A stretch of DNA of 40,659 nt from Acidimicrobiia bacterium (GTDB taxonomy: Bacteria > Actinomycetota > Acidimicrobiia > Acidimicrobiales > AC-14), in NCBI GenBank assembly GCA_023265025.1, contig JAHFUP010000042.1, positions 1 to 40,659 of the forward strand, in the 5' to 3' direction. Shown here piece after piece: positions 1-40,659 of this stretch. The position numbers and the translations under genes were made by a program. Within the stretch, counting starts at the first letter, position 1. Every line of letters starts with the position of its first letter. The notes below the pieces were generated by a model, which worked only from the letters and a program-made list of their open reading frames with translations, did no database searches and had not been told where the DNA came from.

Positions 1-19
1 TCATCGGAAACTATCTCGC
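1..19. repeat. Terminal direct repeat (copy 1), circular closure
   Basis: The first 19 bases are identical to the last 19 bases (40641-40659). The gene order continues across the join: an HNH gene ends at 47 and the small terminase gene starts at 40590 on the same strand. This is what a circular or circularly permuted assembly gives when one k-mer is left at both ends. A true 19-bp phage end repeat would be unusually short, so I read it as an assembly overlap. Confidence 0.9.
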
Positions 20-28
20 TGAACTTTT

Positions 29-46
29 CGACCCCCCCTGGGGTCG
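29..46. other. GC-rich palindrome in the HNH-terminase gap, candidate cos region
   Basis: The sequence CGACCCCCCCTGGGGTCG has perfect 7-base arms around a 4-base loop. It starts just after the stop of the HNH gene and lies in the roughly 96-nt non-coding gap (1-46 joined to 40591-40640) between that gene and the small terminase gene. In HK97-like phages that carry an HNH gene beside the terminase genes, cohesive-end sites commonly lie in this gap. The cos role is inference. The palindrome could also be a transcription terminator for the leftward early operon, although no T-run follows it on the minus strand. Confidence 0.4.
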
Positions 47-310
47 TCACCATTTCCGCGACCGCGTCGGTCGTTGCACTCGACGTGGGAGGCCGACGCG
101 CCGGCCGAAGTTGCATGGCCCGCAAGCGGGGAGCAGTCGCCCACGCCATGCCAGGGGGTTGCCCACAGTGTGTAGCGGCGGCTCGTGGTCTGCTGTGGTG
201 GCGGTGGCCCCGCACCAGTGGCACCGAGGGCGACTGGCCAGCAGCGCAGCCCGTGCCCGTTGGTAGCTGGCGCCGTAGCCCCGTGCCGTCGTGGTGAGCT
301 TGACCCTCAT
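47..310 (-). CDS. HNH endonuclease next to terminase
   Basis: An 87-residue protein with a compact HNH/beta-beta-alpha-metal nuclease pattern: CHWCG, then ADHEPPL (the His of the DH pair is the likely general base), then ACGPCN supplying the second Cys pair. The N-terminus (RGYGASYQRARAALL) is typical of phage HNH proteins of about 90-110 residues. The ATG at 310 overlaps the upstream stop by ATGA. On the closed circle the next gene downstream is TerS. In many HK97-type phages a gene of this kind lies next to the terminase and is needed for, or helps, cos cleavage during packaging, so I infer that role. Free-standing homing activity is the alternative. Confidence 0.85.
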   Translation of the reverse strand: MRVKLTTTARGYGASYQRARAALLASRPRCHWCGATATTADHEPPLHTVGNPLAWRGRLLPACGPCNFGRRVGLPRRVQRPTRSRKW

Positions 311-852
311 CCGGGCAAACTCCCCCTGCATACCGGAGCGTCGCGACATAGTGCCACATCCGTACGACAGACATCGAGCATGGTGCAGGTAAGGCGGATG
401 AGCGACCGGCGGCGGCGGTCGGGCCTGTACGTCCGGTCGAGCACCCAGCCAGCACGCTTGAAGCAGTAGCCGGGATTGGCACTGCGGACCTTGGCTGTGT
501 CGACATAGGTCGACCATCCATGCCTAGGCCTGTCCGTCCACAGCCTGCACGTCAGGTCCATTGCCTCGAGGATCAGTGCCGAGCTGAGCGCCGAACCCTC
601 ATTGCGGAACACGGAGCAGCGCCAGGAATCCATCCCGTCCTGCGGGAACTCTGGCCACGTAGTCACCCACACAGCACGCTCATCCTGGGCGACCAACACA
701 AGGCGGCGGTTAGGCCCCCCCAGCTTGCCGGACCCGATGCTCGAGCGCCGCCTGCTGTAGTGCCGGTCAGCCATAGCGCAGGCAGCAGCATCTCGGCACG
801 AGCGGACCTGCCACAGCCCGGCCGACTCCATCCCGGGCAACACCATGGCCAT
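307..852 (-). CDS. Conserved phage protein, possible GNAT/Mom-like fold
   Basis: A 181-residue protein. The start at 852 is chosen because its ATG overlaps the upstream stop as TGATG; an in-frame start at 891 would run deep into the previous gene. Visible motifs are ADRHYSRR near residue 30, a Trp-rich strand (VWVTTWPEF), FRNEG, and NPGYCFKRAGW in the C-terminal third. This pattern recurs in many phage hypothetical proteins. The order of a strand, an Asn/Arg-rich loop and a late CFK-AGW motif resembles acetyltransferase-like (GNAT) proteins, including the Mu Mom DNA-modification family, but I cannot confirm that from sequence alone. It is coupled to the genes on both sides. Confidence 0.75.
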   Translation of the reverse strand: MAMVLPGMESAGLWQVRSCRDAAACAMADRHYSRRRSSIGSGKLGGPNRRLVLVAQDERAVWVTTWPEFPQDGMDSWRCSVFRNEGSALSSALILEAMDLTCRLWTDRPRHGWSTYVDTAKVRSANPGYCFKRAGWVLDRTYRPDRRRRSLIRLTCTMLDVCRTDVALCRDAPVCRGSLPG

Positions 853-1040
853 CAGGGCACCCAGATGGCCCAGAGTCGGCACGCCGGACATTGGCGCTGG
901 TCATGGGTAGATGCCATCTTTGCCGCCCATTCGTGCCATGCGAGGTAGCCACGCGGGCACGGGGTGTGGTTCTCCACTTCTAGGCAGGAATCGGCAAGCC
1001 TCTCGACGCCGCCGATGATGGCCCGAGGAATGCGAGGCAT
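852..1040 (-). CDS. Small Zn-binding hypothetical protein
   Basis: A 62-residue protein with one late Cys pair (CPACRLWAIW) and earlier Cys/His residues (CLEVENHTPCPRGY, WHEW, THDQRQC) that could complete a zinc site. Small phage proteins ending in C-x2-C-x-LW-AIW are common in actinophage early regions but have no assigned function. The ATG at 1040 is shared with the upstream stop as TAATG, so translation is probably coupled. A DNA- or protein-binding adaptor role is a guess from the Zn-like pattern only. Confidence 0.7.
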   Translation of the reverse strand: MPRIPRAIIGGVERLADSCLEVENHTPCPRGYLAWHEWAAKMASTHDQRQCPACRLWAIWVP

Positions 1041-1111
1041 TACCGCACCAGCCCGGCGTTGCGCATCCGGTCCCACGCGTCGTGGTGGGTCTCGCCGTTG
1101 CGCACGGTCAT
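1040..1111 (-). CDS. Tiny ORF, 23 codons, between methyltransferase and Zn protein
   Basis: The predicted peptide (MTVRNGETHHDAWDRMRNAG and three more residues) starts at an ATG overlapping the methyltransferase stop by ATGA and ends at a TAA overlapping the next ATG. Both junctions are of the kind used throughout this operon, which is the main support for translation. It has two adjacent His residues but no recognisable domain. It may be a real micro-protein, or it may mainly relay ribosomes to the next gene. Confidence 0.5.
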   Translation of the reverse strand: MTVRNGETHHDAWDRMRNAGLVR

Positions 1112-2772
1112 GCCTGCACCGCTTGGTGGCGGACCACTTCGAGCATGGTGGACACGAGCGGGCCGAGGCGCTCCTCGAGGAGACCGAGGTTGCGCTCGTC
1201 GAGGTCGATGCCGACCACGTCTCGGCTCAGGCCAGACGCTACGACAGCGGTAGTGCCCGAGCCCATGAACGGGTCGAGGACCACACCCGGGCGCCAGCCC
1301 TCGCCGGCGTGGAAGCCATCCGTCCGGCCGCGCCATGCGGCGGCCAAGGCCTCGGCCTGCATGCGCTGCTCCCGTCGGTACAGAGCCTTGGCTGCGTCGC
1401 CCTCGGCCGCACGCTCGGCCTTCTGTGCTGACCGGAGCACAGCGAGCGTGGGTCGCCAGTCGGGCGCCCACATGGCGCCTTCCTCGGTGCCGGGGCACCC
1501 GCAGGTGGTCCAGCCGAGGGTGGTGGATGCTGCGACCACCCCGCCGTCGTTCGACTTCCGTTCACCGCGTCGGCCCTTCTCATTCCCGCCCCACGCCCAA
1601 GCGTCCAGGTCGGCGACCTCAGTCCCATCCCGCACGTACCCAGACGTGAACGTGATCCGCCTCGACGGCACGCCGCACGTCCGGCACACCCGGCGCGGGC
1701 ACATGGCCTGGATCGGGCGAGTAAGCAGGTCCGTCGGCCAGGTGGCGAAGTGTGCGCCGGGATAGCCCTTCGGGTTGACCAGCCACCAGTCGAGCGGGGG
1801 CGCGCCGGCGGGGTTGGCGTTGACGCGTTCGTTGAAGTGGGCGCCCTCTATACCCTTGCCGTCGCCCCTGTTGTCGGCAGCGTTCTTGGCCCCGTTCGTC
1901 CCCTGGTTCCTGTGGGCTTGTGCCGGCGTCCGCACGGCGTCGAGGTCGAACCAGCGGGACCGGCCCTTGCACGCGATCGTCAGGTAGCTGGTCGCCGCCC
2001 GGAAGCGTGCGTCGCCCGTCCCCTCCTCGGGCGTACCGCCACCGAGGCTACCGACGGGCGGGTTGTTGCGGACCCACGCCACGACGTTGCGCACCCGCCA
2101 CGGGTCGGTCGAGCGCTCGGGGTCGAGCATGTTCCGCCCGTAGGCCAGGCTGGCTGCGTAGAGGTGCGGGATGATGCACATGCTCTTGTCGAGCGGCCAG
2201 CCTGGGCGTTGAGCCGTTGACCTTCCCGGTCCAGTACGAGGTCCGGCGTCGGGCTGGTTGAAGCGGGAATTGCGCGGCTTTAGCCGCCCCCGATGGGCAT
2301 CAGCCGGTGCTACTGGTGTACCGGCCGGCGCCATGTCACTCTCATGCCCATCGGGGGGGCGGCCCCCCATGCTAATCGAGGCCAGTGCGTCTTCGAGTTC
2401 ATCAGCGAGAGATGCGACCGTTGACCGACCCCGACGAGTCGACCCGTCGAAGCGGGCTTGCCCGTCCCGCAAGCCGTCAGCGTTGTAGTCGCCCCCGGCT
2501 CCGCCGCTCCCGGCCATCGTGTCGCCCAGCTCGGTGCAGATCGACCCGTGCGGCGCCAGCACGCGGGCGAAGCCTTCGGTGACGTCGAGCAGGGTGTCGA
2601 GGAACTCCGCCGGCGTCGGCTCCTGGCCGATCTCGAGCGCCTTGTCGGGATGGTCGGCAGGCAGGTACGACCGCAGAGCGAGGAACGGCCAGCTCGTGAG
2701 CACGAGGTCGACCGACCCAGGCTCCATGGAATCCAGCACGGAGCGCACGTCGCCGATGTGCATGCGGATCAT
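1108..2772 (-). CDS. Beta-class DNA N4/N6 methyltransferase with altered catalytic motif
   Basis: A 554-residue S-adenosylmethionine-dependent DNA methyltransferase. Motif IV is near the N-terminus (residues 26-30, TSWPF) and the AdoMet-binding motif I is near the C-terminus (500-506, DPFMGSG, then GIDLDERN), which is the beta-group order. Between them lie a linker rich in Gly/Pro/Arg (about 120-200), a WRVRN-W-R-NPPVG block, a CRTCG Cys pair and TWP. Family members normally have S-P-P-F/Y at motif IV; here the first Pro is Trp, and the codon is TGG when read back from the plus strand. It may be a variant or weakened enzyme. No restriction partner is visible, so protection of phage DNA from host restriction is the likely role. 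The ATG at 2772 overlaps the upstream stop. Confidence 0.85.
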   Translation of the reverse strand: MIRMHIGDVRSVLDSMEPGSVDLVLTSWPFLALRSYLPADHPDKALEIGQEPTPAEFLDTLLDVTEGFARVLAPHGSICTELGDTMAGSGGAGGDYNADGLRDGQARFDGSTRRGRSTVASLADELEDALASISMGGRPPDGHESDMAPAGTPVAPADAHRGRLKPRNSRFNQPDAGPRTGPGRSTAQRPGWPLDKSMCIIPHLYAASLAYGRNMLDPERSTDPWRVRNVVAWVRNNPPVGSLGGGTPEEGTGDARFRAATSYLTIACKGRSRWFDLDAVRTPAQAHRNQGTNGAKNAADNRGDGKGIEGAHFNERVNANPAGAPPLDWWLVNPKGYPGAHFATWPTDLLTRPIQAMCPRRVCRTCGVPSRRITFTSGYVRDGTEVADLDAWAWGGNEKGRRGERKSNDGGVVAASTTLGWTTCGCPGTEEGAMWAPDWRPTLAVLRSAQKAERAAEGDAAKALYRREQRMQAEALAAAWRGRTDGFHAGEGWRPGVVLDPFMGSGTTAVVASGLSRDVVGIDLDERNLGLLEERLGPLVSTMLEVVRHQAVQA

Positions 2773-3425
2773 GAGCTGCGCAGCACCTTGCCGGCGTGGC
2801 CGCACGTCCGGCACGCCTTGCGGGCCTCTCGGCTGGCGTCGTGGCACTCCGGGCAGTCGACCTCGACGAGCTTGGGATCGACGCCACCATGCCAGCGCAC
2901 CCGCCGGCCGGCAGCATGCGCCGTGACCTCCTCGAGCGTGGGCAGCCGGCCAGCTCGGCTCGGCCAGGTGAACTGGTAGCACCACTCGCACAGCCGTAGC
3001 GTCCGGACCTCGGGCTTTCGCTTGGTCGACGGGCCCGACACCACGACGCGGGTCCCGTAGGCCGGGCACCAGTGGCCGGGTACCGGTGCGCAGAGGTCGC
3101 ACCCAGGGTCGGTCAGCTTCACCACGCCGGCCTTGGGCTCGCAGAGGCGCACGTAGGTGTCCCAGGCCCGGCAAGCGGCATCGAGCGACGAGGAGACCTC
3201 CCGCAGCCACTTGCGGCGCTCCCGCTCGGCGGCGTCCTCCGGCGCCGAGCGGGAGTCGTCGCTCGAGCCGGCAGAGACCGACCGCCGGCCGCTCGGGTAG
3301 CCGCCGGCGAAGTCGCCGAGGCGCCGCTCGAGCGCCGGCCGGCCGTGAAGCATGGCGGCGCTGACCTGGACCAGGGCGGCTAGCGGGTCGCCCTCCTTGC
3401 GCGGGTCCCACTCGACGAGCTTCAC
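2769..3425 (-). CDS. Multi-zinc-ribbon hypothetical protein
   Basis: A 218-residue protein that starts GTG (VKLVEWDPRKEGDPL), overlapping the upstream stop by GTGA. The C-terminal half carries several Cys pairs: CDLC and WCPAYG around 120-135, CEWC near 165, then CPEC and CRTCGHAG near the end. These look like two zinc ribbons. The N-terminal half is helical and charged (ERERRKWLREVSSSLDAACRAW). Zinc-ribbon proteins of this shape occur in phage early regions next to DNA methyltransferases and often bind DNA or partner proteins. I do not recognise a named family. It sits directly upstream of the methyltransferase and is probably cotranslated with it. Confidence 0.7.
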   Translation of the reverse strand: MKLVEWDPRKEGDPLAALVQVSAAMLHGRPALERRLGDFAGGYPSGRRSVSAGSSDDSRSAPEDAAERERRKWLREVSSSLDAACRAWDTYVRLCEPKAGVVKLTDPGCDLCAPVPGHWCPAYGTRVVVSGPSTKRKPEVRTLRLCEWCYQFTWPSRAGRLPTLEEVTAHAAGRRVRWHGGVDPKLVEVDCPECHDASREARKACRTCGHAGKVLRSS

Positions 3426-3595
3426 CGGCGAGCCTTGGCCGCTTCGGCCGCCAGCCGGAGTGCTTCCCTGGCGCCGGCGACACCTTGGCGCTGGGCCTCG
3501 AGGTCGACCTCGGGATCGGGGCCCGGCGCCTCGTCGACGGGCTCGGGCCGTGGCCAGTGGCGCTCGCGGATGTCCAGCCCGTTGTCGGTGGTCAT
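3422..3595 (-). CDS. Small acidic/helical hypothetical protein
   Basis: A 57-residue protein beginning MTTDNGLDIRERHWPRPEP. It has an acidic, Pro-rich first half and an Ala/Arg-rich C-terminal helix (GAREALRLAAEAAKARR). The ATG overlaps the upstream ASCH gene stop as ATGA, and its own stop overlaps the next GTG. No motif is recognisable. Codon use and coupling look like those of its neighbours, which supports translation. Confidence 0.6.
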   Translation of the reverse strand: MTTDNGLDIRERHWPRPEPVDEAPGPDPEVDLEAQRQGVAGAREALRLAAEAAKARR

Positions 3596-4140
3596 GACGG
3601 CACCCACGACTTCGACAAGCATTGCCCTCCCTTGAACGGCGCAGGCTCGGATAGGGGCACGACATCTGCCAGGAGCCAGGCGAAGCGGCCCGGCCTGAAG
3701 TCGCCGTAGGGGCGCTGGTTCTCCACGGACTGCTGGACATAGCCGGCGTGTAGGTGCAGGTCGGTGGTCGTTACAACCAGGTGCTGAAGGGGGCCGGTCG
3801 GTGTCGGGCACAGAGGCACCATCGGCACCACGTCGACCAACGTGCAGGTGGCGACGATGGCCCCGAGGGGAAGGGGCAGGTCGGCCGGTGCGCCGGCGAT
3901 GCCGCTGGCGTAGTGCTGGGCTGACCACCCGGCCCCGTCCTTGAACGCCAGCCAGTCGCCGAGGCGGACACCCAGATCGTCGGCGTCCGCGTCCGGCTGC
4001 ATGGCAGCAGCGTGGATGGCCAGCGGCCCCCGGTACTTCGTCGACCAAGAGCGGGTCTCAATGGTCTTGACGCCGATGGCGATGAGCGACGCCCACGGCT
4101 GGTGAAGCGACAGGACGGGGATCGAGCCAGCGGGCCTCAT
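3592..4140 (-). CDS. ASCH-domain (PUA-like) protein
   Basis: A 182-residue protein. The N-terminus SIPVLSLHQPWASLIAIG followed by KTIETRSW is the classic opening of ASCH-domain proteins, a PUA-like beta-barrel that binds RNA or modified nucleotides; the E-T-R-S-W stretch lies in the predicted binding cleft. Later GPLAIHAAA, GAIVATCTLVDVV and RFAWLLADVVPL continue the fold, so it is full length. Members found in phages are mostly uncharacterised; some bacterial ASCH proteins act on N4-acetylcytidine. The ATG at 4140 overlaps the upstream C2H2 gene stop. A role in RNA or nucleotide handling during takeover is inference. Confidence 0.8.
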   Translation of the reverse strand: MRPAGSIPVLSLHQPWASLIAIGVKTIETRSWSTKYRGPLAIHAAAMQPDADADDLGVRLGDWLAFKDGAGWSAQHYASGIAGAPADLPLPLGAIVATCTLVDVVPMVPLCPTPTGPLQHLVVTTTDLHLHAGYVQQSVENQRPYGDFRPGRFAWLLADVVPLSEPAPFKGGQCLSKSWVPS

Positions 4141-4283
4141 CGTGTCCTCCTCGGCACGGCGATCGAGATACGGGCGCCGGCGTGGTTCGCCCGGGCGTGG
4201 CGCTCGGCCGCCGGCCACGAGTCGAACACCGGCCTGTCGGCGCACGCCTCGCACGTCCAGCGGGTCAGCACCATGGGCTTCAC
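4137..4283 (-). CDS. Small C2H2-type zinc-finger protein
   Basis: A 48-residue protein starting GTG (VKPMVLTRW). It has one finger-like unit: TCEAC, a 16-residue spacer with conserved aromatic/Leu-like positions (FDSWPAAERHARANH), and two His residues, so C-x2-C...H-x4-H. This resembles the single C2H2 fingers seen in small prokaryotic and phage DNA-binding proteins. The GTG overlaps the upstream stop (GTGA) and the stop overlaps the ASCH start (ATGA). DNA binding is inferred from the finger only. Confidence 0.65.
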   Translation of the reverse strand: MKPMVLTRWTCEACADRPVFDSWPAAERHARANHAGARISIAVPRRTR

Positions 4284-4441
4284 CGGCGCCCCGGAAGCGG
4301 CCCGCGTAGCTGAGCGAGAATCTCCTCCGGCTCCAGTGGGCGGACCTGCTGAGGCAGAGGAGCATGCCGGCGCACGCAGAGGCCCACCAGCACGAGGGTG
4401 ACCGACTGCATGGCGATGAGCACGCAGAGCAGGCCGGCCAT
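4280..4441 (-). CDS. Small single-pass membrane protein
   Basis: A 53-residue protein: MAGLLCVLIAMQSVTLVLVG, then LCVRRHAPLPQQ. It has one strong N-terminal hydrophobic segment (residues 3-22), basic residues right after it, and an acidic/Pro cytoplasmic tail (RPLEPEEILAQLRG). The ATG shares a base with the stop of the replication gene (TGATG). No family is recognisable. The topology suggests an inner-membrane anchor. It lies in the early region rather than the lysis cluster, so superinfection exclusion or host-membrane modulation is possible but unproven. Confidence 0.65.
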   Translation of the reverse strand: MAGLLCVLIAMQSVTLVLVGLCVRRHAPLPQQVRPLEPEEILAQLRGPLPGRR

Positions 4442-5313
4442 CACCGGACACCCTCCCGCATCTGCGCCAGGGCCATCCTGGCTACGGCGGGGTCGACGTC
4501 GGCCGAAGGCGGCTCGGGCTCGTAGCGCCTCGGCACTGCCGGGTTCCGAGCGGGCGCCGGCATCGGCTCCAGCCTGTCACAGACCTCGGCCGGTGACGCC
4601 CCTTCGGCCAGGAGCCGAGCGACGTCGTCGCCGAGCTCGTCACGGATCTGCGGCAGGAGCGTGGAGCGGTAGGCCCGTGGGTTAGCGATGGCTGTCCGGC
4701 TTAGGGCGATCCGGCGATCGGCGATGAGTGACACGGCTCGAGCTGCCTCCTGTCGGGATTTTTCGTCGTCGTCCACAGCCGGCGCAGCAACACGATTTAG
4801 TGACGACGACGACGAGTTATTAGGGGTCGGGTCGGGTCGGGTCGGGAACGGTGGGACTCCGCCCGGAATCCGAACGGAGTCCGCAGTTTGTCCGTGCGGA
4901 CTCCCGCCGGACTCCTCCCGGACACCAACTTCTGTCCGGGAGGACATAATGCGCCCGTCGGCTCCACGAGGCTGGTCGGCGCGGTAGGCCGCCTTCCGTT
5001 CGGAGTCGGCGGCGCGCTTGGCCGATGCCGCTGAATGGCTCTGGTTGTAGTCCAGGTAGTCGTGCACGACGTATCCATGCCTGTCGTCGTCACGATGCCA
5101 TCTACCGACACGCACCAGGGATGCGGCCAGGTCATGTGGCGCCGATATCGACCCGCTGCACAGCATGACGAGCACGGCGTCGCCGACGAACCCATCGGTC
5201 TCGGGGCCGGCGCACCACGAGATAGCTCGAGCGTCTAGTCCAGATGCCTCTAGTCCGGCTGTAAGTAGCTTGGGATGCGTGGCCCAACGGTCGTCGAGGC
5301 GCGCCCAGCCCAT
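4441..5313 (-). CDS. Probable replication initiator / DnaD- or DnaT-like primosomal protein
   Basis: A 290-residue protein. The N-terminus MGWARLDDRWATHPKLLTAG, with ISWCAGPETDGFVGDAVL and RHGYVVHDYLDYNQS, matches the winged-helix start of actinophage replication proteins that read 'W.rldd.f..HPKv..aG...DG.v....W.iHDYLeYN'. A charged helix follows (SAKRAADSERKAAYR), then a Ser/Pro-rich linker with a Ser run (about 175-185), then a helical C-terminal domain (RLLAEGASPAEVCDRL). Such two-domain proteins recruit the helicase to the phage origin. The start at 5313 shares a base with the HNH stop (TGATG). It is the only clear replication gene; no phage polymerase or helicase is visible, so host replication enzymes are probably used. 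Confidence 0.7.
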   Translation of the reverse strand: MGWARLDDRWATHPKLLTAGLEASGLDARAISWCAGPETDGFVGDAVLVMLCSGSISAPHDLAASLVRVGRWHRDDDRHGYVVHDYLDYNQSHSAASAKRAADSERKAAYRADQPRGADGRIMSSRTEVGVREESGGSPHGQTADSVRIPGGVPPFPTRPDPTPNNSSSSSLNRVAAPAVDDDEKSRQEAARAVSLIADRRIALSRTAIANPRAYRSTLLPQIRDELGDDVARLLAEGASPAEVCDRLEPMPAPARNPAVPRRYEPEPPSADVDPAVARMALAQMREGVR

Positions 5314-5615
5314 CAGTCCATCCCTGTACGCATCGGCACGGCATGGCGCCACCCGCGAGAGCGGTTGCATGTTCGGCATGCCAACACGAGGTTGTCGGAC
5401 CCGGAGCCGCCGCCCATGCACTCCGGGACTATGTGGTCTATTTCCAACCCAGAGAACACGACCCATGCGCGTGTCATCCACGCAACGACTCCAGCACTCC
5501 CGCACCAGTGACAAAAGGCGGCGGCCTCGCCGGGTCCAGACAGCCCAGCTCGCATGGCCAGTGCTCTCCGGCTTTCCTGTGGGATGGCACGCTTGATCGT
5601 GCGAATGCGAGCCAT
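5313..5615 (-). CDS. HNH endonuclease (early region)
   Basis: A 100-residue protein with a full HNH signature: FCHWCG, LEIDHIVPECMGGGSGSDN (His of the DH pair, plus Asn) and CRTCNRSRG. The N-terminus is basic (MARIRTIKRAIP). The ATG at 5615 is joined by TGATG to the 16-codon methyltransferase remnant upstream, and its stop by TGATG to the replication gene. It is distinct from the terminase-linked HNH gene at 47-310. A homing-type or host-DNA-nicking nuclease is likely. Its position right after a broken methyltransferase start raises the possibility that HNH gene insertion replaced the rest of that gene. Confidence 0.85.
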   Translation of the reverse strand: MARIRTIKRAIPQESRRALAMRAGLSGPGEAAAFCHWCGSAGVVAWMTRAWVVFSGLEIDHIVPECMGGGSGSDNLVLACRTCNRSRGWRHAVPMRTGMD

Positions 5616-5665
5616 CAGGACGCTCCCCCGCCGGCGAAGAGGTCGACGAAGTCCCAGCCGCTCAC
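5615..5665 (-). pseudogene. Remnant of a C5 cytosine methyltransferase N-terminus (16 codons)
   Basis: The reading frame VSGWDFVDLFAGGGAS then stops. VDLFAGGG is the AdoMet-binding motif I (F-x-G-x-G) found at the very start of C5 cytosine DNA methyltransferases, which normally continue for 250 or more residues with a PCQ catalytic loop. None of that follows here: a TGA comes at once and overlaps the HNH ATG. The GTG start overlaps the upstream stop (GTGA), so the fragment may still be translated. I read it as the stub of a deleted gene; a chance match is possible because the ORF is so short. Confidence 0.5.
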
Positions 5666-5919
5666 GAACGTGCCCTCAGGATCATCGCCACGCCAGCCTC
5701 GGGGCCGTGTGTGCGAAGAAGATCGACCTCGGACTCGTCCAGGTGCAGCTCCGCCCCCGACCGGTTGTCGCGGAGGATGTAGTAGCGGTCGGGCTCGAAC
5801 GCGTAATGCATGTACGTCGAAGCGGGATCGCCGGCGACCGAAGCCGTTGCGTCGACCATTTCGGCTGAGCACGTGAGCACCCACCCTGCCCCAGTGACGG
5901 TCGCCATGGTCCTCATCAT
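5662..5919 (-). CDS. Hypothetical protein, 85 residues
   Basis: Begins MMRTMATVTGAGWVLTCSAE and ends GVAMILRARS. The middle (MHYAFEPDRYYILRDNRSGAELHLDESEVDLLRTHGPEAGV) has alternating aromatic/hydrophobic residues that suggest a small beta-sheet followed by a helix. No family is recognised. The start at 5919 overlaps the upstream stop by ATGA; internal Met residues at 2 and 5 are alternative starts. The stop overlaps the GTG of the methyltransferase remnant. Confidence 0.65.
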   Translation of the reverse strand: MMRTMATVTGAGWVLTCSAEMVDATASVAGDPASTYMHYAFEPDRYYILRDNRSGAELHLDESEVDLLRTHGPEAGVAMILRARS

Positions 5920-6032
5920 GCGATCCCGAGGCCACAGCAGCAGTGGCGGTACCCCTCGTTGTCCACCGTCGGAGCCGGGCATCGCCCGTGGTGCCCGTCG
6001 GCGCAGTCGTCGCACGGCCTGTGGTCGATCAC
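5916..6032 (-). CDS. Cys/His-rich micro-protein (38 residues)
   Basis: VIDHRPCDDCADGHHGRC is followed by PAPTVDNEGYRHCCCGLGIA. It has six Cys and four His residues in 38, including a C-x2-C pair and a terminal CCC, so a small zinc-binding knuckle is plausible. The GTG start overlaps the upstream stop (GTGA), and the stop overlaps the next ATG (ATGA). Very small Cys-rich proteins with an HxxCxDCxxGxHxxC pattern are frequent in actinophage early operons; their function is unknown. Confidence 0.6.
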   Translation of the reverse strand: MIDHRPCDDCADGHHGRCPAPTVDNEGYRHCCCGLGIA

Positions 6033-6352
6033 GGCGCCTCCGGGCGCAGCCCGGTCCCGTCGTCGTGCTCGTCGCAGACCTCGTGCCAGTTCTCATCCTT
6101 GTCGCGGAGCCAGGCCACTGAGTCACGTTCGATTCCGGCGTCGTCGCACGGCTCGCAGCACCCAAACTCCGGCAGGTGCCAGAAGGTCCGCACCTTGATG
6201 CGCTCCCACGACTCCTCGACCAGCTCGATCGGCCAGTCATCCTCATCGAAGAACTCGAGGTGTGGAGTCCATGTGACCTCGGCGGCGCCGGAGACGGGCT
6301 CACCGCTGGCCAGGCGGTAGGTCTTGGTGAAGGACGGCGCCGGGTCGATCAC
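6029..6352 (-). CDS. Hypothetical acidic protein with Cys cluster
   Basis: A 107-residue protein. The N-terminus (VIDPAPSFTKTYRLASGEPV) leads into a predicted beta-rich stretch (AAEVTWTPHLEFFDEDDWP) and a CCEPC cluster near residue 76, with a later CDEH. The protein is strongly acidic. GTG start at 6352 by GTGA overlap with the RlpA-like gene. No family is recognised. The Cys/His positions could bind a metal. Confidence 0.6.
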   Translation of the reverse strand: MIDPAPSFTKTYRLASGEPVSGAAEVTWTPHLEFFDEDDWPIELVEESWERIKVRTFWHLPEFGCCEPCDDAGIERDSVAWLRDKDENWHEVCDEHDDGTGLRPEAP

Positions 6353-6927
6353 GACACCACCGCCCATGACACCCGTGCCACGCCGGCGGACAGCGGGGCC
6401 AGCGCAGCGAACGTGCCGCGGCTGAGGTCGAAGTCGCGCCCTGTCCACGCAGCGGGCCCACGATCGGTACATGTAGCGACGACGCAGCGCCCGCCGGCGC
6501 AGAAGCGCACCCGCGTGCCGAAGGGCAGGCTCCGGTGGGCGAAGGTCAGCCCGTTGGGGTCGTAGCGGTCGCCGTTGGCCGTGTGGCTCCCGGCCTCGTC
6601 GCCGTACCAGCTCACGCTCGCCGAGCCCGGCTGTGACGTCCACCAGGCCTCGTCGTCGTCGTCCTCGGGCGCAGCGACGATGGTCGTCGTGGTCCGCGGC
6701 ACGGTCGGCAGGACGATGGTCGTCGATGGGCCGGCGGTGACTGCCACTGGAGGAGCAGTCACCGCCGGCGAGGTCGAGGTCGGCTCCGAGCCGGGGGGGG
6801 TGTCGGAGCCGACCTCATCCGCCTGGGGGCTGGCGGAGACCGTATCGCGCCGTGCCGGCGCAGCGGGTTGAGAGCACGCCGGCACAATGAGGCCGAGCGC
6901 CACTGTGAACCGATGCCGGCGCCTCAC
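6349..6927 (-). CDS. RlpA-like lipoprotein with double-psi beta-barrel
   Basis: A 192-residue secreted protein starting GTG (GTGA overlap). The N-terminus RRRHRFTVALGLIVPAC looks like a lipoprotein signal with the lipobox Cys at residue 18. A long Thr/Pro/Ser-rich linker follows (20-90), then an RlpA-type domain (about 103-192): SWYGDEAGSHTANGDRYDP, LTFAHRSLPFGTRVRF, CTDRGP and RDFDLSRGTFAAL. Asp155 and Asp167 sit where RlpA proteins have their conserved acidic residues. RlpA enzymes cleave denuded peptidoglycan glycan strands or bind peptidoglycan. It lies among early genes, far from the lysis cluster, so it may remodel the envelope during infection or block superinfection. That role is inference. 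Confidence 0.8.
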   Translation of the reverse strand: MRRRHRFTVALGLIVPACSQPAAPARRDTVSASPQADEVGSDTPPGSEPTSTSPAVTAPPVAVTAGPSTTIVLPTVPRTTTTIVAAPEDDDDEAWWTSQPGSASVSWYGDEAGSHTANGDRYDPNGLTFAHRSLPFGTRVRFCAGGRCVVATCTDRGPAAWTGRDFDLSRGTFAALAPLSAGVARVSWAVVS

Positions 6928-7436
6928 GCGAACACCACGACCCCGCCGCCGGCGGCCAGCTCGAACGCCTTCGTGAAGTCACGGTAGACACGCACGAAGT
7001 AGTCGGCTCCGACGTCCTCCCATTCGGGGAAACCAGTGGTGCCGAAACCAGTGGGGGGCGCGTGTTCGATGAAGTCTGCCGCGAGGTTGGCGCTGGTCCG
7101 AGGCCCGATGGCGCCGGCGCTGTCGGTGAAATTGATCAGCTCTACGAACGGCTGCCCGCGGTAGTTGTCAGGGGAGGCCCACACTTCTGCCGGCGGCACG
7201 CGCAGCATGAGCAGGCTCAGGCGCCGGCGCCACCGGTTGTACGACCCGTACGACCCAGCCCAAAAGTGGAAGATCTCCCCTTGTGGCTCGTACCATCCTG
7301 GTGCAAGACCGTCCAGCCGCTCCGGGTAGTCCTGGCCGTGGACTAACCAGTGATCTTCGTCGTGCTCTCGCTTGCCGGCGAACCAGTGCGGGCACACGAA
7401 CCTGGCGCGGCTGGCCGCCTTCACTGTGAGGCCCAC
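6924..7436 (-). CDS. Conserved hypothetical protein, 170 residues
   Basis: Starts GTG (VGLTVKAASRARFVCPHW). Notable stretches are CPHWFAGKREHDEDHW, FHFWAGSYGSYNRWRRRL, QPFVELINFTDSAGAIGP and, near the end, FTKAFELAAGGGVVVF. The AGSY-G-YN-WR followed by PFVELINF-D--G-IGP pattern recurs in conserved proteins of phages and plasmids whose function is unknown. The GTG overlaps the stop of the repeat protein, and its own stop overlaps the RlpA-like start. It is probably a soluble alpha/beta protein. Confidence 0.7.
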   Translation of the reverse strand: MGLTVKAASRARFVCPHWFAGKREHDEDHWLVHGQDYPERLDGLAPGWYEPQGEIFHFWAGSYGSYNRWRRRLSLLMLRVPPAEVWASPDNYRGQPFVELINFTDSAGAIGPRTSANLAADFIEHAPPTGFGTTGFPEWEDVGADYFVRVYRDFTKAFELAAGGGVVVFA

Positions 7437-7900
7437 TATGACTCCTCCACTCGTGTGAACTTGTGGTCGGCGTCGAGGCGGTAGGCCACGTTGGGCTCGA
7501 TCCCATCCTCGCCCGGGTAGGCGATCTCTGTGCGGTGCCGGTCGCCGCTGTCGTCCCACCACCGAATAGCGATCGTGCCCTTGTCGCCGGCGGTGGCCTT
7601 GCCTCTGTCGCCGGCGGTGGCCGTGCCCCTGTAGCCGGCGGTGGCCGTGCCCCAGTCGCCGGCGGTGGCCGTGCCCTCGTAGCCGGCGGTGGCCGTGCCC
7701 CTGTAGCCGGCGGTGGCCGTGCCCCTGTCGCCGGCGGTGGCCGTGCCTCTGTCGCCGGCGGTGGCCGTGCCCCTGTCGCCGGCGGTGGCCGTGCCCCTGT
7801 CGCCGGCGGTGGCCGTGCCCCTGTCGCCGGCGGTGGCCGTGCCCCTGTCGCCGGCGGTGGCCGTGCCCTCGTAGCCGCCGGCGGCCGTGCAGTTGTCCAT
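7436..7900 (-). CDS. Beta-solenoid octapeptide-repeat protein
   Basis: A 154-residue protein. After MDNCTAAGGYE come about 12 tandem octapeptides of the form G-T-A-T-A-G-[DY]-[RWEK] (residues 12-107), then a non-repeat C-terminal domain (IRWWDDSGDRHRTEIAYPGEDG, PNVAYRLDADHKF). Octapeptides of this A-G-Y-x-S/G-T-x-T type form beta-solenoids like those of ice-nucleation proteins. Similar small repeat proteins with the same WWD...YRLDA tail occur in other phages, with unknown role. The regular Thr/Ala/Gly ladder suggests a stacking or ice/ligand-binding surface. The ATG at 7900 directly follows the RecT-like stop. Confidence 0.8.
   Translation of the reverse strand: MDNCTAAGGYEGTATAGDRGTATAGDRGTATAGDRGTATAGDRGTATAGDRGTATAGDRGTATAGYRGTATAGYEGTATAGDWGTATAGYRGTATAGDRGKATAGDKGTIAIRWWDDSGDRHRTEIAYPGEDGIEPNVAYRLDADHKFTRVEES
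7580..7867 (-). repeat. 24-bp tandem repeat array encoding the octapeptides
   Basis: About 12 head-to-tail units of 24 bp inside the solenoid gene. On the plus strand most read gtggccgtgcccctgtcgcc plus ggcg, with small variations (tcg/tag and c/t changes). The near identity at DNA level shows recent expansion or homogenisation by slippage or recombination, so copy number is likely to vary between relatives and may be collapsed in assemblies. Confidence 0.95.
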
Positions 7901-8791
7901 CTACTCCCCCAGCCAGTCGAGCATGTCGGCTTCGAGCTGCTCGTCGGCGATCTCGGCCATTGACGCCGGCGCCGGCAGGCCGCGTCCACTGGCGAACTCG
8001 GCGGCGGCCGCCAGCATCCGCTCCCGGCTGATGTCGTGCTTGGCGGCCAGCGCCTGCCAGTCCGGGCGACCATCCGGCGTGCGTGGCGTGGACTCGGCCG
8101 CCGACGGGCCATCCTCGACGAGCTCGCCGTCGACCACGTCCTCGTCGGTGTCGCTGAGGTCGGCCAGGACCACCCGGCCGGCGTCGGTCATGGCGTAGCT
8201 CTGAGGTGGGGGCATGCCGAGCATGGCCTCTGGGCACACCCGGTTGGCGCAGCGGGTCCCAGCCCTGGCCACGAGCATGTCCCGCGTGAACCTGGCGTAG
8301 GTCTCGACGGCCACTTCCTTGCCATCCTTCTTCGACCACCGCTTCGTCAGACCTCCACGGATGGCGTCCTCGAGCGTGAACGTGACGCTGTGGACGATGC
8401 TGCTCCCCTTGCGCCGACCGCACACGGTGGCGGACTCGTGCGACTCCCGGGAGACCCACAGCTCATGGCCATGGGCATGGATCTGCGCGGCGATGAGCTG
8501 GTACATGAAGCCGACCGTGCCGTTGACGATGTAGACGAGCTTCAAGGTGGCCGGCGTGAGGTCACGCCCGATGGATGCCAGGACGATGCCGGCGGCGGCG
8601 ATCTCAGCTTCGGCCTGCTCTACGGACTTCTCCGGGAGCCACGGCTTGGCGTGCGCCGCCGACACCGGCTTGTAGGCGTCCGGGATCCACGACACCCGGG
8701 CCAGCCGCTTGGCGACGCGGTCGATCGTGTCGAGACGCTCCTGTGTCAGCGTCGATATCGCTCCCTCGTAGACGACTGGTGCCATGCTCAT
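7901..8791 (-). CDS. RecT-like single-strand annealing protein
   Basis: A 296-residue protein. The order of motifs fits RecT-family annealases: an N-terminal helical segment (LARVSWIPDAYKP), EAEIAAAGIVLASIGRDLTP, then LVYIVNGTVGFMYQLIAAQI and GHELWVSRES (the 'i.Gkp.......... aGH.iw' block), VTFTLEDAIRGGL, and RFTRDMLVARAGTRCANRVC with AMLGMPPP (the usual 'ml.aRA....fpdvi.G' block). An acidic tail follows (DLSDTDEDVVDGELVEDG). RecT proteins pair complementary single strands for phage recombination. No RecE-type exonuclease or SSB gene is visible nearby. ATG at 8791 by ATGA overlap. Confidence 0.75.
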   Translation of the reverse strand: MSMAPVVYEGAISTLTQERLDTIDRVAKRLARVSWIPDAYKPVSAAHAKPWLPEKSVEQAEAEIAAAGIVLASIGRDLTPATLKLVYIVNGTVGFMYQLIAAQIHAHGHELWVSRESHESATVCGRRKGSSIVHSVTFTLEDAIRGGLTKRWSKKDGKEVAVETYARFTRDMLVARAGTRCANRVCPEAMLGMPPPQSYAMTDAGRVVLADLSDTDEDVVDGELVEDGPSAAESTPRTPDGRPDWQALAAKHDISRERMLAAAAEFASGRGLPAPASMAEIADEQLEADMLDWLGE

Positions 8792-9315
8792 TTGTCGCTC
8801 CTTGTCAGGATGGTGATCGCTTCCAACAGCCTCAGCTCGGCGGGAAGCACGCTCCCGGAGCACCGGCCGACCTCGGCGCACATCGCCCGACGCAGCCGGG
8901 CAATGATGTGCTGGTCCGGCGGGTCGATGGCGCCGACCTGGTCCTGTGTCAGCCGGTCCCACTTGATGCCGCGCCAGTTGCGGGCGACCTCGAAGTTGCG
9001 CCGGCTCTCGCCCGTCTCGGGGTCGCCGTAGTGGGCGACACGGATGACGACTCCGCCCCGCGACTCGGTGCCGCTGTCGGTGGCGTCGGCCCCGCGCCAG
9101 GACACCCAGCACCCGGGGACGACCTCGGAGATGTCGAGCATCCGCTGCGGGTTGCGCTGGCCGACGTCGGCGAGGAGTGCTGCAGCGGTGGCCCGTATGC
9201 GCTCGATCACAGTCGGGCACGGCCACTTCTGGCCGCAGAAGCGGCAGCGCGTGAAGTACGGCGGCTCGTCGGGTGGCGGCGTCGCCATGTGCTTGTCGAC
9301 ATCGGTGGCGGTCAT
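8788..9315 (-). CDS. Hypothetical protein with N-terminal Cys motif, before RecT
   Basis: A 175-residue protein. Near the N-terminus FTRCRFCGQKWPCPTV gives three close Cys residues. This motif is common in small actinophage proteins of the 'C..C...WPC.t' type. The rest is mixed, with CWVSWRGADATDSG around 70, a central beta-like stretch (GGVVIRVAHYGDPETGE) and a helical end (AELRLLEAITILTRSDK). It does not look like a nuclease. ATGA coupling to both neighbours places it in the recombination cluster. Function unknown. Confidence 0.65.
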   Translation of the reverse strand: MTATDVDKHMATPPPDEPPYFTRCRFCGQKWPCPTVIERIRATAAALLADVGQRNPQRMLDISEVVPGCWVSWRGADATDSGTESRGGVVIRVAHYGDPETGESRRNFEVARNWRGIKWDRLTQDQVGAIDPPDQHIIARLRRAMCAEVGRCSGSVLPAELRLLEAITILTRSDK

Positions 9316-9572
9316 GACCACCGTGCCGTGATCTCGCCAATGGCCGCGGCCAAGTACGCCGCGGCGCCCTCGGGGTCGGCCTGTGCCTGCTCGGTGGTGA
9401 CCAGGACAGTCGGCGGCTCCCAGCGCTGAGCAGCACGCAGTGCCGCAGGCCGGTGCTCTGGACGGTGGTGGTCCGGGCAATAGACGTCGACCGCGCCAAC
9501 GACCGAGTGGTCGAACAGCCACCCGCCCGGCCACGCCGGCGCCGGGATGCCGCAGACACTGCACACGCTCAT
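9312..9572 (-). CDS. Small Zn-finger hypothetical protein
   Basis: An 86-residue protein. MSVCSVCGIPAPAWPGGWLF has a C-x2-C pair and DVYCPDHHRPEH supplies Cys and His, so a small treble-clef-like zinc site is plausible. The C-terminal half is helical and Ala-rich (ADPEGAAAYLAAAIGE). ATG at 9572 by ATGA overlap with the membrane protein gene. No named family. Confidence 0.65.
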   Translation of the reverse strand: MSVCSVCGIPAPAWPGGWLFDHSVVGAVDVYCPDHHRPEHRPAALRAAQRWEPPTVLVTTEQAQADPEGAAAYLAAAIGEITARWS

Positions 9573-9721
9573 GGCCATCCCCAGATCTGCTCGAGTGCCT
9601 CGTGCGCCGGCGCCGGCCGGCGCCGCGAGCGGGCCCGCTCGTCGATGCGGCCCAGCACGTAGCCGAGCAGCGTTCCGCCGGCGCCGGCGATGGTGGCGCC
9701 CAGGATGAGGACGACGGTCAT
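9569..9721 (-). CDS. Small single-pass membrane protein (50 residues)
   Basis: MTVVLILGATIAGAGGTLLG, then YVLGRIDERARSRRRP. It has an N-terminal Gly-rich hydrophobic segment (residues 2-24) followed by a basic cytoplasmic tail (N-out, C-in by the positive-inside rule). The ATG overlaps the stop of the paralog pair upstream. No family is recognised. The Gly-rich helix could pack as an oligomer. Confidence 0.6.
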   Translation of the reverse strand: MTVVLILGATIAGAGGTLLGYVLGRIDERARSRRRPAPAHEALEQIWGWP

Positions 9722-9909
9722 TCGCCAGCCTCTGGTGGCAACTGCATCTTGTACACCATGGCCCATGTGGACCAGTCAGACGTATCGGCGTTCCGTTCAT
9801 TTCTGGCGGCGACAGCCTCGGCCTGGGAGCGGAAGATGCCGATGGGCTCGCTGGCGACCGCGCAATGCCGGCATCCCTCGTCGATGACGACCCACACCCA
9901 CTCGGTCAT
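9718..9909 (-). CDS. Tandem paralog 2, WVWVVIDEG family
   Basis: A 63-residue protein (MTEWVWVVIDEGCRHCAVAS). It is clearly paralogous to the gene just upstream (9906-10112): both share W-V-W-V-V-I-[DN]-E-G, a Cys-containing loop, EP[IV]GIFR, an Ala/Glu helix and W-A-[MR]-VY-[KR]-MQLP. The pattern looks like a small beta-alpha-beta domain. Function unknown. ATG at 9909 is chosen over the longer reading frame because it overlaps the upstream stop (ATGA). Confidence 0.7.
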   Translation of the reverse strand: MTEWVWVVIDEGCRHCAVASEPIGIFRSQAEAVAARNERNADTSDWSTWAMVYKMQLPPEAGE

Positions 9910-9921
9910 GCCGACTGCCCG
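9906..9921 (-). repeat. Stop/start junction repeat, copy C
   Basis: Plus strand tcatgccgactgcccgag (18 bases, shared with 10109-10126). It encodes the last residues LGQSA and stop of the upstream gene and the ATGA start of the next. Confidence 0.85.
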
Positions 9922-10112
9922 AGGTCTGGCAACTGCATCCGGTACACCCTGGCCCATGTGCATGCTTGGCGGCGAGGCCCGGCATTGGCGTTCAGTGCGC
10001 CGGCGGCTTCCTCTGCCTCGGCCTCGGTGCGGAAGATGCCGACGGGCTCATCACTGATCCCGCATTCCTCGCTGCCCTCGTTGATGACGACCCACACCCA
10101 CTGGTCGATCAT
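9906..10112 (-). CDS. Tandem paralog 1, WVWVVINEG family
   Basis: A 68-residue protein (MIDQWVWVVINEGSEECGIS) paralogous to the next gene downstream over its whole length. It ends in ...QLPDLGQSA; the last residues and the following ATGA are part of a junction sequence also present at the ends of the two genes upstream. The similarity plus the repeated junction indicate tandem duplication. Function unknown. The small size and aromatic strand suggest a compact protein-binding domain. Confidence 0.7.
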   Translation of the reverse strand: MIDQWVWVVINEGSEECGISDEPVGIFRTEAEAEEAAGALNANAGPRRQACTWARVYRMQLPDLGQSA

Positions 10113-10124
10113 GCCGACTGCCCG
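10109..10124 (-). repeat. Stop/start junction repeat, copy B
   Basis: Second copy of tcatgccgactgccc, ending the 62-residue Cys-rich gene (KLGQSA, stop) and starting paralog 1. Confidence 0.85.
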
Positions 10125-10297
10125 AGCTTCGGGAACGTCCGGTAGCCGACTGCCCTTTTACCTCCAGCACGCTCGGCAACCTCGGCCCGAGCCCAACGTG
10201 CCCAGCCACCACAGTCACAGTCACGGAAGTCGCCTGATCCGTGCGCGGGACAGCGAAGGTCATCGCAGGGCGCCCGGTACGCGCCGAATGCCGTCAT
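10109..10297 (-). CDS. Cys-rich hypothetical protein (62 residues)
   Basis: MTAFGAYRAPCDDLRCPAHG is followed by CDCGGWARWARAEVAERAGG and a tail ending KLGQSA. C-x4-C-x2-H and C-x-C could form a zinc knuckle. ATG at 10297 by ATGA overlap. Its last codons and stop form the second copy of the junction repeat (10109-10124). Confidence 0.65.
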   Translation of the reverse strand: MTAFGAYRAPCDDLRCPAHGSGDFRDCDCGGWARWARAEVAERAGGKRAVGYRTFPKLGQSA

Positions 10298-10308
10298 GCC
10301 GACTGCCC
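10294..10308 (-). repeat. Stop/start junction repeat, copy A
   Basis: Third copy (15 bases, tcatgccgactgccc), ending the 56-residue gene (WLGQSA, stop) and starting the Cys-rich gene. Confidence 0.85.
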
Positions 10309-10464
10309 CAGCCAGCGGTCCATCAGGAGCCGGCGTGCGTCGCTGCGATGGACCTGGCACGGGGGGCGGTCTGGCCACATCGGGCCAGCGAGTGCCTCGC
10401 CACACAGCCGGACCGCCTCGGCCTCGACCATCGACTCGAACACAGGGTTGCGAACGGCAATCAT
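10294..10464 (-). CDS. Hypothetical protein (56 residues)
   Basis: MIAVRNPVFESMVEAEAVRL, then CGEALAGPMWPDRPPCQVHR, ending MDRWLGQSA. I chose the ATG at 10464 because it overlaps the stop of a tiny upstream ORF as ATGA; a TTG at 10494 would extend it by ten residues. Two Cys and one His are present but no clear domain. Its end carries the first copy of the GQSA/ATGA junction repeat. Confidence 0.55.
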   Translation of the reverse strand: MIAVRNPVFESMVEAEAVRLCGEALAGPMWPDRPPCQVHRSDARRLLMDRWLGQSA

Positions 10465-10508
10465 CGGCGCCGGCACCGCTTCGACGTATAGCAATCGTCA
10501 ACGGTCAT
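10461..10508 (-). CDS. Tiny leader ORF (15 codons) with good ribosome site
   Basis: MTVDDCYTSKRCRRR, starting at an ATG five bases after GGAGG (plus-strand CCTCC at 10513-10517), the clearest Shine-Dalgarno site in this part of the operon. A second ATG lies at 10511. The stop overlaps the next gene's ATG (ATGA). It may be a real peptide or a leader that loads ribosomes for the downstream chain after the non-coding gap at 10512-10649. Confidence 0.45.
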   Translation of the reverse strand: MTVDDCYTSKRCRRR

Positions 10509-10577
10509 CATGTCCTCCAGATAGTGAGAGCGCCGGCCCCACGACTTCCCCGACGCGGGGGTCAACCCCGGCACTCC

Positions 10578-10630
10578 CGGTCGCGTCAGCACCGCCAGGG
10601 GCGGGCGGCCTAGTGGCGCTGACGCGACCG
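10578..10630. repeat. Long perfect inverted repeat in the gap after the WhiB gene
   Basis: Arms CGGTCGCGTCAGC (10578-10590) and GCTGACGCGACCG (10618-10630) are perfectly complementary over 13 bp, with a 27-base GC-rich loop that can pair partly further. It sits in the only non-coding gap longer than 100 bp within the leftward early chain (10512-10649). No T-run follows on the minus strand, so it is not a standard intrinsic terminator. Candidates are an operator, an RNA attenuator or processing hairpin, or an origin element. Confidence 0.7.
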
Positions 10631-10649
10631 CAATGGCCGCGGTGAATGG

Positions 10650-10943
10650 TCATGATGCCGCCGACTGGTACCGCTCCCGTGCCTCCTGGCGACGTGCCAG
10701 CCGGCGCTCCTCCCGGCGGGCTGCCTGCCGCTCGTTCTGGCTACGCCCGGCCCACACGCCGAGCTGGATGCACACGTCGCGCTCGAGCTCGTCGACGTAG
10801 GCGGCGCACTGGTCGATCACGTCGCAGCCGGCGCAGATCGCCTTCGCCGCGTTCAGCGCCGTGTATCCGCCCTCGAGCGGGAAGAAGACATCGGCCGCGC
10901 CGGAGCACGCCGGCGTGCTCCGCCACACGGGCTGGCCCGTCAT
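10650..10943 (-). CDS. WhiB-family iron-sulfur transcriptional regulator
   Basis: A 97-residue protein with the four WhiB cysteines in correct order: Cys13, then C37-x2-C40-x5-C46 (AICAGCDVIDQC), followed by the diagnostic GVWAG turn (about 62-66) and an Arg-rich C-terminal helix (ERQAARREERRLARR) like the DNA-contacting tail. WhiB proteins bind a 4Fe-4S cluster and act with the host primary sigma factor. The family is confined to actinobacteria and their phages, which fixes the host phylum. Phage WhiB copies are known to repress host whiB genes and affect superinfection. ATG at 10943 by ATGA overlap. Confidence 0.9.
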   Translation of the reverse strand: MTGQPVWRSTPACSGAADVFFPLEGGYTALNAAKAICAGCDVIDQCAAYVDELERDVCIQLGVWAGRSQNERQAARREERRLARRQEARERYQSAAS

Positions 10944-11275
10944 GCCGGGCGCCGCACACACTCGGGCGAGCAGAAGCCGATCACCGGCCGGCCGTCGGGC
11001 AGGCGCCTGGCCAGGCAGCACGGTGCGTCGTCCTTCGACACCGCCGGGCGGACCATGCCAGGGCGCGGCTGAGGCCGAGTGCTGGCGTCTGCCACGACGG
11101 CGGCCAGCCTGCTGGCGGCGGTGACGACGGTGTGCCCGTTGTCGGAGACCCACTGCTCGGCGTCGGCGTGCGACTGGATCGCACCCACGAGCACCCGGTC
11201 GGTAGATGTGGCGACCACGGAGAACCAGGCCGGACGGCCCGGGCCGAACTGCCGGCGCACGATCCGCACGTTCAC
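10940..11275 (-). CDS. Hypothetical protein with C-terminal FCSPEC motif
   Basis: A 111-residue protein starting GTG (VNVRIVRRQFGPGRPAWFSV). An N-terminal beta/alpha region (DAEQWVSDNGHTVVTAASRL) is followed by a late zinc-like motif: APCCLARRLPDGRPVIGFCS then PEC. C-C-x(14)-C-x3-C at the end is like small treble-clef sites. Coupled by GTGA upstream and ATGA to the WhiB gene. Function unknown. Confidence 0.65.
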   Translation of the reverse strand: MNVRIVRRQFGPGRPAWFSVVATSTDRVLVGAIQSHADAEQWVSDNGHTVVTAASRLAAVVADASTRPQPRPGMVRPAVSKDDAPCCLARRLPDGRPVIGFCSPECVRRPA

Positions 11276-11766
11276 GACTCCACCACCTTCGGGCAGTCGA
11301 GGCAGGCTTCGAGCGGGCGCTCGCGTCCAAGCGATGCGACCAGCTCGGCGCACACAGCGGCGACGACTCGTGCTCCCTGCTTGCCCGCAGCGGTGGCTGC
11401 GTAGGCGCGTGGCTCCCATGGCTCTGGGACCCCCGTCGTGGCGACCCACTCGTAGAGCTCGACAGCGAATGCGAGCACCGCATTGAGCCTGCGGCCCATG
11501 CGTGCCAGCGCCTCGAGGTCGTCGTGAGCCAGGGGAGGGGCGCCACCCACGATGGCAGCCCCCTCCCCCGACAGGGTGGGCATGGCCTCCGGCCACTCGT
11601 AGCTGCACCGGCGGCAGTCCCGATGCATGTGCTCGTCGGAGGTGCCTCCGGGCCCATACAGGCAGTCGAGACGCATGCAGCCCACCACGAGCCGGGCCAC
11701 GAAGATCGTCCCGATGTCGCCGTGGCCGCACTTCGGGCAGCTCGCGTTGGCGTCGTACGGGCTCAC
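11272..11766 (-). CDS. Zinc-ribbon hypothetical protein
   Basis: A 164-residue protein starting GTG (VSPYDANASCPKCGHGDIGT). The N-terminus has a zinc ribbon (SCPKCG ... HRDCRRCSYEW) like those that recognise nucleic acid or partner proteins. A helical part follows (DDLEALARMGRRLNAVLAFAVELYEW). The last part contains CAELVASLGRERPLEACLDCP. GTGA overlaps at both ends. It lies early in the leftward operon beside regulators, so a regulatory role is plausible, but I do not recognise a family. Confidence 0.65.
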   Translation of the reverse strand: MSPYDANASCPKCGHGDIGTIFVARLVVGCMRLDCLYGPGGTSDEHMHRDCRRCSYEWPEAMPTLSGEGAAIVGGAPPLAHDDLEALARMGRRLNAVLAFAVELYEWVATTGVPEPWEPRAYAATAAGKQGARVVAAVCAELVASLGRERPLEACLDCPKVVES

Positions 11767-12080
11767 GAGTCGCCAGCCCGAACGCCCATAATGTCCGATA
11801 TGTAAAGCCGGATTCCGGCGCCGGGGGGCGGGCTGTCCGTGTTGCTGTCTGACATTATAGCGTCGTCCGGCGGCGTCCACACATACCCACATGTGCACGA
11901 GACGCGACGACCAGTTCCGGTGGTGGCGATGTGCTCGAAGCCGTCGGGCATCTTCCTGTGTTCCCGGCCGCTGTCGGCAGCGTGCGCCGGCCCGAGATCG
12001 CACGGCTCCACACCGATCCGCCAGCGCGCCTCGACGAGCGTCTCGCCCCGGAGCACAGCGCTGACGAGCTTGGGCTTCAC
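11763..12080 (-). CDS. Hypothetical protein with CTCGYVW motif
   Basis: A 105-residue protein starting GTG (VKPKLVSAVLRGETLVEARW). It has a middle segment IATTGTGRRVSCTCGYVWTP, similar to Cys-Gly-Tyr/Phe-x-Trp knuckles in small phage proteins, and an acidic, Pro-rich tail. A TATAAT hexamer at 11853-11858 (minus strand) lies within it, but I see no matching -35. Second gene of the leftward operon; function unknown. Confidence 0.6.
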   Translation of the reverse strand: MKPKLVSAVLRGETLVEARWRIGVEPCDLGPAHAADSGREHRKMPDGFEHIATTGTGRRVSCTCGYVWTPPDDAIMSDSNTDSPPPGAGIRLYISDIMGVRAGDS

Positions 12081-12280
12081 GCCGCCGCGCCGATCCCGAG
12101 GGCCGTGGCCCAGCCACGGAGGGTGTTGGTCGTGACGTCGATGCGGTACTCGACGTAGAGGCGGCGGGCGGTGGTCTCCCACGAGCCGGTCTCTTGGTAG
12201 ATGTCGGCCAGGATCTGCTCGAGGTTGCCGCCGGCGAGCTGGTCGGCCATCCGGTACTGCGGTGATCGAGGAGCGACCAT
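12077..12280 (-). CDS. Small HTH-type DNA-binding protein, first gene of leftward operon
   Basis: A 67-residue protein. ILADIYQETGSWETTARRLY followed by VEYRIDVTTNTLRGWATALG reads as a helix-turn-helix of the kind 'h..lY.e.gSw..vA..L...yGi.vs..TLr.Wa..lGI'. I chose ATG at 12280 rather than 12292 because it lies exactly seven bases after a good -10 box, where a leaderless actinobacterial transcript would start. As the first gene leaving the divergent promoter region it is a strong candidate for autoregulation of both promoters. Confidence 0.65.
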   Translation of the reverse strand: MVAPRSPQYRMADQLAGGNLEQILADIYQETGSWETTARRLYVEYRIDVTTNTLRGWATALGIGAAA

Positions 12281-12287
12281 GTCCAGC

Positions 12288-12317
12288 ACCATACGCCCGC
12301 CGGCGCCGGCCTGTCAA
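12288..12317 (-). promoter_or_regulatory. Leftward promoter, probably leaderless
   Basis: On the minus strand TTGACA (plus 12312-12317) is a perfect -35 hexamer. After an 18-base spacer comes TATGGT (plus 12288-12293), and seven bases further is the ATG at 12280. That spacing puts the transcription start on or next to the ATG, as in leaderless actinobacterial genes. It drives the first gene of the long leftward chain. Confidence 0.65.
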
Positions 12318-12340
12318 CGGGTTTGTTGGCGAGATTGTTG

Positions 12341-12369
12341 TTGACTGGCGGTGCCGGATGAGATAGTCT
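12341..12369 (+). promoter_or_regulatory. Rightward promoter, probably leaderless
   Basis: TTGACT (12341-12346), 17-base spacer, TAGTCT (12364-12369), then six bases to the ATG at 12376. No ribosome-binding sequence fits between, so the mRNA likely begins at the ATG. The two -35 boxes (here and at 12312-12317) are back to back and form an inverted repeat GTCAAC ... GTTGAC. The TTGTTG repeats between them (12323-12340) are possible operator sequence. Confidence 0.65.
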
Positions 12370-12375
12370 ACTCAC

Positions 12376-12744
12376 ATGACAACGACAGCAACCGCCACCC
12401 ACGTCCACTCCGCAGCAGCCACGCAGACGACGCCATTCGTCGGGTGCGTCGCCGGGCCGGAATGCTGCGCTCACTCCCACGGAAACGTGGCCATCACCGC
12501 GACGTGCTCCTGTGGTTGCCGGCGTGCCAGCAACCACAACCAGGGCTACGCCGAGTACGGCCCGTGGGCCCGGTTCATCCCGGGACGGGAGCCGGCGCCC
12601 CGCTTCGTCGTGCGACGGGTCGGCGATGGGTGGATGGGCCAGTACGACAAATGGGAGGTCGTCGAAGTCGCCACTGGCGCAGTGCGGAGCACCCACCACG
12701 CACGGTCGCACGCCGAGGTCAGCGCCGAGCTGGCGAACCGATGA
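12376..12744 (+). CDS. Cys/His-rich small protein, first gene of rightward operon
   Basis: A 122-residue protein. It has a Thr/Ala-rich start (MTTTATATHVHSAAATQT), a metal-like cluster (GCVAGPECCAHSHG ... TCSCGCRRASNHNQGYAEYG), then a beta-like segment (RFVVRRVGDGWMGQYDKWEV) with a helical end. The CSCG-x-R-R-x-NHNQG block recurs in phage and actinobacterial small proteins of unknown role. It has its own promoter directly at the start codon. Its stop overlaps the next gene's ATG (ATGA). Confidence 0.7.
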   Translation: MTTTATATHVHSAAATQTTPFVGCVAGPECCAHSHGNVAITATCSCGCRRASNHNQGYAEYGPWARFIPGREPAPRFVVRRVGDGWMGQYDKWEVVEVATGAVRSTHHARSHAEVSAELANR

Positions 12745-12775
12745 CCGCCGGCGACTGGCCGCTCGGCGCCGGCGA
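12738..12775 (+). repeat. 38-bp exact direct repeat, copy 1 (gene start region)
   Basis: Identical base for base to 13256-13293. It spans the last codon and stop of the upstream gene (CGATGA), the overlapping ATG, and the first eleven codons (MTAGDWPLGAG) of the DUF4326 gene. Confidence 0.95.
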
Positions 12776-13262
12776 TTCCCGCCCTACCATGACCGCTCCG
12801 CAGCGCATCCAGATGCGCCGGGCGAAGGGATGGCGCAAGCCCGAGGGAGTGATCTACGTCGGCAGGCCTGGCCCGTACGGCAACCCGTTCCGCGATTCGA
12901 GCTGGCTGATGTGGATGTCCATCGCCCTCGGCCTTCGTGCCGACCGTCCTGGGCGACACCGGGCAGCCGTCCTGCTCCATCGGTCGTGGCTCACAGGCCA
13001 GCCTGTTCGGCTCCGAGAGTACGACGCGATCTCCAATGCCGAGTACGACGGCGGGTCAATCGAGTTCGGCGACGGATCTACCCTGTCGATGGGAGATCAC
13101 GTCGCTGGGATCGCCGCGTTTTCAGCATCACTATACGAGGCGCCAGTGCTCCCGGAGCGTCCCGACCTTGCACCGCTCCGCGACCGCGACCTTGCCTGCT
13201 GGTGCCATGCCGACCAGCCGTGCCACGCCGACACGCTCATCGACCTGGCGAACCCCCGATGA
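12741..13262 (+). CDS. DUF4326-domain protein
   Basis: A 173-residue protein. The family core begins RIQMRRAKGWRKPEGVIYVG and continues GPYGNPF; it ends with LRDRDLACWCHADQPCHADT, matching DUF4326 (the 'r..gw..P.g..yvgRp..wgNPf ... L.gk.LaCwC.p..CHad' pattern). The first 16 residues (MTAGDWPLGAGDSRPT) are not part of the domain: they are the N-terminus of the next gene, copied by a 38-bp repeat. Met17 (ATG at 12789) looks like the ancestral start. DUF4326 proteins are found in many phages; the role is unknown, and a nucleotide- or metal-binding enzyme is possible given the CWC...CH motif. Confidence 0.8.
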   Translation: MTAGDWPLGAGDSRPTMTAPQRIQMRRAKGWRKPEGVIYVGRPGPYGNPFRDSSWLMWMSIALGLRADRPGRHRAAVLLHRSWLTGQPVRLREYDAISNAEYDGGSIEFGDGSTLSMGDHVAGIAAFSASLYEAPVLPERPDLAPLRDRDLACWCHADQPCHADTLIDLANPR

Positions 13263-13293
13263 CCGCCGGCGACTGGCCGCTCGGCGCCGGCGA
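13256..13293 (+). repeat. 38-bp exact direct repeat, copy 2 (gene start region)
   Basis: Second copy of the repeat at 12738-12775, covering the stop of the DUF4326 gene and the start of the HTH gene. Here the encoded MTAGDWPLGAG runs straight into the HTH domain, so this copy looks ancestral. Confidence 0.95.
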
Positions 13294-13735
13294 GATCGCC
13301 GATCGCCTCGGCGTCTCACGCGGCACCATCTACAACCGGCGCAGCCGCGGCGACTTCCCGCCGCCCGACGGCGTGGTCGGCGGCAACCCTGCGTGGTGGC
13401 CGGCCACCATCGACGAGTGGGTTGGGGCGCGTCGTCGGATCGCCCAGGAGAGGGCGCGCCGGAGCGCCCAGCAGGAGGGAGCGTACCACCGCCGCTGGCG
13501 ATTAGCCGCCCAAGGCCTGCTCGACGACGTCGACGACGAGCGGACAGCCGATGCGGTCATGTCCGTGCGCCGCCTCGGCGGCGCGAGCACGGACGACGGC
13601 ACGCCATGGGGGCCGGCGGCGAACAGCCTGGCCCGGAGCGTGGCCGATGCCGTCCGCGACAACCCGCCGGGCGCCGTCGTCGAGCTCCCATCGCCCGTCC
13701 CCTTCGTCCGACACATCCTCGTGGTGCCGGAGTAG
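13259..13735 (+). CDS. HTH (MerR/Xis/AlpA-like) DNA-binding regulator
   Basis: A 158-residue protein. Residues 12-50, EIADRLGVSRGTIYNRRSRG followed by DFPPPDGVVGGNPAWW and ATIDEW, form a winged-helix excisionase/AlpA-type DNA-binding domain, with the typical '..P.P....g....W....i..W' wing. A charged helix follows (RIAQERARRSAQQ), then a C-terminal region ending VPFVRHILVVPE. As last gene of the short rightward operon opposite the main leftward chain, it may control the early/late switch. No integrase is present, so an excisionase role is unlikely. It ends three bases from the convergent lysis-region gene. Confidence 0.75.
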   Translation: MTAGDWPLGAGEIADRLGVSRGTIYNRRSRGDFPPPDGVVGGNPAWWPATIDEWVGARRRIAQERARRSAQQEGAYHRRWRLAAQGLLDDVDDERTADAVMSVRRLGGASTDDGTPWGPAANSLARSVADAVRDNPPGAVVELPSPVPFVRHILVVPE

Positions 13736-13738
13736 GGG

Positions 13739-14149
13739 CTACGCCGGCGAGGCCTGCTGCACGACGCTGAGCCGGCGGTCACGGTCGTCGACGGGGATCT
13801 CATCGACCGGCGGTGACTCAGCGCCGGCGGGAGGCTCGGCATCACCGAGCCGGTTGGCGGTCTGCCCCCAGTCGCCGATGTACACGCGCCATGCCCCGCC
13901 GGTGTAGACGATCACTCCGCCGATGAACCACTGGCCGTAGCCGCCGAACTCGCTGATCCACTCGTAGTCCTTGACCGGCGGCCCGAGATCGCGGCACTCG
14001 AAGCCCCACGACTTGTAGGTCTGGTAGACCCCACCGCCGACCCAGTGAACGCCGAAGCGGGGCGTGTAGTAGTAGGTCCCCTGGCCGGGAACGCCGTACC
14101 ACTGCGTGTCAGCTCGGCACACGCTCTGCGACCATGCGTTATCGGCCAT
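13739..14149 (-). CDS. LGFP-like cell-wall-binding protein
   Basis: A 136-residue protein, last of the leftward late chain. It contains repeated aromatic/Gly units resembling LGFP repeats: YGVPGQGTYYYTPRFGVHWV, GGGVYQTYKSWG, DLGPPVKDYEWISEFGGYGQ and WFIGGVIVYTGGAWRVYIGDWG. LGFP repeats occur in actinobacterial wall proteins and are thought to attach to the mycolyl-arabinogalactan layer. The tail is acidic and Pro-rich. No signal peptide is visible, so it would need lysis, a holin or the virion to reach the wall. A lysis accessory or wall-binding partner of the endolysin is the likeliest role. Confidence 0.65.
   Translation of the reverse strand: MADNAWSQSVCRADTQWYGVPGQGTYYYTPRFGVHWVGGGVYQTYKSWGFECRDLGPPVKDYEWISEFGGYGQWFIGGVIVYTGGAWRVYIGDWGQTANRLGDAEPPAGAESPPVDEIPVDDRDRRLSVVQQASPA
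14136..14148 (-). repeat. 13-bp stop/start junction repeat, copy 1
   Basis: TGGCCGATAACGC on the minus strand. It holds the end and TAA of the membrane gene (...GR stop) and the first codons (ADNA) of the LGFP-like gene. The identical 13 bases occur at 14329-14341. Confidence 0.85.
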
Positions 14150-14342
14150 CGTTCACTTCCTGTTGTGCAGCCTGCCGGCGCCAAGGAAGCTGGGCGAGAG
14201 CCAAGGCGCAGAGTCCGATGACGATCAGAAGGCCGACGTTCGGGCCGTGGATCGACGAGGCGGCCATGCCTAGGGCAGCGAGTTCGCACAACACGGCCAC
14301 GTTGGCGAGCCGCCTCTTGACCCGTCGAGCGTTATCGGCCAC
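14139..14342 (-). CDS. Small membrane protein in the lysis region (67 residues)
   Basis: Starts GTG after a good ribosome site (GAGGAG, five bases before). VADNARRVKRRLANVAVLCE leads into two hydrophobic segments (about 13-30 and 36-52, including GLLIVIGLCALALAQLPW), followed by a charged tail. The ending ALALAQLPWRR resembles the end of the other small membrane protein at 16337-16495 (AFALGHLPWMR). Holin-like topology is possible. The gene is bracketed by the 13-bp junction repeat. Confidence 0.65.
   Translation of the reverse strand: MADNARRVKRRLANVAVLCELAALGMAASSIHGPNVGLLIVIGLCALALAQLPWRRQAAQQEVNDGR
14329..14341 (-). repeat. 13-bp stop/start junction repeat, copy 2
   Basis: TGGCCGATAACGC on the minus strand, carrying the end and TAA of the 68-codon ORF upstream (...GR stop) and the start of the membrane gene. 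It matches the copy at 14136-14148, so both flanks of the membrane gene have the same stop/start junction. Confidence 0.85.
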
Positions 14343-14538
14343 GGGTCTCCTCTCGGGCTTCAGTTACGGCCCCTGCGTCGCCGTAACGCTTCCCCCACCG
14401 GCTCATCACCGTACAGGGCCAGGTCAGGGGCCGTTCGGTCGCCACCTTACCTACCGCTTCACCCGCGCGCATCCTCGGCGGTGCCGAACGTCTCCCGAAG
14501 CCACATCTCAGGCCGAGGCGAATGGAGCGCAGGTTCAC
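14332..14538 (-). CDS. Doubtful Arg-rich ORF (68 codons)
   Basis: GTG start overlapping the upstream stop (GTGA) and an end overlapping the next gene. The product is basic (VNLRSIRLGLRCGFGRRSAP) with no hydrophobic core or motif; the last part, MSRWGKRYGDAGAVTEAREE, looks more protein-like. In another frame the same DNA reads MWLRETFGTAEDARG, also protein-like, so this may be a decayed gene. Its stop lies in the 13-bp junction repeat. If it is not coding, 14343-14534 is a non-coding gap of under 200 bases. Confidence 0.35.
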   Translation of the reverse strand: MNLRSIRLGLRCGFGRRSAPPRMRAGEAVGKVATERPLTWPCTVMSRWGKRYGDAGAVTEAREETRGR

Positions 14539-14876
14539 GAGCCGACCCGTGAGACCGGCATCGAACCAGGCGAACTCATCGACCAGACGAACTCATCGAC
14601 GGGCAGGTGCTGCGAACAAGTGGCGCAGAACGTCGCCCCGTAGAAGTGGGGATCGCGTGCGTACGTCTCGGCCAGAGCGCTGCCCATCGTCGTGACCTGG
14701 CCGCATCCCTGGTCGATGTTGCCGACGTGGCGGTAGCTCGTCCGCAACGGGCGCACGAAGCCCTTGGCCCGTTCCTCCTCGCTCAGGACCAGATAGACCT
14801 CGGCTTGGTCAACGGGCTCGGGGTCGACGCCGTGGGTGAGCCTGGGGTCGTTGGGGTCGGTCGTCAGTCGTGTCAC
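14535..14876 (-). CDS. Conserved phage protein with Cys pair (113 residues)
   Basis: Start chosen at GTG 14876 (GTGA overlap); GTG 14882 would add two residues. The stretch VRPLRTSYRHVGNIDQGCGQ, then VTTMGSALAETYARDPHFYG and ATFCATCSQHLPVDEFVW, is a well-conserved signature of small phage proteins of unknown function, with a likely zinc site (C...FCATC.QH). Family members usually end soon after EFVW; this one has about 17 further residues (SMSSPGSMPVSRVGS), and the DNA there contains a short local duplication (gacgaactcatcgac twice near 14569-14600). Confidence 0.75.
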   Translation of the reverse strand: MTRLTTDPNDPRLTHGVDPEPVDQAEVYLVLSEEERAKGFVRPLRTSYRHVGNIDQGCGQVTTMGSALAETYARDPHFYGATFCATCSQHLPVDEFVWSMSSPGSMPVSRVGS

Positions 14877-15157
14877 CGGCACGCCTCCTCGATCTGGGCT
14901 CGCACAAGGGCCAGCGTAGCGTTCAGCCGGCCCACGTCGTCGACCTGCTGGTCAGTGGCGCCCGGGGGCGGGAGCCGCGGGTACAGCGCTATCGGCACGA
15001 CGGCGAGCAGCATCATGCACGGCGTCGTGGCCGCCGGGGCGGCGGGCTGGCGGGTGGCGCCGACAGCCACCACGGACGCCAGGGCGAGCACGCAGGCTCC
15101 ACGAGCGGCCCACGGTGCCGCCGGATGCCTCGACCGTCGCTGGCGCCGATGTGCCAT
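14873..15157 (-). CDS. Small secreted or membrane protein, lysis region
   Basis: A 94-residue protein with ribosome site GAGGAGAGG directly before ATG 15157. Basic N-terminus (MAHRRQRRSRHPAAPWAARG), hydrophobic segment (CVLALASVVAVGA), an Ala/Pro-rich stretch, a second hydrophobic stretch (CMMLLAVVPIALY) and a helical tail (RLNATLALVRAQIEEACR). It looks like a signal-anchor or two-pass protein. Within the lysis cluster it could be a spanin-like, antiholin or envelope factor; none of these is shown by sequence. Confidence 0.6.
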   Translation of the reverse strand: MAHRRQRRSRHPAAPWAARGACVLALASVVAVGATRQPAAPAATTPCMMLLAVVPIALYPRLPPPGATDQQVDDVGRLNATLALVRAQIEEACR

Positions 15158-15189
15158 CCTCTCCTCTGTGTCCGGGAGTGGCCCACTCC

Positions 15190-15786
15190 TTACGGCGCGG
15201 GGATGGCCGGCGCAGTGCATGAGCCGCCGAGCTCGGTGATCGTGGCCCCGATGTCGCTGAGCGCCTGGGTGTAGATCTCGGTGGCAGCGGCTCGGGAGTC
15301 CTCGACCAGCTTGCGGACGGCGTCGTCGAGGCCCGGCGGCACCGGGTTGCGGGCCGCCGTGCTCTGGCTGAGCAGGAGCACGCTCTGGAGGGCGCAGCTT
15401 CCCCGGACGATGGCGTCGTCGCGGTCGCGTGCGCTGGTCGTCGCTGCCACCCGCAGATCCTCCGCCCGTCGAGCCACGGCCGCCCGGTCCTGGCTCCTCG
15501 ACGCCTGGTCCTGCCGGCGGAACTGCCAGCCGACGAGGACGGCCAGCACGATGACGAGGACGGTCGTGGCCAGCGCGACGTAGAGATGCGACCGCTGGGC
15601 GAAGCCGGGTAGTGCTGCCTGCACCCGCTCCAGCTCCCGGTTCTGCTGGCCGATGGCCAGCCGGACCTCGGCCAGGTGCTCGTTCTGGTCGCGCACGCTC
15701 TGGCCGACCTCGGCCAATGCCACCCGCACGGCAGACAGCTCGCCGCCATTTCCCCGGCGCTCGGTCCCGTCCCATGCATCACCCAT
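15190..15786 (-). CDS. Coiled-coil single-pass membrane protein, lysis region
   Basis: A 198-residue protein. N-terminal coiled-coil region (ALAEVGQSVRDQNEHLAEVR ... QNRELERVQAALPG), one strong membrane helix (about 67-90, SHLYVALATTVLVIVLAVLV), then an Arg/Asp-rich coiled region and a C-terminal part with Cys residues (RGSCALQSVLLL ... GGSCTAPAIPAP). The layout resembles holin-partner or LysM-less envelope proteins of actinophages. It overlaps the previous small gene by 8 bases. Confidence 0.65.
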   Translation of the reverse strand: MGDAWDGTERRGNGGELSAVRVALAEVGQSVRDQNEHLAEVRLAIGQQNRELERVQAALPGFAQRSHLYVALATTVLVIVLAVLVGWQFRRQDQASRSQDRAAVARRAEDLRVAATTSARDRDDAIVRGSCALQSVLLLSQSTAARNPVPPGLDDAVRKLVEDSRAAATEIYTQALSDIGATITELGGSCTAPAIPAP

Positions 15787-15940
15787 TGCTGGCAGTTCCT
15801 CCTCGCTCGATGGATGCCATCATGCGCTCCAGGCGGTCACTGATGGCGTCGATTGCCTCTCCGCTCCGGGCGATGGCCTCAGTCTCGCGGAGCAGGTGTT
15901 GCGCCCGCTCCACGATGGTCTCCACCACGACGTCGATCAC
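15779..15940 (-). CDS. Small amphipathic helical protein (53 residues)
   Basis: GTG start in GTGA overlap. VIDVVVETIVERAQHLLRET, then EAIARSGEAIDAISDRLERM: almost wholly helical with heptad-like spacing. No membrane segment. It may pair with the C-terminal coiled coil of the holin-like gene just upstream (similar 'I-x2-A-V-L-x-LS' type helix). Function unknown. Confidence 0.55.
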   Translation of the reverse strand: MIDVVVETIVERAQHLLRETEAIARSGEAIDAISDRLERMMASIERGGTASNG

Positions 15941-16320
15941 GTCGGCTTGCGCAATGCGCTTAGGACGGTGTCCAGGATCTTCTCCATGAGGTCTGCGTTC
16001 CGCGCTTCGGCCGCCACTAGAGCCTCCCCTTGCGCGCCAAACTTCAACAGCGCGGGCGAAAGGTCGGAGAGCACGGCGTCCTGAATCCGCTCTCGCGACG
16101 CCGCCTCCTTGTCTGCCCGGGCCGTCTCGGCTGCCAGCAGCGCCAGCACGGTCTCGACCTCGCCCGCCCGCCGGAGAGCCCCCGTCACCAGCAGGTAGAG
16201 GATGAGGCCCGCGACGCCAAGGTTCAGCCCCTTGAACACCACCTCCAGCTCTCCGCCCCCTGCGGCCAGGACGGGCACCAATGACAGGACCCAGCCCACC
16301 GCCAGGAACTGTGGGGTCAT
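15937..16320 (-). CDS. Holin candidate
   Basis: A 127-residue protein. Two N-terminal hydrophobic segments (residues 4-20, FLAVGWVLSLVPVLAAG, and 32-50, GLNLGVAGLILYLLVTG) are followed by a charged, mostly helical cytoplasmic tail (RRAGEVETVLALLAAETARA ... EALVAAEARNADLMEKI). Two membrane helices plus a charged coiled tail, just after the endolysin gene, is the standard holin layout. The neighbouring 52-residue protein is a second candidate. Confidence 0.6.
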   Translation of the reverse strand: MTPQFLAVGWVLSLVPVLAAGGGELEVVFKGLNLGVAGLILYLLVTGALRRAGEVETVLALLAAETARADKEAASRERIQDAVLSDLSPALLKFGAQGEALVAAEARNADLMEKILDTVLSALRKPT

Positions 16321-16336
16321 GGGCCGTCATGGGCCA

Positions 16337-16495
16337 TCAGCGCATCCACGGGAGGTGCCCGAGGGCGAATGCCGCCAGGCCCGCCAGAGTCAGCGCTTGC
16401 ACGGTGCCCGCCGCCATCGACCCCCCGAGCACGCCGATCAGCGCGACCAGGAAGAACACGACGGCGACGACGACGCACATCACGGACCCGCTCAT
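16337..16495 (-). CDS. Small two-helix membrane protein, possible holin
   Basis: A 52-residue protein (MSGSVMCVVVAVVFFLVALI) with a second hydrophobic segment (VQALTLAGLAAFALGHLPW). It follows the endolysin gene by ATGA overlap. Very short two-helix proteins at this place act as holins or antiholins in many actinophages. Which of the adjacent membrane proteins forms the lethal hole cannot be told from sequence. Confidence 0.6.
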   Translation of the reverse strand: MSGSVMCVVVAVVFFLVALIGVLGGSMAAGTVQALTLAGLAAFALGHLPWMR

Positions 16496-17292
16496 GCGTC
16501 CGACGCCTCGACCATCAGCTCGAGCGTCCCGTCGGGCGATCCGTGCAGGGTGATGGCCACCCACTCGTCTCCGGGCTCGAGGTCGACGTAGTGCCGGCCA
16601 GACCAGCCGTCGGCGCTGGCCAGCGGCTTGCCCGACGCGTCGGTGATCGGCCGGGAGTTGGGGCCGACCCTGGCCACGATCGGCCGCACGCCGGCGGAGG
16701 CGTAGGTCACGGACACCTTCGTCCAGCCGAACCCACCGCCGATGGCGGGCACGGGGATGCGTCTGGCCTCGCCAGCTCTGATGGTCACGGGATAGGCGAT
16801 CTTCGCCACTTCGACCTCCTGGGGTTGTGGGACGGGCTCGGGCTTGGGCTTGGGCTTCGGTGCTGCGTCGAGGAAGCTGAGGTGGACGTGATCCATGTGG
16901 TTCGCCGTCGGGCTGCCGCGGTCGGACATGTCCCGCCAGTACCGCCCGATCAGCGGGTTGAAGATCTGCCGGCGGTAGATCAGGTACCACCCGCTGTACT
17001 CCTCGAGGTGGTCGATCGTCCACGCGCAGATGGCATCGCCGAGCGTGCGGCTGTCGATCGGCGTGAAGATGTCCACGGCGAGGTCGAGCGACGGATCGTG
17101 GCCTGGGTAGGTGCCGAAGGACTCGGCCCCGGTCGCATCGGACAGCTCGTCGCAGAAGGACTGGACGTAGGCCCGGACGGTGCCGCCACGGACGGCGGCC
17201 AGGCCCTCGGCTTCGACCCGCTCCGAAGGGTCGAGGGCGAACCACGCAGCGGCCTCGTCGAGGGTGGCGAAGGTCCGAACGTCAGCGCTCAT
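16492..17292 (-). CDS. Endolysin, M15/VanY-like peptidase with C-terminal wall-binding domain
   Basis: A 266-residue protein. N-terminal domain (about 1-142) with zinc-peptidase motifs: GHDPSLDLAVDIF (His65, Asp74) and NHMDHVHLSF (His135/His137), as in D-Ala-D-Ala carboxypeptidase-like M15 proteins. A Lys-Pro linker follows (PKPKPKPEPVPQP, about 145-160). The C-terminal domain (about 162-264) is beta-rich (VTIRAGEARRIPVP, FGWTKVSVTYASAG, GDEWVAITLHGSPDG) and probably binds the wall. It should cleave peptide cross-links in peptidoglycan at the end of infection. A ribosome site (GGGAG) precedes ATG 17292. The first small membrane protein follows at once. Confidence 0.8.
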   Translation of the reverse strand: MSADVRTFATLDEAAAWFALDPSERVEAEGLAAVRGGTVRAYVQSFCDELSDATGAESFGTYPGHDPSLDLAVDIFTPIDSRTLGDAICAWTIDHLEEYSGWYLIYRRQIFNPLIGRYWRDMSDRGSPTANHMDHVHLSFLDAAPKPKPKPEPVPQPQEVEVAKIAYPVTIRAGEARRIPVPAIGGGFGWTKVSVTYASAGVRPIVARVGPNSRPITDASGKPLASADGWSGRHYVDLEPGDEWVAITLHGSPDGTLELMVEASDA

Positions 17293-17305
17293 TGGTCTCC
17301 CGTGG

Positions 17306-19858
17306 TCATCGGGGCCGACTGGCCCGGTCGGATAGGTACTGCCGGCCGGCGGCGGTCCCCTGCGGGTCGGCCTGCCACGTCGTCAGCCGGTCGCCCAGCG
17401 TCAGGACGGTCTCATCGGCCTCGGCCCAGATCACGCCGGCCAGCTCGAATGACGACCCGTCGCTGCGCCGCATCCGCAGCGTGTAGTCCGGCCCCAGCGC
17501 CCGCTCCCGGCCCAGCGCCCGGACAGCACGGGGCCGCACCGTCCGGCCACGGATCACCACGGCGTCGGTGCCGACCAGTCCGGCGCTCGGCTTGTAGGCG
17601 TAGATGGTGTCGCCGACGTCGAGCGCCGGCCGGGCCGTGACGCCGAGGGTGGCGGCCGTGGCCGCGTCGAGCTCGTTGAGCCTGGCCTGCACCGACAGCG
17701 GGGGGTCGGCCTCCTGGCTGGCCAGGTCGTCGGCGAGGGCCTGGGCGAAGGCCCGATGGTCGACGGTGCCGTCCGACACCACGCGCACCCGCCGGACAGG
17801 GTTGCCGTTGTAGTCGACCTCGGCGGCGCCGGGCACGTCCGCCGTGGCGGTGATGAGCGACGTTGCGCCGCTGACGGTCCGGCGCTCGGCTCCGATCACC
17901 CGGATCTGCGTGGCCCGGGCCTCGACGGTGACCTCGGGCGCCCGGATGTCGAGCACGTCGAGATCCTCCTCGAGCAGCGCCTCGGCCAGCGGGCGGACTG
18001 TGAACACGTCGGCCTGCGTCCCGACGTCGAGCGCCGGCGGGTCGGTGGCCGTGACGCGGTACTCCCGCACGGGGTCGGACACGACGGAACAGAAGTGGTC
18101 GAGCGCTGAGCGGTTGTCGAGCTCGAGCTGGCGCCAGTCGTAGGGGATGGTCTCCGGACAGGTGATCGTACCGGCGGACAGCGACAGCGGCAGGCCCGTG
18201 GCCGCGTCGGAGAGCAGGTCGGCGACAACGGTGTTGCCAGCGGCCGGCGCCGGCGTCACCCGGAGCAGGCTGAGGGCGCTGACTACCCAGCCGATCCCGA
18301 GCGTCTCGGCCGCCACCTCGAGGTGGACCTGAGCCGCGCCGGCCGGCGCCGTGCTGGTCAACGTCAGCGTCTCGCCGGCCGAGGTAAGCGGCCCGATGGC
18401 CTCGAGTACCGCCGTGGTGGTGTCGGCCTGGCGGATGGTGCCCTGTCGCAGCCACGCGGCGCCGCCGGTCACGTCCTGGCAGACGATGCGGGCCATCACC
18501 ACATCCATACCCGACGGCGGCGCGAACTCCCAGACCTGGACCTCGTCGGCCCCGTTCGTCGGGCGCAGCTCCGGCCCCTGGATGATGGCCGCCGGCCTCG
18601 TGGCGACAAAGCACACGGCGGCCATCGACACGCCGCCGGCGTAGCCGACGTCCGTCCGCACCGGTTGGTCCCAGCGGTAGGAACGCTCGGGCGTGATGGC
18701 GGCAATGGGCGACGTGATGAAGTCGAGATTGCCCTTCGTCCGGATGAGCGTCGCTGTGTCGAAGTCCCACCGGCCCGTCGTGCCGGTCGAGTGCAGGAGC
18801 ATGGTCATGCTCACCACGCCGGCGGGGATCGTGAAGCGGGTGAGCAGGATGTGCCAGTCGGTGTCGCCGGAAGCGAGGTGCGGCGTCTCGACGAACGTGT
18901 ACGGGGGCGCGCCGACAGCGAGGGCCACGGTCGCCCATGCCTCGCCGTCGGTGGTCGGCGACCCAGGGTTGACGCGGGCGACGACCCGCATCTCGTACTC
19001 CTCGCCGGCGGCGACGGCGACGTTGGTCGTCGAGCTGAGGATCTGCTCGCTGGCGTTGGTGGAGTAGCAGTAGTTGGCGCCGTTCCAGCCGCCATCGGTG
19101 TCGCGGCCCCACGTCCCGGTGACGACACTCCAGCCCGTCGTCAGAGCCGAGTCGAACTCGCCATTGACGACAAGGTTGGGCATGCCGCTTGGGCCGCACT
19201 TCAAGGCCGGAGCGCCGTCGAGCGTGCTCAGCACGATGTCATTGGAGCCCAGGCTCGTTCCGGTGGACGCGTCCCACCGGCTGTAGGCCGGCATCTGGTC
19301 CTTGTGTGCGAACGGCCCCGGGCTGTAGACGTGACGCAGGCGCAGCCGGCCCAGGCCCGGGCTCTCCCGTCGGATCGTGGCGACGGTCTTGTAGTCGGCG
19401 CCGGCCACGGCACGGAAGGGCTCGTCGCTGGCGAGCACCTGGTCGACGTCGTAGGCGGCGCCGGCGACGACGGCGAAGCCGGGGTAGATCACCCAGCGCG
19501 TGTCGCCGGTCGCCCAGTCGGTGTCGGCCGGGTCGAGGGCGAAGGTCGGATTGCCGAGCTTGTCGGCACCGGACAAGTACTCCCGGTCGTCGATCATGGG
19601 GCCGGCGCCGTCGGAGCCGAGGTGCCAGAGCACGCCGGGTCCGCCGATGGTGAGCCCGTGGTCGTCGCCGGCGACGGAGCGCAAGACGAAGGGCGGGTAG
19701 GCCAGCGCTCCATCCCGGTAGAACATGGCGTGCAGCAGCCGCGGCACACGGCGCCCGTCGATGACGACGGTGAGCAGGTCGACCACGTCCGGCGCCCATG
19801 TGACGTCGGCAGAGAAGTAGCCGGCGTCCATGATGGCCTCGCGGACGGAGACGGTCAC
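17306..19858 (-). CDS. Large minor tail protein with carbohydrate-binding-like modules
   Basis: An 850-residue protein starting GTG (GTGA overlap). The N-terminal part (DVTWAPDVVDLLTVVIDGRR) and the C-terminal part (TVRPLAEALLEEDLDVLDIR ... DVGDTIYAYKPSAGLVG) resemble tail-tip proteins of actinophages. Around 226-380 there is a jelly-roll like CBM module (NLVVNGEFDSALTTGWSVVT, WDFDTATLIR), and a second similar beta-module near 400-545. It is probably part of the tail tip or baseplate and touches cell-wall sugars. No enzyme motif is visible. Confidence 0.7.
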   Translation of the reverse strand: MTVSVREAIMDAGYFSADVTWAPDVVDLLTVVIDGRRVPRLLHAMFYRDGALAYPPFVLRSVAGDDHGLTIGGPGVLWHLGSDGAGPMIDDREYLSGADKLGNPTFALDPADTDWATGDTRWVIYPGFAVVAGAAYDVDQVLASDEPFRAVAGADYKTVATIRRESPGLGRLRLRHVYSPGPFAHKDQMPAYSRWDASTGTSLGSNDIVLSTLDGAPALKCGPSGMPNLVVNGEFDSALTTGWSVVTGTWGRDTDGGWNGANYCYSTNASEQILSSTTNVAVAAGEEYEMRVVARVNPGSPTTDGEAWATVALAVGAPPYTFVETPHLASGDTDWHILLTRFTIPAGVVSMTMLLHSTGTTGRWDFDTATLIRTKGNLDFITSPIAAITPERSYRWDQPVRTDVGYAGGVSMAAVCFVATRPAAIIQGPELRPTNGADEVQVWEFAPPSGMDVVMARIVCQDVTGGAAWLRQGTIRQADTTTAVLEAIGPLTSAGETLTLTSTAPAGAAQVHLEVAAETLGIGWVVSALSLLRVTPAPAAGNTVVADLLSDAATGLPLSLSAGTITCPETIPYDWRQLELDNRSALDHFCSVVSDPVREYRVTATDPPALDVGTQADVFTVRPLAEALLEEDLDVLDIRAPEVTVEARATQIRVIGAERRTVSGATSLITATADVPGAAEVDYNGNPVRRVRVVSDGTVDHRAFAQALADDLASQEADPPLSVQARLNELDAATAATLGVTARPALDVGDTIYAYKPSAGLVGTDAVVIRGRTVRPRAVRALGRERALGPDYTLRMRRSDGSSFELAGVIWAEADETVLTLGDRLTTWQADPQGTAAGRQYLSDRASRPR

Positions 19859-20007
19859 TCGCCGGCGCCCGCCTCGGCTATCGCCGCGTCCAGCTCCCGC
19901 AGGGCCTCGATCACAGCCAGCGCCGTAGCGGTGAAGGTGGGGTCGCCCACGGCGAGCTGCTGGCCGACGAGCAACTGCCGGAGCAACTCGAGGGTGGTCA
20001 GGCTCAC
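19855..20007 (-). CDS. Small helical protein between tail fibre and tail-tip genes
   Basis: A 50-residue protein: VSLTTLELLRQLLVGQQLAV, then GDPTFTATALAVIEALRELD. Almost entirely helical, starting GTG in GTGA overlap and ending in GTGA overlap with the large minor tail gene. No motif. The strict coupling on both sides supports translation. It may be a chaperone or structural accessory for the fibre encoded next to it. Confidence 0.6.
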   Translation of the reverse strand: MSLTTLELLRQLLVGQQLAVGDPTFTATALAVIEALRELDAAIAEAGAGE

Positions 20008-21104
20008 GGCTCGGTCGCGATCACCTGGACGGCGCCCGAGGCGAACCGTACGACGAGCTGCGTCTTGCCGCTCCCGTTGTCCTTGGCGTACAGCCTGGCC
20101 GAGTTGGCGGCGCCGGCGGCGGGGTCGGAAATCTCCACCATCTCGATATGGCGAGTGGACAGAGCGACCTGTGAGGCGGCGGTGGTGATCACGCCCTGGC
20201 CCAGGGCCACGGACTGCGAGTGCAGCGCCTCGGCGTTCGCCCCCAGGGCGGTGGCTCCGACGGCGCCGTAGACGGCGTAGAAACCGAGCGCCACAGTGTC
20301 ATTGACCTGGGTGGCGTTGGCCTGGCCGGAGTAGGCACCGATCGACACCTGATCCCAGCCGGTAGTGGTGGCGTTCGCCGACGCGAAGCGGGGGTACGCC
20401 GCTGCCGACGGGCCAATGGCCACGTTGTTGTAGCCGGTCGTCAGCAACTGTGCAGCGAGGTGGCCGAGAGCCGTGTTCCCGCCGGCGGTGCCGTAGTACA
20501 GCGCCTGGAACCCCAGGGCCGTGTTCTGCGTCCCGGTGACGTTGGTGAACAGCGCGAACGTGCCGACCGCTGTCGACTCGGAAACCCCGACCTGGCTGTT
20601 CAGGGCGTGGACGCCCACCCCGACGTTGTAGATGCCCGTCGTCTCGACAAACAGCGCGTCGACACCGACGGCGGTGTTACGGTGCCCGCTGGTCAGTTGC
20701 TGGCCGGCGTTGGCACCGATCGCCGTGTTGTTGGTCGAGGTCGTGCCGGCGCCGCCGCCGGGGTCGCCGGTCGACTTCTGGAGCGCATTGTGGCCGAGCG
20801 CCGTGTTCTGGAATCCCTTCGTCAACAGGCTGCCGGCGGCGTCGCCGTAGAGCGCGTTGAAGTAGCCCGTGGTCAGAGCAGCGCCGGCGCCGTCACCTGC
20901 CACCGTGTTCGATTGGCCGGTGGTGAGCGCAGCGAGAGGCGCTCCGATGACCAGGTTGCCGGCGCCGTCCGGGCCGAACAGCGAACGGAACTGCGCCACG
21001 GTGGCCTTCTTCGTGTCGCTGCCCTGAGAGACGGGAACGAAGTGCCCACTGGCCAGCGCCGAGGCATTCGGCAGGAGCGAGATTTTGGTATCGACGACGG
21101 GCAT
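20004..21104 (-). CDS. Tail fibre with YadA-head-like (Hep/Hag) repeats
   Basis: A 366-residue protein. The N-terminus (VVDTKISLLPNASALASGHF) is of the kind that anchors fibres. Residues about 45-300 hold many 14-20-residue units such as NTALGFQALYYGTAGG, NTALGHLAAQLLTTGY and NVAIGPSAAAYP, matching the NTA-[IVL]-G-x-x-A-x pattern of trimeric autotransporter adhesin heads. The C-terminal domain (VEISDPAAGAANSARLYAKD, KTQLVVRFASGAVQVI) resembles capping domains of phage fibres. It likely forms a trimeric, left-handed beta-roll host-binding fibre. Start shares a base with the upstream stop (TGATG). Confidence 0.75.
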   Translation of the reverse strand: MPVVDTKISLLPNASALASGHFVPVSQGSDTKKATVAQFRSLFGPDGAGNLVIGAPLAALTTGQSNTVAGDGAGAALTTGYFNALYGDAAGSLLTKGFQNTALGHNALQKSTGDPGGGAGTTSTNNTAIGANAGQQLTSGHRNTAVGVDALFVETTGIYNVGVGVHALNSQVGVSESTAVGTFALFTNVTGTQNTALGFQALYYGTAGGNTALGHLAAQLLTTGYNNVAIGPSAAAYPRFASANATTTGWDQVSIGAYSGQANATQVNDTVALGFYAVYGAVGATALGANAEALHSQSVALGQGVITTAASQVALSTRHIEMVEISDPAAGAANSARLYAKDNGSGKTQLVVRFASGAVQVIATEP

Positions 21105-22564
21105 CAGTCAGCGTCTCCTCGGAACTCCCAATAGACGCCGGCGTTTGCGGCGCCGCGGATCTTGAAGCTCGTCCCAGCCACGTTGTCGGCGACGGTCGAG
21201 TACACGTTGGTCGTGGTCGAGTCGCCGGGGCGCTCGTACCACGTATGCACCCGCGTGTTCGTCGCGACGAGCGGATGGGTGACCGTGGCCACGCCGGAGC
21301 CGTTCAGCACCACGTAGCCCTCCGGCGGCGCCGTGCCCGACTCCCGCCGGCGGACAACGCCCATGACACGACGAGGTCCCCAGCTCCGGCGCGCGGCGCC
21401 CTCGAACCATGCCGGTTCGTTCGTGACTTGGCCCTCGTCGGTGGCGCCGCCGATGTAGTCGTCGACGGAGATGTTCGTGGGCCGGTTGGTGGCGGCGACC
21501 TTGTAGGCCGGGCCGGTGGCCGTGATGTTCCCGAGCGACGTGAAGCCATCCGAGACGCCGCCGGTGAACTCGTACGTGGAACCGCCGACGCCTCCGAAGT
21601 AGCGGTTGCGGGCGAAGAGCAGGTTGTTGCAGCTATCGATCAGCCAGCACGCATTCCCGGAGCCGGCGGCGGTGTTGATCCATCCGTCGAGGAAGTTGAC
21701 GCCACTCACCTTCGTGAGCAGGCCGGCGCCCGAGCAGTTGTCGAGGACGACCTGGCGCAGGAAGCAGTTGAAGGTGGTCGCATTGGTGGCCACGATCGTG
21801 ATCGGCCTCGACACCGTGCCGAGGGCTTTGTTGCCCTGGAAGTTGTCGACGTAGAGGGCGCCGTAGCTGCCGCCGCCGCCGGTGAGGTCGACGGCGATGT
21901 AGGCCGATGTCGTGCCGGCCGAGTTGCGGGCGACCTTGACGTCGCGGATGTCCAGCTCGAGCCCGTCTTGCACGATGTAGAAGAACGACGAGGTCGCGTC
22001 GAAGGCGACGATGTCGGAGAACTTGGCCTGCGGCTGGCGGATGTCGATCGACTTGGCGCCGCCGCGGCAGAACAGGCTGGTACCGCGGAACCACGGGCAC
22101 CCGGACGCCAGTTTGATGCCGGTGGCCGACGGGGCCGAGCCGAGGTCGAGCCCGATGCCCTCCATGGATGCGCCGTAGTTGTCGAAGATGCCGAGGCCGC
22201 TGTCGACGGTGATCGCCCAATTGAAGATGGGCGACGACGTGTCGCTGAGCGGCTTGAACACCGACGAGAACATGCCGGCGCCGCGGAAGTGGAGCACCTT
22301 GTCCAGCGTCGGCAGGCTGGCCGCGGCGATGCCGATGATGGCGTGCGGAACATGGATCACGTCGCCGGCGGTGGCCGCCGAGATGGTGCCGTTGACGGCG
22401 GCCGTGTTGTCGCTGGCCACCGGGTCCCATGACGAGTGGCCGGCGATGTTGCGGTGCGTCGGGCCGACGACGATCCGCTGCGACTCGTAGATGTTGTTGC
22501 GCAGGTCAACTACATTCCCGGGGACGGCGAGGGCGTCGATCTTGGTGGGCAGGTTCGTGGCCAT
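21104..22564 (-). CDS. Tail spike/fibre with right-handed beta-helix
   Basis: A 486-residue protein. A long run of short strands with Asn/Gly turns (residues about 60-400: GDVIHVPHAIIGIAAA, MEGIGLDLGSAPSATG, VQDGLELDIRDVKVARN, YGALYVDNFQGNKALG, CWLIDSCNNLLFARNR) is typical of pectate-lyase-like beta-helices. The C-terminus (residues about 405-486) is a separate beta-domain (YVVLNGSGVATVTHPLVATN, GVYWEFRGDAD). Such proteins bind or cleave surface glycans. I cannot see defined catalytic residues. ATG 22564 abuts the previous stop. Confidence 0.7.
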   Translation of the reverse strand: MATNLPTKIDALAVPGNVVDLRNNIYESQRIVVGPTHRNIAGHSSWDPVASDNTAAVNGTISAATAGDVIHVPHAIIGIAAASLPTLDKVLHFRGAGMFSSVFKPLSDTSSPIFNWAITVDSGLGIFDNYGASMEGIGLDLGSAPSATGIKLASGCPWFRGTSLFCRGGAKSIDIRQPQAKFSDIVAFDATSSFFYIVQDGLELDIRDVKVARNSAGTTSAYIAVDLTGGGGSYGALYVDNFQGNKALGTVSRPITIVATNATTFNCFLRQVVLDNCSGAGLLTKVSGVNFLDGWINTAAGSGNACWLIDSCNNLLFARNRYFGGVGGSTYEFTGGVSDGFTSLGNITATGPAYKVAATNRPTNISVDDYIGGATDEGQVTNEPAWFEGAARRSWGPRRVMGVVRRRESGTAPPEGYVVLNGSGVATVTHPLVATNTRVHTWYERPGDSTTTNVYSTVADNVAGTSFKIRGAANAGVYWEFRGDAD

Positions 22565-23437
22565 TTAGAGGATGATCCTGTCTCCGGACTCGGTGGTCAG
22601 GATGTCGCCGCTCTCGGTGAGCAGGTAGGACGGCGGCTGCGGCGGCGGGGGCGGCGGCACGCGCCGGACGATGACGACAGGCCGGCGCTCGTCGCGGAGC
22701 TGGCGGTGCAGGTCGGCGGGCGACGTCTGCTCGTCTGCCGTCCCCACGCCGGCGCCGAAGGTGGCCACGGTAGCGACGGTCGACATCGAGAACTGGCCGG
22801 CGTTGACGGCCGATGCGGACTCGAACGATGCGATGAAGCGGGGTGTGTCGACGGTGGCCGGCGTGTCCTCGCTGACCCGGTGGCTGTGCGCCACGCCGGA
22901 CGGCGACGTGCCGGCGGTCCAACGCACGCGCCGCGTGGTCGACACGTCCGGCCCGGTGCCGCCGTGCTGGATCCTCAGCATCGGCTCGCCCCGGCGGAGC
23001 GTGACGTGGACGTCGGCCAGCTCGGCGCACACGAGGCGCAGGGTGACTTCCTCGGAGGTCTGGTGGGCGATCCGGGCGGCGGTCATGACGGATGAGAATG
23101 CCGACGAGTCCAACGTGAGCGTGCCCATGGCGACCCACGCCCAGGCGTAGATCGGGCCGGTGTAGGTCGTCGAGGCGGTGTAGGTCGTCGACCCGTCGTA
23201 GGTCGTCGCCGCGGTCACGAGCGTGCCCGGCGCCCACGCCTCGACAGTCAGCGCCGGCGCGGCGCCGGATGCGACCACCGTGGCCCGGAGCAAGCCGTTG
23301 CAGATCCGGACAGACGACGTGGCGGCGAAGCGGTGCGGGCGCCACACGGCCCGGGCCTGGGATAGGTCGCGGCACCGGGGGTCGCCGCCGCGGGCGGTGG
23401 CCGATGGGCGGGCGCCGAGGGCGTAGGCGACGGTCAC
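22565..23437 (-). CDS. Minor tail protein with Pro-rich linker and SGD-repeat tail
   Basis: A 290-residue protein starting GTG in GTGA overlap. Beta-rich body (TTYDGSTTYTASTTYTGPIY repeats near 80-100; EEVTLRLVCAELADVHVTLR), then a VPPPPPPQPP linker (about 261-271) and a short C-terminal LLTESGDILTTESGDRIIL. The [LT]-E-[SN]-G-D-x-[IL] tail is a common end of minor tail proteins and tail needles. It lies between the tape measure and fibres, so it is probably part of the tail tip. Confidence 0.65.
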   Translation of the reverse strand: MTVAYALGARPSATARGGDPRCRDLSQARAVWRPHRFAATSSVRICNGLLRATVVASGAAPALTVEAWAPGTLVTAATTYDGSTTYTASTTYTGPIYAWAWVAMGTLTLDSSAFSSVMTAARIAHQTSEEVTLRLVCAELADVHVTLRRGEPMLRIQHGGTGPDVSTTRRVRWTAGTSPSGVAHSHRVSEDTPATVDTPRFIASFESASAVNAGQFSMSTVATVATFGAGVGTADEQTSPADLHRQLRDERRPVVIVRRVPPPPPPQPPSYLLTESGDILTTESGDRIIL

Positions 23438-23613
23438 GGCTGCTCCAATGTCGGATCGTAGCGGCGCGTCACGATGCCGCCGTCGATGGCCACACGGATC
23501 CGGTCGGAGGCCGAGTCCAGCGACGACGGTGGCAGCGCCACCGCTGTCGATGCCGAGAGCACCGTCGAGGGCGACGTGGCGAGGTCGGCCTGCAGCTCGA
23601 CTGAGATAGTCAC
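23434..23613 (-). CDS. Small hypothetical tail-region protein (59 residues)
   Basis: VTISVELQADLATSPSTVLS, then ASTAVALPPSSLDSASDRIR; starts GTG and ends with GTGA overlap. Ser/Ala-rich, no membrane segment, no motif. Position after the tape measure suggests a minor tail or tail-assembly role. Confidence 0.55.
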   Translation of the reverse strand: MTISVELQADLATSPSTVLSASTAVALPPSSLDSASDRIRVAIDGGIVTRRYDPTLEQP

Positions 23614-23957
23614 GGCGACCCGATGTAGGACGCGGTGAGCGAGAAGGGCGTGCGGGCGATCTTGCGGTGGCTGGGGCCGGCGGGCCCGCCCGTGATGGCG
23701 TGGAGCAGGTAGAGGCCGGTGAGCGCCGCCTGCTCGGCGCCGGTGAAGGTCAGCGTCTCCAGCACGCCAGTACGGCCGGCGATGGTTTGCTGCGCGTCGG
23801 GATTGCCGACGAGGTCTTTGAGCGACCGGAACGTCGCCCATGCGATGAGGCCCCGGACTGCGAACGGGCTGAGACCGTGGGCGTCGGGGGCGGCCTCCTC
23901 GGAGAACTCCGGCACGGCGATGGCCACGGCGATCGGGCCGATCTGGGTAAGGCTCAC
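23610..23957 (-). CDS. Tail protein following the tape measure
   Basis: A 115-residue protein starting GTG (VSLTQIGPIAVAIAVPEFSE), coupled to the tape measure stop by GTGA. A helical middle (FAVRGLIAWATFRSLKDLVG) leads into a beta-like end (RTGVLETLTFTGAEQAALTG ... TPFSLTASYIG). In siphophages the gene right after the tape measure usually encodes the distal tail or a tail-tip protein; this one is shorter than typical, so the exact role is unsure. Confidence 0.6.
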   Translation of the reverse strand: MSLTQIGPIAVAIAVPEFSEEAAPDAHGLSPFAVRGLIAWATFRSLKDLVGNPDAQQTIAGRTGVLETLTFTGAEQAALTGLYLLHAITGGPAGPSHRKIARTPFSLTASYIGSP

Positions 23958-26344
23958 CGCCGGCGGGCCTCGTGCAGCCCGCGGGCCACGTTGCTCGCTG
24001 TGACCTCGGCGCGGAGCGGGTGTCGGGACAGAGCCAATGCCAGCGCCTCGGCCCACACCGTGGGGTCGATGCCGGCCGGTGTGGAGACCGACCCCGATGG
24101 CGCCGACGAGCCCCCGCCGGAGCCGATGATCCGAGGCCGGCCGGGCAGCACCCGGCCACCGCCGCCGCGGAACATCTCCAGTGTCTCCGGGCCATCCTCG
24201 CCGACCGGGTAGCGGTAGCCAGGCAGCACCGGGCCGCCGTGGGCTCGGCCTTCGCCGGGAATGAACTGTCCATCGCCCTCGGTCGGGGCCGGCTGAGACG
24301 ACGGGAGGGGCAGAAGGTGCGTCTCCCGCTGCACGGCTGCGATCTGCGCTTCGGCCTGGTCGGCACCGAACACTGTGACGGTGATCTCTGCCGCCTTGCG
24401 GGCGATGCCGAACCGCTCGACCAGGTGGTCGACAAGGCGGTCGGCGTCGGCGATGGCCTTCTCGACGCCGGCGAGCTTTACCGCGGTTTCGACCGACTCG
24501 GGCACCAGCCCGTACTTCGTGATGAGGTTGTCGATCTGGTCGGTGGTCAGCCCCGCCTGGGTGAACACCCGGCGGAAGTCCGCGATGTGCTTGTCGAACT
24601 GCGCCCGGACCTGGTCCTGTGTCGCCCCGTTGTCGATCAGGGCCTTGATGTGGTCCTTGATGCGGGAGACGACGAGGCGGACGACCGCAGCATTCTCGCG
24701 GCCCTTCTCGCTGTCGAGGTCCAGGTCTGTGCCCTTTTCGCGGAGCTGGTCCCGTAGTTTGTCGATGGCCTCTTCGTAGTTGCTGGTCGCCTCCTCCTGG
24801 TCGACGGTGTGGCCGAGCAGGATGTCGAGCTTGGTCGTCAGGTCGCCGGCGGCGTCGCGCGCCTTGTCCAGATCGGTGGCCATGTCCCGGGCGGCGCCGC
24901 CGGCCGCGCTCAGCTCGTGGGGAAGCGGGTCGAGGTGGTCGGCCAGCAGCTTGGTCGAGTCGGCCAGCAGCCCCACCTTGGGCTCCGCTCCTTCGGCCGC
25001 CTTGGCCATGCCGGTGATGCCGCCGGCGGCGTCCTTGGCGCTGCCCCCTGCGCCCTTGGCCTTGCCGCCGAAGAGGTCGAGCGCCGACCCGAAGGGAAGA
25101 ACGGCCTTCACGCCTCGATCCACGATGCCGGCGATGCCGCCGATCCCCTTGGTTAGAGAGTTGGCGCGGTCGATCACCTTCACCGCGGCGTCTGCCACCT
25201 GGGTCAGCGACGTGACCAGCCCGCCGCCCAGGGACACGGCTAGCCCCTTGGCCGCCAGGCTGGCGCGCTCCATGGCAATGTTGAAGTCCTTACCCTTGCG
25301 GACGCCGGCCTCGTCGAGGACGAGCCCGGCCCGCTCGGCGTCCTTGGCGAACTCGCGCAGACGAGACCCGCCGGCCGACAAGATCTCCTCCAACTCGCGG
25401 CCACCCTTGCCAAAGGCAGCCAGGAGCAGGCGGTTCTTCTCGACCGGGTCCGACAGCCCCCGGTAGGCGTCGGACAGCCGGACCAGTGTCGCGTAGACGT
25501 CGGCGGTGCCGTCCTTGGCGCGCACGGTCTCGACGCCGTGGGCGGCCAGCGCCGCATGGTTCTTCTCGAGGTTGGTCGTGAACTTGAACATGGCGCCGGC
25601 GACGGTGTCGACGCCGAGGCCAAGAGCGACAGCGGCGTATCGGAGCCTGGACGCCTGCTCGGCGGTGCCGCCCATGACGTCCTGCACACTGTCGACTTCC
25701 TCAGCGAGCTGGGCGAAGTCACGCACGCCCTTGAAGGCGAGGGCTCCGATCGCCAGGCCGGCGCCGACGGCGCCGGCCTTCAGCCCGGCACTCAGTGCCT
25801 GGCCGGTCGTGGCGCTGCTGAGCCCGAGCTTCGACATCGCCGCTTCGGCCAGACCGCTGGTGCCGGTGAGCTTTGATGTGGCCGCCTCGACGGCTGCCAG
25901 CTCGGCACGGCTGGCGGCGATGGCCTGATTGGCTGCGACGGTGGCAGTTGCCACCTTGGCCTGCGCCGCCTCGACAGCGGCGCCGGCGTGCGCCGCCTTC
26001 AGCTGGGCGGTCTCCAGCGCCTCGGCCGCCCGCGCCGCGGCCACGGTGCCGACGGCGGACTCGCCCACCTTGGCCTGTGCCCGCTCGACGGCGGCCGCCG
26101 CCTGCGCCGCCTTCAACTGCGCGACCTCGCTGCGCTGTGTCGCCGCGGCGATGCGGGCATGGCCCTGCTCTGCTGCCGCTGCCATCCTGGCCTGCGCGCC
26201 GGCGATGTCGTTGGCCGCCTTCGTGCCGGCGCCGGCCGCCTTCTCGAATTGCAGCTTGCCGGTGCTGCCGATCTTTTCGAGCTCGGCAACAGCCTTGCCG
26301 CCGCCGAGGGTCTCGATGATGAGCTGGAGCCGCTCAGATGCCAT
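23954..26344 (-). CDS. Tape measure protein
   Basis: A 796-residue protein. Long Ala/Glu/Lys coiled coil (about 30-170, with repeats such as VAQLKAAQAAAAVERAQAKV), hydrophobic Gly/Ala segment (about 190-206, GAVGAGLAIGALAFKG), then a TP901-like core (AEEVDSVQDVMGGTAEQASR), a second hydrophobic zone (about 365-425) and a Gly/Pro-rich end. This architecture and its position after the frameshifted chaperone genes identify it. By the usual rule of about 0.15 nm per residue the tail would be near 120 nm. It sets tail length and may help pore formation at DNA entry. Confidence 0.9.
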   Translation of the reverse strand: MASERLQLIIETLGGGKAVAELEKIGSTGKLQFEKAAGAGTKAANDIAGAQARMAAAAEQGHARIAAATQRSEVAQLKAAQAAAAVERAQAKVGESAVGTVAAARAAEALETAQLKAAHAGAAVEAAQAKVATATVAANQAIAASRAELAAVEAATSKLTGTSGLAEAAMSKLGLSSATTGQALSAGLKAGAVGAGLAIGALAFKGVRDFAQLAEEVDSVQDVMGGTAEQASRLRYAAVALGLGVDTVAGAMFKFTTNLEKNHAALAAHGVETVRAKDGTADVYATLVRLSDAYRGLSDPVEKNRLLLAAFGKGGRELEEILSAGGSRLREFAKDAERAGLVLDEAGVRKGKDFNIAMERASLAAKGLAVSLGGGLVTSLTQVADAAVKVIDRANSLTKGIGGIAGIVDRGVKAVLPFGSALDLFGGKAKGAGGSAKDAAGGITGMAKAAEGAEPKVGLLADSTKLLADHLDPLPHELSAAGGAARDMATDLDKARDAAGDLTTKLDILLGHTVDQEEATSNYEEAIDKLRDQLREKGTDLDLDSEKGRENAAVVRLVVSRIKDHIKALIDNGATQDQVRAQFDKHIADFRRVFTQAGLTTDQIDNLITKYGLVPESVETAVKLAGVEKAIADADRLVDHLVERFGIARKAAEITVTVFGADQAEAQIAAVQRETHLLPLPSSQPAPTEGDGQFIPGEGRAHGGPVLPGYRYPVGEDGPETLEMFRGGGGRVLPGRPRIIGSGGGSSAPSGSVSTPAGIDPTVWAEALALALSRHPLRAEVTASNVARGLHEARRR

Positions 26345-26347
26345 GCG

Positions 26348-26763
26348 CTACTCCTCGCTCTCGGCCGACTGGAAGATCAGTTGCAGGTCGCGCAATGACT
26401 GGCGGCGCGTGACGTCGGGCGGCCAGCGGAATGAGCGGGCGCAGGCTACGACGTAGGCGTCGAAGCTGCGTCCGCCGCTTTTGGGAGCCCGTCCTCGTAC
26501 TCGTCGGGGAGGTCTTCGTCGACCTCGACGACGGCGGCCAAGGCGTCGCGGAGCGACATCTTGGCCAAGATGGCCTCCGCCTCGGGCATCTCCCGCGTCC
26601 GGCGCAGGAAGATGAGCGCCACCGCCCGGAACTGCTCGGCTGATCGGTGCGGGTTGAGGTACCGCCATGACTGGCCCGTCGCTCCCTCGAAGGCCACGGC
26701 CTCGTCGAGGGTGATGTCGTCGGACCGGAAGGTCTCTCCCGCCAGCGTGAGGGTGTAGGGCAC
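26348..26763 (-). CDS. Tail assembly chaperone gpGT, made by -1 frameshift
   Basis: The zero-frame protein (26446-26763) shifts by -1 at CCCAAAA (26479-26485) into the frame that reads PKSGGRSFDAYVVACARSFR and ends QLIFQSAESEE at 26348, giving about 138 residues. Lambda-type G/GT proteins bind the tape measure and tail tube protein during tail assembly and are not in the finished virion. Both the position between tail tube and tape measure and the ideal slippery heptamer support this. The stop is three bases before the tape measure start. Confidence 0.85.
26446..26763 (-). CDS. Tail assembly chaperone gpG (unshifted form)
   Basis: A 105-residue protein starting GTG (VPYTLTLAGETFRSDDITLD). 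Alpha-helical (EQFRAVALIFLRRTREMPEA, LRDALAAVVEVDEDLPDEYE), ending GLPKAADAASTPTS. It is the major product of the G/GT pair; a minority of ribosomes shift near its end. It starts two bases after the tail tube stop. Confidence 0.85.
   Translation of the reverse strand: MPYTLTLAGETFRSDDITLDEAVAFEGATGQSWRYLNPHRSAEQFRAVALIFLRRTREMPEAEAILAKMSLRDALAAVVEVDEDLPDEYEDGLPKAADAASTPTS
26479..26485 (-). promoter_or_regulatory. Programmed -1 ribosomal frameshift site
   Basis: On the minus strand the codons read CTC CCA AAA GCG; the heptamer C-CCA-AAA allows both tRNAs to slip back one base to CCC AAA. The shifted frame stays open to 26348. The GC-rich sequence downstream (GCGGCGGACGCAGC) may give a pausing structure. 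Confidence 0.85.
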
Positions 26764-26765
26764 GC

Positions 26766-27164
26766 CTACGGCACCCGGATGATGTCGCCGGCGGCCTTCC
26801 ACGTTCCGGAGACGGTGGCCATGCCGTTATTCGGCACGGTCACCGCGAAGTCGAAGATGGCCGACCCGAAGAAGTACTTCGACGGGTCTCCCGTGTTCGG
26901 GTAGAGGTACATGTTCCTGGGCTGCCCGTCGCGCGACGCCGTGTAGGTCTGAGACGTGGCGTCGTCGAGGAACCCGCTGAAGGTACCGGAGGCGTCGGGC
27001 AACCCCGCGAACCACGTCTTGTTGTTGTCTTCGAAGGCGGTGCCTTCGAAGGTGTCGGTGGCGCTGGAGAGCGTCCACTGCGCCTGGTACGCCAGCGGGG
27101 TGGCAGTGCCGCCAGAGCTGACGGCGACGTACATGCGTGCCCTTTTGCCGGTAAGCCTGGCCAT
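26766..27164 (-). CDS. Major tail tube protein
   Basis: A 132-residue protein (MARLTGKRARMYVAVSSGGT). Beta-rich throughout, with a typical tube-protein pattern: WTLSSATDTFEGTAFEDNNK, then FAGLPDASGTFSGFLDD, PRNMYLYPNTGDPSKYFFGS and VPNNGMATVSGTWKAAG (the usual 'g..... sg.f...' end). Size and place just before the G/GT genes fit siphovirus tube subunits. A ribosome site AAAGGAG lies about ten bases before ATG 27164. Confidence 0.8.
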   Translation of the reverse strand: MARLTGKRARMYVAVSSGGTATPLAYQAQWTLSSATDTFEGTAFEDNNKTWFAGLPDASGTFSGFLDDATSQTYTASRDGQPRNMYLYPNTGDPSKYFFGSAIFDFAVTVPNNGMATVSGTWKAAGDIIRVP

Positions 27165-27167
27165 GGG

Positions 27168-28208
27168 TCAGTGCTCCTTTCGTTGTCCGTCGAGGAGACG
27201 GAGCATTCGTGCTGCGGATGCAGCGAACGTGCGGTCGGCGATGGCGGCGCGGGCGGCTTGGGCCGCTGCTTGGCGCTCGTCGTCATGGGCCAGCCACCAT
27301 CGGAGCTTGGCCCGGAAGTCCGCCGGGCAGTCGAAGGTGGGCAGCATCGGGAGCACCTCGTCGCCCTCGCCCCGGGCCTCGCGCAAGAAGAACGTGCCGG
27401 TGGCGGCCAGCTCGACCTCGCGGGGTCCCATGGCCCACCCGGCCGACAGCTCCGGACGCTCGGCCTCCTGGCGGTAGATGTTGGCCGAGGCCAGCGTCGA
27501 GCGGTAGATGTCGACAGCCTGGGAGTTGTCGACGCACTCGGCGAGGTCGTGGGCGACGAACTTGCGCAGCGGCGAACCGGCCTCGAGCTGCTGCCAGTTG
27601 CCGGCGAGGGCGACGTCGACGCCGTGCCACTCGATGGCCTCGAGGAAGGCGATGCGGCTGGCGTAGCCGGTGCCGACGAAGGCGAAGTCGCTGCGAAGGT
27701 CCGGGGTCACCGGGCCTGGGCAGTGCAGCGCCGGCCGGTAGGCGTGGCCGAAGTACTCCGCCGGAGCCACGTCACGAAACGCATCGATGTTCGTCGGGTC
27801 GTTGAGGATGTTGAGGTCGGCGTGGCCAGCCCGGGCGAGCTGGCGATCGTCCTCGTAGGGCGACTCGGTGTGCAGGATGACGACCTTGATCCCGCGGGCA
27901 CGGATGATGTCGAGCACATCAGGCGGCACGTAGAAGCAGGAGACGATGATGACGACGTCGGGCAAGAACTCGAAGCACACGGTCTCGATGCCCTTGGATG
28001 CCAGCCGGGCGGCGCCGACCTCGTCGAGCATGCGGACGAACTCGCCGGTGGACTCGTCCTCGCGGCCGGCGCTCGAGTAGAAGGCGAGCCGGTCAGACAA
28101 ATTGAACGATGCGACGGTGCATCCGGCCTCGGCCAGGCCCTCGACCCAGCCGGCACCGACATCGGCGACGGAGAACGCCGGGCCGGCGTCTACAACGAGA
28201 GCCCTCAC
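27168..28208 (-). CDS. Glycosyltransferase (GT4-like, DUF3880/Glyco_trans_1_2 type)
   Basis: A 346-residue protein starting GTG in GTGA overlap. N-terminal Rossmann-like half: RALVVDAGPAFSVADVGAGW, PDVVIIVSCFYVPPDVLDII, GIKVVILHTESPYEDDRQLA. C-terminal half: RSDFAFVGTGYASRIAFLEA, VDIYRSTLASANIYRQEAER, GPREVELAATGTFFLREARG (the 'R..E..a.G.f.l' nucleotide-sugar loop) and LRWWLAHDDERQ. This is the GT-B layout of spore-maturation-type glycosyltransferases. It sits inside the tail genes, coupled to a methyltransferase, so virion proteins are the likely acceptors. Confidence 0.8.
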   Translation of the reverse strand: MRALVVDAGPAFSVADVGAGWVEGLAEAGCTVASFNLSDRLAFYSSAGREDESTGEFVRMLDEVGAARLASKGIETVCFEFLPDVVIIVSCFYVPPDVLDIIRARGIKVVILHTESPYEDDRQLARAGHADLNILNDPTNIDAFRDVAPAEYFGHAYRPALHCPGPVTPDLRSDFAFVGTGYASRIAFLEAIEWHGVDVALAGNWQQLEAGSPLRKFVAHDLAECVDNSQAVDIYRSTLASANIYRQEAERPELSAGWAMGPREVELAATGTFFLREARGEGDEVLPMLPTFDCPADFRAKLRWWLAHDDERQAAAQAARAAIADRTFAASAARMLRLLDGQRKEH

Positions 28209-28750
28209 GGGCGCTCGACCGCGGCTACGTCGACTGCGGCCAGGTTGATGGTCTTGCCACGCTTCGCCCGCTTGCGGTAGCAGGCCAGCACGCCGGGGTG
28301 GCCGGGGTAGGTGTCCTCCTCGAGCGCGACCTCGTCCATATCGGCGAAGATGAATGCGAACTCGGCGAGCCGGAAACGCCAGAAGTCGTCGGGGTGTGGG
28401 TGGAAGGGAAAGCCCGGCGAGCGGGTGGTGACGAGGAGCAGCCCGCCGGCGACGACCAATTCTTTCGCCACGTCGACGACGGTGCGCCAGTCCTCGGCGT
28501 GCTCGAGCACCTCGGTGCAGATGACAATGTCGACCTGGGGCCAGTCGGCGACGTCCTCGATCTGGGAGACGACATCGACTCCCGGCCCCTGCCACTGGTC
28601 GACGCCCACGTAGGACCGCGGCCCGAGTGGCTCGACGTGGGACCTCAGGCTCCCGTTGACGTCGAAGCTTCCCAGCTCGACGACCGTCGCGTCGGCCACG
28701 ACCTCGGCTGTGAGGTGCCGCCGGCCGAACTCCATCACGCTGCCGTGCAT
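28205..28750 (-). CDS. SAM-dependent methyltransferase (class I), virion-cassette
   Basis: A 181-residue protein. Rossmann core: ATVVELGSFDVNGSLR (motif I), YVGVDQWQGPGVDVVSQIED (motif II, acidic end of strand 2), VDIVICTEVLEHAEDWRTVV (motif IV, VLEH as in type-11 methyltransferases), LVVAGGLLLVTTRSPGFPFH. These enzymes usually act on sugars or small molecules, and with the neighbouring glycosyltransferase it may methylate or trim an attached glycan. Start is shared with the stop of the tail terminator-like gene (TGATG). Confidence 0.8.
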   Translation of the reverse strand: MHGSVMEFGRRHLTAEVVADATVVELGSFDVNGSLRSHVEPLGPRSYVGVDQWQGPGVDVVSQIEDVADWPQVDIVICTEVLEHAEDWRTVVDVAKELVVAGGLLLVTTRSPGFPFHPHPDDFWRFRLAEFAFIFADMDEVALEEDTYPGHPGVLACYRKRAKRGKTINLAAVDVAAVERP

Positions 28751-29130
28751 CAGTCCTCCCGTCCGCAGGAAACCAGCCACTCGCAGACGAGCACGTCGTC
28801 GCGCTCGGGATGCGGCGACGGCCCCGTCCACTGCTCCGGGCCGAACCTGGCCGTGACGAGGGCGGAGACGGCAGGCATGATCGTGTCGAGCGCCGCCTGG
28901 ACGCCGGCGGGGTTGGCGCCGATGTCGGCGAAGATGCGGACGGCGAACACCCACTCGTCGGGGGTGATGCCGGCCGTGGTGACGGTGGCGGCGATGGGTC
29001 CGGGGGCGCGCAGCGGGCCGGGGTCGTGGTCGTAGATGCTCGTCACGCCGGCCACCCGGCACCGGTTGGAGCCCGAGTGGAGGAGGTCATACAGCTCGGC
29101 CTTCGCCGCGCTCAGCGACGTGCGGGCCAT
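28750..29130 (-). CDS. Tail terminator / neck protein
   Basis: A 126-residue protein (MARTSLSAAKAELYDLLHSG). Alternating helices and strands (YDHDPGPLRAPGPIAATVTT, DEWVFAVRIFADIGANPAGV, LDTIMPAVSALVTARFGPEQ, RDDVLVCEWLVSCG) match small siphovirus tail-terminator proteins, which cap the tail tube. Order (connector, HK97 gp10-like, this gene, tail tube) also fits. The call rests on order as much as sequence. Confidence 0.65.
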   Translation of the reverse strand: MARTSLSAAKAELYDLLHSGSNRCRVAGVTSIYDHDPGPLRAPGPIAATVTTAGITPDEWVFAVRIFADIGANPAGVQAALDTIMPAVSALVTARFGPEQWTGPSPHPERDDVLVCEWLVSCGRED

Positions 29131-29570
29131 CAGCGGGCCGCCTGTCGGAGAGCGGCCTTCATGGCTGTGGCGTGGGCCGCTGCTGCGGGCTCGCTGGCGG
29201 CGGCCACGCCGGCGTGCCAGAAGTGCCGGGCCCGGGCGCCAGGGTGGTGGGCTGAGGCCCTGGGGCCGTAGGGAGTCAGGATCGCCCGCTTGCGCTTCGG
29301 GGCGAGGTTGTGGGCCTTCGTCCCGCGCTCGGCCCAGTACGCCTTCGAGCCGCGAAGGGTGACGACGGCCGCCGGCCTCGTGCCGGCGCGGTTGGACACA
29401 GAGACCCACCCTTCGGCGGGATGAGCGCCGTGAGCACGTGCGCTGGCCAGGATGGCCACGCGGGCCGCTGACCCGGCGGCACGGACGCCGGCGCGCTCAG
29501 CGGCGGGGATGGCGGCCCCGATGCGGCGGGTGGTGGCGACGAAGCCCGCGACGTTGGCACGGACGGCCAT
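29130..29570 (-). CDS. HK97 gp10-like neck / head-tail joining protein
   Basis: A 146-residue protein starting at the ATG that shares a base with the connector stop (TGATG). The end has the gp10-family pattern WAERGTKAHNLAPKRKRAIL, then HHPGARARHFWHAGVAAASE, as in '.E.Gt..h...P....l.......v.HPG.r..pF'. Basic (Arg/Ala-rich). HK97 gp10-like proteins join the head connector to the tail. Confidence 0.75.
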   Translation of the reverse strand: MAVRANVAGFVATTRRIGAAIPAAERAGVRAAGSAARVAILASARAHGAHPAEGWVSVSNRAGTRPAAVVTLRGSKAYWAERGTKAHNLAPKRKRAILTPYGPRASAHHPGARARHFWHAGVAAASEPAAAAHATAMKAALRQAAR

Positions 29571-30493
29571 CAGGCGAACCCCGGCGCCAGGCGCTGGTCG
29601 GCGAGGAGCTGCTTGACGGCGTTCGGCACGGCGAAGTACGGGGTGCCGGGCGCGGCGTCGAACTGGTCCGGTCCCAGGGGGCCGGTCGGGACGCCCTGCT
29701 CCGGGCGCCAGAGGTGGGACAGCATGATGCACGCTCCCTGCTTCCACCGTGCGCCCACGGTCGAGGTCGAGCCGAACCGGCCGGCGACGGCGGTCAGCCG
29801 AATGTTGAGCTGGCCCGTCCGGAATCCGACAGCGCCGCCACCGGAGCGGCGGTAGATGATCCCCGTCTCGGGGTCGAGCAGGTAGTCGTACGCCGTCGGG
29901 GCGGCGAAGTTCTCGGCGACGAGCGTCTGCGACGTGGTGCCAGACCGCTCGACCAGGCTCGTGATTGATACCACCGGCCGAGCGGTGGGGATGATGAAGC
30001 CGTCGCCGCCGTCGTGGGCCTCCGACACGGTTCGCTGCACGATCGGCCCGAACGTCGCGTCCATGGCCTCGGACACCGCCGTGATGTAGGACGCCAGCTC
30101 CACGTCGTGGTCGGTGTTGGCTGCGTCGATGTTGACGGCGCGCTTGGCCTCGGCCAGCGAGAGGAGGTCTAGGGACGACCCGGGGAACTCGATCGAGCCC
30201 GGTGCAACGACCTCGAAGTACTCGTCGGCGGCGACGGGTACCGAGTTGACGATGCCAGTCCAGTGTGCCCGCCACAACGGGCTGATGATGGCGTCGACAG
30301 CGGCCGTGTAGGGGTGGTGGTACTGGCCGACGCTGTCGCGGATCGGGGTCGTGGGGCCGGAGGAGAGCAGGTCGTTCGGGTCGTAGATCCGCACGAGCGG
30401 CGTAACGGGGTCGATGACAGCGCCCGTGCTGTCCACGTACGTGCCGAGCAGGCCGCCGGGAATCGTTCCGCCCTGCGCGACGCGGATGGACAT
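29570..30493 (-). CDS. Head-tail connector (gp6-like adaptor) with N-terminal extension
   Basis: A 307-residue protein. Residues about 1-100 form an Ig-like extension (VAQGGTIPGGLLGTYVDSTG). The rest is a gp6/SPP1 gp15-like adaptor: DLLSLAEAKRAVNIDAANTD, VELASYITAVSEAMDATFGP, IVQRTVSEAHDGGDGFIIPT, PVVSITSLVE, and the end GACIMLSHLWRPEQGV ... YFAVPNAVKQLLADQRLAPG. Connectors of this type close the head opening below the portal. The N-terminal domain is longer than in HK97. Confidence 0.75.
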   Translation of the reverse strand: MSIRVAQGGTIPGGLLGTYVDSTGAVIDPVTPLVRIYDPNDLLSSGPTTPIRDSVGQYHHPYTAAVDAIISPLWRAHWTGIVNSVPVAADEYFEVVAPGSIEFPGSSLDLLSLAEAKRAVNIDAANTDHDVELASYITAVSEAMDATFGPIVQRTVSEAHDGGDGFIIPTARPVVSITSLVERSGTTSQTLVAENFAAPTAYDYLLDPETGIIYRRSGGGAVGFRTGQLNIRLTAVAGRFGSTSTVGARWKQGACIMLSHLWRPEQGVPTGPLGPDQFDAAPGTPYFAVPNAVKQLLADQRLAPGFA

Positions 30494-30494
30494 G

Positions 30495-31064
30495 TCAGGC
30501 CTGGGTCAGGGTCACGGTAACGATGATGCTCACGGCCGAGGTCTTGGTGAACGGGCCGATGGGAGCGATCCGGTTGAGGAGTGTGGTCCCGTTGTCCATT
30601 CCGAGCTCGGCCCACACGATGTTGGCGGTGCCGGTGCCGAAGGTAGTCACGGTCGTGACAGTGAGCGACGAGCGGGTCGGCGTGCTGTCGTAGGCGACGA
30701 ACACGCCACCGGTGAGCGACGTGTTCCCGACGGCGGCGGCGGTGTTGCTCGTGCCGACGCCGGTACGGGTCATGGCGCCGACAGCCGACAGCCCGAAGAG
30801 GCGGTCGAGGATGAGCTGCTTGCCCACCGTCGTCACGAGGTTGGTGCCGGTGATGGTCTCCACCAGCGGGTTGAGCACCCGGCCGCGGTGGTAGTGGGAC
30901 GACGGCCGGCGGAGGAGCTTCCATCGGGCATCGGCCACGAGGTTCCACGCGCGCTGGCGGAAGGGCAGCCGCTCCCGGCGGATGTCACCCTCGTAGACGT
31001 CGAGCGTCCAGTGGCCGAGCAGCTCGTTGTTCGCGTCGTGGAGTTCCATGGCCTCTTTCGTCAT
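30495..31064 (-). CDS. Virion structural protein with fibre-tip-like domain
   Basis: A 189-residue protein (MTKEAMELHDANNELLGHWT), ATGA-coupled upstream. The C-terminal two thirds read like small beta-sandwich domains found at fibre or baseplate ends (LILDRLFGLSAVGAMTRTGV, SSLTVTTVTTFGTGTANIVW, AELGMDNGTTLLNRIAPIGP, SIIVTVTLTQ): the 'WnE.Gi.dG..lLnR' pattern is common in phage structural proteins. Probably part of the fibre block between capsid and connector. Confidence 0.6.
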   Translation of the reverse strand: MTKEAMELHDANNELLGHWTLDVYEGDIRRERLPFRQRAWNLVADARWKLLRRPSSHYHRGRVLNPLVETITGTNLVTTVGKQLILDRLFGLSAVGAMTRTGVGTSNTAAAVGNTSLTGGVFVAYDSTPTRSSLTVTTVTTFGTGTANIVWAELGMDNGTTLLNRIAPIGPFTKTSAVSIIVTVTLTQA

Positions 31065-31780
31065 GTGAATGCGCCGGCGAGCTCGATACAGCCGGCGTCG
31101 ACCGTAAGAACATGTTGGGTAACACCGGCAACGGCATCCGCGACCCTATGGAGAACCTGGATCGACTGGATTTTTGCGATGGTGTTTATGCCATTGGCGA
31201 TTAGGTCATATGTGAATGACCCGGATAAGTGGTTAATGTTCGAGTTTGTTCCAGCATTGGTGAATATGTCGACATCGGCGAACAGTGCGGATGTAGACCG
31301 TAGGGTAATCCTGCCTATGGATGTGACGAGAATGTTTGCGCTGGAGAACCAGCCCCGGTATACGGCGGATGTTATCGTCGCCGTAGGGACATTGGCGCCT
31401 AGCGTAGATGTCATTGTAATGGTGGATGCGCCAGCGAGCGAGGTCGCCAACTGTGCGGTGGCCGCGTCGTTCTGGCCGTCGGCGTTGGAAGGGTTCGTGA
31501 CGCCCGCTCCAGCCGAGCCGGAGAGCCAGCACCGGAGGGTGAAGGAATTGGCCTCGGTCGGGGCGACGTTTGTGTCGTCGTAAAAAGAGCCGAGGGCCAC
31601 GGTCTCGGTCTGCACGTCGTTAGTGTCTCCCTGGAGAAGCGCGATGTTGAAGGCGGCGGCGTCGGTTGGGACGCCTGTCGTATCGTCGATCGCGATCTTC
31701 AGCGCGAACGCATCGGTGAACGCCTCGGTGGCGGCGGCCCCGCCGGACCGAGGGCGGACGACGACAGGGTAGATCCTCAC
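31061..31780 (-). CDS. Virion-associated beta-rich protein (239 residues)
   Basis: Starts GTG (VRIYPVVVRPRSGGAAATEA). Thr/Ser/Ala-rich and beta-predicted across its length (EAFTDAFALKIAIDDTTGVP, VALGSFYDDTNVAPTEANSF, ITMTSTLGANVPTATITSAV, NINHLSGSFTYDLIANGINT), like surface or fibre proteins. The DNA here is clearly lower in GC than the rest (for example 42 percent over 31201-31260). No ribosome site is seen, but a tiny ORF (31777-31812) couples into the GTG. Confidence 0.6.
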   Translation of the reverse strand: MRIYPVVVRPRSGGAAATEAFTDAFALKIAIDDTTGVPTDAAAFNIALLQGDTNDVQTETVALGSFYDDTNVAPTEANSFTLRCWLSGSAGAGVTNPSNADGQNDAATAQLATSLAGASTITMTSTLGANVPTATITSAVYRGWFSSANILVTSIGRITLRSTSALFADVDIFTNAGTNSNINHLSGSFTYDLIANGINTIAKIQSIQVLHRVADAVAGVTQHVLTVDAGCIELAGAFT

Positions 31781-31812
31781 GAGCGCCGGTGGCCCCAGGT
31801 CGTCACGGTCAT
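31777..31812 (-). CDS. Tiny relay ORF (11 codons)
   Basis: MTVTTWGHRRS. The ATG overlaps the stop of the beta-helix gene (ATGA) and the TGA overlaps the GTG of the next gene (GTGA). It closes an otherwise unlinked 28-base gap in the coupled chain. It may serve only to relay ribosomes. A frameshifted original N-terminus of the downstream gene is the alternative. Confidence 0.35.
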   Translation of the reverse strand: MTVTTWGHRRS

Positions 31813-33740
31813 CCTGACGTTAGAGGCTCGGGCGCCAGCCGAATGGCGAACACCATGTCAGAGGTCAAGGTAAACCCCGCCGAACATCGCACGTTGATCT
31901 CTACCGTTAGCGCAGTGCTGGCGTTATTGTCCTGGCCTGAAATCCCCAGCAAAACACTGTCGGAACCCCCGTACGTCTTGATCGTCGGGATTTCGATTCG
32001 GCACTTTCCGACAGCGTTATTCGATCGCCAGTAGAAGAGGTTGGCGCCGGCGGCTAGAACCGTGCCGCTGGGGACCTTCACCCACGACAGCTCCGCCCAC
32101 CTTGAACCCACGGCCCCAGCCGCCGCCGGCGCCGTTGCGCTCACTGCGGCGGCCGTGGCCGGGGTGAGATACGGGAGAGGATTGCCGAGAAAACCAGCGT
32201 CGGTGGCAGCCGCCACCAGGACCGGGGTGAGCCCCGCAGGAACCGCAGCCATGCCGTACGCAGCGCTGGTGAACCGGAACGGATTGCCATCGAATGACGA
32301 CCCCGGCGTTAGCACTGTCGCCCGCCTCGACCCACCCGTAGCAAAGACCAGGAAGTTCTTATTGGGGTCGAAATCCACATCCCCTCGGAAGCTTGACCCT
32401 GAAATCACGAGTGGGCTGGAATTAGCCCACTCGATGCCTACACGTCCGGCATCCACACCACTTACTTTCTCGGTGGGACAGGTGATGCTGTTCACGGAAC
32501 ACCCGATCATGGTGAGTGGATAGCCCGAAGCACCGTTACTACGGCTTCCTCTCAGGAACCTATGGCTACTTTCCGAATGCACATCAACAATGGAAATGGC
32601 GCGACTGGCGTAGGTTTGAATGTCACAAAACCTTTGCCCGACGAAATGCCCGGAGTTGACAGAGAAGTGGCCGCCATTCCCAGCGTATGCGCCAGTAATC
32701 CCTATGTCGTTGGCTGACCAGTTGCAGCCGTTGACAAAGTTATGCCAGACGGCATTCGCATCTTCTATTGACACGCCTATATAGTTGGTAACGAATGTGC
32801 ATCGGCTGTAGTCAGTCTGGTCGGTCTGGAAGTTGCTCTTGCCGATCCGCAGTGCTCTTTCCGTGCAGTTGGCAAACCGAACATGATCGAAGGTGTTCAG
32901 AGTGCTGACCAGCGAACCAGAAATGGCATTGTAGTCGACTAGGGTTTTCGCCATATTGGCGCCATCGAACCCGATATGGCTCAACACTCCACGCTGCACG
33001 CCTTCGAGGAGGAACATGACGCCGGTAGAGGATGAGTTGGTCGTAGGCATCGCTCCGGCTGGCGTCAATGCTCCAGTGTCGGTGTATGTCAGCACGTTCC
33101 CGACGGTCGTCAGGAGCAATTCCGTGTCGACGCCGGTCAGGTATACGCCGCGGTAGATTTTGTACCCGGTGACACCGGCCGCACCAGCAGGCGCCAGCCA
33201 TGTAATGGTGACCGAATCGTTAGCTGACGCCAGAATGCAGTTCGGCGGTCCAGGCATGGACTCGCCCGTGGCATTCAGCGCTGTGACCCGATAGCTGTAG
33301 TACGCCGCTGCCAGGGTGCCCCCGCTCGCCGTGCGAGTTAGCGCGGGCTTGCCGGTCGCCACGGACCCGCCGGGAGCCTGGAGACCGGGAGCGCCCGCCC
33401 ATTTGATAGTGGAGTGGAGCCCATACCCCTGTGCGTCGCTGTCTCCTCGCAGCGCCCACCCTTGCTTCTGCTTGAATTCGAGCGTCTCGGAGATGTCGTA
33501 GGTGAGTGGGTCGGCAGGGAGGAGTCCGGGGTGGTTCTCTGTGCGGCACGCATCTAGCCACGCCTGGAGTGCGGTGTTGTTGGCGGTGGCGCTCCCGCCT
33601 GGCGTGGCGCCAAAGTCCGGATGCTGGGCGTCGGCCACGGGGCGCCGGCGGAAGGTGAGCTTCTGCGAGAACCGTTTGACACCGCCGACCGACTGGTCGG
33701 TCGTCGTGTCAACGAACGAACCGGCACGCTGCTCGGGCAC
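31809..33740 (-). CDS. Head/tail fibre or spike: beta-helix with Fn3-like domain
   Basis: A 643-residue protein starting GTG two bases after the previous stop. The N-terminus (VPEQRAGSFVDTTTDQSVGG) is followed by a short spike-anchor-like stretch and by an Fn3-like domain about 133-220 (PALTRTASGGTLAAAYYSYR, VTALNATGESMPGPP, GYKIYRGVYLTGVDTELLLT). Then comes a parallel beta-helix, about 235-440 (HIGFDGANMAKTLVDYNAIS, IGVSIEDANAVWHNFVNGCN, DIQTYASRAISIVDVHSESS). A C-terminal beta domain closes it. Likely binds surface glycan. It lies between capsid and connector genes, so it may decorate the head. Much of the gene has lower GC, suggesting transfer. Confidence 0.65.
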   Translation of the reverse strand: MPEQRAGSFVDTTTDQSVGGVKRFSQKLTFRRRPVADAQHPDFGATPGGSATANNTALQAWLDACRTENHPGLLPADPLTYDISETLEFKQKQGWALRGDSDAQGYGLHSTIKWAGAPGLQAPGGSVATGKPALTRTASGGTLAAAYYSYRVTALNATGESMPGPPNCILASANDSVTITWLAPAGAAGVTGYKIYRGVYLTGVDTELLLTTVGNVLTYTDTGALTPAGAMPTTNSSSTGVMFLLEGVQRGVLSHIGFDGANMAKTLVDYNAISGSLVSTLNTFDHVRFANCTERALRIGKSNFQTDQTDYSRCTFVTNYIGVSIEDANAVWHNFVNGCNWSANDIGITGAYAGNGGHFSVNSGHFVGQRFCDIQTYASRAISIVDVHSESSHRFLRGSRSNGASGYPLTMIGCSVNSITCPTEKVSGVDAGRVGIEWANSSPLVISGSSFRGDVDFDPNKNFLVFATGGSRRATVLTPGSSFDGNPFRFTSAAYGMAAVPAGLTPVLVAAATDAGFLGNPLPYLTPATAAAVSATAPAAAGAVGSRWAELSWVKVPSGTVLAAGANLFYWRSNNAVGKCRIEIPTIKTYGGSDSVLLGISGQDNNASTALTVEINVRCSAGFTLTSDMVFAIRLAPEPLTSG

Positions 33741-33742
33741 GG

Positions 33743-35020
33743 CTAGATCCCCACCAGCGCCGAGTCGAGCTCGAACGTGGTCTGTGCCGTGGCGCCATTG
33801 ACGTAGCGAGCACGGACGTACGGCATGGCGATGATCGACTCCAGGATTTGGCCCGCCGCGCCACCAGCGACAGCCGCCGAGATGGTCTCGTACCATGCGG
33901 TTCCGTCGCGACTCTGCTGCACGCTCAGTGTGCCCGTATGGCTGCTCGCTGCGAATGCACGAAACAGGGAATAGCCGGCGGCCGGCCGGGGTGCGCCGTT
34001 GACCGCTGCGCCGCCGGCCAACGGGGTCGAGGGCTCCGGGAGCATCGCCGGCGACGGAACTGGGAGCCCGGCGGGCAGCATGAGCGCCGAGTCGAACTCG
34101 AATGTGGTCTGTGCCGAGGCGCCGTTGACGTAGCGAGCACGGACGTACGGCATGGCGATGAGCGACTCCAGGACCGTCCCCGTCGCCCCGCCGGTGACAG
34201 CCACCGAGGTGGGGGTCTCGTACCAGGTCGTACCGTTGCGACTCTGCTGGATGCTGAGGGTGCCCGACTGGTCGCTCGACGCGAAGGCACGGAACAGCGA
34301 GAAGCTGCCCGCCGTGCGGGTAGCGCCGTTGACGGCGGCGCCGCCGGCCAGCGGGGTCGACGTCTCCTGGAACATCGATGGCACCGGCGTCGATTGCCCA
34401 TCAGCAGAACGCCGGTAGCCCCACACTCCCACGGTCATGCCGGACGGGGCGTAGACCTTGATCGTCGACGTCACCACGGGGATGTACGTGGGCACGTCGT
34501 CAGGACACTTGACGCCGGTGGATGCGGACGGGGCACCGCCGAAGGGATCGGCTCGGGCCGTGAGGCCGGCGCCGGTGGCGTGGACCACGGCGAGCTGCAC
34601 GGGCGCAGGGAAGGTGAAGGTGAGCACGCCGCCGGCGCCGGACTGGTCGGCGAGCACGTCCCCTGTCTGGTAGTCGTCACGGACGGCGGGAGGAGCAGCC
34701 CTGAGCTGCGCGTCCGTGATCCCGCTGGTGGCCACGACCCCGCTTACGGGGACTGGGATGGCCCGGAGTTGAGCGTCCGTCAGGCCATTGGACGTCGCTC
34801 CGGTCACCTGGACCGGTGCGGCCCGGAGTTGAGCGTCCGTCAGGCCATTGGACGTCGCTCCGGTCACCTGGACCGGTGCGGCCCGGAGTTGAGCGTCCGT
34901 CAGCGGCCCCGTGACAGGGACCGTGCCGGTGACACCGTCGACGGTGACGTGGCCGACTTGTCGGGCCGGGCGGTCGGAGACGTCGACCGTGCCACCCGGC
35001 CCGACAATGACAGCGCCCAC
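33743..35020 (-). CDS. Fibre/decoration protein with TDAQLRA repeats and duplicated domain
   Basis: A 425-residue protein. I chose GTG 35020, four bases after the previous gene; upstream in-frame sequence overlaps the capsid. Residues about 34-115 hold four copies of [LI]-TDAQLRA-x-P-x-x-V, seen in many phage structural proteins. The C-terminal half contains two tandem copies of a ~95-residue domain (each with TPLAGGAAVNGA..., FRAFA, QQSR-GT-WYET, IAMPYVRARYVNGA-AQTTFE), separated by LPAGLPVPSPAMLPE. These look like small sandwich domains exposed at the particle surface. Confidence 0.65.
   Translation of the reverse strand: MGAVIVGPGGTVDVSDRPARQVGHVTVDGVTGTVPVTGPLTDAQLRAAPVQVTGATSNGLTDAQLRAAPVQVTGATSNGLTDAQLRAIPVPVSGVVATSGITDAQLRAAPPAVRDDYQTGDVLADQSGAGGVLTFTFPAPVQLAVVHATGAGLTARADPFGGAPSASTGVKCPDDVPTYIPVVTSTIKVYAPSGMTVGVWGYRRSADGQSTPVPSMFQETSTPLAGGAAVNGATRTAGSFSLFRAFASSDQSGTLSIQQSRNGTTWYETPTSVAVTGGATGTVLESLIAMPYVRARYVNGASAQTTFEFDSALMLPAGLPVPSPAMLPEPSTPLAGGAAVNGAPRPAAGYSLFRAFAASSHTGTLSVQQSRDGTAWYETISAAVAGGAAGQILESIIAMPYVRARYVNGATAQTTFELDSALVGI
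34761..34902 (-). repeat. 60-bp tandem repeat in the TDAQLRA region
   Basis: 34761-34820 and 34821-34880 are the same 60 bases, and the first 22 bases repeat again from 34881. Each unit encodes one LTDAQLRAAPVQVTGATSNG segment. The perfect identity shows a recent duplication. Confidence 0.95.
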
Positions 35021-35024
35021 GGTG

Positions 35025-35186
35025 CTAGACGGCCCTCTCCGGAGCGCTGGACTGGGTCGTCTCCCTCGTGCCCTTGCGGGTGCGTGCGATCTCGGCCTCG
35101 ACCTCCTTGGCCCGGTCGGGCTTGCCCTTGAACGCGTAGCCCTTGCGCTCGTACTCGAGCGCGGCCAGGTATGTCTCCTTGTCCAT
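35025..35186 (-). CDS. Small charged protein after the capsid gene (53 residues)
   Basis: MDKETYLAALEYERKGYAFK, then GKPDRAKEVEAEIARTRKGT. Strong ribosome site GGAGGAG four bases before ATG 35186. A single charged helix-turn-helix-like motif; proteins of this form ('l.aL..Er.gY...g..dR...V.aei.r') follow the capsid gene in many actinophages. Function unknown; a head accessory is likely. Confidence 0.75.
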   Translation of the reverse strand: MDKETYLAALEYERKGYAFKGKPDRAKEVEAEIARTRKGTRETTQSSAPERAV

Positions 35187-35196
35187 GATCTCCTCC

Positions 35197-36621
35197 CTAG
35201 AAGGTCGGTGCGATGAGGCCGGTACCGGCGATGATCGACGTCGCCGCCGGGAAGCGGCCAGCGGTCCACGCGACGTAGGCGTAGACCTGAAGCCGCACGG
35301 TCAGGGTGCCGGACAGCACCTCGGGAAGCGCCCGCGTGCGGAGCTGGCCCTCGAAGAGGATGTGGTCGGACATCTTGGAGCCGATGATGCGGTCCTCGGT
35401 GCCGGCGCCCAGGGTCACGGGGTGGTTCGGGTCGAGGATGACGGGCAGGCCGTGCCAGATGCCGACGGGGCCTTCGGACTCGACTCCCTGCGCGATTCCC
35501 TGGGCCATGTAGGGGCCGTTGGCCACGGGCACGACGAGGGGCCGGGAGTTGGCATCCAGGGCCGCCGTCATCCAGTACCAGCGCCGCGGGTGCATCACCC
35601 AGTGGTCTGCCGGCCGGAGCCGGTTCGTGGCCACCTGCGACAGAGCGTCGGCGCCCTTGGGGAACAGCTCGGGCACGGTTGGGCTGGCGTCGGTGTAGGT
35701 GATCGCGTTCGTACCGGACAGGCCGAGAATGCCTTGGATCTGGCCGGAGGAGCCGGATCCGTTCAGCGCCTGGACGTCGAGCCGGGCGTTGTAGTCGGCG
35801 GTCAGGTCGGTGAACACGACCTCGTCGAACATGATCGGCGACTGCTCCAGGAGCTGGAGTGCGACGTCCTGCTGGCCGGCGACGGTCCGCACCGGGCAGG
35901 TCACGGACGTGGTCACCATGTCCGTCTCCTGGACGGCGGCGTTGTCGGCGGTCTGCGGCTGGGTCTGGGTGCCAGTCGTGATGCGGGGAATGCTGATCGA
36001 GTCCGTACCGCCAGGCAGCGGGATGCGCCGCACCCGGTTGACGAAGGGACGGCCGGCCCGGGCCAGCTCGGCGAACTCGTCGAGGATCCACAGCGGCGGC
36101 ACGAACTCGCCGCCGGCGCCGTCGGTGCGGGAGATGTCCCGGCGCTCGAATGCCGCCCGGCGCTCGCCCTCGGACAGCGACGCCATCCCGGCGCGGAACT
36201 CGGCATCGAGGCGGGCCTCGCGCCGAGGCATCTCGACGTCCATCTCGGCCCGGTGGCGCTGGAGTCGCTCGCGTGCCTCGCCGTCGCCGCCGACGTGGGC
36301 GAGGCCGAGGTCCCTGAAGTAGCTCGAGCGGCGGTTGGTGCGCTCGTAGGTCAGCGGCTCACGGCGGACGACGGCCCCGCCGGTGGCCGGGTTGACGCCG
36401 GCGGCGTGGGCCGCGGCGCGGGCCTCACGGGCCTCGGCCTCCTGCAGCTCGGCGATCCGTGCGTCAAGGACGCCGATCTCGTCGAGCAGCCGGCGGTACT
36501 CGGACTCCTCGGCCTCGGTGAGGTTGGAGCGCTGCTCGCCTTCGGCGGCGGCCAGGATCGTGTCGAGGGATGCACGCAGCTCGGCACGGGTGGTCATGGC
36601 GCGGGTGATGAACGGGTTCAT
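35197..36621 (-). CDS. Major capsid protein, HK97 fold, with N-terminal delta (scaffold) domain
   Basis: A 474-residue protein. Residues about 1-165 are charged coiled coil (TILAAAEGEQRSNLTEAEES, DEIGVLDARIAELQEAEARE, RRAAFERRDISRTDG), the delta domain removed by the protease. The mature part opens GGEFVPPLWILDEFAELARA and continues SISIPRITTGTQTQPQTADN, LLEQSPIMFDEVVFTDLTAD, SQVATNRLRPADHWVMHPRR, IWHGLPVILDPNHP, LRTRALPEVLSGTLTVRLQV, as in HK97-like capsids. Ribosome site AAGGAG before ATG 36621. It follows the protease after a 96-base gap. Confidence 0.9.
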   Translation of the reverse strand: MNPFITRAMTTRAELRASLDTILAAAEGEQRSNLTEAEESEYRRLLDEIGVLDARIAELQEAEAREARAAAHAAGVNPATGGAVVRREPLTYERTNRRSSYFRDLGLAHVGGDGEARERLQRHRAEMDVEMPRREARLDAEFRAGMASLSEGERRAAFERRDISRTDGAGGEFVPPLWILDEFAELARAGRPFVNRVRRIPLPGGTDSISIPRITTGTQTQPQTADNAAVQETDMVTTSVTCPVRTVAGQQDVALQLLEQSPIMFDEVVFTDLTADYNARLDVQALNGSGSSGQIQGILGLSGTNAITYTDASPTVPELFPKGADALSQVATNRLRPADHWVMHPRRWYWMTAALDANSRPLVVPVANGPYMAQGIAQGVESEGPVGIWHGLPVILDPNHPVTLGAGTEDRIIGSKMSDHILFEGQLRTRALPEVLSGTLTVRLQVYAYVAWTAGRFPAATSIIAGTGLIAPTF

Positions 36622-36717
36622 GGTTCTCCTTGCGGGTTGGGGGTTGGCTTTCCCCAGGTGGTGGCTGCTCCGCTGTGGTGGCCCATTGGGCTCCGGCGGC
36701 GGGCGCTCCGGCGCGGG

Positions 36718-37449
36718 TTACGTGGTCGGCAGAAGTTGGCGCGCCTCGTCGATGGACACGCCTAACGTGGGCGGTGCCGACGGGACGGTGATGGCGCGGG
36801 TGAGCAGGTCTCGCACGGAAGCGAGGACGGTGAGGTCGGTAACGCCGATGGACCGGACCTCGGCCAGGATGGCGTCGGGCTCCATGCCTGCCATGCTCAG
36901 CAGCGACTGTGCACGCAGGCTGGCAGAGGTGGTGGGGCTGGCGCCGTAGTTGACGACGGAGACGTCGCCCCGATGGATGCTCACCTCAAGCAGCCGGCGG
37001 TCGACGTACTCCTCGTCCCACTCCTGGCGGATGGTCCGGAACGCGAAGCTCATCTCCTCGATGTCGCCTCGGTCCATGGCCATGGCCAACTCGGACACGT
37101 TGGCCGACTTCGGCTCCAGCTCGGCCTCGACATGTAGCCCTGTGTCGTCCACCGACAGGCGCAGGGTGCCCGACTTCGTGCGGGCCAGCGGGATGCCGCC
37201 GTGGTTCACGAGGAGCTGCACGTCCGGCTTCTCGCGGAGGGTCTTGTCGAAGGCGTGGCGGTCGACGGTCTCATTCCATCCGTAGGGGGGGCCGCCGTAC
37301 ATCTCGTACGGCGCCTCGACGACAGAGGCGTACCCGGTGAGGGTGAGCGAGTCGCCGGCGGCGCGGCGAATCTCGAACTGGCCGACCGTCGACCGAAGCT
37401 CCCGCTGCGCGTTCACGGCATCGGAGACGAGCTGTCGAAGCTGTGTCAC
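36718..37449 (-). CDS. HK97-family prohead protease
   Basis: A 243-residue protein starting GTG in GTGA overlap with the portal stop; GGGAGG lies six bases before. Catalytic motifs of family U35: VNHGG (His83) and EEMSFAFR (Ser134), with the usual YEMYGGPPYGWNETVDRHAF segment before. The C-terminal tail (residues about 180-243) is helical. It cuts the capsid delta domain and itself during head maturation. The 96-base gap to the capsid gene is the longest non-coding stretch in the head module. Confidence 0.9.
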   Translation of the reverse strand: MTQLRQLVSDAVNAQRELRSTVGQFEIRRAAGDSLTLTGYASVVEAPYEMYGGPPYGWNETVDRHAFDKTLREKPDVQLLVNHGGIPLARTKSGTLRLSVDDTGLHVEAELEPKSANVSELAMAMDRGDIEEMSFAFRTIRQEWDEEYVDRRLLEVSIHRGDVSVVNYGASPTTSASLRAQSLLSMAGMEPDAILAEVRSIGVTDLTVLASVRDLLTRAITVPSAPPTLGVSIDEARQLLPTT

Positions 37450-38663
37450 GGGGTACCTCCCGGTCCTGGCTGCAGGAGCACTTTCAGCGCCTCCTGTGCG
37501 TCGATCATGTTGAGCGGCTGGAGGTAGGTCTCGCCACCGTCGACAGGCGGCAAGTCCTCCAAGGCGCGAATGTCGTTCACCGACAGCCAGCCCCATTGGC
37601 GGCCGATCGCGTAGGCGGTGAACCGGTCCCGAGTGTTGCCCCGGAGCAGCGCCGCCGGGTTGGCCTTGACGTACTGGCCGCGCGGCAGGAGCTGGGAGAA
37701 GGCCGCCTCGAGGCGAGCAAGGTCCGGCCCGATGGTGTAGACGCTGAACCCGATCCCCATTTCCTCGAGGCCCTTGCCGCCCCCCTGGGAAGCATGGTCG
37801 GTTATGTCGCCGATCATGTGGGCGGGCACCCGGAACAGCTTGCGGATCTCGGCAGTTTGGAACTGGCGCGTCTCGAGGAACTGCGACTCGTTGGGCGAGA
37901 TGGTGATGGGCCGCCACTTCAGCCCGCCGGAGAGGACCGCCGGCCGGCGCCGGCCGCCGTGGCTGGCTACCCACCGGGCGACCTCGGTCTTGGCCTGGGA
38001 CGTCGTCAGCGGCTGGTCGGTCTCCAGCACCGATGACGGCGACGCACCGTCTCTGAACCATGTAGCGCCGTAGGACTCGGCGGCTACCGACAGGCTCAGC
38101 CCTCGTCGTGCGCACTCGATCGTGCTGAGGCCAAGCCGCTCGCCAGGAGGCGTGAAGCCGCGAACGTGGACGATCTGTGACGAGTCGAGTACTTGCCCGT
38201 TCGACAGCGGGTAGCGCCAGCGGCCGTCGGCGCCGCGGGTTGGTGGGCGAACGTCGTCAGGACAGAGAAGGGAGACGGATGTGGCGTAGCCGGCGTTGTC
38301 CACGTCGACCACGGCCGAGTACATGTTGCCCCGCAGTGCGATCGACGTCTCAGCGCCGGCCCAGAAGTCGAAGGCGGACAGCTCCGGGTCGGGCTGCACT
38401 AGGAGGGGGGGTTGGGTCGGCAGCTCTATGCGTGTGTCGCCGACCTTGCGATACGCCCGGAACGGGAGCATGCCGACGGCGTCGGAGCGCAAGGACACGC
38501 AGGCGAAGACGTCGATGATCCGCAGTGCGGTTCGTGCGTTGATCGGCGGGCCGGCGTTGCCGCCGTCGGCCATGCTCGGCGGTGGGATGCGGCCGTCGTA
38601 CTCGCCCCATGGCCCGGAGAAGACACGCCGCTCTGAGCGCGCCAGCCCTCGAAACAGGCTCAC
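37446..38663 (-). CDS. Portal protein, HK97 family
   Basis: A 405-residue protein (MSLFRGLARSERRVFSGPWG). Family features in order: ALRIIDVFACVSLRSDAVGM, WAGAETSIALRGNMYSAVVD, VVHVRGFTPPGERLGLSTIE-like stretch, SPNESQFLETRQFQTAEIRK, LFRVPAHMIGDITDHAS, GIGFSVYTIGPDLARLEAAF, GRQWGWLSVNDIRALEDLPP. The portal ring sits at one head vertex and is the DNA entry channel; it also binds the terminase. Coupled upstream by ATGA. Confidence 0.92.
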   Translation of the reverse strand: MSLFRGLARSERRVFSGPWGEYDGRIPPPSMADGGNAGPPINARTALRIIDVFACVSLRSDAVGMLPFRAYRKVGDTRIELPTQPPLLVQPDPELSAFDFWAGAETSIALRGNMYSAVVDVDNAGYATSVSLLCPDDVRPPTRGADGRWRYPLSNGQVLDSSQIVHVRGFTPPGERLGLSTIECARRGLSLSVAAESYGATWFRDGASPSSVLETDQPLTTSQAKTEVARWVASHGGRRRPAVLSGGLKWRPITISPNESQFLETRQFQTAEIRKLFRVPAHMIGDITDHASQGGGKGLEEMGIGFSVYTIGPDLARLEAAFSQLLPRGQYVKANPAALLRGNTRDRFTAYAIGRQWGWLSVNDIRALEDLPPVDGGETYLQPLNMIDAQEALKVLLQPGPGGTP

Positions 38664-38872
38664 TCATCATCCTTCGGCGGGGCCGGAGTCATCGACAGTG
38701 CCACCCCGACGAGGATGCATGACAGCCCGCCGACGGCGATACCGAGCCAGATTCGCAGTATCCCGAGGCCGAAAGCCAGGAGAACCAGGCCGAAAACCTC
38801 AAGAATCGTCGAGAAACGCTCGCTCTGCTTCGAGGATGCCAAGGAACTCCTCGTCGTCGTCGGCCCACTCAT
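38660..38872 (-). CDS. Small membrane protein between terminase and portal
   Basis: Up to 70 residues. After a Ser/Thr-rich start come two hydrophobic segments (EVFGLVLLAFGLGILRIWLG and AVGGLSCILVGVALS) and an acidic end (PPKDDE). The start is uncertain: ATG 38872 lies 74 bases inside the terminase gene; TTG 38842, preceded by GAGGAG, is an alternative. Small two-helix proteins at this place occur in many related phages and have no known function. Confidence 0.55.
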   Translation of the reverse strand: MSGPTTTRSSLASSKQSERFSTILEVFGLVLLAFGLGILRIWLGIAVGGLSCILVGVALSMTPAPPKDDE

Positions 38873-40358
38873 GCACCGTGGGCTCTATCTCGGTCTCGGG
38901 CGGATGAGCGGCGATCCACGCGGCCAGCGTCACTGCCACGAGCGGGCTTATGTCGACCTCGCGGCGGTCGAAGACCCATGTGTCACCCGTGGTCCGCTTC
39001 TCTGCGCCGCTGACGGCCTTGTCGAGCTCGGGTTGACCCAAGTGGCGCCACCGGCCATCGGTGACGCTGTCGTAGGCGGAGGCGCACGCCTTGGCGTAGT
39101 CGGTCGAGGTCACCGCCTCGATGTCGAGGCCCTTCGCCTCACAGTCGACGACGAGGCCGCCGGCGGGGCCGGTCGGCAGGCATGCAATGGCCCGAGGGTG
39201 CCAACGGTCACGTAGCTCGATGAGCCGGTCGACGACCCAGTGCGTGCCCCGGCGGTTGTCGACGACCTCGACGTGGGTACCGCCGGCGGTCGATGCGGCG
39301 GCCACGCCGATCACCGACCACTTCCGATCCGGCGATACCTCGAAGGCGAGGACCACCGGGTCTATCGGGGTCGACGCCGGCGCCCTGCATGCCGCCCACG
39401 CCTCGGCGGGAAGCGCCTGCTCGATGGCCGTGCCGTGGTCCTCGTACAAGCCCAAGCGCTCGGTGCAGAACTCGTCGTGCGTCATGGCGGGGATCTCTGT
39501 GTCGGCGATGAACTCGGCGGTGATGCGGCGGCCGAGCCCGGGGTTGGCCTGCGCCCACAGCCTGCGGTTGGTGATGTCGACGTCAGCCAGGCGCACGGGC
39601 GGGCCGTTCTCACGTGGGCCGATGTCGACGTGGGCCGACCACTCGAAGTAGGCGATCCGCCCGGCGTACCGCTTGCGGCTGGTCGCCTGCTCCCGGCAGA
39701 GGCGCATGATCTTGCGGAGGGAGTCCGACTCGGGCTTGGGGATCGGGGCCGAGCCGAGCCACCAGAGTTGTGGCGCGTCCTGAGCGCTCATGCTCGGGAC
39801 GATCGATCCTAGCTCGGACAGGTACATGGCCTCGTTGAGGTACACAACGGCAGGCGATGGGCCTCGGCCGGAAAGCTTCGAGCGGGTTTTAAACCAGATC
39901 CGCTGGCCGGACATCAGTTCGATTTCCTCGCCGGCGTGGTCGTTGCCGGAGGTCACCCGCTTCAGTTTCAGCCGGCGGTCGCCGGTCTGGTCCGAGAGGA
40001 TCTGGCAGAGCTGGCTGACCCGGCGGAAGTGCGTTTGTACCGTGTCGTAGCGGTGGGCGGTATGCGTCTGGTGTCGTTCGCCGAACAGGTAGAGACCGCC
40101 GATCTCCCGGGCCTCGGCGATGGCGTCCTTGCCGTTCTGCCTGGGCTTGACGACTACGACCTGGGCGGCGGCCCAGCGGCCATCACGACGTTCGCCGAGT
40201 GCCCCGTGGAGCACGAGTTGTTGCGCCGGCTCCAGCATCAGGCCGGCGCTTGCCGCCAGGTCGATCGCCTCCTGTCCCGCCGACGACGGCGCGCTTGGCA
40301 CGAGCTGGAACCGCGGCTTCTGCTCGCCGAGCAGTGCGGCGCTTCGCGATCTCGTCAA
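38799..40358 (-). CDS. Terminase large subunit (TerL), atypical active-site residues
   Basis: I infer a TTG start at 40358, because the family opening (ALLGEQKPRFQLVPSAPSSAGQ) begins only there; 519 residues. ATPase: Walker A-like KPRQNGKD (Lys77), then LSGRGPSPAVVYLNEAMYLS, where the usual Asp-Glu of Walker B is Asn175-Glu176. Nuclease: LAFEVSPDRKWSVIG has Glu340 where family members mostly have Asp; DVSPLVA-type motif is DISPLVAVTLAAW (Asp469). It packages DNA with TerS and cuts it. The substitutions may be tolerated variants or point to altered activity. It overlaps TerS by 176 bases. Confidence 0.88.
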   Translation of the reverse strand: MTRSRSAALLGEQKPRFQLVPSAPSSAGQEAIDLAASAGLMLEPAQQLVLHGALGERRDGRWAAAQVVVVKPRQNGKDAIAEAREIGGLYLFGERHQTHTAHRYDTVQTHFRRVSQLCQILSDQTGDRRLKLKRVTSGNDHAGEEIELMSGQRIWFKTRSKLSGRGPSPAVVYLNEAMYLSELGSIVPSMSAQDAPQLWWLGSAPIPKPESDSLRKIMRLCREQATSRKRYAGRIAYFEWSAHVDIGPRENGPPVRLADVDITNRRLWAQANPGLGRRITAEFIADTEIPAMTHDEFCTERLGLYEDHGTAIEQALPAEAWAACRAPASTPIDPVVLAFEVSPDRKWSVIGVAAASTAGGTHVEVVDNRRGTHWVVDRLIELRDRWHPRAIACLPTGPAGGLVVDCEAKGLDIEAVTSTDYAKACASAYDSVTDGRWRHLGQPELDKAVSGAEKRTTGDTWVFDRREVDISPLVAVTLAAWIAAHPPETEIEPTVHEWADDDEEFLGILEAERAFLDDS

Positions 40359-40590
40359 CGGGTGGAGTGCTGGCGTCGGGGGTGCCGGCGGAGTGAAGCT
40401 CCCGCATGGTGTCGCGGAGCTGCTTGGACAGGGCCGCCACCTCGCCGGCGGTGGCGCCAGCGATCGCCGTGGCGATGGCGTCTCGGAGTGCTGCCAGCGA
40501 CTCCCGCTGGTCCCCCTTCTGGACCACAGCGACGAAGGCTGTGGGGTCCGAGAGAGCCGGTTCTTTCGGCTCTGGCGGTTGCCTCGGCAT
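40183..40590 (-). CDS. Terminase small subunit (TerS)
   Basis: A 135-residue protein (MPRQPPEPKEPALSDPTAFV). Helical core DQRESLAALRDAIATAIAGA, GEVAALSKQLRDTMRELHSA and VDEIAKRRTARRAE match the actinophage small terminases ('eSL.alRd.la..i......evaaLa.qL......i ... vDelaarRa.R'). The final 50 residues are basic and lie over the TerL start, so the conserved protein may effectively end near RRAEAAV. ATG 40590 is preferred; ATG 40644 would add 18 residues within the non-coding gap. Confidence 0.75.
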   Translation of the reverse strand: MPRQPPEPKEPALSDPTAFVAVVQKGDQRESLAALRDAIATAIAGATAGEVAALSKQLRDTMRELHSAGTPDASTPPVDEIAKRRTARRAEAAVPARAKRAVVGGTGGDRPGGKRRPDAGAGATTRAPRGTRRTS

Positions 40591-40640
40591 GGAAACCCCC
40601 AAAAACCATCGGGGAGAGATTTTTGCTGACGCAAAGGGCG

Positions 40641-40659
40641 TCATCGGAAACTATCTCGC
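40641..40659. repeat. Terminal direct repeat (copy 2), circular closure
   Basis: Exact copy of bases 1-19. The window therefore overlaps itself, and the non-coding gap 40591-40640 joins to 20-46. Confidence 0.9.

What the first reader, a model, noticed from the sequence alone, without database searches (positions are those of the whole stretch)
12738..13293. DUF4326 gene inserted between two exact copies of a 38-bp gene-start sequence
12738-12775 and 13256-13293 are identical. The repeat carries a stop/ATGA junction plus the codons for MTAGDWPLGAG. In the HTH gene these residues run directly into the DNA-binding domain; in the DUF4326 gene they are followed by an extra ATG (12789) where the conserved domain starts. 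The simplest reading is that the DUF4326 gene was dropped into the junction before the HTH gene, and the HTH gene's own start was copied in front of it, giving the newcomer a translationally coupled start.
Basis: partly seen in the sequence, partly recalled or inferred. Interest (0 to 1): 0.68.

Follow-up and report, generated by a model that had tools for sequence, protein, structure and literature searches.

The report
Phage gene bracketed by copied gene-start
In an unfamiliar phage genome, one gene (DUF4326) begins with a letter-for-letter copy of the start of the gene that follows it, a likely scar of gene shuffling at gene junctions, and the same layout turns up in several other phages.

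Summary
12738-12775 and 13256-13293 are identical over 38 bp; the next best place in the window differs at 12 positions. Each copy spans a stop/ATGA junction; across a 3-nt gap 11 of 12 upstream bases also match. The leader is native to the HTH gene: PLGAGE falls in the family's conserved start, seen in 17 of 34 loci with remote homologues. None of 73 other DUF4326 ORFs carries MTAGDWPLGAG. So the HTH start was copied in front of DUF4326. Which gene is the newcomer stays open, because no close relative of this phage was found. The predicted single-copy empty site could be checked only in an analogue: mycobacteriophage Flathead gene 80 lies between two 20-bp junction copies, while Jabbawokkie lacks the gene and has one copy there. 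The architecture recurs, and Island3/Brujita is a published precedent (PMC3029335). The phage encodes a RecT-like protein. Best reading: a recombination seam at a coupled gene junction, probably reversible by a 518-bp deletion. A new member of a known kind.

The parts
12376..12744 (+). Cys/His-rich small protein gene (122 aa), upstream partner; ends ELANR*
   Evidence: no Pfam match at E 1, PHROG only at E 0.029; no relative; only E 2-5 matches
12726..12737 (+). 12-nt upstream extension of repeat copy 1 (11 of 12 identical to 13241-13252 across a 3-nt gap)
12738..12775 (+). 38-bp repeat, copy 1: stop of Cys/His gene, ATGA overlap and leader MTAGDWPLGAG fused to DUF4326
12741..13262 (+). DUF4326 gene as read from the coupled ATG (173 aa)
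   Evidence: Pfam PF14216 58.2 bits against cut-off 25
12789..12791 (+). native-looking DUF4326 start ATG (MTAPQRIQ; relative L050 starts MTAPKRIQ)
12776..12788 (+). 13-nt stretch between repeat copy 1 and the native-looking start: the presumed illegitimate left seam
   Evidence: sequence
13241..13252 (+). upstream extension of repeat copy 2, in the conserved LAN end of DUF4326
13256..13293 (+). 38-bp repeat, copy 2: stop of DUF4326, ATGA overlap and start of the HTH gene
13259..13735 (+). HTH gene (158 aa), PHROG 597 DNA-binding / excisionase-like; native owner of the leader
   Evidence: (4.8e-14); Pfam HTH_17 24.6 bits, below cut-off 27
7901..8791 (-). RecT-like single-strand annealing protein, candidate recombinase
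   Evidence: phrog_4171 E 5.2e-17
9906..10308 (-). second junction-repeat family: GGGCAGTCGGCATGA at 10308-10294, 10123-10109 and 9920-9906, three consecutive stop/ATGA junctions

Best explanation
The repeat is a recombination scar at a translationally coupled gene junction. SHOWN: the first 11 codons of the HTH gene, with its stop/ATGA junction, are duplicated exactly in front of DUF4326, in frame with it; the leader is native to the HTH family and absent from the other DUF4326 proteins examined. INFERRED: exchange between related phages joined the HTH start (after codon 11) to DNA just upstream of the native DUF4326 start by an illegitimate left seam, while the right seam lies in the shared HTH-start sequence. 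DUF4326 thereby came under the coupled start of its neighbour and gained a 16-residue leader. The 38-bp direct repeat is longer than the minimal pairing lengths quoted for Red beta and RecA, so recombination between the copies (by the phage RecT-like protein or host RecA) should delete exactly 518 bp and restore Cys/His-HTH with an intact HTH start: a single-gene cassette that can be lost cleanly.
For: Exact repeat, two copies only in the window. HTH polarity: [LV]GxxE[IV][AS]xxxG-type start in 17 of 34 loci with remote homologues. DUF4326 family start and end and no leader in 73 ORFs, best 5 of 11 matching residues. RecT-like gene. Pairing minima 23-27 bp (Red beta) and 31-34 bp (RecA) as quoted in PMC3945230 (passages). 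Joining the flanks at the repeat gives a continuous HTH reading frame. Same nested architecture in 7 of 10 surveyed junction repeats, this one included. Empty site in the Flathead/Jabbawokkie analogue: Jabbawokkie aligns to Flathead 93-413 and 603-1044, the two pieces overlapping in Jabbawokkie only in the 20-bp repeat. Published precedent Island3/Brujita (PMC3029335 section 13).
Against: No close relative of this phage with or without DUF4326 was found, so direction and steps are inferred. The upstream extension (1 substitution, one 3-nt gap in 15 nt) diverges more than the 38-bp core, which a single recent event does not predict neatly. In the survey, junction repeats exceed an independence expectation (8 of 47 against 0.72) but not clearly a control of 20-mers shared between different loci (both copies at junctions in 17 of 31 with at least one, against 8 of 12 within loci). 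Flathead's repeat contains a Shine-Dalgarno-like stretch and has further near-copies at neighbouring starts in its relatives; the window's does neither. Half of the remote HTH loci (17 of 34) do not show the start pattern.
Confidence: 0.62

Rival explanations
1. The DUF4326-HTH pair is the older arrangement and the Cys/His gene is the newcomer: a copy of the DUF4326-HTH junction (end of DUF4326 plus start of HTH, about 50 nt) ended up behind the Cys/His gene.
For: The match continues upstream into the ends of both genes (11 of 12). An LAN-type end is native to DUF4326 (63 of 73 ORFs), and a '...CCCCCGATGACCGCC' end occurs in another DUF4326 locus, L041.
Against: The upstream similarity is weak evidence (17 of 1653 gene-end pairs do as well in the stop-codon register). 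Cys/His proteins of this type may end in a similar way; no homologue was found to test it.
Confidence: 0.2
2. The HTH gene was duplicated in tandem and the body of the first copy was then replaced by or lost to DUF4326, leaving only its leader.
For: Tandem gene duplication exists in this genome (9718-10112 paralogues).
Against: Needs two events; no HTH remnant beyond 11 codons is visible.
Confidence: 0.1
3. The repeat is a functional element kept identical by selection: an RNA hairpin or a protein-binding site that regulates both genes alike.
For: The 38-nt start folds to -21.3 kcal/mol; its two copies rank first and second of 58 gene starts in the window; z -2.24. The HTH protein could bind DNA.
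Against: Only two copies, both coding; CGCCGGCG occurs 83 times in the window; the larger folds around the two copies differ; exact identity is explained by recent copying.
Confidence: 0.1
4. Assembly artefact at a short repeat.
For: The window is one whole contig of a 185-contig draft; reads were not available.
Against: Both copies sit in intact, coupled reading frames with coding-like third positions.
Confidence: 0.03

Closest known systems
Mycobacteriophage Island3 genes 67/68 compared with Brujita (PMC3029335, section 13 read)
   Same: One gene follows a 50-60 bp boundary sequence that is present twice; the relative without the gene has one recombinant copy; recombination by general enzymes is proposed.
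   Different: There the repeat is at the 3' ends of the genes; here the core is at the 5' ends and grafts a leader onto the bracketed gene. No Brujita-like relative is known here.
Short conserved boundary sequences of mosaic phages (introduction of PMC3029335, passage)
   Same: Homology confined to a gene boundary, unrelated genes beyond it.
   Different: Here two copies lie in one genome and mostly inside coding sequence.
Start-associated sequences (SAS) of cluster K mycobacteriophages (PMC3203893, passages)
   Same: Repeated sequence at gene starts.
   Different: SAS are 13 bp, 11-19 copies, just upstream of the start with an AGGAG core; here two 38-bp copies, mostly downstream of the start, no AGGAG.
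Flathead genes 79-80-81 / Jabbawokkie genes 90-91
   Same: Single gene bracketed by an exact junction repeat; the relative lacking the gene has one copy at that site.
   Different: 20-bp repeat containing a Shine-Dalgarno-like stretch; Jabbawokkie has another near-copy (1 mismatch) at the preceding gene start.

Membership tests
Boundary-repeat gene insertion (Island3 gp68 type) | Gene flanked by two near-identical copies of a gene-boundary sequence, unrelated sequence beyond | tested here: met
   flank identity 0.33 downstream and 0.38 upstream
Boundary-repeat gene insertion (Island3 gp68 type) | Relative without the gene has a single recombinant copy | tested here: inconclusive
   no close relative found; met only in the Flathead/Jabbawokkie analogue
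Start-associated sequence (cluster K) | About 13-bp AGGAG-containing sequence a few bases upstream of many starts | tested here: not met
   two copies only; no AGGAG in the 25 nt before 12741 or 13259
DUF4326 (PF14216) | Pfam score above curated cut-off | tested here: met
   58.2 bits against 25
DUF4326 (PF14216) | Predicted processing of phosphates of ADP-ribose derivatives (prediction in PMC9503650) | not testable with these tools
   passage read; a prediction there as well
HTH_17 (PF12728) | Pfam score above curated cut-off | tested here: not met
   24.6 bits against 27; PHROG 597 DNA-binding protein E 4.8e-14
Transposon insertion with target-site duplication | Transposase on the insert | tested here: not met
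   the insert holds only the DUF4326 ORF by Pfam
Transposon insertion with target-site duplication | Terminal inverted repeats of the insert | tested here: inconclusive
   one search lists an imperfect inverted pair, 12710-12734 and 13290-13314 (19 of 25 complementary), just outside copy 1 and at the end of copy 2; pairs that good at 400-700 bp spacing occur 18 times in the window, about one per 2.3 kb, so chance suffices

The most novel reading that the evidence does not exclude
Stop/ATGA junctions act as general docking seams in phages: single accessory genes enter and leave between duplicated junction sequences, using phage-encoded annealing proteins on 20-60 bp homologies, so that genes such as DUF4326 are reversible one-gene cassettes that borrow the translational start of their neighbour.
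Probability: 0.3. Interest if true: 0.6.

Novelty: new member of a known kind. Interest (0 to 1): 0.4.

Why it matters
It shows a concrete route by which phages may add a gene without breaking an operon: the coupled start of the downstream gene is duplicated, so the added gene can be translated at once and the old gene keeps its start. The direct repeat makes a sharp, cheap prediction (a precise 518-bp deletion), and such junction repeats may help to pick out recently shuffled genes in single genomes, without relatives.

Tried and rejected
Close relatives of the phage: none found with P0003, P0001 or RecT in IMG/VR; the capsid gave one 44% relative on a 4.1-kb contig; no near DNA match of a 10-kb stretch in phages; no P0003 match in phages at E 1; P0001 only four matches at E 2-5. 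DUF4326 itself has many distant relatives (24 loci, 62, 187 phage records), none with the surrounding genes (of 86 loci, no P0001 or P0003 match). Host relatives: P0001 and P0002 in 1 of 10 family genomes, the own one; P0003 in 2 of 3 genus, 19 of 298 order and 24 of 395 class genomes, the own one included, the others remote (identity 49% or less, mostly the HTH domain).

DUF4326 as a gene that is repeat-flanked in general: not supported; of 86 loci only L030/L060 (apparently one prophage held twice) had an exact repeat of 16 bp or more with a copy near the DUF4326 end, an 18-mer around a two-gene block; the script looked at the end only, and L102 has a junction repeat at the DUF4326 start. 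DUF4326-HTH as a conserved pair: not supported; HTH_17 in 3 of 76 and PHROG 597 in 2 of 76 proteins, this window included (75 neighbours from 81 distinct DUF4326 ends); P0003 matches none of the other 75.

L045 analogue (27-bp repeat): 295 genomes searched with its DNA; the two best, L210 and L211, match only from the second copy on and gave no clear empty site, so it counts neither way.

Survey caveats: loci were chosen for holding DUF4326, some overlap (same contigs with different flanks), and repeats were counted once per distinct sequence; genes are open reading frames, not annotations, except Flathead. The L204 and L144 cases among the 10 look like chance or out-of-frame ORFs. One gene start that I added by hand for (10306) was misplaced (true ATG 10297), so the third copy of the LGQSA junction was not compared there; the same wrong end was used for one protein, an alignment that was not used further. 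One DUF4326 ORF (L110) was flagged leader-like by a loose pattern: PVGAG just before its predicted start; not followed up.

Full report
WHAT IS THERE. The 38-bp sequences at 12738-12775 and 13256-13293 are identical and lie 518 bp apart. No other place in the window, on either strand, comes closer than 12 mismatches. At the level of gene starts, the run of identity across the start codon is 38 nt for this pair, 18 nt for the next pair and 9 nt for the next, among 1711 pairs of 59 starts. Each copy holds the stop of one gene overlapping the ATG of the next (ATGA) and the codons MTAGDWPLGAG. Upstream of the core, 11 of 12 bases still match if a 3-nt gap is allowed. Anchored at the repeat border, 148 of 200,000 random window pairs score as high; anchored at the stop codons the pair scores lower and 17 of 1653 gene-end pairs reach that. 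The original copied stretch may have been about 50 nt, or the two gene ends may resemble each other by chance.

SETTING. The window is a whole contig of a 5.4-Mb draft of 185 contigs and reads as a tailed phage: terminase, portal, head protease, capsid and tape measure, a RecT-like protein, a WhiB-like regulator and a DNA methyltransferase. In my simple gene call (58 genes) every gene is on the minus strand except the three-gene island 12376-13735: Cys/His protein, DUF4326, HTH protein. Its promoter was not identified (12000-14200, found only a minus-strand site and one terminator-like site at 12312-12331).

WHO OWNS THE LEADER. In remote homologues of the HTH protein from the host's order and class, the region matching residues 7-12 (PLGAGE) is the start of the domain, for example NPPVGLAEIADRLGV (L006), DLVGAGEIADRLG (L008), EPVGLAEIAARLGV (L116); 17 of 34 loci with a match have a [LV]GxxE[IV][AS]xxxG start, the other half do not. 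In DUF4326, by contrast, the family begins at the second ATG: window MTAPQRIQMRRAKGWRKPEG, relative L050 MTAPKRIQLRRTKGWRKPEG. Of 73 distinct DUF4326 ORFs, 72 have a recognisable RIQ/KGWRK start region, and in all 72 a start codon lies 1-34 codons before that motif. None of the 73 contains MTAGDWPLGAG; the best shares 5 of 11 residues. The HTH start was therefore copied in front of DUF4326, not the reverse. The reading frame runs through the 13-nt seam 12776-12788, so the product gains 16 residues. There is no evident Shine-Dalgarno sequence in the 25 nt before 12741, 12789 or 13259, which fits translation by coupling; this is inference.

No close relative of this phage was found in 50,697 phage records, IMG/VR or the host's relatives. 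The test could not be run on this locus, and which gene is the newcomer remains open. DUF4326 elsewhere has very diverse downstream neighbours (HTH_17 in 3 of 76; PHROG 597 in 2 of 76; both counts include the window), which leans towards DUF4326 as the travelling piece.

AN ANALOGUE WHERE THE TEST CAN BE RUN. A script over 167 sequences (2.18 Mb: L026-L111, L128-L207 and the window) found 99 distinct non-tandem exact repeats of 20 bp or more within 4 kb; 48 had unrelated flanks, and 10 of these 48 had both copies at a coupled or near stop/start junction. In 7 of the 10 exactly one ORF is nested between the copies with 4-nt overlaps to both neighbours: the window, L185, L102 (where the second copy is the start of DUF4326 itself), L045, one of two in L205, L189 and L163. 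L163 is mycobacteriophage Flathead, genes 79-80-81. Jabbawokkie lacks gene 80: it aligns to Flathead locus positions 93-413 and 603-1044, and the two pieces share in Jabbawokkie only the 20-bp repeat at 397-416; a further near-copy (1 mismatch) sits at the preceding gene start. Mosby's main alignment ends at Flathead 412, Goldilocks' ends at 622, Gandalph's begins at 605; the copies lie at 394-413 and 603-622. Near-copies of this sequence occur at other starts too, in Ogopogo, Goldilocks and Phanphagia. Of 40 listed records (an even sample of 548), 15 have an outer end of their match inside one of the two 20-bp copies (counted by eye; copies at query 294-313 and 503-522 of 851). There the repeat behaves as a seam.

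HOW STRONG IS THE SURVEY. With a stricter rule (overlapping NTGA only, 50 codons on each side), 8 of 47 repeats of 20 bp or more have both copies at junctions, against 0.72 expected if each copy were independent. A harsher control, 20-mers shared between different loci, gives both copies at junctions in 17 of 31 pairs with at least one, compared with 8 of 12 within loci. So shared sequences at junctions are common within and between phages, and part of that may be convergence on start signals. The loci were also selected for DUF4326. I claim recurrence, not a measured rate.

MECHANISM. Shown: duplication, polarity, frame, and the presence of a RecT-like gene. Inferred: exchange between related phages with an illegitimate left seam and a right seam in the shared HTH start. 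PMC3945230 (abstract and outline; passages) reports that phage Rad52-like recombinases drive mosaicism over short homologies and quotes minimal pairing lengths of 23-27 bp for Red beta and 31-34 bp for RecA. A 38-bp direct repeat is above both, so loss of 518 bp is expected; joining the flanks leaves the HTH frame intact. A transposon is unlikely: no transposase on the insert, and the one imperfect inverted pair near its ends (19 of 25) is of a quality met 18 times in the window at similar spacing.

FUNCTION OF THE CARGO. DUF4326 is predicted, not shown, to be a rhodanese-phosphatase-like enzyme acting on ADP-ribose derivatives (PMC9503650, passage) and to link NAD signalling with DNA modification or restriction (PMC7824862, passage). 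A small accessory operon with a counter-defence or regulatory role is plausible for the island; this is inference.

KNOWN OR NEW. PMC3029335 (section 13 in full; passages) describes Island3 gene 68: a single gene added next to a second copy of a sequence of about 50-60 bp at gene ends, one recombinant copy in Brujita, and calls it the first such event described in the mycobacteriophages. The present case is of that kind, at gene starts, with a grafted leader. Cluster K start-associated sequences (PMC3203893, passages) are different. My literature searches were made; no title or abstract start in their listings describes this locus, and I opened only the five papers named here.

A RIVAL WORTH A TEST. 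The duplicated 38 nt fold to -21.3 kcal/mol; the two copies rank first and second among 58 gene starts in the window, so a shared translational control element cannot be excluded.

Noticed in passing
window 9906-10308, minus strand: A second family of repeated stop/ATGA junctions: three consecutive genes end LGQSA* with GGGCAGTCGGCATGA; two of the genes in the row (9718-9909, 9906-10112) are paralogues.
   Followed up: partly
window 7502-7969: 24-bp tandem repeat array (copies fading at both ends), mostly inside the minus-strand ORF called at 7436-7900, coding for a repeated GTATAGDR.
   Followed up: no
window 1-19 and 40641-40659: The first and last 19 bases of the contig are identical, as in a complete circular or circularly permuted phage genome.
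   Followed up: no
window 34740-34919: 60-bp tandem repeat of three units (the third 63% alike) in the gene called at 33743-35020.
   Followed up: no
L045 4581-4607 and 4796-4822: 27-bp junction repeat bracketing a 72-aa ORF in a Streptomyces rimosus prophage, the same architecture as the finding.
   Followed up: partly
L030 5707 and 6337: 18-bp gene-start repeat bracketing a two-gene block (unknown gene plus DUF4326) in a Xylanimonas locus.
   Followed up: partly
L102 1220 and 1477: 30-bp repeat, mostly the end of the upstream ORF, whose second copy runs into the DUF4326 start at 1501; an 86-aa ORF lies between.
   Followed up: no
L110, just before DUF4326 start 5019: PVGAG-like residues directly before the predicted DUF4326 start, perhaps chance.
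   Followed up: no
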